Source of the DNA: a virus
Length of the DNA stretch: 36,943 bases
Reading direction: 5' to 3' (one strand)
IMG/VR virus record: IMGVR_UViG_3300045581_000555
Location: 1 to 36,943 of that record
Part shown: piece by piece, positions 1 to 36,943 of the stretch
Position numbering within the stretch: position 1 is the first letter of the stretch
Layout: every line of letters starts with the position of its first letter
Position numbers and translations under genes: made by a program
Notes under the pieces: model-generated
Told to the model about the DNA's origin: nothing
What the model saw: the letters and a program-made list of their open reading frames with translations, nothing else
The model's database searches: none

Positions 1-23
1 TACCTGTAGAGATTCGATCCCCC

Positions 24-458
24 CTACCCCCTGCCACCTTTGAGCTGTCGTTCCATTTTTTCGCGGGTCGCCGAAACCGTTTCTTCAATTCGTTTGCGGT
101 CATGGCATGGGCTGCACAACGTTTGCAGGTTGTCCATGTCGTACCGCATACCCCCGCGGCTTATCTGCTGAATATGGTCAACTACGCGCCCTGCTCCGCC
201 GCACGTTCGGCATAATGGCTCTTCGGCTAACTTCATCTTTCTGAGTTTCCTCCATGCCGTTGTTTTATAAAAGCCACTCCGATCTTTAAATTCCGGATCG
301 GTCGCGATCTTATGCCGTTTCCATTCCTCCGTTCGAATCCTAGCTCGTGCCGCCGTTTCTTCTTCTCGTTGCTGATGATGCTTAGCGCAATAACTTCCCG
401 TCGTCGCTCGTTCGTTACATCCCAACTTCCAGCATCGACCTTTGATCGCCCACGGCAT
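24..458 (-). CDS. HNH endonuclease (terminase-associated)
   Basis: Predicted HNH nuclease of 144 residues. The core is visible: zinc-type cysteine pairs C83/C86 and C115/C118, the catalytic DH pair at 94-95, N110 and H119. An extra N-terminal Cys/His cluster (C9, C14, C24, H27) probably binds a second zinc. I chose the ATG at 458: it overlaps the previous stop as TAATG and has a GAGGTG ribosome site six bases upstream. A GTG nine bases earlier is possible. In many HK97-like phages such a gene lies directly upstream of the small terminase and assists DNA packaging. Here TerS is at the opposite end of the window, so the pairing appears if the genome is circularised. The family call is firm; the packaging role is inferred from that arrangement. 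Confidence 0.9.
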   Translation of the reverse strand: MPWAIKGRCWKLGCNERATTGSYCAKHHQQREEETAARARIRTEEWKRHKIATDPEFKDRSGFYKTTAWRKLRKMKLAEEPLCRTCGGAGRVVDHIQQISRGGMRYDMDNLQTLCSPCHDRKRIEETVSATREKMERQLKGGRG

Positions 459-724
459 TAGTGACACCTCTTCATATAGGCTGCTCGCTTCAACTGCTCA
501 TCGGCCTTCGGCATCTCGGCTCGTTTGCCGTCAATCGGCTGTGTGGGAGTCACCACGGTGATTGTTATACCCTCAACAATCCCAGCGTAAATAAACTTCG
601 CAACAAACCACGGAAGAGCCCACCATTCGACCTGATATGTGTATTTTACATTTAATGTCTCGTCGATTGCTAGGCGAATCAAACGGGTACCAAACGGCTG
701 GTCTGGTTTATCGCTCCACTCCAT
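458..724 (-). CDS. Hypothetical protein, 88 residues
   Basis: I do not recognise this protein. It is about 88 residues, with a Trp-rich hydrophobic middle (a WWALPWF stretch followed by an aliphatic segment) and a basic C-terminus ending in Arg-Cys-His. The hydrophobic part could be the core of a small beta-rich fold or a weak membrane segment. The ATG at 724 is preferred because GAGG lies six bases upstream; an in-frame GTG at 730 overlaps the stop of the preceding methyltransferase as GTGA and is an alternative. The gene is locked between the ParB-methyltransferase and the HNH gene with stop/start overlaps on both sides, so it is co-transcribed and probably translationally coupled. Function unknown. 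Confidence 0.7.
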   Translation of the reverse strand: MEWSDKPDQPFGTRLIRLAIDETLNVKYTYQVEWWALPWFVAKFIYAGIVEGITITVVTPTQPIDGKRAEMPKADEQLKRAAYMKRCH

Positions 725-726
725 TG

Positions 727-1977
727 TCACCCTCGCTTGAGTACATCATTAAACCTTTCGCCCGTTCTATCGTTTACTGCCTCTTTGCCTGTTAGTTGCT
801 GCCACCGTTTTACAATCACGTCGCAGTAGTTGGGCGATATTTCTAAGGCATAACACTTTTTACCTAATTGCTGCGCCGCAATAATCGTCGATCCACTACC
901 CGCAAAACAATCTAGCACCGTTTGAACCTTGTGATTACCTATCGCCTTTAATGCCAACTCTACTGGTTTTTGCGTCGGGTGATATTCGTTCTTTGCGTCG
1001 CGCTTGATCTCCCAAATGGTTGATTCAGTAGAATCTCCGATCCATCGTAAAGTAGTCCCGGGAGGTTTACAGTACAAGCAAGGTTCATGCCGCTGTTTAT
1101 ATTGCGCGTTCATTGCCGCATATTTTGCATTTGTCTTGTGCCATATCAACAGCGCATGAACAACAAACTTGTGTTCGTAAAGAGCTTTATAAACTTCGTA
1201 TGCTTTACTATCTGCAAACCAAATATAGCATGGTCCGTCTACAAATTTTCCAATTTGCGCAGCAATCTTACAATAAATCCCCGCGTTATTATCGTTCGCG
1301 AGTTTTTCGCGCTTCCGTTTTATGTCAACTTTTCCACTGTGAAAATGTCCGCCTTCATAGTCCACCCCATACGGTGGATCGGTGAAAAGCATATCAGCCT
1401 TGTTCCCATCTAATAGCATAAGCAACTGCTCGCTATCCGTGCTATCCCCGCAAAGTAACCGATGATCCCCCATCACCCATAAATCGCCCGGCTGGGTGAT
1501 TGCCACCTCCTGAACTTCTGGAACCTCGTCCGGATCGCCGTTTAGCTCGCTTTCGGCATTCCCTAACAATTCCGAGAGCTCGCCTTCGTCAAACCCAATC
1601 AGCGATATATCGTAGCCTGTCGCCGCCAACTCTGAGAGCTCTACACTTAGGAGGTCATTATCCCACCCAGCATTTAGCGCCAACTTATTATCTGCGAGTG
1701 TGTACGCTTTGATCTGTTCTTGGGTCAGGTGGTCAACCACCACTACCGGCACGTCTTTAAACCCCAGCTTTTTAACTGCTTGGAGCCGTCCATGCCCTGC
1801 TACAATTCGCCCGTCGCCTGTCGCTAAAATTGGATTAGTGAACCCGAATTCGCCGATCGATGCAGCGATCTGCTCTATCTGTTTCTCGCTATGGGTCCGT
1901 GCGTTCTTGTCATAGGGCGTTAGCTTCTCCACGTCCCACCGCTCGATCTGTTCTGCGGTCCATGTGCCTCTATTCAT
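727..1977 (-). CDS. ParB-like / DNA N6-adenine (or N4-cytosine) methyltransferase fusion
   Basis: This 416-residue protein has two domains. Residues about 12-100 form a ParB/Srx-type domain with the GDGRIVAGHGR signature (54-64). Residues about 160-400 form an amino-methyltransferase of the beta class: catalytic DPPY motif at 200-203 comes before the SAM-binding FAGSG motif at 358-362. DPPY usually indicates adenine-N6 methylation. Such fusions are common in phages and mobile elements, where they probably protect phage DNA from restriction or mark it; the target site cannot be read from sequence. The start ATG at 1977 overlaps the preceding VRR-NUC gene by eight bases, placing a nuclease and a methyltransferase in one coupled unit. 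Both catalytic motifs are intact. Confidence 0.93.
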   Translation of the reverse strand: MNRGTWTAEQIERWDVEKLTPYDKNARTHSEKQIEQIAASIGEFGFTNPILATGDGRIVAGHGRLQAVKKLGFKDVPVVVVDHLTQEQIKAYTLADNKLALNAGWDNDLLSVELSELAATGYDISLIGFDEGELSELLGNAESELNGDPDEVPEVQEVAITQPGDLWVMGDHRLLCGDSTDSEQLLMLLDGNKADMLFTDPPYGVDYEGGHFHSGKVDIKRKREKLANDNNAGIYCKIAAQIGKFVDGPCYIWFADSKAYEVYKALYEHKFVVHALLIWHKTNAKYAAMNAQYKQRHEPCLYCKPPGTTLRWIGDSTESTIWEIKRDAKNEYHPTQKPVELALKAIGNHKVQTVLDCFAGSGSTIIAAQQLGKKCYALEISPNYCDVIVKRWQQLTGKEAVNDRTGERFNDVLKRG

Positions 1978-2341
1978 TGAGATACCCTTTCAAAACTTTA
2001 ATCCCATCTTCTAAACTCCGGACGATCTCGCACCGATACCCATTCTCAACCAACTCAGCCAACCAAAACCGCTGCAAGTCTGAGAGTTTGCCGATCTTAG
2101 TTTTTACTTCCAGAAAAAGCCCACCGAATCCACTTCGAACAACCGGCACGAATAAATCTGGTATCCCCGCTTTTAACCCTTCCCGCTGCAACTTTCGAGC
2201 GGTCGTGATGTGCCGATAGCCACCATTCGGAATTGCAAAGATCGCTATTCCTTGCAAGGCACACCAATCAACGATCGCACACTGAATCTGATGCTCCGTT
2301 GGCTCTTTTGTTTTTATGTTCACCCCTAAGGTTCGTCGCAT
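1970..2341 (-). CDS. VRR-NUC domain nuclease
   Basis: A 123-residue stand-alone VRR-NUC nuclease (PD-(D/E)XK fold). Visible family features are the N-terminal Glu/Gln helix (EHQIQ at 16-20), the IPNGG turn at 38-41, the GIPD catalytic Asp at about 62, the LFLEVK strand with the E-V-K catalytic residues at 78-80, and the Gln of the following helix (90). These small phage enzymes are structure-specific or Holliday-junction-type nucleases; the exact substrate is unknown here. I use ATG 2341, which has an AGAGGG ribosome site six bases upstream, rather than the TTG at 2374, which would overlap the previous gene by 49 bases. It is adjacent to the methyltransferase and may resolve recombination or packaging intermediates. 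Confidence 0.88.
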   Translation of the reverse strand: MRRTLGVNIKTKEPTEHQIQCAIVDWCALQGIAIFAIPNGGYRHITTARKLQREGLKAGIPDLFVPVVRSGFGGLFLEVKTKIGKLSDLQRFWLAELVENGYRCEIVRSLEDGIKVLKGYLNE

Positions 2342-2748
2342 CCGTCGCCCTCTTTCCGCACTCGCAATCCCCAATCTGCTCGAATCCCCATCCCTAGCCG
2401 AATCTTACGCCGCTCTAACATCGTTAACGGTCGCTGCAACTGTTCAGCTTTTTTTCGCTCTACTTCCTTAACTTCTCTTCGCATTTTCTGCGTAAAAACG
2501 TCTATTCTTCGGCGCTCGTTCCGGTAACTTTTCCATGCGCTCACAACGTCGACAAACAACTCTTCTGCTTCTGTTGGGTCATCCCATGTTCGGAGGTGAA
2601 ACCGCACAATATCGAGGTTATCTGCCTCAACAGGAAACCGAAAATCTACCGCCGCAATTCGAGCGAATACTCCGATCGGATCAGATTCTGGCCGTCCCAC
2701 TTGATGAATCAACCATCGCACAAACTGCGATCTTGGCTCTGCTTTCAC
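2326..2748 (-). CDS. YozE/SAM-like fold phage protein
   Basis: A 140-residue protein. The N-terminus (about 8-52) has the pattern F-x-x-W-L-x-x-Q-x-x-R followed by DPIG and a late FP, which resembles the small helical YozE (SAM-like) domain. The C-terminal half is strongly basic and helical, probably a coiled coil (Arg/Lys/Glu-rich, residues 80-115). The start is GTG at 2748, overlapped by the stop of a 20-codon ORF as GTGA; a GGAT sits just upstream. The combination of a SAM-like domain and a basic helix suggests nucleic-acid or protein binding, but no catalytic motif is visible. It is coupled to the VRR-NUC gene downstream. Function unassigned. Confidence 0.75.
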   Translation of the reverse strand: MKAEPRSQFVRWLIHQVGRPESDPIGVFARIAAVDFRFPVEADNLDIVRFHLRTWDDPTEAEELFVDVVSAWKSYRNERRRIDVFTQKMRREVKEVERKKAEQLQRPLTMLERRKIRLGMGIRADWGLRVRKEGDGCDEP

Positions 2749-2807
2749 AATCCTAGCCCATCGATTAAAAAACTTTCTTCTTTCAATTCTTCCTCATCCC
2801 AGATCAT
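2745..2807 (-). CDS. Putative 20-residue coupling/leader peptide
   Basis: A short ORF of 20 codons, acidic then hydrophobic. It starts with ATG overlapping the stop of the tandem HNH gene (ATGA) and ends with TGA overlapping the GTG start of the YozE-like gene (GTGA). A very strong GGAGGTG ribosome site lies six bases upstream of its ATG, better than those of most neighbours. The double overlap means it may function as a translational relay between its neighbours, or encode a genuine microprotein. No homology can be judged at this length. Confidence 0.45.
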   Translation of the reverse strand: MIWDEEELKEESFLIDGLGL

Positions 2808-3511
2808 AAATGCACCTCCTTTGCCTTTTCTCTTATCCTCGCCCTCGCTTCTGCCTTCTTCTGATTCGCGCACGTTTTACAATACCGCCCTTTTGCTTGA
2901 TACCCTGTATTTTCTGGCGTGTATTCGTGGCCCATTGCGCAATGCGCACTCCCACGGCGTAGGCTCCCAATGTCCCATCCTTTACCGTTAAATCGCCCTT
3001 TATCTATCGCATCTCGCACGTTGTCTTTTTGCGTCCCAACCCACAAGTGAGAAGGGTTAACGCATGGCGGATTATCGCATTCGTGGCACACTAAAAGCCC
3101 CTCAGGTATCTGCCCTTTGTGATGCTCATAGCTCCATCGGTGAGTCAACATCTTCTTGCCCTCAATCTCAATCAACCCGTACCCTTTGCCGTTTGTCGGT
3201 CCCGTCCATATCCAGCAGGTTTCTGTTTTTTCCACCTTTTCAAAAAACCTTGCTGACATTTCCTTGCCATGAATCGACACTCGCAACTCTAAATGCTCTG
3301 GATTCACGCACTGATTGTTGTCGCATGTCCTATATACGTCCTGCCCTGCGGGAATAGGTCCGATATGTATCTCATAGCTCAACCGATGCGCCAAAACTGG
3401 ATATCCTTGTACTGTCACAGATGGAGTATTTGCCGAACTTTTTTCCCTAATTCCACTCTTCAAAGTCCAGCACGATTCCCCTTTTTCTAGTCTGTCAAAA
3501 AACGTTTTCAT
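2804..3511 (-). CDS. Tandem HNH endonuclease with C-terminal zinc motif
   Basis: This 235-residue protein holds two HNH_3-type units in tandem. Unit 2 (about 124-170) is intact: H143, C145, C150, H155 and the NVRDA segment after it. Unit 1 (about 42-80) keeps C63, C68 and H73 but has Arg61 where unit 2 has the catalytic-position His, so it is probably a non-cleaving, DNA-binding copy. A third zinc-type cluster follows (C191, H195, C211, C214). Proteins of this kind are usually free-standing phage homing endonucleases that nick or cut recipient genomes. The start ATG 3511 has a GAGGG site preceded by an A-tract. Its 3' end overlaps a 20-codon ORF by ATGA. Confidence 0.9.
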   Translation of the reverse strand: MKTFFDRLEKGESCWTLKSGIREKSSANTPSVTVQGYPVLAHRLSYEIHIGPIPAGQDVYRTCDNNQCVNPEHLELRVSIHGKEMSARFFEKVEKTETCWIWTGPTNGKGYGLIEIEGKKMLTHRWSYEHHKGQIPEGLLVCHECDNPPCVNPSHLWVGTQKDNVRDAIDKGRFNGKGWDIGSLRRGSAHCAMGHEYTPENTGYQAKGRYCKTCANQKKAEARARIREKAKEVHL

Positions 3512-3954
3512 TCGTCGTTGCCCTCTTTTTCGTAAACTCCGAATCCTCCCTCATCCCCCATTACCCGATAGCCTCGCGCTCGAATCCACTCATCATGATC
3601 CGATTTCTTAATTTCTGGCCCTCTTAAAAGGGGTGCTCCTCCGTCTGCCCTTGGTCCGTACGCTGAAAGCTGTGCGACGGTCGGGGTTTCCTCTGTCACG
3701 TCGATCGCTTCCTCTTTCGTCCCTGCCACCCCTATCGCTTTTAGAATCTCGACTTGATGCCTGAGGGCTTCCCGAATCGATGGATCAAGATGAACCCTAT
3801 CTGCCATTGCAACAGTCATTTTATGATGTAGCTCAAGCTGGCTCACGCTCACCGAGGACCAATAGATCGGTTGTCGTCTATCCGCCTTTGCGTAAACTCC
3901 CCACGCTACAAGCCCCACAATCGCTACGACCGCAATGATACCTAATCCCCCCAT
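3508..3954 (-). CDS. Membrane-anchored hypothetical protein
   Basis: A protein of about 148 residues with one N-terminal membrane segment (Gly/Ile/Val-rich, residues about 3-22) followed by a short basic stretch, a helical middle and a charged C-terminal domain containing an IRARGYRV turn. The topology is probably a single-pass anchor with the bulk in the cytoplasm. I use ATG 3954, which follows the upstream stop by one base and has a strong GGGGAG ribosome site; a start 24 bases earlier is less likely. It overlaps the HNH gene by four bases. Early phage membrane proteins may act in host takeover or superinfection exclusion, but nothing here proves that. Confidence 0.7.
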   Translation of the reverse strand: MGGLGIIAVVAIVGLVAWGVYAKADRRQPIYWSSVSVSQLELHHKMTVAMADRVHLDPSIREALRHQVEILKAIGVAGTKEEAIDVTEETPTVAQLSAYGPRADGGAPLLRGPEIKKSDHDEWIRARGYRVMGDEGGFGVYEKEGNDE

Positions 3955-3955
3955 A

Positions 3956-4363
3956 TCACTCCCCTCCCCTCTCCTCATCCCCTTCCGCGGGCATTTTTCC
4001 CCCTATTTCGGCTCCCTCTTGCCCTTTTGATAGGGTAGGGGAGGGGAAGCGGGAACAATCGAGAATCTGAAACGCTTGTTTTCTCATCTTCTGGTAGAGC
4101 GTCACTGCAAACCCATCGGATAAATTCGCTCCCGGGGCAATCACGTCAAAAAAGTAATCTTCAAGAAAAAGAACTTCTGCCGCTGCTTTCCGTTGCAATC
4201 GCCATCCATTTTCCGCTTTCGATAACCCGCAATCGCTGATATAAACACCGTCTAACTCCTGAGCCCATATCTTTATAACTGCTAACCAAAGATGATTCTC
4301 AGGGATGCGCCCATCGCCGCCGTGGTACTCAGACGTGACCTCTACAAACGGCAAAGAGCGCAT
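3956..4363 (-). CDS. Hypothetical protein, 135 residues
   Basis: I do not recognise this protein. It is mixed alpha/beta, with an aromatic-rich middle (LFLEDYFFDVIAPG) and a low-complexity Gly/Glu/Pro tail over the last 30 residues that is probably disordered. No catalytic motif or membrane segment is seen. The start ATG 4363 has GGAGG four bases upstream, a good ribosome site. It sits in an early-region string of small genes between SSB and the nuclease group, all in the same direction, and its stop is one base before the next ATG. Confidence 0.7.
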   Translation of the reverse strand: MRSLPFVEVTSEYHGGDGRIPENHLWLAVIKIWAQELDGVYISDCGLSKAENGWRLQRKAAAEVLFLEDYFFDVIAPGANLSDGFAVTLYQKMRKQAFQILDCSRFPSPTLSKGQEGAEIGGKMPAEGDEERGGE

Positions 4364-4374
4364 ATAGCCTCCGG

Positions 4375-4695
4375 TTAGAAACAGTCATCAAATGTGTACC
4401 ACTTGTCCCCCGTACATCTCCGATCTTCCGTCTTGTGGCTATGCGCTGCCAACGTCATCAACCCGTATATTAAGGCCACAATCACAATCAACGCGCCGAT
4501 ATTCCCTGCCTGAGATTGCTTTTTATTCCCAACAATCAATTTTAGGTCCGGTGCTCCCTCGATCGCTCTAATCATCTTTCCGATTTGCTGGTCAGATACG
4601 ATACCAACCTGCTTCGATCCGTCCGAATAAATAACGGTTTTCAGCATCTTTCCTTTTACGATGCTCGTTTTGATATCAACGATTCGCTTTTCCAT
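4375..4695 (-). CDS. Small single-pass membrane protein
   Basis: A 106-residue protein with a soluble N-terminal domain of about 60 residues (short beta strands, then a helix), a basic linker, one clear membrane segment at about 67-84 (Ile/Val/Leu-rich) and a short tail with two Cys near the end (RRCTGDKW, DDCF). If the positive-inside rule holds, the N-terminal domain is cytoplasmic and the Cys-containing tail is periplasmic, where a disulfide could form. The start ATG 4695 has an A-tract plus GGG site. No family recognised. Confidence 0.7.
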   Translation of the reverse strand: MEKRIVDIKTSIVKGKMLKTVIYSDGSKQVGIVSDQQIGKMIRAIEGAPDLKLIVGNKKQSQAGNIGALIVIVALIYGLMTLAAHSHKTEDRRCTGDKWYTFDDCF

Positions 4696-4723
4696 CTTTC
4701 GCCCTTTTTATTTTCGCTTGGTT

Positions 4724-4963
4724 TTAACTGTTCAACAACTGGATATTTTCACTTCTGAAAACTTCTAACTCTTTTTGTACTGCGATAAGATGCCGTTCTG
4801 CGCGTGCTAGTCGCATAGCGCCGATCTCGTTATTCATTTCCTCCGCTCGTCGTCTTGCTTCTACCGCGTCCCTTTTCGCTTTTTCGACTGCTGCAATCAT
4901 CTCAAGCAGCTCTCTCTTAGCTCTGATGCGCTGCGCTTCAAGAGGGATTCCACAATCACCCAT
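4724..4963 (-). CDS. Coiled-coil hypothetical protein
   Basis: A 79-residue, almost wholly helical protein rich in Ala, Glu, Arg and Lys with heptad-like spacing of hydrophobics from about residue 10 to 70, so a coiled coil is likely. The start ATG 4963 overlaps the previous gene by eight bases and has a GGGGGG ribosome site. The next gene upstream encodes a protein of nearly the same length and composition, and the pair may form a hetero-oligomer. Function unknown. Confidence 0.65.
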   Translation of the reverse strand: MGDCGIPLEAQRIRAKRELLEMIAAVEKAKRDAVEARRRAEEMNNEIGAMRLARAERHLIAVQKELEVFRSENIQLLNS

Positions 4964-5165
4964 GATCCCCCCTATTTTTTTCTGCTTCCCCGAGCAGTCT
5001 TTGCGCGGTTTTTATCGCTAACTCAATTCGTTTCCGTTTTAGGTCAAGTAATCCGCTGTTCGTCATTCGCCCATATACTTTTTCAAACTCACGTTCTTCT
5101 TCAAGCGCTAATTCTAACCGCTTTCGCGCAACTGCTACGCTGATGATGTATTCCTCTCGTCTCAT
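4956..5165 (-). CDS. Helical hypothetical protein next to SSB
   Basis: A protein of 69 residues, highly charged and helical, with an arginine/glutamate-rich coiled-coil pattern. I choose the ATG at 5165, preceded by an A-tract and GGGGG at six bases' spacing; a start at 5201 would overlap the SSB stop. It ends overlapping the next coiled-coil gene. No recognised domain; the position beside SSB suggests a replication-accessory role, which is inference only. Confidence 0.6.
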   Translation of the reverse strand: MRREEYIISVAVARKRLELALEEEREFEKVYGRMTNSGLLDLKRKRIELAIKTAQRLLGEAEKNRGDHG

Positions 5166-5181
5166 GCGCTGCCCCCTTTTT

Positions 5182-5517
5182 TTAGAATGGTATCTCGTCA
5201 TCTTCTAACGTTACCGGCTTCGGTGCTTCTGGTGCTGCCTTAATTACTTTGATGCTCCGCACCATCGCATCGGACCACCACCGCCCATCTTTTCCTTGCC
5301 GCGCTTGCAGTCCCCCCGTTGCCTCAATTTCCGCGCCAACGCCAAACCCTTGAACGTTTAGAACGTTTTCCGTGGCTTTGAATATCGCAAAATACTGTTT
5401 CCCATCGTACTCATTCGCCAAGATTCGTACTGAGAACCATGCGTCTTTATCTCCTCTCCACGTTTCATTGAACTCTTCTACCCGTCCGGCTAGTTGTAGC
5501 TTGTTTATCAATTCCAT
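5182..5517 (-). CDS. ssb: Single-stranded DNA-binding protein
   Basis: A 111-residue SSB-like protein. Residues about 1-92 fit a single OB fold: the LAGRVEEF strand, the WFSVRILAN strand with aromatic residues for base stacking, and the GAEIEATGGLQ strand. The tail ends in DDEIPF (106-111), the acidic peptide through which bacterial and phage SSBs recruit partner proteins. It is shorter than E. coli SSB because the linker is brief. The start ATG 5517 has AAGGAG upstream. It lies just downstream of the DnaB-type helicase gene, so helicase and SSB are made from one replication operon. Confidence 0.88.
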   Translation of the reverse strand: MELINKLQLAGRVEEFNETWRGDKDAWFSVRILANEYDGKQYFAIFKATENVLNVQGFGVGAEIEATGGLQARQGKDGRWWSDAMVRSIKVIKAAPEAPKPVTLEDDEIPF

Positions 5518-5532
5518 CTTTTTTCTCTCCTT

Positions 5533-6867
5533 CTAGTCGTTTAGCTGATCCGCATAATGCTTCCAGCTTATCTCTGCTTGCGAGTCCGTCGGTATTCCTT
5601 CGAACCCGCTAACAAACTTGGTCGTTGCAAAATCGAGCTCGAGCGTAATATCTCCTACCCGCCCATGCCTATTCTTAGCGATTTGCAATAGTGTTTCCGG
5701 TTTTTTAGGATCGTTTCGGGAAAGTAAGAGGATCATATCGGCGTCTTGCTCGATTTGTCCTGAGTCTCTTAGATGCGAGATTTGAGGTTTTTTATCGACC
5801 ATGCTATCACCCGCCCGGTTCAACTGTGCTAAGGTCACTACAATTGTTTTCGTGTCCTGAGCTAGTTGCTTAAGCTGCCGCGATACTTCGGAGATTTCCT
5901 GATACCTGCTAAGTCTTTTGGCATCTTTGCTTCCACTGATAAGCTGCAAGTAGTCAAACGCAATAATTTTAGCGCCCGTCGTCCGTACTAGTCTTTTCGC
6001 CGATCCGCATAGCTCCTCAATCGTCCGTCCGCCCATCTCGTCGACAATAACCGGTAGCTTTTCGATGCACCCTGCTGCAGCAAAGATTCGCTTTGTGTCT
6101 CGTTCAGTCTGTAGTGATGCGTCTCTGATGTGTCGGCCGTTAACCCCGCTTTCCTGAGAGAGCACCCGCCCCATGATCTCCCTCTGGCTCATCTCACCTG
6201 AGTAAAATACGGCTGGTGAGCCGAGAAAAGCCGACCAATTCAATAGCTGTGTAAGTAACGCCGTTTTCCCAATCCCGGGGCGTGCGCCGATAACGAAAAG
6301 CTCACCGCCGTAAAAACCTCGGAAGTACTCGTCCAGAACCTCAATTCCGCTCCCGAATGCAATAGGAGGATCATCCCGCTCCATGCTTTCAAAAAGGTCT
6401 CGAATCAGAGCCCCGTAGCCGAGCGGCTTGCCCCGCGTCTCCCCTCTTACGTCTGCTAGAGCCCCTTCGATAGCTTCCACCGTCGTATCGATATCGCCAC
6501 CATTTAAGAGCCCTTCTAGTGTCGTGATAAGCCCAACCCTTAGCCTCTCGCGGTTTCCTGCTGCTACCAGCCCCCTAGCTTCGTAAACTGCAAGCTCTCG
6601 GTTCCAGTCTCCTGCCGATAGCTCGTGCAGGATAACCGCTGGTGTGCCCCATAGAGCCCTTCCTTCGGCCGTGAGCGAGTCGAAAACGGCTAGCCCCTGT
6701 AATCCCCCTGTGACCGGATCAATCGCTCCTGAGCGGCTTATAGCGTCCCAGAGGTAGCCGTATTTTGGATGGCTAAAATATTTCGCCGAAAGTCTGGTCT
6801 CCTCCAACCGTCCAATGATTTCGGGATACGCAAAGGCCGTGGATAAGATTAGAATCTCGTTTTTCAT
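5533..6867 (-). CDS. dnaB: Replicative DNA helicase, DnaB family
   Basis: A 444-residue DnaB-type hexameric helicase that unwinds the fork. The N-terminal helical domain covers about 1-105 and the RecA-like motor about 165-435. Motor motifs are intact: Walker A GARPGIGKT at 194-202, catalytic Glu in SGEMS at 223-227, Walker B IIAFDYLQL at 301-309, then the LAQLNR segment and the LRDSGQIEQDAD region that contacts the neighbouring subunit. Length is normal for the family. The start ATG 6867 has a GGGGG ribosome site after an A-tract. It lies two genes downstream of the initiator that carries the iterons, the expected initiator-helicase-SSB order; no separate helicase loader of a known family is seen. 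Confidence 0.95.
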   Translation of the reverse strand: MKNEILILSTAFAYPEIIGRLEETRLSAKYFSHPKYGYLWDAISRSGAIDPVTGGLQGLAVFDSLTAEGRALWGTPAVILHELSAGDWNRELAVYEARGLVAAGNRERLRVGLITTLEGLLNGGDIDTTVEAIEGALADVRGETRGKPLGYGALIRDLFESMERDDPPIAFGSGIEVLDEYFRGFYGGELFVIGARPGIGKTALLTQLLNWSAFLGSPAVFYSGEMSQREIMGRVLSQESGVNGRHIRDASLQTERDTKRIFAAAGCIEKLPVIVDEMGGRTIEELCGSAKRLVRTTGAKIIAFDYLQLISGSKDAKRLSRYQEISEVSRQLKQLAQDTKTIVVTLAQLNRAGDSMVDKKPQISHLRDSGQIEQDADMILLLSRNDPKKPETLLQIAKNRHGRVGDITLELDFATTKFVSGFEGIPTDSQAEISWKHYADQLND

Positions 6868-6896
6868 TGTTGCCCCCTTTTTTATTAAACGTCATT

Positions 6897-7121
6897 TCAA
6901 CTGCAGTCCCAGTCGATCAACCCGTTATTTATTTCACTGAACGTTTGCGATCTTGCCCATCCGAGACACCACCAATAGAACGCCTTCTCCTTTGTCGTCG
7001 TATCTTTGCAAGGCTCTTGATAGTCAAGTCCCTCCCGATTCTCGTACTTCCATTCCTCCTCAAATGCCGCCCGCAATTCTCCGATGCAAATCCGCGTCAC
7101 TTGTTTTCTTGTTTTACTCAT
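6897..7121 (-). CDS. Small hypothetical protein between initiator and helicase
   Basis: A 74-residue protein with a pattern of an acidic helix, then an aromatic helix ending in GWARS. A similar layout (hydrophobic helix, F-x-x-x-W, variable loop, K-A-x-x-x-x-x-GW-x-R) occurs in the 66-residue protein at 8464-8664, so the two may be distant paralogues of a common phage small-protein type. Its ATG overlaps the stop of the initiator gene (ATGA). The position between initiator and helicase is where a helicase loader or replication accessory might be, but no ATPase or known loader motif is present. Confidence 0.65.
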   Translation of the reverse strand: MSKTRKQVTRICIGELRAAFEEEWKYENREGLDYQEPCKDTTTKEKAFYWWCLGWARSQTFSEINNGLIDWDCS

Positions 7122-8158
7122 TTCGTCGTTACTCCACTTTCCTTAGCTTCAATATCTCTAAAACAACTCCTCAGATTGCTTGCATGGATCGAGAACTTCG
7201 ATAACTCGAACTTTTTAACTTCCTCTCTCCAATCAGGCCCCCATGCCATGATCGCAGCTTGCATCAACCGCTCCCAATGCTGCGGCTTTGCGAACGAGGT
7301 ATCAGGTTTAATCTCGATCTTTTGCTCTGTGTTAAGAATCCGCCGAAAAAGTCGATTGAGCTGATCATCGGTTAGATCGCTTTTTGGCCCTGATGGATTC
7401 TTCCAATCTCCGAGCTTCCCCCACTTAATCTCTTTATCGATCCAATTTCTAACCGTTTTGCACCAATCAGCTCGCTTCTTTTCTTTGTCGGCATGGTGAG
7501 CGCGGCAAGATTCGATGATTGCCTCGATCCTCCTACCTTCATCTCTTGGGTAAAGGTTAAACGCCTGAGCTTGCTTCTTAAGATATTCGATCAGCTTCTC
7601 TTTCTCTTCTTCGCTAATCTGGAACGGTCGAGGAGCCTTTCTTTGCTTTTTAGAGGACGGTGAATCGTTACTTGCTGCGAGAGGGTCAACAATAGAGGCG
7701 GCTTCAGTCGCCGGATTTATATTCTTATCCTTTGATCTAATATCTAATCTAATAGGGTGACAATTTGTCAGGGGTAGGGGTGACAATTTGTCAGGGGTGG
7801 GGTGACAATTTGTCAGGGGTGACAATTTGTCAGGGGTGACAATTTGACAAGGGTCAAGCGGTAAAGCCTTGTAGATTGAGCTCTTCCCTACCCGCTTCGT
7901 AACTTCAACTAAGCCCTTTTCGATCAAGCTATTGATCACCCGGATCGCGGTCCTGTCTGAGCTTGAAAGAGCGCGGGAAAAATAATCAAAGCTATATCGG
8001 CACTCCCCCGCATTCCACGATGCAATCATGCTGTAAACGATTTTCTGCTCTGCTGTAAGATTCGAAAGGAGAACGGCAAAAGGGATTTTAAGGAACTGCC
8101 CGTTCTGCACTGTTTCGCTATTGCCGGACGGCGGATCGGTAGGTACAATAATACTCAT
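7118..8158 (-). CDS. Replication initiator with internal iterons (lambda O-like arrangement)
   Basis: A 346-residue protein. Residues about 22-98 form a winged-helix/HTH domain (LTAEQKIVYSMI, then a recognition-helix region and a basic wing), as in phage replication-initiation proteins. Residues about 104-134 are a Pro/Leu/Asn/Cys-rich low-complexity linker that is simply the translation of the five DNA iterons. The C-terminal part (about 185-340) is helical and basic, with a DKEKKRADWCKTVRNWI segment resembling C-terminal domains of phage replisome-organiser proteins. The N-terminal domain probably binds the iterons and the C-terminal domain recruits the helicase encoded downstream; this is inferred by analogy to lambda O. 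The start ATG 8158 has CAGGT upstream. Confidence 0.8.
   Translation of the reverse strand: MSIIVPTDPPSGNSETVQNGQFLKIPFAVLLSNLTAEQKIVYSMIASWNAGECRYSFDYFSRALSSSDRTAIRVINSLIEKGLVEVTKRVGKSSIYKALPLDPCQIVTPDKLSPLTNCHPTPDKLSPLPLTNCHPIRLDIRSKDKNINPATEAASIVDPLAASNDSPSSKKQRKAPRPFQISEEEKEKLIEYLKKQAQAFNLYPRDEGRRIEAIIESCRAHHADKEKKRADWCKTVRNWIDKEIKWGKLGDWKNPSGPKSDLTDDQLNRLFRRILNTEQKIEIKPDTSFAKPQHWERLMQAAIMAWGPDWREEVKKFELSKFSIHASNLRSCFRDIEAKESGVTTK
7714..7754. other. AT-rich tract beside iterons (candidate DNA-unwinding element)
   Basis: Immediately beside the iterons is a strongly AT-rich stretch containing three copies of ATCTAAT (7735-7741, 7742-7748 and 7747-7753, the last two overlapping). In origins such as those of lambda and iteron plasmids, an easily melted repeat tract sits next to the initiator-binding sites. 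The tract is still inside the coding frame of the initiator gene. The role is inferred from position and composition. Confidence 0.6.
7758..7849 (-). repeat. Five palindromic iterons, predicted replication origin
   Basis: Four exact copies and one variant of a 13-bp near-perfect palindrome, TGACAATTTGTCA, lie at 7758, 7781, 7803, 7820 and 7837 (start positions). The fifth copy ends in GACA. Copies are joined by G-rich spacers; the start-to-start distances are 23, 22, 17 and 17 bases. The array is inside the initiator gene, as the lambda origin is inside gene O. An AT-rich tract flanks it on the left. The repeats are DNA sites rather than selected protein repeats: the distances are not multiples of three, so the same DNA repeat is read in different frames. 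Confidence 0.85.
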
Positions 8159-8172
8159 GATTACCTGCTTGC

Positions 8173-8274
8173 TTAGATTAAAAGGTGGTCTACGGTCAGA
8201 GAGAAGGTCGCCCTTTTTTCCTCCTCTTTGACCGGCCCTTTCGGGTACCCCTTAACAAGCGGGTAGGTGTCCAT
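8173..8274 (-). CDS. Possible 33-residue protein upstream of initiator
   Basis: A short ORF of 33 codons lies between the 53-residue membrane protein and the initiator gene. It is charged, with an EEEKR cluster, and ends 14 bases before the initiator ATG. A GGG preceded by purines lies about six bases upstream of its ATG, a weak ribosome site. Without it the region 8159-8305 would be a 147-base gap, unusual in this tightly packed region. A promoter or leader for the initiator is the alternative explanation. Confidence 0.35.
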   Translation of the reverse strand: MDTYPLVKGYPKGPVKEEEKRATFSLTVDHLLI

Positions 8275-8305
8275 TCTTTGCCCGTGGCTTCTGAAAAGTA
8301 AACCC

Positions 8306-8467
8306 CTAATTTTCAATCTTCAAAATTACCCGAGCAATCCTGCCAATCAGGACGGTGAGCCCCCCGAGAAGCTGTAGAAGCGTCACTGCGATCGCTAACG
8401 TCATCATTGCGCCAATTACTCCGAGATAAACGCCCCAGCCGATATTCACGATTAAACTATCGTTCAT
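8306..8467 (-). CDS. Small membrane protein, 53 residues
   Basis: A 53-residue ORF that is almost entirely hydrophobic: a first membrane segment at about residues 10-30 and a second at about 31-47, with Arg/Lys only near the end (GRIARVILK). The start ATG 8467 overlaps the stop of the preceding gene (ATGA) and has the A-tract plus GGG ribosome site shared by this region. Composition, start signal and overlap support a real gene. It could be a small early membrane effector; a lysis role is less likely because a lysis cassette is present in the late region. Confidence 0.7.
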   Translation of the reverse strand: MNDSLIVNIGWGVYLGVIGAMMTLAIAVTLLQLLGGLTVLIGRIARVILKIEN

Positions 8468-8664
8468 TTTTGCCCTTTTTCGTTATCCTCTTTTCGCTCA
8501 AAATACTCCTCAGCTCGGATCCACCCTTCGAAAAAAAGCGCTTTAGCTGTCGGATAAGGCACCATCTCGTATACCTGTTGCCCGCCCCACCGCCCTGATT
8601 CGTCGCTTTTCCACCACCTCAAAAACTCTTTTTCAAGCTCCACCGCCGTTATTCCGATTGTCAT
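8464..8664 (-). CDS. Small hypothetical protein
   Basis: A 66-residue protein with a Trp-rich helix (FLRWWKS), a loop and a second helix containing FFEGWIRAEEYF, ending in a charged tail. It resembles in layout the 74-residue protein encoded at 6897-7121, and both match a widespread style of small phage proteins that have no assigned function. Its start ATG overlaps the stop of the RHH-like gene (ATGA), and its stop overlaps the next small membrane protein gene, so all three are probably translated together. Confidence 0.65.
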   Translation of the reverse strand: MTIGITAVELEKEFLRWWKSDESGRWGGQQVYEMVPYPTAKALFFEGWIRAEEYFERKEDNEKGQK

Positions 8665-8900
8665 TCTCGCCCCCTTTCATCCAGCACAATTTGATTTTTA
8701 ACTGCCAACGCGATCCAGCTCGTCAACGTCATGTCTGCGAGGTCTGCGTAGGCTTTCGCGCTCTGATACAAGTCAAACTCCATCATGATCGTTACCCTCT
8801 GCCTTGCCATCGAATACACCAGTGGCCGCCCCATCCGTGGCTTTTCTCGCACCCGTCGCGGCCCTTTTATGAATCGCTCTCTGTCTGATCTGGAAACCAT
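8661..8900 (-). CDS. Ribbon-helix-helix-like DNA-binding protein
   Basis: A 79-residue basic protein. The first 30 residues are Arg-rich and probably unstructured. From about residue 33 there is a short beta strand (QRVTIMME) followed by two helices (LYQSAKAYADLADM and TSWIALAVKNQIVL), the ribbon-helix-helix order of Arc/MetJ-type regulators, which bind palindromic DNA as dimers. The start ATG overlaps the upstream stop as TAATG. It is the only candidate transcription regulator I can see in the window and might act on the palindrome at 11523-11548; that link is speculation. The fold assignment is moderate. Confidence 0.65.
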   Translation of the reverse strand: MVSRSDRERFIKGPRRVREKPRMGRPLVYSMARQRVTIMMEFDLYQSAKAYADLADMTLTSWIALAVKNQIVLDERGRE

Positions 8901-9091
8901 TATTTTACCCTCCTAAGAATCGCCTTCGCTTCCTGCGCCTCTTCCTTTCGCTTCTCGTCGTGCAATCGGAAACGCTCGCCTACTTCCTCGTCGATTGCGT
9001 TGCCAAGATCGATCAACGCGTGATCGTCAAAGTCTGGTAGCATCTGTTTAATTGTTTTAATTAGGTTTGTCTGGTTCAATTCTGAATACAT
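8900..9091 (-). CDS. Small acidic hypothetical protein
   Basis: A 63-residue helical protein, acidic in the middle and basic at the end (KAILRRVK). A hydrophobic pattern suggests two or three helices. No domain recognised. Its start lies 16 bases inside the preceding gene, and its stop overlaps the RHH-like gene as TAATG, so it belongs to the same coupled early operon. Confidence 0.6.
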   Translation of the reverse strand: MYSELNQTNLIKTIKQMLPDFDDHALIDLGNAIDEEVGERFRLHDEKRKEEAQEAKAILRRVK

Positions 9092-9285
9092 TTGCCCTCC
9101 GAGCTTGCGTCAATAAAGTATTTAAAATGTCCGGCAAAATACCTCTTTGAGTCCGGCCCGTGTCCGGAAACGTGGATTTCTCCGCAATCGTTGTAGAGTC
9201 GATCCCCTCCATCGATCCACAACTCGGCATCAAACTTTTTTAGTAATGCCCTCAATTCAGCTTGAAACTGTTCAAAGTCGTTCAT
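9076..9285 (-). CDS. Small hypothetical protein
   Basis: A 69-residue protein with an N-terminal amphipathic helix (FEQFQAELRALLKKF) followed by short beta strands that contain a Gly-Asp-Cys-Gly-rich stretch and ends in an aromatic segment. I chose the ATG at 9285, preceded by an A-tract and GGGG; starts upstream of it lack a ribosome site. No family recognised; the pattern resembles small phage proteins of unknown function found beside recombination genes. Confidence 0.6.
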   Translation of the reverse strand: MNDFEQFQAELRALLKKFDAELWIDGGDRLYNDCGEIHVSGHGPDSKRYFAGHFKYFIDASSEGKCIQN

Positions 9286-9296
9286 TTTTGCCCCTT

Positions 9297-9764
9297 TTAT
9301 TTTACTTGCAGGTTGTTTTTCTCGACCAACTCGCACCCCCACAACTCTTCCCCCGCTTTAATCGCCTCTTTTACGGCTTTTTTATCGACCGAGAACGATG
9401 CAATGATAAAGCGGTCTGGTAGCTTATCCTCTGCACCGTCGGCCACCTGTAGAGCCTCTGAACGCCTCCATGAAAGCTTTGCGAACCCGAGGTCTGATTT
9501 GTTCCCTTCGCCTAGTAGCTTTCGAATCGTGCTTTCGAGTCCCTCGATTGTCCGCTCTCGTTCTGATTGTAGCTCCCGAACCCGTCTAGCTTCTGCTTTA
9601 ATCCCTTCGAGCTGCGCCCGTTCGTTTATCAACCGCTTAACTGCATTTTCCAGCCACCTCTTTTTATCCTTGAGATCAAGCATCATCGCTTCAATTTCTG
9701 CTGTGATCTCGCCCCCGTTAACCGTCAATAACCCGTCTATAATTTGGTCGATTTCATGGATCAT
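9297..9764 (-). CDS. Siphovirus Gp157-like protein
   Basis: A 155-residue protein that fits the Gp157 family of siphoviruses. Residues about 1-85 are a long coiled coil rich in Glu, Lys and Arg, and the C-terminal part (about 95-150) is a compact beta-rich domain with the DLGFAKLSWRRSEAL strand and a DKKAVKEAIKAGEE helix. Gp157 proteins were first noted in Streptococcus thermophilus phages with an altered phage sensitivity phenotype. Today they are found widely next to phage ssDNA annealing proteins and SSB, as here, downstream of RecT. The biochemical role is not established. Start ATG 9764 has the GGG site after an A-tract. Confidence 0.8.
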   Translation of the reverse strand: MIHEIDQIIDGLLTVNGGEITAEIEAMMLDLKDKKRWLENAVKRLINERAQLEGIKAEARRVRELQSERERTIEGLESTIRKLLGEGNKSDLGFAKLSWRRSEALQVADGAEDKLPDRFIIASFSVDKKAVKEAIKAGEELWGCELVEKNNLQVK

Positions 9765-9782
9765 TTTGTGCCCTTTTTTAAG

Positions 9783-9800
9783 AGGGGCTCGTTAGCCCCT
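9783..9800 (-). terminator. Hairpin between RecT and Gp157 genes
   Basis: A 7-bp GC-rich inverted repeat (AGGGGCT/AGCCCCT) with a four-base loop sits between the RecT stop and the Gp157 start. In the direction of transcription it is followed by CTT and then an A-tract, not by a run of U, so it is a poor intrinsic terminator. It may be a partial attenuator or an RNA-processing or mRNA-stability element that sets different levels of the two proteins. Confidence 0.4.
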
Positions 9801-9806
9801 TGTTTC

Positions 9807-10574
9807 TTATTCGTTCTCGTTCTCGTTCTCTCTCTGAGCTGCGTAAAATTCCAGCGTTAACTCGTCAACGTACTCAGCATATTCGCCTGCTTTTTCTTCA
9901 GGTATCAACGCAATCCCTTCTTTTGTCACCGTCCCACCGAGCGCCTTTGCCTGTCTCGTTGCACGTGCTTTCCGCTCTTTGTCCCATGCCCGATCTAATG
10001 TCACCTCAACCTTTTTTTCTTGCGGTGCTTCGATGCTTTGGAGCGCTTCGATCCTCAAGTCTGGCTTAGAGCTCGGGAACGATGCTGAATCAATCTCTAT
10101 CGCTTCATCCTCGAGCGGGATGCCTTCGAGAATCCCCGGCGCTACCGCTCTAACTGCTTCGGCTTGGGCTCGTCGGAGTAGCATCGATCTCGGATGCGAT
10201 TTCCAGTTATCTTTCCCGGCTAACCCTGCTTTCTGCGCTTGCTGGATCGTCCACCGTACCCGAGCTGTCCCGCCGTGTGGGTGATGCAGCGAGATTTCCG
10301 CTGCTTCCTCCGTCAACTCGTGGATCTCTTGTCGCCCTCCACTCGCCAAAAACCGACTCATCATTGTTTGGCTGGTCATGCTCGCCCGCCCCTGAATCAC
10401 GTGATATTGCCTGCACGCTACCATCGGGTGCAATCCGTCGGCCTGGCAGAGGAGCATCAACGCCATCGCTTGCGTCGGATCTTTCATCCCAAAAAGGCCG
10501 CTCCGCGCTACTACATTTGCCATCGTTTCAAGGTCTTTTAAGCTGTGATTCATTGTTGATATTTCTGTAGTCAT
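9807..10574 (-). CDS. recT: RecT-family ssDNA annealing protein
   Basis: A 255-residue recombination protein. The family pattern is visible in order: a helix ending in ARSGL, a Gly-Leu-His-Pro-Met segment (LCQADGLHPMVACR), YHVIQGRASM, a TMMSRFLASGG helix, the HPHGGTARVRW strand, QKAGLAGKDNWKSHPRSMLLRR, and VAPGILEGIP. RecT proteins coat single strands and anneal them to complementary DNA; they usually work with an exonuclease, but no YqaJ- or lambda-type exonuclease gene is visible in this window. The C-terminus ends in an Asn/Glu repeat tail. Start ATG 10574 has an AGGAG site. It probably acts in replication restart or in generating concatemers. Confidence 0.82.
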   Translation of the reverse strand: MTTEISTMNHSLKDLETMANVVARSGLFGMKDPTQAMALMLLCQADGLHPMVACRQYHVIQGRASMTSQTMMSRFLASGGRQEIHELTEEAAEISLHHPHGGTARVRWTIQQAQKAGLAGKDNWKSHPRSMLLRRAQAEAVRAVAPGILEGIPLEDEAIEIDSASFPSSKPDLRIEALQSIEAPQEKKVEVTLDRAWDKERKARATRQAKALGGTVTKEGIALIPEEKAGEYAEYVDELTLEFYAAQRENENENE

Positions 10575-10591
10575 GTTTTTCTCCTTTTTTT

Positions 10592-10873
10592 TTAGTCGTT
10601 AGGCACCAATTCAATGCCTTTAATCATCGTTTCAATCTGAGGGTAGAGGCCCGTAATATCGTGTGTCACCTCGATTCGATATGTGATGCCGTCTGAATCG
10701 ATACACACAATCTGCTCCGGTCTGTAATCATCCAGCAAGCTCGCAATATACCTCTTTGCCCCAACTGGCCCGCCTCGTCGCACAAGTACGCTGTGAGTAG
10801 GGTCTAGGTAGTCAATCAAACCAATGTGATATCCCGTTTCTGGTGCTTCAATCGTAGAATCGTAAATACTCAT
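10592..10873 (-). CDS. Hypothetical protein, 93 residues
   Basis: An unrecognised early protein of 93 residues with a likely alternating beta/alpha fold: strands around YHIGLIDYL, HSVLVRRGG, QIVCIDSDG and TYRIEVTHD, and a final helix. No catalytic motif, membrane segment or metal site is obvious. The start ATG 10873 has a GGGGGG site after an A-tract. It lies just upstream of RecT in the same operon. Confidence 0.65.
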   Translation of the reverse strand: MSIYDSTIEAPETGYHIGLIDYLDPTHSVLVRRGGPVGAKRYIASLLDDYRPEQIVCIDSDGITYRIEVTHDITGLYPQIETMIKGIELVPND

Positions 10874-10885
10874 ATTCCCCCCTTT

Positions 10886-11122
10886 TTACTGGTCTAAAAC
10901 AAAATCTCTGAACGTAGCTAAATTGTCATTGTACGGATTCCCGAGCTCGACTGATTCAGCCCATTTTGCCCATTCTGAAAACCGAACTGTTCTAATTGTG
11001 CGCCATGTCGAGAAACGAACGTTTAATTCTTGTAAATGCACGTCTAACCCGTTACTCGTAGCGCGGTACATCCATCCCCCGAGCCATGCGTTGTTCTGAT
11101 ATATGACTTTGTAACGGCCCAT
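10886..11122 (-). CDS. Hypothetical protein, 78 residues
   Basis: A 78-residue protein rich in aromatic residues (five Trp), with predicted strands at the N-terminus and a helix toward the end. The RTIRTVRFSEW stretch gives it a basic patch, so nucleic-acid binding is possible. No family recognised. The start ATG 11122 has a GGGG site. It is the second gene of the early operon. Confidence 0.65.
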   Translation of the reverse strand: MGRYKVIYQNNAWLGGWMYRATSNGLDVHLQELNVRFSTWRTIRTVRFSEWAKWAESVELGNPYNDNLATFRDFVLDQ

Positions 11123-11131
11123 TTTCTCCCC

Positions 11132-11476
11132 TTATTCTTCATTTAATTCTGCTAATGCTTCTTCGGCTTCTTCGCGGGTGAGGTAGTACGAGATTCCATG
11201 CTCGCCGGCGTAATCGCGAAAATATTCATAATCCCATCGATCAATAAGACTTTGTGCGGCTTCCTGATCGCGCAGGTTATCTACAACTACCTGCGCGCCC
11301 TGAGAACTCCACTCACGAATTACAACTTCGTTATCTTTTTGGGCATCGTCAATTTCATATTTGTTTCTGATGCCGGTTGGCGTAACGGCTTCTTCGTGCA
11401 GGTCGAAAGATCGAATCGTTCGTTCTTCGATTTGGTCGTTTTCGATTGTGTAGACTTTGCTATCGATGTTCATCAT
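11132..11476 (-). CDS. Acidic first early protein
   Basis: A 114-residue protein and the first gene after the switch region. It is strongly acidic: about 29 Asp/Glu against about 11 Lys/Arg. The C-terminal third contains YFRDYAGEHGISYYLTREE followed by a glutamate-rich helix. I chose the ATG at 11476, preceded by an A-tract and GGGG six bases away; the extension to 11506 has no ribosome site of its own. Highly acidic first-made phage proteins are sometimes DNA mimics that block restriction enzymes or host nucleoid proteins, so this is a candidate, but no known antirestriction motif is recognised. Confidence 0.7.
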   Translation of the reverse strand: MMNIDSKVYTIENDQIEERTIRSFDLHEEAVTPTGIRNKYEIDDAQKDNEVVIREWSSQGAQVVVDNLRDQEAAQSLIDRWDYEYFRDYAGEHGISYYLTREEAEEALAELNEE

Positions 11477-11522
11477 GTTGAGCCCCTTTTTTTTCGTCGG
11501 CATCATCGCCGCTCGGTGTAAT

Positions 11523-11548
11523 CATACTTACATACGCGCGTAAGTATG
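11523..11548 (-). promoter_or_regulatory. Operator-like palindrome and candidate early promoter
   Basis: A 26-bp inverted repeat: arms CATACTTAC and GTAAGTATG are exact complements around an eight-base centre, and the centre is part of an inner palindrome TACGCGCGTA. It lies 47 bases upstream of the first early gene. On the minus strand a TAGACA element precedes it and TATGAT follows, but the spacing of 20 bases is long for a sigma-70 promoter, as for activator-dependent or MerR-type promoters. A dimeric regulator bound here would sit between the -35 and -10 elements. The palindrome is certain; the promoter is tentative. Confidence 0.6.
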
Positions 11549-11615
11549 TCTACCCATTTTTATCACTTTTTTGATTTATTTTTTCGATTAAGATTCTTAG
11601 GGGTTTACGTTAGAC

Positions 11616-11680
11616 TGGTTGTGTAACCATCTCGGGAAAGGAGGTGCCCATCTCCCCGGTAGGCGGCTGCCGGGGTTTCT
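11616..11680. other. Structured non-coding segment at the late/early boundary
   Basis: Three neighbouring inverted repeats: TGGTT/AACCA at 11616-11629, GGAGGT/ATCTCC at 11640-11655 and CCCCGG/CCGGGG at 11654-11675. The last two share two bases and so are mutually exclusive. The CCATCTC heptamer is repeated 21 bases apart. In the plus direction the last hairpin is followed by a T-rich tract, resembling an intrinsic terminator; in the minus direction it follows the Dam gene stop and could slow or end late transcription. The other part of the 11477-11680 gap (11549-11615) is AT-rich and holds no gene I can support. Confidence 0.5.
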
Positions 11681-12184
11681 CTATTTGTTTAATACGATCC
11701 CAATCGGCTGAAAAACTTCGATAAACCTCACCGAATTTACTCCAAAATAAAAAAACGTCTGTCCTTGAGTTGGGCTTTTCTTCGCCCCGTCCACCTTTTC
11801 AAACGCAATCCTGCCGCGCGTAAAGCATATAACGGTAGCTTCTGCTGCGGTCGCTTGCCACCACCGAGAATCTGTATTGTTGTGGGTAAGCGCTATCGCC
11901 TCCGTTACTTTACCGGCCCGAAAACTGTCGGCTAACTTGCCCAAAAACTGTGATATCAAAGGCTGTGAGTACGGCGGATTTAACCACACACGCCCAAACC
12001 ACTCGTGGGAGAGGCCGTCATCTTCCCGGGTAAAATACTGTGCTGCTGGTATCCATTGAGCTGCAATTTCGTTGCTGGTTGGATCAAGGTCAATCCCGCC
12101 CATGACTGCGGAAGCTGCTTCTATATATTTCCTTGGCGTGTACCACTCATCGCCACCGCCGTTGATCTGCCTTGGGCTAGTCAT
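11681..12184 (-). CDS. dam: Phage DNA N6-adenine methyltransferase (Dam family)
   Basis: A 167-residue enzyme of the compact phage Dam family. Visible motifs are DEWYTP at 12-17, IDLDPTS at about 31-37 in the SAM-binding region and the catalytic NPPY at 69-72. The family transfers a methyl group from SAM to adenine N6, often in GATC, which can shield DNA from restriction or affect replication and packaging. The length is normal for the phage type. Its ATG overlaps the stop of the secreted-protein gene as ATGA, so it is the last gene of the late transcript. Together with the ParB-fused enzyme the phage has two methyltransferases, one in each half of the genome. Confidence 0.92.
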   Translation of the reverse strand: MTSPRQINGGGDEWYTPRKYIEAASAVMGGIDLDPTSNEIAAQWIPAAQYFTREDDGLSHEWFGRVWLNPPYSQPLISQFLGKLADSFRAGKVTEAIALTHNNTDSRWWQATAAEATVICFTRGRIAFEKVDGAKKSPTQGQTFFYFGVNSVRFIEVFQPIGIVLNK

Positions 12185-13335
12185 CGATATTTCCCTATCC
12201 GTCGAATCGAATTAATCTCTAAACACTTTCCACCGCCGAGCTCCGCCCAGCCCCATTCGCCCGCAAGCGCTCGATATAGCTTTTCTGGTGTCTCTCCTGA
12301 GCATCGGCCCATCGAATACGTGGATAGCCCTCGCGATGTGCTCGTATAAGCGTAGCACGCAACCTCACGCCCTTGAGCGTCATAAACTGGTAACCTTTCC
12401 CCTCGTGCTCCGATTCGTTTCAAAAAGAGTACTGGCTTATTCCCTTCGATTCGATTCGATTCCCCGTTACACGTCTGTGTGCCGTTAGTTTTTGACAGCT
12501 CGCCGATCTCGCTCCTAATTGTCACAACTTTTTTGCATTTCTCCGGCGGCTCTGGTCGTGGTTCCTCTGGCCTCAATAACAGAGCGGCGTGTCTAAATTG
12601 CTCAATAGTAGGTCGTTCGGTTCTCATTAAAACTGGCACCCACTTGGTTTCACCGTCACACCGTAAATTAAGCTCCGGCCACCACGCGAAAGTACTGTAA
12701 TCTCCTGCGATATGATGTTCGAACCCGTTACCATCTGAGATTAAATTATCAGCGTTAAACGAGCTTTCACCGTCGGCACTAATGGAAAATGCTTTTTGTT
12801 TTGTGCCGTGTAATTCAATAGGGATGCCATATGGCGCTGCACCATTAAACGGCGAATTGATACATAGGCATCGGGAACAATTCGCCCGAACGATCGCGCA
12901 CGCTTTTTTTATGATCTGCTCGTCGGTAAAGTCATGCTCGAGGAACGGCGATATCCACCACTCAATAGCTTTATTTCTTCGCGCTAGGATATTCACCTTG
13001 GCAACTTTGGCCCTGAGATACCCCCAATCCGTAAGCTCTGGCGCGGTAGTTTTACAAGAGGGATTTCGCGCGCATGTCGCATCACGAATATCGATTTGAA
13101 CCACTTTCAGATACCTACGCCGCGCTGCTCGCTCAATACATGGAAGCGGATCGCCGAACGTATCGAGTAGGGTACTTACTGCTTCTCTTTTTGGTGCTGC
13201 TAAAAAGGTACGACAATACTTCGCAAGCCCCAAAACGTCATAGCCCTGCATAGGCTTAGGCGTCGCGAATGCTGTAGCCGTCATTACTACCCCAACCGCC
13301 ACAACGATGACGCGGGAGAGTAGGGGATAGCGCAT
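12181..13335 (-). CDS. Secreted Cys-rich protein, possible TIM-barrel-type domain
   Basis: A 384-residue protein with a clear N-terminal signal peptide: short basic start, hydrophobic stretch over about 8-22 and a probable cleavage after an Ala-Phe-Ala motif. The mature part is rich in Cys (for example C36, C57 and the NCSRCLC cluster), which fits an oxidising periplasm. The segment with QIDIRDATC, EWWISPFLEHD and INSPF resembles beta/alpha-barrel proteins acting on glycans, but I cannot point to catalytic residues with certainty. A Pro-rich linker follows. Its ATG comes directly after the holin-like stop (TAG-ATG), so it is a late gene in the lysis region. Spanin-like helper, surface-modifying enzyme or virion protein are all possible. 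Confidence 0.75.
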   Translation of the reverse strand: MRYPLLSRVIVVAVGVVMTATAFATPKPMQGYDVLGLAKYCRTFLAAPKREAVSTLLDTFGDPLPCIERAARRRYLKVVQIDIRDATCARNPSCKTTAPELTDWGYLRAKVAKVNILARRNKAIEWWISPFLEHDFTDEQIIKKACAIVRANCSRCLCINSPFNGAAPYGIPIELHGTKQKAFSISADGESSFNADNLISDGNGFEHHIAGDYSTFAWWPELNLRCDGETKWVPVLMRTERPTIEQFRHAALLLRPEEPRPEPPEKCKKVVTIRSEIGELSKTNGTQTCNGESNRIEGNKPVLFLKRIGARGERLPVYDAQGREVACYAYTSTSRGLSTYSMGRCSGETPEKLYRALAGEWGWAELGGGKCLEINSIRRIGKYR

Positions 13336-13518
13336 CTACTTTTTAGCTTTGTAGAATTGAACCAATTTTATAATCGCCCCGATAAGCGCAAGGATAAGCC
13401 CTACTGGTTCCGATACCCCTGTAATATCTGCGGGTAAGTCTGGAATGGTAGAGAGCCCTAGCGCCCCAATCCCGAGCCCTAATGCACCGTTGCTCGCTGC
13501 TTTCGTTTTATCTGCCAT
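13336..13518 (-). CDS. Holin-like small membrane protein
   Basis: A 60-residue protein with two hydrophobic segments, about 10-27 (Gly/Ala/Leu-rich) and about 37-53, joined by a short Pro/Asp-containing turn, and a basic C-terminal tail (FYKAKK). This size, two-segment layout and charged end match class II holins, which open the inner membrane so that a signal-less endolysin can reach the cell wall. It is immediately downstream of the lysozyme gene. The coiled-coil membrane protein upstream of the lysozyme is the alternative holin candidate. Confidence 0.65.
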   Translation of the reverse strand: MADKTKAASNGALGLGIGALGLSTIPDLPADITGVSEPVGLILALIGAIIKLVQFYKAKK

Positions 13519-13526
13519 ATATTACC

Positions 13527-14006
13527 TTAAAGATCATATTCTTTCGGGAACGAATCAAACCGCAACATGTGGGCGATCCTATCGTCTCTACCTACACCCT
13601 TTCGATTCTTCGGATCTACATCTTGAGCCCATTTGCTCATTAAAACTTCTTGAGAAGCTCGAACAAAATCGCCCTCTCTAATCGCTGCAATCGTCCGAAC
13701 AAACTTTGAGAACTTGGTACGCCCGAGGGTAAATAACAGGCTGATAACCGCAACCTTTCGCGCTACTCCCAAACCTTCCCACGCTTGCGCCCCAATAACT
13801 AGGCAAGCATCTTCAGCGGCTGTTGCGATGTCCTCCTCGAGCATCGCGTCAATAACGCTATCGGAGATCGTCAAGGTTTCAAGGTCGCTCCCTATCAACC
13901 TACCTACACCAATGGTCCAAAGATTTTTAGTGTCCTTATACGGCGATTTTCTCACGCCCTCGTCAAACCTCAAAACGATTTTAGCTTCTGGCGGTATATT
14001 CTTCAT
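13527..14006 (-). CDS. Endolysin, T4-type lysozyme (GH24)
   Basis: A 159-residue muramidase that cleaves the glycan strands of peptidoglycan at lysis. The catalytic triad is placed exactly as in T4 lysozyme: Glu16, Asp25 and Thr31, spaced 9 and 6 residues apart, inside FDEGVRKSPY and TKNLWTIGVGR. The rest matches the helical C-terminal lobe, including a late GRDDRIAHM helix. There is no signal peptide or SAR segment, so export needs a holin. The ATG overlaps the stop of the preceding membrane protein gene (ATGA). A cell-wall-binding domain is absent, as usual for phages of Gram-negative hosts. Confidence 0.92.
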   Translation of the reverse strand: MKNIPPEAKIVLRFDEGVRKSPYKDTKNLWTIGVGRLIGSDLETLTISDSVIDAMLEEDIATAAEDACLVIGAQAWEGLGVARKVAVISLLFTLGRTKFSKFVRTIAAIREGDFVRASQEVLMSKWAQDVDPKNRKGVGRDDRIAHMLRFDSFPKEYDL

Positions 14007-14377
14007 CGTTCTGCACCTTCTGCAATCTTTCCCGAGCTTGCTTCACTACTGCCAATTTTCAATCCGCCCGTCCCAATCGCAACATCTTTGCCGGTCTGCT
14101 GAACTTTTTCAAAAACAAGTAGCGCTCCGAGAATTGCGATCATCGTTAGCCCAATACTGAGCGGGATTTGCTTTTTGCCTACTGCTGGCTCTAATAAATC
14201 GGTTTTTATCTCTTTGAGCACTCGAAGGATATCGGGCAAGGTATCAAGGTGCGCTGTGGTCGCTTCAATTTTCGTTAGTCGCTCGTCGATCTTGCGGTCT
14301 CGCGCAACTTGAGAAGCTACGACAATTCGATCGATCTTTTCGGCGTCGTCGTCATGACCGTTCTTTATTTGCGCCAT
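14003..14377 (-). CDS. Coiled-coil membrane protein of the lysis cassette
   Basis: A 124-residue protein with a charged coiled-coil N-terminus (about 10-65), one membrane segment (about 72-90, PLSIGLTMIAILGALLVF) and a small polar C-terminal tail. The layout of soluble coil followed by one membrane helix resembles XhlA-type haemolysin/holin accessory proteins and some i-spanins, but the coil is on the N-terminal side, which fits XhlA better. It overlaps the lysozyme gene by four bases, and an AAGGAG site precedes its ATG. A lysis role is inferred from position. Confidence 0.7.
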   Translation of the reverse strand: MAQIKNGHDDDAEKIDRIVVASQVARDRKIDERLTKIEATTAHLDTLPDILRVLKEIKTDLLEPAVGKKQIPLSIGLTMIAILGALLVFEKVQQTGKDVAIGTGGLKIGSSEASSGKIAEGAER

Positions 14378-14389
14378 TGATACAACTCC

Positions 14390-14542
14390 TTAAAACGGCT
14401 CTAAATATTGTTCAGTCCAAAATCCGAATCCACCTTCATCATATTCAATGAAATATATCCCGTCAGGCAATACTTGCCTTACTGTTGCCCCAACGATTGG
14501 ACGATCTTCAATCCTTTTTACTCTGTCATTTATCTGATACAT
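14390..14542 (-). CDS. Small acidic SH3/KOW-like protein, 50 residues
   Basis: A 50-residue ORF just after the collagen-like fibre gene. The start ATG 14542 overlaps the stop of the fibre gene as TAATG, and the stop lies 13 bases before the next gene's ATG. The sequence reads as short strands (VGATVRQVLPDGIYFIEYDEGG, given only in part here as VRQV, YFIEY and FGFW), with a hydrophobic/aromatic pattern typical of small SH3- or KOW-like barrels. Such proteins occur next to tail-fibre genes but have no known function. Overlap, continuity and a folded-protein-like composition support it as real. Confidence 0.65.
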   Translation of the reverse strand: MYQINDRVKRIEDRPIVGATVRQVLPDGIYFIEYDEGGFGFWTEQYLEPF

Positions 14543-17508
14543 TATCCCAACCCACTTACGAATAAACTTCTCGTATTTGTGATCGCAACAATTAAATCAG
14601 GTGTTGCTGCGTATTTTATTCTATTCAAGTCAACTGCTCTACCTAGCCGGTGAGAATTTCCACCCGTAGTTGTAAACGCTCGTCCTGCTCTTTCAAGCAA
14701 CGTCGTTACCCCATCGTAATACCCAAAAACTATACATTTGGCCGAAGATATATACTCAATCCCGAATATCCGGCCACTCGTGTCTTTCATATTTAACGAG
14801 CCTTGGCTATACGCAGAACCATCTGAGGACGTTAATATTCCTCCGTTGTTTGTCGTATCAGCTGAATCAGAAACAACTAAAACCGACGCTTCTGGAAAAT
14901 AGACTAGATCGATATAGGTAGACCCCGGCGTCGTGCGCGCTGTCCACGTGGTGCCATTTGCACTTGTCATAATCGATGTCGTCGTTGTTCCAATGCCAAC
15001 AGCAACAAATAAGGATAATTCATTAATCCATTTGATTCGGTACCAAGAACTATCTGCTGCGCTGGTTCTGCTTGTCCACGTTATCCCATCGGGAGAAGTC
15101 ATTATGCGGTTGCCGGTTCCAGTATCACTAACCGCCGCAAAAAGAGATAAGGATGGTGACCATGCAACATCTTTCCACGCGTTAGCTGCTGCCGCCGTTC
15201 TGTTAGTCCAGTTAATTCCATCTGGACTTGTCATCACTCTATTTGTGCCGTCGCTTGCAACTGCTGCGAAAAGAGAGAGCGATGGTGCCCATGCAATTCC
15301 GCGCCAACTATTCGTTTGGCTTTCGGTTCTCAACGTCCATGTTTTGCCGTCGGATGATGTCACTACCCTTCGCGTACCTGTCGAACCTACAACGCACCAT
15401 AGGCCCAAACTAGGCGCGTACTCAACCGCATTCCAAGCCGCAGTGGCCTGCGGTACAAATTGATCATAAATAACGCCCAGTGTAGTACTTTTAGGCTGGC
15501 TGATAGTCGCCCATGTTTGATCGCCGCGTAAATATGTGGTGCTGTTTGCTGTATTGCTACCAAGTCTGGCGGTAGCGATTGTTCCACTCGTAATATCTGC
15601 TGCTGCGTGTGTGTGTGATGCTGCTGCGGCTCCGAGAGTTGTTCTTTGTGCCGCTGCATCTGCGTCATCAAGGAGAGCTCGGCCGGCGGCTGTGCATATC
15701 AGCTCTTCGATATCTCCAGCACCTGCCGAACTTCTCCCTAAAACTCGATCCGTCGTACTCACATTCTGTATCTTCGCATAGGTAACCGCATCACTATCGA
15801 TCGTGATAGTCGCGCCGCTGCCTGAAACGATAACATCCCCGCGATCTCCATCGGCAAGTCTTACTGTGATACTACCCGCACCGTTATCGATCGCAATCCC
15901 ATTGCCTGCGGTCAAACTTGCATTTTCCCACACCCCCGCCGGTGCATCATAGATTAATGTATGCCCGCTCGATGGAGAGGTAATTAAAACGTCATGAATC
16001 TCATCCAGCTCATACCCGTTTTGAACTTTTACAAAAAGCTGACCATCTCCTGTATTTGCTCGTTCAACAATTCCAATAAAAACAAGGTGATTTGGTGCAA
16101 TTGGCTTTGTTCGCGTTATTGTTCCGGCTGTCGATCCTAGCCATGCTATATCACCATCAACCCACGGTGCGCCTAGCGATAAACCTGCCTGCACTCCTTG
16201 TGTTATGACAAACCCGATCTGATTACTTGCGATCGTTTCCGAGACTATTCCGAGCGTTTTGTTGCTGGTCGTGTCTGTTGTGTTGCTTGCACGTCTGACT
16301 TCTGCACGATTGCCCGATGCTGATGAGAGATATACAACCTCACCTTTCTGCAACGCCGTTGTTTCTGCATTACGCACCCGTGCATATAGTTGCTGCCCGA
16401 GCATTGCGGTAACGTTGCCGCCTTTAAGACCCAATTCTAATGTCCCCTCAGCACCGTCCCATGCTGCCGTCCCTTCAACGATTGTCGGGGCAGTAGCCGC
16501 TGTATCGATCTGGAAATAATCGAGCGTCGCGCTCGTGGTATCGAGTAGCCCGGTATCTGATAACGTAGCCGTACTGTTTTGAATTATGGTCCCGCTCGTC
16601 CCATCCCATCGCACGATCGCGTTATCTGTTGATGCTTGCGGCCCTGTGACTGCTGCGATCGGCTGTGGGCCTTGAGCTCCTTGTGCCCCCTGTGGCCCCT
16701 GTGGCCCCTGTGGCCCTTGCGTTCCTACTCCCCCTTGTGCACCTTGAGCGCCTTCAGCGCCTTGTGATCCTTGCAATCCCTGGGCTCCTTGATTGCCCTG
16801 ACCGCCTTGATTGCCTTGGGCACCTTGTAGCCCTTGCGCTCCTGTAGCTCCCTGCGCACCTTGAGCACCTTGCGCTCCCATATTACCTTGAGCACCTTGC
16901 GATCCCGTCTCTCCTTGCGGTCCTTGTGTACCTGTTGAACCTTGTGCTCCCTGCGCTCCTGTGGCTCCCTGCGCTCCTGTGGCTCCCTGTGGTCCTGTGG
17001 CTCCCTGCGCTCCTTGAACACCTTGAGCCCCTTGTAACCCTTGCGGTCCTATCGCACCCTGACCGCCTTGTGCGCCTTGTGCGCCTTGTGCGCCTTGTGG
17101 CCCTTGAGAACCTTGCGCACCCTCAGCACCCTGTGCTCCGATTGCTCCCTGCGGTCCTTGTGCCCCTTGAGCACCTTGCGGTCCGGTATCCCCCGTTAAG
17201 CCGATTTCCCCTTGCGGTCCTGTTTCACCTTGTGCGCCTTGATTCCCTTGTGGCCCTTGTATGCCCTGCGCTCCTTGTGGCCCTTGGGCTCCTATGCCTC
17301 CCTGCGATCCTTGGTCTCCCTGTGGTCCTTGGGCTCCTTGTTGGCCTACAATACCCTGTGGCCCCTGAACGCCTACCACCCCAGTCTCGATGACGTTCAC
17401 TTGCCCATCCACCTCAACCACTGTATAGGCTGGCGCAACTTGCACTTGTGGCCCATCAACTACTTCGACAATCGTATAGCTTTCTGGCGCTTCAATCTCG
17501 CATGTCAT
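14542..17508 (-). CDS. Collagen-like tail fibre with C-terminal beta-propeller
   Basis: A 988-residue fibre protein in three parts. Residues about 1-45 are a virion-attachment region. Residues about 46-281 are an uninterrupted run of roughly 78 Gly-X-Y triplets, mainly Gly-Ala-Gln and Gly-Pro-Gln, expected to form a collagen-type trimeric stalk. After an IVRWDGTSG segment (about 298-306) and trimeric beta-rich linkers, residues about 690-988 contain seven repeats of a W/Y-x-x-I/V-x-Y/W-x-P-S-L-x-L-F-x-A-V pattern, the first three or four followed by SxDGxTWTxRT, consistent with a seven-bladed propeller. The propeller is the likely receptor- or glycan-binding head. The ATG overlaps the upstream gene (ATGA). 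Confidence 0.85.
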
Positions 17509-17852
17509 CGCGTGATCTCCCGGGATATTGTCGCCCTACCTTCGATAAGTCTGGTAACAATCGCCCCGTTTACTAATTCTAAATCATAGCGCGCTTCGCC
17601 ACTTGGAAGCCCTGCTGTGACCGTTGCCGCGATTGTAACAATGATGGTTCCGGCTGCTCCACCTAGGACGATCCCCCCGTTTTCCGTTGTTAACGTCAAA
17701 AGCGGCGATGTAGCTTCGTTGTGTTGTCGAACTTGCATTCTGGCTGTATAGCCGGTTAGATTAAACAATACCCCAGACGATGTTTTCCACGTCAACGGAA
17801 GCGAAAACGTAGCGCCCTGCTCAATGACTATATTGTATTTTCCGGCTGCCAT
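17505..17852 (-). CDS. Small beta-rich tail-fibre-associated protein
   Basis: A 115-residue protein of a kind common beside phage tail-fibre genes. It starts with [17 protein letters not shown], continues with [22 protein letters not shown] and YDLELV, and ends with ISREITR. The pattern of alternating strands suggests an immunoglobulin- or BppU-like sandwich that connects a fibre to the baseplate or acts as its assembly adaptor. The stop overlaps the fibre start, so the two are coupled. The role is inferred from recurrent neighbourhood. Confidence 0.75.
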
Positions 17853-17859
17853 TCTACGC

Positions 17860-18927
17860 CTAAAATTTAATCTGATAATTAATGACCAAAACAGGTGGAT
17901 TCCCCGCGCCGCTGGTTCCTGAACCCTCTCCTGCTGTTGTCGTTAATGTGCCGCTTCCGTCTGTCGTGTTCGTGCTCGGTGCCCCGGTGCTGAAAGCTGT
18001 ACTATTTTCGGTTGTCAACCATGATGTTGTAGTATCGTCATAAACCGCATTGAACGATCTAAAATTCGCATCGCCGTTTGAGCCGGTTGTAATATCTCCA
18101 ACTCGTCCAGCAAAATCACTGTTAGCATGTGTGTGCGTGCTGCTTGTGCTGTCGATCGTTATCGATGCGTTCGCACTTCGCCCTGTAAGTCTTATGGAAT
18201 CGAGCGGTGTGGTTCCGCTGTCGGATGTTCTGCAATCATTTTCCGTATGTGAGTGAGCGCCGCTTGAAAGTATTCGAATATCGCCGTTTGTTGCCGAATG
18301 ATAATGACTCGGGATTAAATGATCATGCGCTGCTAACGGGTGAGCATGTGCCCCTACGCTGTGGGTATGATTACCCATCGTGTGTGTATGCGTCGGTATC
18401 GTATGCTGATGCGCTGGCGTGCTGTGGGTATGGTCCCAACTCCCTGCGGTTTTACCTAGATCGTTTAGCGCTGTAATTCCGGTGGATTTGCCAATCGGCA
18501 ATTTGGCTCTTAAATCAGGAAGATTGAACGTAGTGCTGTTATCTCCTACGCCGTATTTGGTCCCGATCTTTGCGAAAAGTGTTGCGTAGGTAGTCCGAGA
18601 TACTGCCGTTCCATCGCATAATAACCAGCCTGAATCGGCTACGTCGTAGGCTATCATCTGAATAGAACCTACGTTTGGCGCTTGGTGAATTGCCGTGTTC
18701 GCTATGTGGCTGTCGATAGTGCTCTGCGCGGTCAAAACTACCCATGCCGCGCCGTCCCATCGCTCGAGCTTATAACTGTTTGCGCTGTTGGCTCGAATCG
18801 CACCTACTGGAAGGTTTGTCCAGCTCGTATAGTCCATCTTTGCAAGTACGGTGTCTTTATCCTTAAGCGTCGTTAAGACGGAAGTGTATGTGTCCGTAAG
18901 CGCTGGTGCTGTCTGAAAATCTGGCAT
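17860..18927 (-). CDS. Tail collar domain fibre protein
   Basis: A 355-residue protein. Residues about 1-80 include a short attachment domain and a segment, KLERWDGAAW, shared by many fibres. Residues about 86-146 are a phage tail collar domain (GSIQMIAYD, GWLLCDG, TTFNLPDLR), as in T4 gp12. Residues about 165-270 are rich in His-x-His pairs (THTHTM, HTHSVGAHAHPL), which in short tail fibres bind iron or zinc inside an intertwined trimer. The C-terminal part is Ser/Thr/Gly-rich and ends in PPVLVINYQIKF, the typical end of this group. It is probably a second receptor-binding fibre. Confidence 0.85.
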   Translation of the reverse strand: MPDFQTAPALTDTYTSVLTTLKDKDTVLAKMDYTSWTNLPVGAIRANSANSYKLERWDGAAWVVLTAQSTIDSHIANTAIHQAPNVGSIQMIAYDVADSGWLLCDGTAVSRTTYATLFAKIGTKYGVGDNSTTFNLPDLRAKLPIGKSTGITALNDLGKTAGSWDHTHSTPAHQHTIPTHTHTMGNHTHSVGAHAHPLAAHDHLIPSHYHSATNGDIRILSSGAHSHTENDCRTSDSGTTPLDSIRLTGRSANASITIDSTSSTHTHANSDFAGRVGDITTGSNGDANFRSFNAVYDDTTTSWLTTENSTAFSTGAPSTNTTDGSGTLTTTAGEGSGTSGAGNPPVLVINYQIKF

Positions 18928-18930
18928 TTC

Positions 18931-21900
18931 TTATACTCCTTGAGCTGTCCAGCCAAAATTGCCTGTTATTCGGTTCCCTGCGTTAGTCCCTTTGGTCGCA
19001 TAAAGAAATACCGTAAATGTCGTTGGATTTGGCGCATCCGTAAAATCGTAAACGGCTGTCGGCATATCCGTATCGTTGCGTGCTGGTGTCACAATTATAC
19101 TATTTATGTCGATAAACGTCTTATTAAATGTGACCGTTGCCCCACTCGTTGCGTTTGTTACCGATCCAAACCCTGAATCTGTAATCGTAGGAACGCCAAC
19201 GGTTAAAACAAGATTCTTGATTCCTGCTAGTGCTGTGGTATCGCTAACCGTCCCGATCGTCCCGCCTGCATAATTTTTGAGCGTTATTCTCACGTACCGG
19301 AAATTAGTCCCGAAAACTGAAAGGGTATCTGATTCAGTAAAGGTTATATTGTCGTTCGAATATCCGATCCTTGGGTAAAGTGTGGTAGTCCCGATTATAT
19401 CCCGCGATATATACGAAACGGTTATCAATGCTCCGGTAACAGTCGAACCTAAATCAATCGTCTTTTTCCAGTCTCCTTTATTTCGTGTTGGTTGAATATA
19501 ATTAGGGTAGCCTGCATTAATCTGAGCTTGGGGCGTTGTCCAACTTCGCGCCGTAAAATGCCCCTCGTAGGTCTCTGAGGTGTTCACCGATAAAAACAAC
19601 TCGCCTAGGTCTACTAAGCTGTTCGTAAATGTACCCGTTGCAAGATCAACCGTTTGGTTAGTTATAAAGGTATAATTAGGCGGATTGTCTACTTTCACCG
19701 ATATGCTCGTCGATGTCCCCTGATTTCCTGCTGTATCATAGGCCACAACCCAATAAACGAACGTTCCTCCTGTCTGCTCAAAAATAGCTGAAAACGTTGC
19801 CGAAGCTGCTCCAACAATCGTAGCTCCTGCGAACGTAGCTCCTTTCCTGATTTCATACCGATCGATCGGTAATGTGGCCGTACTTGGTGCCTGCCATTTT
19901 AATAGCACGTTATTCGACACAATTTCTGAAAATGGGCTTTGCGGTGCGCTTGGTGCCGTGATGGAAATATCAACTGAAAAAGGCGTTCCTAGATTCCCTG
20001 CTACGTCTCGCGCAACTACCCAATACGTTCTTAATCCACTCCATGCGCCGCGCCGCTGGTATTTTGTCCCCGTGATTGTCGTTTCTACCGTGGCACTTGC
20101 GAATGTAGCTCCATATCTGATCTCGTATTCTTTCGTTTCGAACTGCCCTGTTACTGCTCCCCACGATAATACAACGTCTGGTCCAACAATCGAGAACGTA
20201 ACGGCTGGCGCTGCGGCTCCTCCGATTACAATGCTCGCTTCTGATGCTGTCACCGAATAGTTATTCGAGGTATCGACTGATTTTATTAAAAATCGATACG
20301 TTCCTGCTGTTTTTATATCCAGTGTTACGGTGGTACCTCGAATTTCGTTAATTTTTTCCGCTGTCTCCCATGACCCCGAACCTGATGCAAGTCTAATTTC
20401 GTAATGCGATAGATCAAGGTCAACAACTTCGCTCCAGTTAAGAGTTATACCGAACTTCGAAACGGCTCCAGCGAATCCTGTCACTGTACTCGGCGCGGCT
20501 GTTTTACCAACAACTGTATGAGTAACCGTTGAACTATACGCACTCCAAACGCCAAAACTGCTGCGCGTCCGTGCTCGTATTTCGTAGGTGGCGCCATCCT
20601 GCACGTCAAGAATATGGATGAATGATGCATCTCCCGTTGTTATCGGTGCCGTACTCCATGATGCCGCACTAGCTAGTTTATAGCTTATTTCGATATTCCC
20701 GCCGTTAACAACAAACGCATCGACTGGTGCAGTCCAACTTACGCGCATACGAGAGAAAATCGTGCCATCATTCCGTGTATAAAGCTCGCTGGTGCCCGAT
20801 GTAACAACAAGCCCCGCAAGCGTCTGCACTGTGAACGGGTCCGGTAGAGACGTGTTCGGCGCTAGATCGATTCGCGTTTCTTCCCCACTGTTCCAATCAT
20901 AGATCGCTGCTGCTGTTTCCTTTAATACAAGTCGAACCCCAAGAACTAAGTTATCCCCTGATCCGATGAATTGTGGTTCAAGCTCGAGAACATCAAACGT
21001 CTTTGCCGTCCATCCAAACCGCGCCCATGTAAGATTTATCGTCTCTCCTGCTTCAACTTGAAACGCTTTTAATGTGGCTGTGAGCTCAACTACTATCGGC
21101 TGCCGAACTTGTTCAAGTAAAATCTTCGCTATTCGCTGCGCCGTACTACCGCTTGTCGTAAAGGGTAGCTGGATATCCTCGAAAATCTCCTCGTTGTTAT
21201 CCTGAGCGCGATAAAAAGCATTTCGAATCGGCGGGAAGTCCGTTTCCTCATAGTTAGCTTTTGGGCTAACGAACGTTCCCTTCACCGCGTTAAAATTATC
21301 TCGCTTGCTTGCCCGCGTAACTATTCGGATATCGCTTAGGATATCATTCTCGTTCAGCGTAATGGTTGGAGCTCGATAGGCTCCCGGGAAGCACTTCCAG
21401 CGTCCTCCTGCGAATGTGATAGCGCCTGCGTATGAGGTAATCATCTCCTCAATAACGCTCTGATGATCCTCTCCTGTCTCGAAAAACCCGTTACCCGAAA
21501 ACCTTTTTTCGGTGCCCCCATCTAAGATAGTTACGTTCTGATCGCATATATCGGCTGCTGCCCTAAAACTTCCCACCGTACCTGCTCCCGTCTCGCACTC
21601 AGCGATAGGTATTCCAAGGCCGTAAGTCGTAGAGGTTAGGTAATCGAGCGTTTGTAGTGCTGGATTTTGCGTCCACACGATTGTTGATGTGCGAGGGTCG
21701 AAGCACTTCTTGCCCCGCACTAAAAAGGATATTTCTGGTAAGCCGTCAGGGAATAAAATCGGGTCCCATATCATCTGAATATACACATGGGCGCGTCCGT
21801 CTTGCTTATGATCGCTAGTCCATTTATCCGGGCATTGTCCTATTAAATCTGATATAGCTGGATTCCCAACGGCTCCATTGTTAACGGCCATGAATACTTT

Positions 21901-22323
21901 AGTAACTGCAGCCCTTGTTTGTCCGGTATTTAAATCCTTTATTGCAGTGGACCATCTAGGATCTGGCGTATCCCCAAAAATCACCTCTTGATTATCAAGA
22001 TATAGCTTTTGAACTGATTCGATTTCATGGCAAGCAAGCGTAACCACTAAATTTAACTTCTGATTGTTGTTTGTGGTATGCGCGAACGTTATCGTGCCTC
22101 CACACCTCACCTCACCATAAATTACCTGCCAATTCCCCGCGCTTTCTAAGATTGAAACGCTTTTCCCAAGAGTTTTTTTTATCTTTGCTGCTGTGATACG
22201 GCGGGAAGCAAGAGCTCGATTTGCTCGCGTATTCTTGAGTTTCTTTTCTTTTAACCATGCGCCAACTTCCCCCGCTTCTGGTCCGTACTGTCGTCTAATG
22301 TCGCGTGAGGTAAGAAACGCCAT
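18931..22323 (-). CDS. Tail tip / host-specificity protein (gpJ-like) with FN3 domains
   Basis: A 1130-residue central tail-tip protein. The N-terminal third (about 1-490) has the hub-type phage-tail_3 pattern, including a conserved ILESAGNWQVIYGEVRCGGT start. Residues about 495-880 carry four fibronectin-III-like repeats, each with W near the start, Y-E-I-R in the middle and Y-x-V-x-A-x-D near the end. The C-terminus (about 880-1130) has a distinct beta-rich domain and a final FGWTAQGV, as in other tip proteins whose ends contact the receptor. Its place after the tape measure and two distal-tail genes is the usual one. Homology to lambda J is at the level of architecture. Confidence 0.85.
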   Translation of the reverse strand: MAFLTSRDIRRQYGPEAGEVGAWLKEKKLKNTRANRALASRRITAAKIKKTLGKSVSILESAGNWQVIYGEVRCGGTITFAHTTNNNQKLNLVVTLACHEIESVQKLYLDNQEVIFGDTPDPRWSTAIKDLNTGQTRAAVTKVFMAVNNGAVGNPAISDLIGQCPDKWTSDHKQDGRAHVYIQMIWDPILFPDGLPEISFLVRGKKCFDPRTSTIVWTQNPALQTLDYLTSTTYGLGIPIAECETGAGTVGSFRAAADICDQNVTILDGGTEKRFSGNGFFETGEDHQSVIEEMITSYAGAITFAGGRWKCFPGAYRAPTITLNENDILSDIRIVTRASKRDNFNAVKGTFVSPKANYEETDFPPIRNAFYRAQDNNEEIFEDIQLPFTTSGSTAQRIAKILLEQVRQPIVVELTATLKAFQVEAGETINLTWARFGWTAKTFDVLELEPQFIGSGDNLVLGVRLVLKETAAAIYDWNSGEETRIDLAPNTSLPDPFTVQTLAGLVVTSGTSELYTRNDGTIFSRMRVSWTAPVDAFVVNGGNIEISYKLASAASWSTAPITTGDASFIHILDVQDGATYEIRARTRSSFGVWSAYSSTVTHTVVGKTAAPSTVTGFAGAVSKFGITLNWSEVVDLDLSHYEIRLASGSGSWETAEKINEIRGTTVTLDIKTAGTYRFLIKSVDTSNNYSVTASEASIVIGGAAAPAVTFSIVGPDVVLSWGAVTGQFETKEYEIRYGATFASATVETTITGTKYQRRGAWSGLRTYWVVARDVAGNLGTPFSVDISITAPSAPQSPFSEIVSNNVLLKWQAPSTATLPIDRYEIRKGATFAGATIVGAASATFSAIFEQTGGTFVYWVVAYDTAGNQGTSTSISVKVDNPPNYTFITNQTVDLATGTFTNSLVDLGELFLSVNTSETYEGHFTARSWTTPQAQINAGYPNYIQPTRNKGDWKKTIDLGSTVTGALITVSYISRDIIGTTTLYPRIGYSNDNITFTESDTLSVFGTNFRYVRITLKNYAGGTIGTVSDTTALAGIKNLVLTVGVPTITDSGFGSVTNATSGATVTFNKTFIDINSIIVTPARNDTDMPTAVYDFTDAPNPTTFTVFLYATKGTNAGNRITGNFGWTAQGV

Positions 22324-22326
22324 TGT

Positions 22327-22953
22327 TTACCATTTATATTTTGTTGGTTTCTTCTGATTCTTTTTCTTATCGTTTTTCGATGGTTTTTTTGCGTTCGTTT
22401 TCCCCCAGAACCCGTCCCAATCCTGAATTTTTGGAACGTACTCAAACCCACGATCTGAACTGCTGAAAATTCGCTGACTGTCCGTAGTATAACGGAAGGT
22501 CTTTCCGCGCTCTAACTCAATTAGTTTAGTTTCATATTTTAACACAATTTCCGGCGCACTCTCGTTTTCTTCTATCTCTGCCGAATCAAATAACCCTGAG
22601 AATATCAGATATGGAGTCGATATCACTGCCCCATTCGCGTCTAGCATAGCTAGCCATATCTTCCCCGGCTGGCCCATTCTAACCGTGCCAAGGACCAACG
22701 AAACTACTGCGGCTGATGGTGCTGATAACTGAATAGTGATTCCCGTGGCTTCAATATCTCCGGTTTCTGTCGCTAATTGTACCGCAATAAATAACCCGTT
22801 ACCCTCCCATGTTTTTGAGTCCCATGTCAGCGGCCCTGTGCCCGTCCAGAGCCTCAATGCGCCTGTGCTAAACGTTCCTTCAAAAAGCAAAATAGGCCGA
22901 TTCTGCGCGGCTGTTAGCGCTGTAATCATGCCCGCTGTGAGGTTACGCGCCAT
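22327..22953 (-). CDS. Distal tail protein, DUF2163-like
   Basis: A 208-residue tail-tip component. The N-terminal two thirds are beta-rich, with FEGTFSTGALRLWTG, a W-x-x-K-x-W-E-G-N-G pattern and a KYETKLIELER strand, similar to tip-hub proteins such as DUF2163. The last 35 residues are a Lys-rich, probably disordered tail (KKPSKNDKKKNQKK). It overlaps the preceding gene by one base and is followed three bases later by the tip protein gene. It likely joins the distal tail ring to the tip protein. A peptidase of NlpC type, often found here, is not present. Confidence 0.7.
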   Translation of the reverse strand: MARNLTAGMITALTAAQNRPILLFEGTFSTGALRLWTGTGPLTWDSKTWEGNGLFIAVQLATETGDIEATGITIQLSAPSAAVVSLVLGTVRMGQPGKIWLAMLDANGAVISTPYLIFSGLFDSAEIEENESAPEIVLKYETKLIELERGKTFRYTTDSQRIFSSSDRGFEYVPKIQDWDGFWGKTNAKKPSKNDKKKNQKKPTKYKW

Positions 22954-23564
22954 TATCTAGCCTCAATGCAATCAAACCCGATCGAATAAACCCGTTCTTC
23001 ATTCGCTTCGTATATCGGAGTGATATTTTCGCTTAATCGGAAGATTCCTACTGTATTCGTGGTAACAATAAACTGATTATCATCTGGTGATATTGCAACT
23101 CTTGGCCATATTTCAAGAGTAGCATTTCCGCCGGCGTCACTATTCGTATCGGTTAAAATCTTGTGAAGCCTATTACCAATCTGGATGTAATCGCCCCTCA
23201 ATAAAATCCCCGTGATACTTGCCGTCCACCCATCGGTTACGATTGTGTTCCCAGTTTGATTTGCTCCGTTGATTAATGGCACCCCGCTGGCTTGCCCCCG
23301 TGGTTGTTTCCCCAAAGGATCGCCAAGATAAAACGTTCCTTTTTGCCCCATCAAAGCGAGAAGGAAAGCGTTAAAATCTTCTGCTTCCGTTCTCGTCATT
23401 TCGGGGTAAACTACTTCTGCACTCCAACTCTGGCCCGCGTACTCTTGAACTTGGGTCATGTGCGTAAATGGCGAACGTGCGAAACCCACCGTATTGATCG
23501 CGGTCAGTCTCACCCTTTTTGGTGCTTTGGTTGTTGGAAGTGTTAGCGGATAGGAGATTGCCAT
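22953..23564 (-). CDS. Distal tail protein
   Basis: A 203-residue protein directly after the tape measure. It begins with YPLTLPTTKAP, continues with VRLTAINTVGFARSPFTHMTQVQEYAGQSW and has a TFYLGDPLG turn, then beta-rich segments to the end. This is the style of distal-tail or minor tail proteins that form the ring at the tail end in many proteobacterial siphophages. The start ATG 23564 is one base from the tape measure stop. The assignment rests on composition and position. Confidence 0.72.
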   Translation of the reverse strand: MAISYPLTLPTTKAPKRVRLTAINTVGFARSPFTHMTQVQEYAGQSWSAEVVYPEMTRTEAEDFNAFLLALMGQKGTFYLGDPLGKQPRGQASGVPLINGANQTGNTIVTDGWTASITGILLRGDYIQIGNRLHKILTDTNSDAGGNATLEIWPRVAISPDDNQFIVTTNTVGIFRLSENITPIYEANEERVYSIGFDCIEAR

Positions 23565-26500
23565 CTAGAACCTTCCTCCGCGCCTGCTGTTGTCTCCCAT
23601 CGCGTTTAAAGATCGCCGTACTGCTCTATCCTCAACATCCATCAAAGCGGCTCTGATGCGCCTTTCCACGCCTATATCAGCTCCTCTAGCGTCAATGTGG
23701 TATACGTTGCCGGCTGACTGCTGCCCTCCAACTGCAAGCACTCCCAACTTTCCACCGATTCGCGTCAATGGCATTATCGCCTCGGCCCCTGCTTCGCCCG
23801 CTACGCCTAGCTTCCCGCCCCCATAGCCAAAGGCCATAGGACCATTTATAACCCCACCATCGGCGAATGCAGCAGCTTTCTGGCCGGTCTGCACACTCAT
23901 GCCGCCGGCGGATATGAACTGCTGCGTGTTTTTATCGAACTCGGTGCGCACGTTTATTTTTATATCCTTCTCTCGTGGAATGCTTTCTATTGTTTCTGCA
24001 AGCCCTTTCAAGTCCTGCGTCATCTGCGCCCATTGATTCCTCAGCGCCTCATCGTTAGAGGTCAACTCTGCAACGATTCCGGCGGCTACCCTATCGGATG
24101 CGTTAGCCAATTCTTCCAGCGTCTTAATGCTGCGCTCTTTTAGAGCTAACATGAAGTTTTCAACCAATGACGGGTCTACGCCCTGAGCCAACATCTGAGC
24201 GCCTAGCTGCTCGAGCGTCCTTGCTCCTCCTTCCATCGCTTCAACTGCTGCATTTCTTACGGCCATAAGAGCGGCTACCCCTCGGCCACCACTTCCGACA
24301 AGCTGATCCATCGCTCCGCGTAGGTCATTCACCGCTTCTAGGCCCGGCTTAAATGCGTTTGCGGCGTTGGTGATTCCGATCTCAAACTCAGAAAATGTGA
24401 TCTTACCTTGGAGCGCAGCTTGGAACATCGCCTCTTCAAGGTCGTTGAAACTCAATCCCAATTGTGCAACCAGCAACCGAGCGTTGTCGATATTCCCGGA
24501 TAATTGTTCCCCAAGAATGAAAGCCATCTGGCCGCCTACATCCTCAGTGATGCCTAAAAGCTGCTTTATCGATTCGCCCAACCCTAAGAATGTAGCCTTT
24601 GATTCTTCGCCCCATTTGTTCATTTCATCGGCCCAACCCGGTTTATTAAACCGCGTCGTTGCACCCATGAATAAATCGAACTGCTTACCTGATATTGTCT
24701 GCATTCGGTTTTGAGCATCTTTGAACGAAACGGCACCGAGTTTTTCGAATCCTTCCTGAATAAACTTTCCAAAACTCTTTCTTGCTAATGTCTCTGGATT
24801 CTGTGGCCCCCATTTGAACATTCCACCAATGGCACCACCGATCGCCTTCCCTATTGCGGCTCCTATCGCTGCACCTGCTGGCCCTCCAATAACCGCACCG
24901 ATACCCGTACCAATACCTGCGCCGATAGCCTCGCCGGTACCTTTTTCACTTTTTGATTCCTTACTGCGTTTTTTTGCGTTTACGATTGCATCAAGATTAG
25001 TGCTTGCTACGTCAATCAATGAAGCTGCATCTTTAGAGGATACATTTACCCCTAACCCGTTTAGGATTTTCTGTTTTTGTTCATCGGACAATCTATTAAG
25101 AGCACTTGTGATACCTTGCAATTCTAACCCAAAAATTGCCCCGATTTCAGATATCCCATTTGATAGTACATCGAACGTGCTCGATAACTCTTCCGTTAAC
25201 GCTCTAGCTGCGTTCGAACCAGCTTCTCCAAACTGCTTCTCGATATCATCGGACGTTTGTTTTACAAAATCATCGGCGGCGCGCTGAACCTCATCAAAAC
25301 CAATTGCGCCCGATTCGATTGCCTCTTTCCAATCATTCATAAAATCGGTGCGCAGAATCGTTTCCAATTCTGCCTTAAGCCCGTCTAATTTTGGCCGATT
25401 CAATGTATCGATCGCCTCTTCGATCTGACTCTTAAGAGTGTCCTCCTTATTGCCTGAAACGAACTCGCTCCATTTTGCTTTGAGGTCGGCGATATTCTTC
25501 GCGGCTTTTTCTGCTTCTTTCGATGCAGATGATAGGGCTTTTGCGTTTCCTGATATTTTAGTTGATGCAGTACCTGCCGATTCGCCTATTATTTGTATAG
25601 GATTCCTCAACTTTTCTAATGACGCGCGATTCGCTTCGGCTTGTTTTTCATTTTCCGCAATCTGCGCATTTAGCTTATTATAATTACTCATAGCGATATC
25701 GATCGCTTTTTGTAATCCTACTGCCTGTTCTTTCATCCCCGGCAAAGCAACTTGCCCACCTATACCAGCAAAGGCCGCCTTCCACCCCCCACTTTCGAGG
25801 GTCTTGATACTTTCCTGTAATTTTTCAAGCTGTTTTTGTTTTTCGGCTAATCCGATAGCATTTCGATCCCGTTCTGCCGTTAACGTTTGACCAAAAATTA
25901 TATTGAATCCACCCGCAACCTCTTTGAGCTGTTGCACTAAATATGGCAATACCGTTCCCGCTGCATCTGCAAAAATAGTGAAAACCTGAGAAGCTGCTTT
26001 CCCAGCTCCTTCCCAATCGATCCCCTTAATCGTATCCGATAACCCACGAAATGCCGCCGTTAGCTCTTCATTGCTTGCAATGTATTTTGCCGCCTCGTTG
26101 ATCCCATCATTAAGGTTGGTGGTCAACGCTGCGAACGCCGCATTTACTGAGTCGCCTACTGGTGCGAGTTCCTCATTTGCTATTTTTAGCGCATTGATCG
26201 CTTCTACCTGTCGCGCTGTTTTCTTTTGGACGTTATCAAGGGATTCCGCTGAAACCCCTAGCTGTGCTGCGTATTTTTTATAGGCATCTTCTTGGTTGAT
26301 TACTACGCCAAGATCGGCAAGTTTCTTTTCTTTTGCCGTCGTTAATGCTGCGGATAGTTTACTAAGACTTTCTACCGCGTCGCCTCCGGTAGCTTCCGCG
26401 AACCTTCCAGCGTAGTCGGCGATTAAACCAAAGTTCTCCGCGAACCCGGGAATCTGGCGGATCATTCCCTCGTTGGCAACTTTGAGAAGATCAATCGTGG

Positions 26501-26816
26501 AAACAGTATCGAGTAGTGCTGTTTTTGCTACGTCGATTTGAGCGGCCGAACCGCCAAGAGCGTTGAATGTGCCTGTAAGGTCGTCTAGCTCGTCACCGCG
26601 TGAAGCTAATTCCGCAATCCCTCGTGCTACCGCTGTAGTGGCATTAAATATATCTTTCCCGAGCTGAATCTTTGCGGCGATAGAGATCGCCCCCATCGAT
26701 TTGACTATATTCGTTTCGGCTCTTTTAACTGTTTTTTGCGCCTTCTCGAATCCTTGCTCAAATTTTGTGGTGAGCGCTTTTAATTCAACCGTTAGCCCTG
26801 CTACTGATTCAGCCAT
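23565..26816 (-). CDS. Tail tape measure protein
   Basis: A 1083-residue protein that sets tail length and is ejected with the DNA. It is mostly helical with coiled-coil segments (about 300-470), has a Gly/Ala-rich hydrophobic stretch at about 630-667 (AIGAGIGTGIGAVIGG) that could cross a membrane, and ends in a domain with Gly-rich turns (FGYGGGKLGVAGEAGAEAIMPLTR), a recurrent C-terminal pattern of tape measures. With the rule of thumb of about 0.15 nm per residue, the tail would be near 160 nm. The start is directly downstream of the two chaperone frames. Confidence 0.93.
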   Translation of the reverse strand: MAESVAGLTVELKALTTKFEQGFEKAQKTVKRAETNIVKSMGAISIAAKIQLGKDIFNATTAVARGIAELASRGDELDDLTGTFNALGGSAAQIDVAKTALLDTVSTIDLLKVANEGMIRQIPGFAENFGLIADYAGRFAEATGGDAVESLSKLSAALTTAKEKKLADLGVVINQEDAYKKYAAQLGVSAESLDNVQKKTARQVEAINALKIANEELAPVGDSVNAAFAALTTNLNDGINEAAKYIASNEELTAAFRGLSDTIKGIDWEGAGKAASQVFTIFADAAGTVLPYLVQQLKEVAGGFNIIFGQTLTAERDRNAIGLAEKQKQLEKLQESIKTLESGGWKAAFAGIGGQVALPGMKEQAVGLQKAIDIAMSNYNKLNAQIAENEKQAEANRASLEKLRNPIQIIGESAGTASTKISGNAKALSSASKEAEKAAKNIADLKAKWSEFVSGNKEDTLKSQIEEAIDTLNRPKLDGLKAELETILRTDFMNDWKEAIESGAIGFDEVQRAADDFVKQTSDDIEKQFGEAGSNAARALTEELSSTFDVLSNGISEIGAIFGLELQGITSALNRLSDEQKQKILNGLGVNVSSKDAASLIDVASTNLDAIVNAKKRSKESKSEKGTGEAIGAGIGTGIGAVIGGPAGAAIGAAIGKAIGGAIGGMFKWGPQNPETLARKSFGKFIQEGFEKLGAVSFKDAQNRMQTISGKQFDLFMGATTRFNKPGWADEMNKWGEESKATFLGLGESIKQLLGITEDVGGQMAFILGEQLSGNIDNARLLVAQLGLSFNDLEEAMFQAALQGKITFSEFEIGITNAANAFKPGLEAVNDLRGAMDQLVGSGGRGVAALMAVRNAAVEAMEGGARTLEQLGAQMLAQGVDPSLVENFMLALKERSIKTLEELANASDRVAAGIVAELTSNDEALRNQWAQMTQDLKGLAETIESIPREKDIKINVRTEFDKNTQQFISAGGMSVQTGQKAAAFADGGVINGPMAFGYGGGKLGVAGEAGAEAIMPLTRIGGKLGVLAVGGQQSAGNVYHIDARGADIGVERRIRAALMDVEDRAVRRSLNAMGDNSRRGGRF

Positions 26817-26819
26817 CTT

Positions 26820-27143
26820 TTATAATCCTCGAGGTTTGTTTAGCTGAACGTTCATCATGTGATGAAGCATTTGTTTTCCGGTCATGTCGCCCGGACGTGC
26901 TAACGGATCGTTTTTGATATCCTCCTCTCTTAACGATCTAAAAAACGCCTCTGGTCCCTTTGCCGTACCTTTGCCGCGGTGAATATTATAGAGGAGGGAA
27001 GCGATAACGCCTGCTCTATAGTCTTCTAGCTGGTTTCTTAGCTCGTGCCGTTTCCCTAGCGCTCGAAACTTGGCCGGTGTTAACTCAAAAAACTGCTCTT
27101 CCGTGAGCTTAAAATCATAAACGGCTACGGCCCACGCATCCAA
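26820..27143 (-). CDS. Tail assembly chaperone, T frame (made by -1 frameshift)
   Basis: This open frame of at least 107 residues lacks a credible start of its own: its first in-frame codon choice is TTG without a ribosome site, and the frame remains open upstream to the slippery site at 27182-27188. It is therefore the T part of a G-T fusion of about 232 residues, made when ribosomes slip at that site. The peptide is helical and basic (FRALGKRHELRNQLEDYRAG, MLHHMMNVQLNK). In lambda the T domain recruits the tail tube protein to the tape-measure-bound G domains; the same job is inferred here. It ends four bases before the tape measure start. Confidence 0.85.
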   Translation of the reverse strand: MDAWAVAVYDFKLTEEQFFELTPAKFRALGKRHELRNQLEDYRAGVIASLLYNIHRGKGTAKGPEAFFRSLREEDIKNDPLARPGDMTGKQMLHHMMNVQLNKPRGL

Positions 27144-27163
27144 CCAGCTTGGTTCCTCGTCCT

Positions 27164-27517
27164 TTACTTCTCCGCTTCGTCGTTTTTTTCTTCCTCCCCC
27201 TCTTCTTCTCCGAGATATGATCTCTTTATAAGGTTGGGGAATATCTCGTTTCCAAACGCCTTGATAATGCTAGGCGTAAGGTTATCGAGAATCCAATCTT
27301 TCGAATACTTCTTATCGAGGTGCTTTATAGCTGCGTGCAGAAACTCAACAATCACGGCAACCGAAACGATTTCAAGCCCGTTAGTAAACAGGGATGCAAG
27401 AGGCTTCCCCGTTGATTTCTCGTACTCGAAAATCGTTCGGTATGTGCACGCTACGGGAACGGATACGCCCCCGATTTGTAGCTCGACCTCCGGCGATACT
27501 TTTTCAGCGTGCTTCAT
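27164..27517 (-). CDS. Tail assembly chaperone, G frame
   Basis: A 117-residue protein ahead of the tape measure gene. The N-terminal part has beta strands (EVELQIGGVSVPVACTYRTIFEYEK), and the middle is helical, with a C-terminal run of Glu followed by the slippery region (EEEGEEEKN). This matches the gpG-like chaperones that coat the tape measure during tail assembly. The A AAA AAC heptamer eight codons from its end lets a fraction of ribosomes continue into the downstream frame to make the fusion. Start ATG 27517 is close to the tail tube gene, and the length is usual for the family. Confidence 0.85.
   Translation of the reverse strand: MKHAEKVSPEVELQIGGVSVPVACTYRTIFEYEKSTGKPLASLFTNGLEIVSVAVIVEFLHAAIKHLDKKYSKDWILDNLTPSIIKAFGNEIFPNLIKRSYLGEEEGEEEKNDEAEK
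27182..27188 (-). other. Programmed -1 ribosomal frameshift site A AAA AAC
   Basis: On the minus strand the G frame reads GAA GAA AAA AAC GAC; the phase is correct for a canonical X XXY YYZ slippery heptamer. After a -1 slip the frame continues as AAA AAA CGA CGA AGC with no stop until the T-frame end at 26820. A G-rich, Shine-Dalgarno-like element (GGGGGAGG) lies just upstream, as in dnaX. Downstream is a short CCAA/TTGG hairpin. In tailed phages such a site between the tube gene and the tape measure is a conserved feature. Confidence 0.88.
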
Positions 27518-27522
27518 ATAGG

Positions 27523-28269
27523 TTATTCAGGCCATGAAACGAGTTTAACGGTTATATCGCCTTGTAGAACGTCCTCAATCGCCGATGTGATTCCAATGCT
27601 CGTGATGTACCCAGAAAATGCGTACGTGGTCGCTGCGGTATCAGTAAACACGAGCTGATAATTTCGCTTCGTCCGGTTTTTCTGGTCATTTTTGAGAGAA
27701 ACGTGGGTCGCGTTCCCGGGTAACCAGTTAACGGAAAAAGATATCTCACCCGGATCAATAAGAGAAGGTAAAAACTCTCGCGTATTGTTATCACTCTGCA
27801 TGTGCGTTACATCAATCATCTGAGTCTGCATGTTTGGACCAGAGATAGATTTTACTTCTGCTACGGTCGTGAATATTTCTGTTCCTGCGGTACCTCCTGC
27901 GGTAGCTGTCACGGTCCTTGCTGTGATAACGCCTGAGCCATCCCCAGGTGTAGCGCCATAATCAGCATCCCAATAGAGCTGAAAGGTTTCATTCGAATAA
28001 AGGTAGGCTACAACTTGCGCAACTGTCGCGGTCGTCGGCGCTGTGATGCTCACGGCTGATGCAGATATTTCGGTAGTAGCAAAAACCGAACCCGATACTG
28101 CCACGGTGATATTTTTACCATTTCCTGCGGTTCCTGCTGCGTTCCATCGAATGCGAATTTTTTGGTTTGTCGTACCCCATTCAACGAAAGCACGCGATCC
28201 GGCTCCAACTCCGCTATCGCCTACCTTGAAGAGACACCCAAACCCTGATGTGGCTACTGATGCTGGCAT
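27523..28269 (-). CDS. Major tail tube protein with inserted domain
   Basis: A 248-residue tube protein that polymerises into the tail tube. The tube fold is split. The first 30 residues and the part from about 138 on (EVKSISGPNMQTQMIDVTHM, FLPSLIDPGEISFSVNW, YQLVFTDT, YAFSGYITS, LQGDITVKLV) carry the usual lambda gpV/TTP pattern. Between them, residues about 36-136 hold an extra beta-rich, Ala/Thr/Gly-rich segment (IRIRWNAAGTAGNGKNITVAVSG and following), which is probably a surface-exposed immunoglobulin-like or decoration domain. The next gene downstream is the G chaperone. Confidence 0.85.
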   Translation of the reverse strand: MPASVATSGFGCLFKVGDSGVGAGSRAFVEWGTTNQKIRIRWNAAGTAGNGKNITVAVSGSVFATTEISASAVSITAPTTATVAQVVAYLYSNETFQLYWDADYGATPGDGSGVITARTVTATAGGTAGTEIFTTVAEVKSISGPNMQTQMIDVTHMQSDNNTREFLPSLIDPGEISFSVNWLPGNATHVSLKNDQKNRTKRNYQLVFTDTAATTYAFSGYITSIGITSAIEDVLQGDITVKLVSWPE

Positions 28270-28359
28270 TTTTGCTATCTCCGTTTAATTCAATACCCGT
28301 TTTTTGGGCGTCTATCTGTTTCCATTTTGATAGATTCCCCGCTATCTGTCCATAAAAAA

Positions 28360-28839
28360 CTATTCCCTATGAATCACCATCCAATCTTGCGAAACTCGAT
28401 AAATTTCCAGCTCGCTATCGTATAGATGCTGCTCGGTCATTTGTAAAATTCCTTGAATATCCACGCCGTCGGCTGGCCCTCTGTATCCGTCAAGCGTTGC
28501 CTGCACCGCTCTTGCTATTGCTATCGATTCAGCAAAACCGCCATTTTTACTCTCTTGATTACTGTACGAATCAATAACGAATCTCGAATATGTAAGATTA
28601 CCAGCTCCGTCTAGTGTGTGCTGTCGTTCTGAGGTTATGCGCGTGTAAACGATTGCGGGTAGAATCGCATTGTCTGGCATCCTCAACGGGTAAACACGCT
28701 CCCCCACAATCGAATTAATAAAAGATGCTGCGATCATTTTTTTGCGCAAAGCTCCCTCTATCGTGCCTTGCACTTTGGTCGTCGCAACCAATGCGATCAA
28801 TGGGGCAAGCGTTTTGGTAACGTTGCCAAAATCGGCCAT
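28360..28839 (-). CDS. Tail terminator / completion protein, DUF3168-like
   Basis: A 159-residue protein. The pattern IEGALRKKMI, GERVYPLRMPDNAILPAIVYTRI, RQHTLDGAGNL and RFVIDSYS is characteristic of the DUF3168 tail-completion family, which caps the head-proximal end of the tail. The start ATG 28839 lies nine bases after the previous gene's stop. The region between this gene and the tube gene (28270-28359) holds only a short spacer. Confidence 0.78.
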   Translation of the reverse strand: MADFGNVTKTLAPLIALVATTKVQGTIEGALRKKMIAASFINSIVGERVYPLRMPDNAILPAIVYTRITSERQHTLDGAGNLTYSRFVIDSYSNQESKNGGFAESIAIARAVQATLDGYRGPADGVDIQGILQMTEQHLYDSELEIYRVSQDWMVIHRE

Positions 28840-28847
28840 ATCGTTCC

Positions 28848-29255
28848 TTATGCGTTCCCATCGGTAAGGGTAAAGGCTGTGATGTTAAAAATCTGGCCAA
28901 AAATAAAGTTAACGTCGTTTACTTCCATATCGCCGCCGCCACCCGTTGCTGTAATTGTGCCTTGTAAATGACAGGTCGTGCCCGCGCTGTCGTAGAGTCT
29001 AAAATGGGCTGCTGTCCCCGTTGCGTCAATCGCTAAATCCTGCCAAGTCCCTTGCAGCGCTTTTGAACCCCCTGATGCAGCAGCGAAATAATCTGTTGGA
29101 AGATCAAGAGTCGCAAGTACTGTGCCGGTGTCAGCTGCTGCACAATTCGCAGGAACTGAACCACTTCTAATCCGTATTTTTGCCGCAGTCCCAATCGTTG
29201 TTTCTATCGAATCCAATCGCGCATTCCGAACACTAGTCGATAACTGAATCGCCAT
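28848..29255 (-). CDS. Hypothetical virion-associated protein
   Basis: A 135-residue Ala/Thr/Gly-rich, beta-type protein located in the head-tail junction and tail block. It starts with QLSTSVRNARLDSIETTIG and contains TWQDLAIDATGTAAHFRLYDSAGTTCHLQGTIT in part, a pattern shared with small proteins often found in this place in proteobacterial siphophages. A role as tail or capsid decoration is likely but unproven. Its ATG has an A-rich AAGGA site. Confidence 0.7.
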   Translation of the reverse strand: MAIQLSTSVRNARLDSIETTIGTAAKIRIRSGSVPANCAAADTGTVLATLDLPTDYFAAASGGSKALQGTWQDLAIDATGTAAHFRLYDSAGTTCHLQGTITATGGGGDMEVNDVNFIFGQIFNITAFTLTDGNA

Positions 29256-29327
29256 TTTTGCCGTTTCCTTTTAAGGATTGCTTACTGCTTTTATCCTAGC
29301 TCGTTTTTGCTCTACTGTCTCGCTCGA

Positions 29328-29783
29328 TTATGCTTTGACTACCTTTGCTGCCTTTGCCGCTTTTCGCGCCATGCGCTTTTGATATTTTTTCACATTTTCT
29401 TCGAGTTTAGTCTTTAGGCCGTCAATTAATTTTTGCCGATTTTGTTCAAATGTTTTTTTCATAAAGTATTTTCCGGGTACATTAAACGTTCCCGTTTTCA
29501 ATTTTTTCATGTATCCAAATTCAACTAAACGCGCGTGCGGCGCCCCAGCTATTACTTGGCCCCTTATTACCCCTTTTTTCATCCCTCTTTTAACTGGCCG
29601 AATGCTTTTTCTAAGGTTTCCGGTATTATCCTTGAATAACTTTGTCGCCTTCAATTCCACTACTAACATCTCGGCAGCGTCGACAATCCCCTTTTTGATT
29701 ACCCTTTTTTCGATGCTCGCTGGCATCTCTTTAAGCACCTTCTGCAATTCTTCCCAGCCTTCGAGTTTTCCTGAAACGATCAT
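29328..29783 (-). CDS. HK97 gp10-like head-tail component
   Basis: A 151-residue basic protein of the HK97 gp10 family, which joins neck and tail. Visible features are an N-terminal VSGKLEGWEELQKVLKEMP motif, an ARLVEFG motif at about 89-95 and a Lys/Arg-rich C-terminal helix. It overlaps the preceding adaptor gene by four bases and is followed by the virion-associated protein gene after a 72-base gap without a gene. Confidence 0.85.
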   Translation of the reverse strand: MIVSGKLEGWEELQKVLKEMPASIEKRVIKKGIVDAAEMLVVELKATKLFKDNTGNLRKSIRPVKRGMKKGVIRGQVIAGAPHARLVEFGYMKKLKTGTFNVPGKYFMKKTFEQNRQKLIDGLKTKLEENVKKYQKRMARKAAKAAKVVKA

Positions 29784-30100
29784 TCGTAGCGCTCTAAATA
29801 AAGCTCAATTTCTTCTCTTCGCCCCACTTCAGTAACCGCTACGATGCGAAAATACTCGCCTGATAGCTTTACTCTCATGGTCGTTTTTATTCCTGATTTA
29901 TACCTAAAAAATAATTTTGTTACTGCTTGCCCGTGTTTCCCGTCTGATCCGAATCGTTCTGAGCCCGTTAGTGGTGAGTTATGCGCATAGCATCGATGGA
30001 ACTCCACCCATGTTGGGATTTCTTGCCCAAAGTCATCCTGTTCGAGGATCATCCGCTCGATAACAATAGGGCGGTCGTGCTTACCAGAGGCGCGTCTCAT
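29780..30100 (-). CDS. Head-tail adaptor/stopper protein
   Basis: A 106-residue protein of the head-closure (SPP1 gp16-like) type. It begins MRRASGKHDRPIVIER, then E-x-x-DFGQEIPTW, and ends with YFRIVAVTEVGRREEIELYLE, the last strand being typical of this family. It acts as the stopper ring that keeps DNA inside the full capsid. Start and stop overlap the neighbouring genes by four bases. Confidence 0.82.
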   Translation of the reverse strand: MRRASGKHDRPIVIERMILEQDDFGQEIPTWVEFHRCYAHNSPLTGSERFGSDGKHGQAVTKLFFRYKSGIKTTMRVKLSGEYFRIVAVTEVGRREEIELYLERYE

Positions 30101-30684
30101 TGAAACCCATAGATTCTATAACTTGCTAAGAGAAGATTTACGGTGTCAGGAATTTCGTTAAATGAACCCATGCCAACGGTTTCCCTGTTTGCGTAAAGCG
30201 TTCCAACGTAGAGCAAAATAGCCTGTTTTATCGCTTTCGGTACTGCTGTCGCGTCTCCATAACCGCAAGTGAATCTGATCGTAACTCCTCTTAAAAGCTC
30301 GTCTCCAACTTCCGGCCAATCATAATCCTCTTTGAGCATGATTAGGCCAACGATTCCAGCGCCATCTACCTGATACCCTGCGCTTGTGAATGTCTGCTCG
30401 CCTAACGCTTCGTCGATATATTTAATGCTTCCAACGTTCTGGAGAGTACCATAAGGTAATTCGATTATATTCAATGCGGGAAAGTCAGGGAGATAAAGAT
30501 CAATCGTCTGGCTGATAAACTTTCGATTTGTTATCTGCTCGCACACTTCGGTAGCTGCGCCAATCAAAGCTAGAATTAATTCGTCGTGTTCGGTCTCGCT
30601 TAAGGGAATAGCAAGATGCGTTTTTGCCTGCTCTAAATACACTGGCAAGGTCGCTGGTGGTGTTACAATACTGGCCCTTATCAC
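30097..30684 (-). CDS. Head-tail connector (gp6-like)
   Basis: A 195-residue protein of the HK97 gp6 / phage_gp6-like connector group, which forms the ring below the portal. It has the IPLSETEHDELILALIGAATEVCEQITNR region near the N-terminus and, later, TIRFTCGYGDATAVPKAIKQAILLYVGTLYANRE (shown only in part), both typical of the family. It overlaps its two neighbours by four bases each. Confidence 0.87.
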   Translation of the reverse strand: MIRASIVTPPATLPVYLEQAKTHLAIPLSETEHDELILALIGAATEVCEQITNRKFISQTIDLYLPDFPALNIIELPYGTLQNVGSIKYIDEALGEQTFTSAGYQVDGAGIVGLIMLKEDYDWPEVGDELLRGVTIRFTCGYGDATAVPKAIKQAILLYVGTLYANRETVGMGSFNEIPDTVNLLLASYRIYGFQ

Positions 30685-30905
30685 CTATCCCCCTTTGCTG
30701 GTCTGCCTCTCCTACGGGCTTGTGGCGCCTCTGTGGTCTCTATTTCTTCGCTGCTATCTGCAGTCTCAAATATCTCATCCTCTAAAATTAGAGCGCTTTC
30801 GCTTTCAATCAGCGCGATCCCTTCTTCGCGGGGAACTTCGAGAATAGCACCCGGACCAAAACAACCATCTGGCCCTGCCATTGTTTTTAACATCTTTATT
30901 TTCAT
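30681..30905 (-). CDS. Small hypothetical protein in head-connector block
   Basis: A 74-residue protein with an N-terminal beta hairpin (MKTMAGPDGCFGPGAILEVP), a short acidic middle and a basic Arg/Gly tail (ARRRGRPAKGDR). The first part resembles small head-tail proteins that begin with a similar Gly-Pro-rich segment and lie before the gp6 connector in many siphophages. Ribosome signals are weak: start ATG 30905 or ATG 30893 are possible. It lies directly downstream of an intrinsic terminator. Confidence 0.7.
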   Translation of the reverse strand: MKIKMLKTMAGPDGCFGPGAILEVPREEGIALIESESALILEDEIFETADSSEEIETTEAPQARRRGRPAKGDR

Positions 30906-30920
30906 ATCGTGATATCAAAA

Positions 30921-30944
30921 AAGGGGTAGGTTGCCCCACCCCTT
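30921..30944 (-). terminator. Intrinsic terminator after capsid genes
   Basis: On the minus strand, after the capsid-associated gene, lies an AAGGGGT/ACCCCTT inverted repeat that forms a GC-rich hairpin with a short extra GG/CC pairing, followed directly by a run of six T. This is a strong candidate rho-independent terminator. It separates the abundantly needed capsid genes from the connector and tail genes and would lower transcription of the latter unless antitermination or read-through occurs. Confidence 0.85.
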
Positions 30945-30953
30945 AAATCCTAA

Positions 30954-31364
30954 TTAAAGCGAACCAACTTTCTTCCGCTCCAACAACGCTACGCACGATA
31001 TCAAAGCTGCTGATGCGTTATTTGCCGGCGTAATGGTCAGCCGTACATACCTTTTCGAGCCAATGTATCCAATCGATCGAACTGCGTCATCGTCCGCAAA
31101 GGTAAAGGACGCATCTGCCGCGGTCCCTAACAATTCAGCCGCTGGTACGGTCGCTGCATCAGAAAGGTTAGCTTGATCGCCGTGCTGTACAAGTACAGTA
31201 AAAGTCGCATCTGCATCCGCCAAACTTCCAGCGCTGATGACAAACTCAAGGCTTGCTGCTGCCTGTAAGTCTATGATCTGCGAAACTTGAGCGGTGTTAT
31301 CTGCAACCGATACGGGACTAATCGCGCGTCTTGGCTCAAATTGAAAATGAGTGTCTTTTAACAT
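30954..31364 (-). CDS. Capsid-associated protein (candidate decoration protein)
   Basis: A 136-residue beta-type protein that lies immediately downstream of the major capsid gene. Recognisable segments are QIIDLQAAASLEFVISAGSL, DADATFTVLVQHGD, ASFTFADDDAVRSIGYIGSKRYVRLTITPAN (both ends only), seen in a widespread, still functionally unnamed phage family with this position. Expression together with the capsid protein and before the terminator suggests a structural, high-copy role such as capsid decoration. The role is inferred. Confidence 0.75.
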   Translation of the reverse strand: MLKDTHFQFEPRRAISPVSVADNTAQVSQIIDLQAAASLEFVISAGSLADADATFTVLVQHGDQANLSDAATVPAAELLGTAADASFTFADDDAVRSIGYIGSKRYVRLTITPANNASAALISCVALLERKKVGSL

Positions 31365-31382
31365 TTTTAGTCATCCTTAAAA

Positions 31383-32609
31383 TTAAGCCAATTTTACCCG
31401 AGCGAATGCTTCCGCAAGGACTGGCATTCCGTCCATTTCCATTCGAGCGACATACCCAGTTTGGTTAGTTTCGGCATACAGCTCAACCAACTTCTGAACT
31501 GTCATATCAAGAGCGTCGACGATCCAGACCTTCGAGAAGTCGCCGAACATTCCGACATACTTTCCGCTGGTAAAGGTATTAGGAACGTATTCGCTTTGAT
31601 AGACAGGCCGTGAAAGTAGGGTATCCGGCTGCCCACTTTGTAACCCCGGCTGCCAAAGATACTGGTTTTGATTGTCCTTCAGCTTCATGATCGCTTTCAC
31701 CGCATCCCGATGGAATAACCACGCGCCTGAGGCTTGATACTGTTCTTTAACGGCGTACTTCACGTCAAAAAGGGTATCTGCTGCTATTGCGGTCGCGGTA
31801 TTGCTTCCAACCACGTCCCGGGAAGTAGGCACCCCAGACGCGTGAGCGGTGAACAATCCTAGCGGCTGGTTTGCTCCTGAACCCGTCAATAGTGCCTTTT
31901 CCTCCGTAACTGCGAATTTATACGCAAGTCGCTCCTGAACAAGCGCCTCAATAGGAACAATGCTCGAACGGATCAACTTGTTGGACAGTTTAATTCTCTT
32001 AGCAAGAGGATGCGGTACGAGCTCGCGGCTTCCGAACTTCATCGAACCATCTTCTGAACCTGTTCCCAGCTCGCTGGTCCAATCTGCATCTGCTGGATCA
32101 GAATCGAGGACTGGAATCCCAAGGGAAAGAGGCCGATCGAGGGTAAACTTTGTAGCAAGCTGGCGAATAATCACCAGATCATCTACGGCTTTCAGTACTT
32201 CCGCTACGAATGCTTGAGGTGCCACAACCGCGCCACCCTCAACGTGATTCCCTGCGGAAAGCGCTCTAACTTCCTCTTCTCGTAGCGAACCAAACCCGCC
32301 TTTAAGGAAGCTGCGAAATGCTTTCTTCACGAACTCATCGCGCTCTTTGGATTCGCTCGATACACCTTCAAACTGAGCGGTTTTAACTTCGCCCCGTCCG
32401 ATTCGCATCTCGTGCTCGATTTCTGCTTGCTTTTGCTCACGCTCAATCGAACCTTTTAGGCTTTCTTGCCGCTCAAAAAGCTGGTCATAGGAGGATTGTT
32501 CCTCTGTGTTAAGGGCTCTTTTTTCACTTTTCGATCTTTCTAAGAGGTCGCGCATTTCGGCAACTACCCGCCCGCGCTCCTCGTTCAATCTTCTAATTTC
32601 TGCACTCAT
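31383..32609 (-). CDS. Major capsid protein, HK97 fold
   Basis: A 408-residue HK97-fold coat protein. The first 80 residues or so are a charged coiled coil (the delta or scaffolding domain) that the prohead protease removes. The mature region begins near residue 100-110 and shows the N-arm, E-loop and P/A domains, with segments such as AHASGVPTSRDVVG, VKYAVKEQYQASGAWLFHRDA, LLSRPVYQSEYVP and YVARMEMDGMPVLAEAFARVKLA. No Lys-Asn crosslink can be judged from sequence alone. Start ATG 32609 has an AAGG site. A 96-base gap upstream holds no gene I can support. Confidence 0.94.
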   Translation of the reverse strand: MSAEIRRLNEERGRVVAEMRDLLERSKSEKRALNTEEQSSYDQLFERQESLKGSIEREQKQAEIEHEMRIGRGEVKTAQFEGVSSESKERDEFVKKAFRSFLKGGFGSLREEEVRALSAGNHVEGGAVVAPQAFVAEVLKAVDDLVIIRQLATKFTLDRPLSLGIPVLDSDPADADWTSELGTGSEDGSMKFGSRELVPHPLAKRIKLSNKLIRSSIVPIEALVQERLAYKFAVTEEKALLTGSGANQPLGLFTAHASGVPTSRDVVGSNTATAIAADTLFDVKYAVKEQYQASGAWLFHRDAVKAIMKLKDNQNQYLWQPGLQSGQPDTLLSRPVYQSEYVPNTFTSGKYVGMFGDFSKVWIVDALDMTVQKLVELYAETNQTGYVARMEMDGMPVLAEAFARVKLA

Positions 32610-32705
32610 TTTCTTTTACCTTTTTATATACGATTTTTTTGCTCATTGGAGCGCGAGCCGTTGGGCGTCACAATAAGAATACGATGATTTCTCTATCCCC
32701 TCAAT

Positions 32706-33299
32706 TTATATTTCTGGCCGCCAAGATTCGAGCTCCTCTAGTTTAGCCCGTTTCTCGTCGTCAACTGCCGATAAATCTTCTAGTAAGAACTCTTCGAGGT
32801 CTCTAGTTGCTACTTGGGTTTGCTGGTATGCGGGGAAGGCTGTAGGCGATACCTCAAACAGATTTACCCGTAAAAGAGTCCTTAAATGAGGTTTGCCCGG
32901 CTCGCCTCGCTGCCATGCTTGATCATCTTTTTTTACCGTAAAGCCAAAACTCATCCCAGTAACGTCGCCGCGCTCAATCGAAGTGAAAGCATCCCGCCCC
33001 AGCGTCGTATCGGGTAAATCAAGCTCAAATTTTAACCCGTGATCATCCTCATAGAGCCTTAAAGAGCGATTTCCCGTTCTGCCGAGAACTAGATCAGTGT
33101 TGTGGCTCCAAAGGGCTCGCACGTCTTCGCTTGCAATCGATTCTCTAAACGCTCCCTTGGCTATCCGCTCAACGAACCCGCCAAGGTCCACTGAATCCTT
33201 TTCAAAAACAGCGGCGTACCCTGCAATCCTCTTTGTCCCATCTTCACCGATAAGCGCCCGAACCTCTGCGCCGTCTATAATTCTTCTCTCTTTATTCAT
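32706..33299 (-). CDS. Prohead protease, HK97 family
   Basis: A 197-residue serine protease of the HK97 prohead family that trims the capsid protein during maturation. The catalytic His is H66 in the WSHN motif (64-67), and the nucleophile is Ser117 in GMSFGF (115-120). The flanking fold pattern, IAGYAAVFEKDS and GAFRESI, is normal. The start overlaps the end of the portal gene by four bases. The enzyme probably also cuts itself out of the capsid. Confidence 0.93.
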   Translation of the reverse strand: MNKERRIIDGAEVRALIGEDGTKRIAGYAAVFEKDSVDLGGFVERIAKGAFRESIASEDVRALWSHNTDLVLGRTGNRSLRLYEDDHGLKFELDLPDTTLGRDAFTSIERGDVTGMSFGFTVKKDDQAWQRGEPGKPHLRTLLRVNLFEVSPTAFPAYQQTQVATRDLEEFLLEDLSAVDDEKRAKLEELESWRPEI

Positions 33300-34861
33300 T
33301 TTTTACCCTCTAAAATCAGCGCAATTAATTGATTTAGGCCGTCTCTATAGCTTTCCCTTTCCTTATTCAACTGCCATTCTTCCCATTTTTGGGCAATTTT
33401 ACCCCGTTGTTCCTCTGTAAAGTCTGCACTTCCGAACGGTTCAAGCTCGTCGAATAGGTGCCGTCTCTCTTTTTCTGATACTTCTCCGCCCCATCCTTTC
33501 GATGCCCTAACCTTTTGTGTTCGTCGTGCATTCCGCTCTAATACCCCTGCTAAGGCTCGTCGTAGGGTCGTGGCTGCATCGTTAGTCGTTGGCAACCCTA
33601 TCCTATCGCTAGGTTCCGAATCGTTCTCTGAGCCGGTATCTTCGCCTTCTGCCATGTCTTCTGCTTCATCCTCTGGCGTGTCCTCGATTTCTCCAATGGG
33701 AACCATGTTAAGAGGTGACAAGTAGACAGCGCCCGCCCCATCGGGTAGCGGATTGAGATTCTCTTTCGCCCTTATTTCGTCAACGTTCATCCAGCCCCAT
33801 TGCCGCGCTACGGCGTAAGCTGCATATCGGCTTTGCGTATCCCCGCGTAAAATCGCATCGACTAGAAATTCAATCGTGTATTCTTCTCTTTCCGCTGCCG
33901 TGAAGAGGCTCCTAAGTAACGCCCGCTCCCAACGAACCAACCACGGACGAATCGTATCGGTCACAAACTCTAGTGCTTGATGCTCGATATTCGAAAAGGT
34001 AGCTCGCTCAAGGTCTCCAATCTTGTGCGGTGGAACTCGAAACCATGCAGCTATATCGGAGCGAGAAAACTTTCGCCCTTCTAAAAACTGCGCCTGCTCA
34101 TTCGTGAGGCCTACTGTCTGCCATTCCATCCCTTCCTCGAGTAGCATTGTTGCTCCGGCTCGCTCACTGCCGCTATATTTCCGCTCAAAATCGACTTTCA
34201 AACGCTCTGCCGCTTCTTTCGATAGCTTCCCCGGATGCTTCAAAACGCCCCCGGGAGAGGCTTGGTTAGTGAACATTCGATCGGCGTAGGTTTCCTGCTT
34301 TTGAGCAAGTCGAAAGGTGCGCATCGCAAGGTCAACGGGGCTTAAACCCTTCAAGCCGTCTGCGCTCAATCCATAAATGTGGAGCATTTGCTCTGGTCGA
34401 ATTGTTCGGACGGTGCCGCCGTCGTTATATTCGTAGAACTTATATCGTCCTCCTTCAGAGGTTTTTACCGAGACCTTCCCGGGGTGGAGAGGAATTAAAC
34501 TTGTGCCTAATGGCGTCGGTTCAATCAAAGCGTAGGCATTACCCCTCAATGTGACATGCCCGGTCATCATCTCGTAAAACTGCACCGAATCCTGAATCAT
34601 GTTCGGCGCGTCATGAAGTACCGGATAAAGAGGGTGATCCGTAGCGCGCTCTTTGCCGCCGTTCGGTAATTTCCGATAAAGAATACAAGGTAGTGTGGCT
34701 ACCGTTTCCGCGATAACCCGCACGCACGCGTAAACTGTTCCAACCGATAGAGCTTCCTCAGGGGTGATATATTCGTCAGACCGCATCGCCCTCAACCATG
34801 CGTTAGCCGATGCCCTCACTTCTGGTTGTTTTTTCTTGCCCCAAAATGGAAAAAGCGCCAT
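33296..34861 (-). CDS. Portal protein, HK97 family
   Basis: A 521-residue portal that forms the dodecameric channel for DNA entry and exit. The family signature is seen in SVGTVYACVRVIAETVATLPCILYRK near the start, then HPLYPVLHDAPN, FYEMMTGHVTLRGNAYALIEP, LKGLSPVDLAMR and FSNIEHQALEFVTDTIRPWL. The last 150 residues are acidic and then basic. The start ATG 34861 has GGGG before it. The order TerL-portal-protease-capsid is the standard HK97 block. Confidence 0.94.
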   Translation of the reverse strand: MALFPFWGKKKQPEVRASANAWLRAMRSDEYITPEEALSVGTVYACVRVIAETVATLPCILYRKLPNGGKERATDHPLYPVLHDAPNMIQDSVQFYEMMTGHVTLRGNAYALIEPTPLGTSLIPLHPGKVSVKTSEGGRYKFYEYNDGGTVRTIRPEQMLHIYGLSADGLKGLSPVDLAMRTFRLAQKQETYADRMFTNQASPGGVLKHPGKLSKEAAERLKVDFERKYSGSERAGATMLLEEGMEWQTVGLTNEQAQFLEGRKFSRSDIAAWFRVPPHKIGDLERATFSNIEHQALEFVTDTIRPWLVRWERALLRSLFTAAEREEYTIEFLVDAILRGDTQSRYAAYAVARQWGWMNVDEIRAKENLNPLPDGAGAVYLSPLNMVPIGEIEDTPEDEAEDMAEGEDTGSENDSEPSDRIGLPTTNDAATTLRRALAGVLERNARRTQKVRASKGWGGEVSEKERRHLFDELEPFGSADFTEEQRGKIAQKWEEWQLNKERESYRDGLNQLIALILEGKK

Positions 34862-34869
34862 TTATTCCC

Positions 34870-36459
34870 CTAAAAACTTATTAATCCGCGATCTTCGTAA
34901 ACGGATTTCGGGCTTTCCCCTTCGATGATCATCATACCGAGCGCCATAACTGAGGCTACAATTCCGTCGATCTTCTCTTTCGAGCGCTTTTTTGAGGGTT
35001 TTATATTCCCTTCCGCGTCCTGCTCTGCTTGTACGTTGCTAGCCATCCAACTCAAAACGGGATTACCGCCGTGATGAAACTGGCCTGATGTAATACGCTT
35101 TAACAGCTCTTTCGTCGGTGCGCTCATCGACCGATAGCCTTGCCCGAACGGTTCAAGCTCAATTCCATCCCCTGCAAGCTGCGTCGTCAGCTGCGTAGCA
35201 TTCCAACGGTCAAACGCAATCTTTCGGATGTTAAATCGCTCCGATGCCTTCAGAATATCGGCTCTGATAAAATCATAGTCTATAACGTCCCCCTCTGTCG
35301 CGGTCAAAAAACCTTGCCTTTCCCAATCCACCCAGTTACCCGTGTGAGCTTGTCTGCTACGGCGTTTTACCGTTTCCCCCGGTATCCAGAACTTTGCCAC
35401 CACCTTAAGGTCTTTCCCCATCGGGAATACTAGCACAAATGCCGCTATATCGGTCGTCGATGCTAAGTCTAAACCACCCCAGCATTCTCTTCCCTCTAAC
35501 TCGTCCTCTTTAACATTTACCGCGCCTTTCTCCCATGTCGCCATAGGAATGAGGCGGCTTTCTTGCTCCGTCCACTGATTCAAGTGTAACCGCCTGAAAG
35601 TGTTTTCGTAGGCTGGCACCTGCTTTGCCTTCTCGCACTCAGCTTGAATGTATTCTAACCTCACGGTAATTCCTAGATTCGGGTTTGCTTTCGCCCATGT
35701 CGCCGGTTCGGTCCAGTCGTCCCCAATGTCAGCGGCGTAAATCACAGGATAAAACGCCTCATCTTTAATGATTCCATCCCGCACTTTCTTTGCGTAATCG
35801 TGATATTCGTAGCAGATCGAGGTTTTATCATACCCCGCTGTAGTCATATAGACTTCGAGCGGCTGTAATCGAGTCCCTGTGGAGGTCTTAAGCACGTCGA
35901 CCAACTCCCGATTTGGCTGGGCGTGAAGCTCATCGAATAGGATTCCGTGAAGGTTTTTACCGTGTTTTGAGAACGCATCGGCGCTTATGACTTGATAATT
36001 GTTCCCGAGCTCCATAAAAACAAGCGCCTTTTTATAAGCTTCGAGGATGCTCGATAACTTTGGGCTCCATTGCACCATCTTTTTTGCCAAGTCGAACACG
36101 AGGCTTGCTTGCTGCATGTCGGCTGCTGCGCTTACGATTTGGGCTCCGTATTCCTTATCCGCGCATAAAAGATATAACGCGATGGCCGCCCCGAGGGTTG
36201 ATTTCCCATTTTTCCGCGGTACCTCAAAATAGACTACTCTACACTTTCTTGTGCCATCGGCTCGCTTCCATCCGAATATGTCCTCGATTATCTTTCGTTG
36301 CCACTGTTCTAGGATAAACGGTTTCCCCGCGTGTATTCCCTCAACGTGCACAAGATATTTTTCAATAAACCGGACGGCCCGATCAGCTGATGCGTTATCA
36401 AAATAGTACTCTGCTCCTCCTGTCTCTACTTTGCCCAGTTTTTTCTTTTTAGAGATCAT
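34870..36459 (-). CDS. terL: Terminase large subunit
   Basis: The ATPase-nuclease motor for DNA packaging, about 529 residues. The ATPase domain has a Walker A-like VPRKNGKST at 80-88 and Walker B GILFDE at 172-177 with the catalytic Glu. The nuclease domain shows WGGLDLASTTD and KIAFDRWN, matching the acidic RNase H-like centre of this family. I chose ATG 36459 with an AGGAG site ten bases upstream; the GTG at 36480 would extend it by seven residues. It overlaps TerS by 11 bases. This is the HK97/Terminase_1-like type typical of cos phages. Confidence 0.94.
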   Translation of the reverse strand: MISKKKKLGKVETGGAEYYFDNASADRAVRFIEKYLVHVEGIHAGKPFILEQWQRKIIEDIFGWKRADGTRKCRVVYFEVPRKNGKSTLGAAIALYLLCADKEYGAQIVSAAADMQQASLVFDLAKKMVQWSPKLSSILEAYKKALVFMELGNNYQVISADAFSKHGKNLHGILFDELHAQPNRELVDVLKTSTGTRLQPLEVYMTTAGYDKTSICYEYHDYAKKVRDGIIKDEAFYPVIYAADIGDDWTEPATWAKANPNLGITVRLEYIQAECEKAKQVPAYENTFRRLHLNQWTEQESRLIPMATWEKGAVNVKEDELEGRECWGGLDLASTTDIAAFVLVFPMGKDLKVVAKFWIPGETVKRRSRQAHTGNWVDWERQGFLTATEGDVIDYDFIRADILKASERFNIRKIAFDRWNATQLTTQLAGDGIELEPFGQGYRSMSAPTKELLKRITSGQFHHGGNPVLSWMASNVQAEQDAEGNIKPSKKRSKEKIDGIVASVMALGMMIIEGESPKSVYEDRGLISF

Positions 36460-36919
36460 CGAATGGGTCTCCTGGGTCACTTGTTGGCGGCGTCGCTGTA
36501 AGCCTTGCTCGACTCGAGGGACTCATACCGAACTCTTGGCATACCTTCATGATGTCGGCGAAGGCTTGCCGCTCGAGAGATTTAAATGGGCTTATCTGAA
36601 TTGATCCGTTTGGTGTCTTAATAACTGGTCCATGCTTTTCGATCATCTCCCGCGCTTTCAGTAGGTTCGCGTATGACTGGCATAGAATCCCAAGCATCAA
36701 CTCATCGGCTTCGGTCAGAACGCCGATCCGAAAAAGCATCGGTTCGATTTTATCCCAATAGGTAGCGGCTTCCGGGCTTACCCAATGTGGTGCGCTAGAA
36801 ATACATCTGAGCGGCTTCGGTTCATTCTTTTTTAACGGCTTTCCGCTCGGATTCCCTTTCAAAATTTTTAGCGCAGTCGGCTGTGGTTTACGCCCTCCTC
36901 CTGCCCGCCTCGTCGCCAT
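36449..36919 (-). CDS. terS: Terminase small subunit, P27 family
   Basis: A 156-residue P27-type small terminase that recognises the packaging site. Visible features: the basic Gly-rich start (RRAGGGRKPQPTALKILKGNPSGKP), then PEAATYWDKIEPML and a helical region to about residue 130, followed by a Thr/Pro/Ser-rich tail ending in Asp-Asp-Leu. I choose ATG 36919, which has GGGGG four bases upstream; TTG 36922 is less likely. The gene begins 24 bases from the right window end. Its normal upstream partner, an HNH gene, lies at the left end. Confidence 0.92.
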   Translation of the reverse strand: MATRRAGGGRKPQPTALKILKGNPSGKPLKKNEPKPLRCISSAPHWVSPEAATYWDKIEPMLFRIGVLTEADELMLGILCQSYANLLKAREMIEKHGPVIKTPNGSIQISPFKSLERQAFADIMKVCQEFGMSPSSRARLTATPPTSDPGDPFDDL

Positions 36920-36943
36920 CAAACCCCCGTTCTCTTATTTTAC

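Follow-up and report, generated by a model that had tools for sequence, protein, structure and literature searches.

Does a row of short palindromes within a phage gene mark the origin from which that phage replicates, and is the row kept for its DNA or for the peptide that it encodes? We addressed these questions for a 36,943 nt stretch of viral DNA (hereafter the window), in which five copies of TGACAATTTGTCA, four of them exact, lie inside the gene of a replication initiator. A first-pass annotation of this DNA had proposed that the repeats are the iterons of a replication origin.

The initiator and its genomic context

The protein encoded by the iteron-bearing gene matches the replication-initiation PHROGs 270, 678, 186 and 428, with an E-value of 1.1e-9 for PHROG 678 'replication initiation O-like', and scores above the cut-off of 25 for Pfam HTH_36 (30.3 bits, E 3.7e-7). 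In the AlphaFold2 model, pLDDT is 94-98 across most of the N-terminal winged helix (residues 27-98), while the residues encoded by the iterons (104-135) fall within a low-confidence stretch without secondary structure that is predicted to be disordered. By analogy with O and DnaD, the helical region that follows (residues 181-341) is presumed to be the helicase-loading part. The N-terminal domains of the RepA_N initiators 4pql, 4pt7 and 5kbj were found at Foldseek ranks 1, 3 and 4 (E 0.003-0.016); no RepA_N Pfam match was obtained for the window initiator, and the HTH profile returned a RepA_N match among PDB sequences only at E 0.14.

A DnaB-type replicative helicase is encoded downstream of the initiator and RecT- and Gam-like genes lie upstream (Table 1), with the remainder of the record encoding portal, major head, terminase and lambda-like tail proteins. 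The protein encoded at 727-1977 shows matches to DNA methyltransferases as well as to ParB-like partition families. The genes share one strand, which made GC skew of the record uninformative.

Table 1. Features of the initiator locus, in window coordinates. Iterons are numbered in the coding direction of the initiator gene.
Feature	Position	Strand	Reading or basis
Replication initiator CDS, 346 aa	7118-8158	-	HTH_36 N-domain, linker predicted to be disordered, helical C-domain; PHROG, Pfam, AlphaFold2
Winged-helix DNA-binding domain, residues 27-98	7865-8080	-	AlphaFold2, Foldseek
Recognition-helix stretch SSDRTAIRVINS, residues 66-77	7928-7963	-	Alignment positions; helix H68-80 in model
Iteron 1	7837-7849	-	TGTCAAATTGTCA; one mismatch; TGA frame, TGT replacing TGA
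Iteron 2	7820-7832	-	TGACAAATTGTCA; exact; read DKLS
Iteron 3	7803-7815	-	Exact; read LTNCH
Iteron 4	7781-7793	-	Exact; read DKLS
Iteron 5	7758-7770	-	Exact; read LTNCH
12-bp direct repeat TATTAGATTAGA/TATTAGATCAAA	7731-7742 / 7743-7754	-	Includes three + strand ATCTAAT
AT-rich tract	7715-7754	-	82.5% AT; AT-richest 40 nt of initiator gene
Helical C-terminal region, residues 181-341	7136-7618	-	AlphaFold2, low confidence
DnaB-type replicative helicase CDS	5533-6867	-	PHROG 19, E 1e-75; Pfam DnaB_C, E 5e-66

An iteron array and an AT-rich tract within the gene

The start-to-start distances of the five iterons are 23, 22, 17 and 17 bp, and the spacers are of GGGG type on the + strand. By base counting, about 0.001 exact 13-mers are expected in 37 kb; no further exact or one-mismatch copy was found in the rest of the window. 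Tandem arrays elsewhere in the 37 kb were limited to a collagen-like tail-fibre gene and, at 9811, a 20-bp hexamer run. The tail-fibre repeats are of 9 and 18 bp and occupy 16682-17340 within the gene at 14542-17508. A literature search with the iteron letters gave no match. The first-pass annotation had described each iteron as a 13-bp palindrome, which holds for the 5-bp arms (TGACA-n3-TGTCA) and fails for the 3-bp centre, which is asymmetric. A 16-nt inverted repeat pair (88%) was also noted, with one member in the initiator gene (7887-7902) and the other upstream of the gene start (8252-8267); it may have arisen by chance.

In the coding direction, the array is followed directly, within at most three bases of the last iteron, by an AT-rich tract that is likely to be the unwinding element. 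An overlapping 40-nt stretch shifted by one base is 80% AT, a level met by about 0.09% of the record's 40-nt windows. Three copies of ATCTAAT (+ strand; 7735, 7742 and 7747) form part of the 12-bp direct repeat. The number, spacing and G-rich spacers of the iterons, their place in the reading frame between two parts of the protein, and the adjoining tract with its three ATCTAAT copies were thus all re-found as first annotated.

Copies in the stop-containing frame are altered at the stop triplet

Along the gene, the window iterons fall in codon frames 0, 2, 1, 2 and 1, bearing out the earlier observation that the same DNA is translated in different frames. On the coding strand, TGACAAATTGTCACCCC presents a TGA stop in one of its three frames. 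Iteron 1 is the only copy in that frame and also the only imperfect copy, read as TGT CAA ATT GTC ACC; the other four alternate between the two open frames, as DKLSP or LTNCHP. A spacing of 17 shifts the frame by -1, such that two of these steps cover all three frames, and spacings of 22 and 23 switch between the open frames.

The same pattern recurs in other arrays of this class. Among those with at least three copies, 23/31 use two or three frames. The triplet is altered in 14/16 copies in the TGA frame (to TGT, CGA, TGC, GGA, GAA or AGA); the two unaltered copies, in L085 and L086, lie outside the called initiator ORF. Mismatches fall inside the TGA triplet in 15/19 cases in the TGA frame versus 15/65 in the other frames. 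The absence of an intact TGA is forced by translation, and the informative part is that the rest of the site is retained. In a relative with 34% identity in the matched stretch (L001), the first copy is the same but reads TGC at the triplet. Because 23/31 arrays use two or three frames, sequence comparison indicates that the DNA, and not the linker peptide, is under selection, as the first-pass annotation had argued.

In-gene palindromic repeats are common among HTH_36 initiators

A pattern scan of viral stretches for two TGACA-n3-TGTCA sites within 24 bp identified at least 120 stretches, compared with 10 for a control with reversed half-sites. An HTH_36-like ORF was present in 20 of the listed loci, and most of these have repeats that begin soon past the end of that domain and no further copy elsewhere in the locus. 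More than half of the 120 listed matches lie outside long ORFs, and the use of such pairs as a constant mark of initiators was dropped. These pairs outside long ORFs, seen in L018, L024, L034, L049 and L054 and in over half of the loci L017-L136 overall, lie in AT-rich DNA, often about 30 bp start to start; they are apparently unrelated to HTH_36 initiators and are perhaps operators.

A tblastn search with the whole window protein against annotated phages gave no match, a first search for relatives found one locus only, a scan with query A2 recovered near-copies of ST64B only, and a 16-row alignment was too divergent for pattern scans. An iteron-blind set was assembled from the HTH protein alone, comprising 18 annotated phages along with genome prophages and viral contigs, which clustering at 75% identity reduced to 104 clusters. 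Palindromic repeats at the same place in the gene, with other half-sites, occur in most of the annotated phages, including TGCA in ST64B and LESphi3, a GGTACC type in Ab105-2 and GTGACG in Root. Using a strict test of X-n5-X' palindromes against dinucleotide shuffles (p up to 0.05), 57/103 clusters were significant, where about 5 are expected by chance, or somewhat more as the best cluster member was taken. The remaining 46/103 had no significant array by this n5 test, and some have another geometry. The arrangement is therefore common, and across relatives the repeats are retained while frame and linker peptide vary, as the first-pass annotation had anticipated. The motif CACCCCC was found in 36/101 clusters, and C-runs are frequent in the relatives. 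A sister class of initiators (L167, L171, L461 and L464), in which Ser replaces the anchor Arg, has the palindrome CGTCA..TGACG.

A further element was identified behind the iterons. At least two copies of AACC(A/G)T(C/A)A occur directly behind the array in 38/101 clusters, for example about 100-250 nt past the HTH end in L303, L310 and L157, with a step of 10-12 bp in most cases; the 400 nt preceding and the next 400 nt beyond had none. In 36/38 of these clusters the copies lie in more than one reading frame. Exact repeats of at least 7 nt at a lag of 10-12, searched for irrespective of sequence, were likewise found in 18/56 cases after the array versus 2/56 further on. The repeat behind the window iterons has a 12-bp period and a sequence that differs from AACC(A/G)T(C/A)A; that this element helps to unwind the DNA or to recognise a strand would be a guess.

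Recognition-helix residues covary with half-site bases

Helix positions were numbered 0 to 7 as in L-S-E-R-A-V-R-N, such that position 7 of the window initiator is Arg73; its specificity positions in the alignment are Ser67, Asp68, Arg69, Ile72 and Arg73. The half-site takes the form NG(A/C)(A/C) in 45/57 significant clusters, with 12/57 outside that form, and all 45 share Arg at position 3 and a G as base 2. With both the half-site form and the helix positions picked by inspecting the data, base 4 of the iteron-blind clusters is C in 7/8 with Arg at position 7 versus 1/37 otherwise (Fisher p 1e-6), base 1 is G in 12/16 with Arg at position 6 versus 1/29 (p 7e-7), and, where position 7 is not Arg, base 3 is A in 9/10 with Thr at position 1 or Asp at position 2 versus 0/27 (p 8e-8). 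Arg at the position of window residue 73 thus goes with YGAC, and other residues with YGCA or YGAA. For the window helix, SSDRTAIR, the rule predicts YGAC and TGAC is observed.

In the reverse direction, Arg occupies position 7 in 21/21 clusters with TGACA iterons, compared with 41/104. The contrast is clearest between L056 (SKRSVMRHI, TGACA) and the ST64B type (SKRSVMNHI, TGCA), a natural pair whose domains are 75% identical. Ten fresh phages were then considered, among which the correct class of eight ranked first in 7 of the 8 with the anchor Arg, the independent weight resting on L462, L463 and L465, since L457 to L460 are kin of the phages that set the rule. The two lacking the anchor Arg bear another palindrome. 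Within the half-site form, the rule is broken by L348, L300, L395, L330 and L350. For base 4, a masked short-domain tree gave five well-supported independent contrasts, four agreeing and none opposing, which is too few for significance.

Taken with the element behind the iterons, these data make it probable, at the level of sequence, that phage HTH_36 initiators bear their own sites in-gene and that base 3 of the half-site is set by helix positions 1/2, base 1 by position 6 and base 4 by position 7, while Arg at position 3 and the G of base 2 do not vary. The specificity of an origin, and cross-talk that may arise among phages, would then be predictable from sequence, with AACC(A/G)T(C/A)A marking the unwinding side in more than a third. 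Beyond what was first annotated, the imperfect copy is the stop-frame copy, the recognition helix predicts the repeat sequence, and the arrangement is widespread. Neither AACC(A/G)T(C/A)A nor the stop-frame pattern nor the recognition rule turned up in the searchable literature, with subscription papers mostly outside it, and their novelty is unproven.

Comparison with known in-gene origins

In lambda and Stx phages, iterons and an AT-rich tract lie mid-gene in O (PMC7466680), and each lambda iteron is an inverted repeat to which a dimer of O binds (PMC5043065). In the lambda record, iteron 1 is TCCCTC-n5-GAGGGA and the copies lie in frames 0, 2, 2 and 1. The palindromic nature of the iterons, previously held to set this phage apart from lambda, is thus shared, and the two have a common 5-bp centre if the window half-site is counted as TGAC-n5-GTCA. 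Lambda and the Stx phages (P27, 933W; PF04492) also resemble the window in placing iterons between the DNA-binding and C-terminal parts, in the adjoining AT-rich tract and in the use of several frames, which upholds the likening to lambda O/ori. The window differs in its HTH_36 DNA-binding domain, in its half-site (TGACA rather than TCCCTC) and in having its own phage-encoded DnaB helicase. The window initiator gave no match to PF04492 Phage_rep_O, which lambda O matches at 6e-36, and a direct profile comparison of the two proteins with hhalign found no relation; lambda O also matches PHROG 678 'O-like' (E 1.7e-35).

Repeats within the O-like gene of Pseudomonas phage MD8 (gp56) were noted by its authors (PMC8508860), in passages that give no recognition rule. 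MD8 gp56 and its relatives belong to the same HTH class as the window initiator, with TGCA/CGCA iterons, and differ in the TGCA half-site and in Gln at helix position 7. In the staphylococcal plasmid pSK41, whose RepA_N initiator Rep has a DnaD-like structure, Rep boxes lie centrally in rep and are bound by the N-domain, and the encoded middle part is dispensable (PMC5703833). pSK41 Rep shares the in-gene sites and fold similarity with the window, but belongs to another family and to a plasmid. SPP1 has direct repeats in gene 38 (gp38/oriL), an AT-rich unwinding element and the DnaB-type helicase gp40 (PMC6316719); unlike the window, it has a separate helicase loader, gp39, and a second origin, oriR. 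Because these systems share its layout, the window is an instance of an already known plan.

Discussion

The array, its position, the frame rule and the covariation of half-sites with the recognition helix are direct observations, and we regard it as very probable that the segment is a phage replication origin of lambda type within its own initiator gene. N-terminal winged-helix dimers would bind each TGACA-n3-TGTCA palindrome, with the invariant anchor Arg69 and Arg73 as the likely readers of the half-site TGAC. Lined up along the array, these dimers would wrap or bend the DNA such that the adjoining AT-rich tract opens, and the C-terminal part of the initiator may recruit the phage DnaB encoded just downstream. 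The iteron DNA would be placed at a disordered linker where nearly any peptide is acceptable barring a stop, which would explain why copies occur in different frames and why those in the TGA frame are altered mainly in that triplet.

The palindromes could instead be operators, with the HTH protein regulating only its own transcription or that of a replication operon and replication starting elsewhere. The fold matches of the window domain do include MarR/CodY-type repressors, which bind palindromes, but the array is well removed from the start of the gene, about 300 bp inside, in the part that separates the two protein regions and next to an AT-rich or repeat tract, and the initiator's families are annotated as replication initiation; we therefore consider this improbable. 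A partition (centromere) or incompatibility site is less probable again. The centromere-binding proteins TubR and AspA are also among the fold matches, and the ParB-like/methyltransferase protein is encoded in the same record, yet the repeat tracks the recognition helix of the initiator and not that of another gene's product, the neighbouring gene encodes DnaB, and no ParA was seen.

That the linker peptide is selected, the DNA repeats being a by-product of repeated peptide units, we judge very unlikely. Prolines do recur in the linkers, but the segment is predicted to be disordered, most arrays place copies in two or three frames so that the same DNA gives DKLSP or LTNCHP, and the frame-0 copies differ mainly in the TGA triplet. 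Least credible of all is a role for the palindromes and their G-rich spacers as a DNA structure, such as a G-quadruplex or cruciform, and not as protein sites: GGGG spacers in the window and the C-runs of relatives would fit such a structure, but many arrays are without these runs (for example L002, L007 and L057), and the half-sites persist and track the protein.

If the segment is an origin of lambda type, in-gene origins, so far known from a few models, occur commonly across a large class of phage initiators that are often annotated merely as 'primosomal protein' or 'hypothetical', and the origin could be located in such genomes from sequence alone. The arrays also illustrate how a DNA signal is accommodated within a coding frame, where the stop-containing frame is avoided or the stop triplet is changed by one base. 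As the binding sites of HTH_36 initiators would lie within their own genes, every genome would supply a protein together with its matching DNA site, and these pairs of recognition helix and iteron constitute a natural data set on how winged-helix proteins change their targets.
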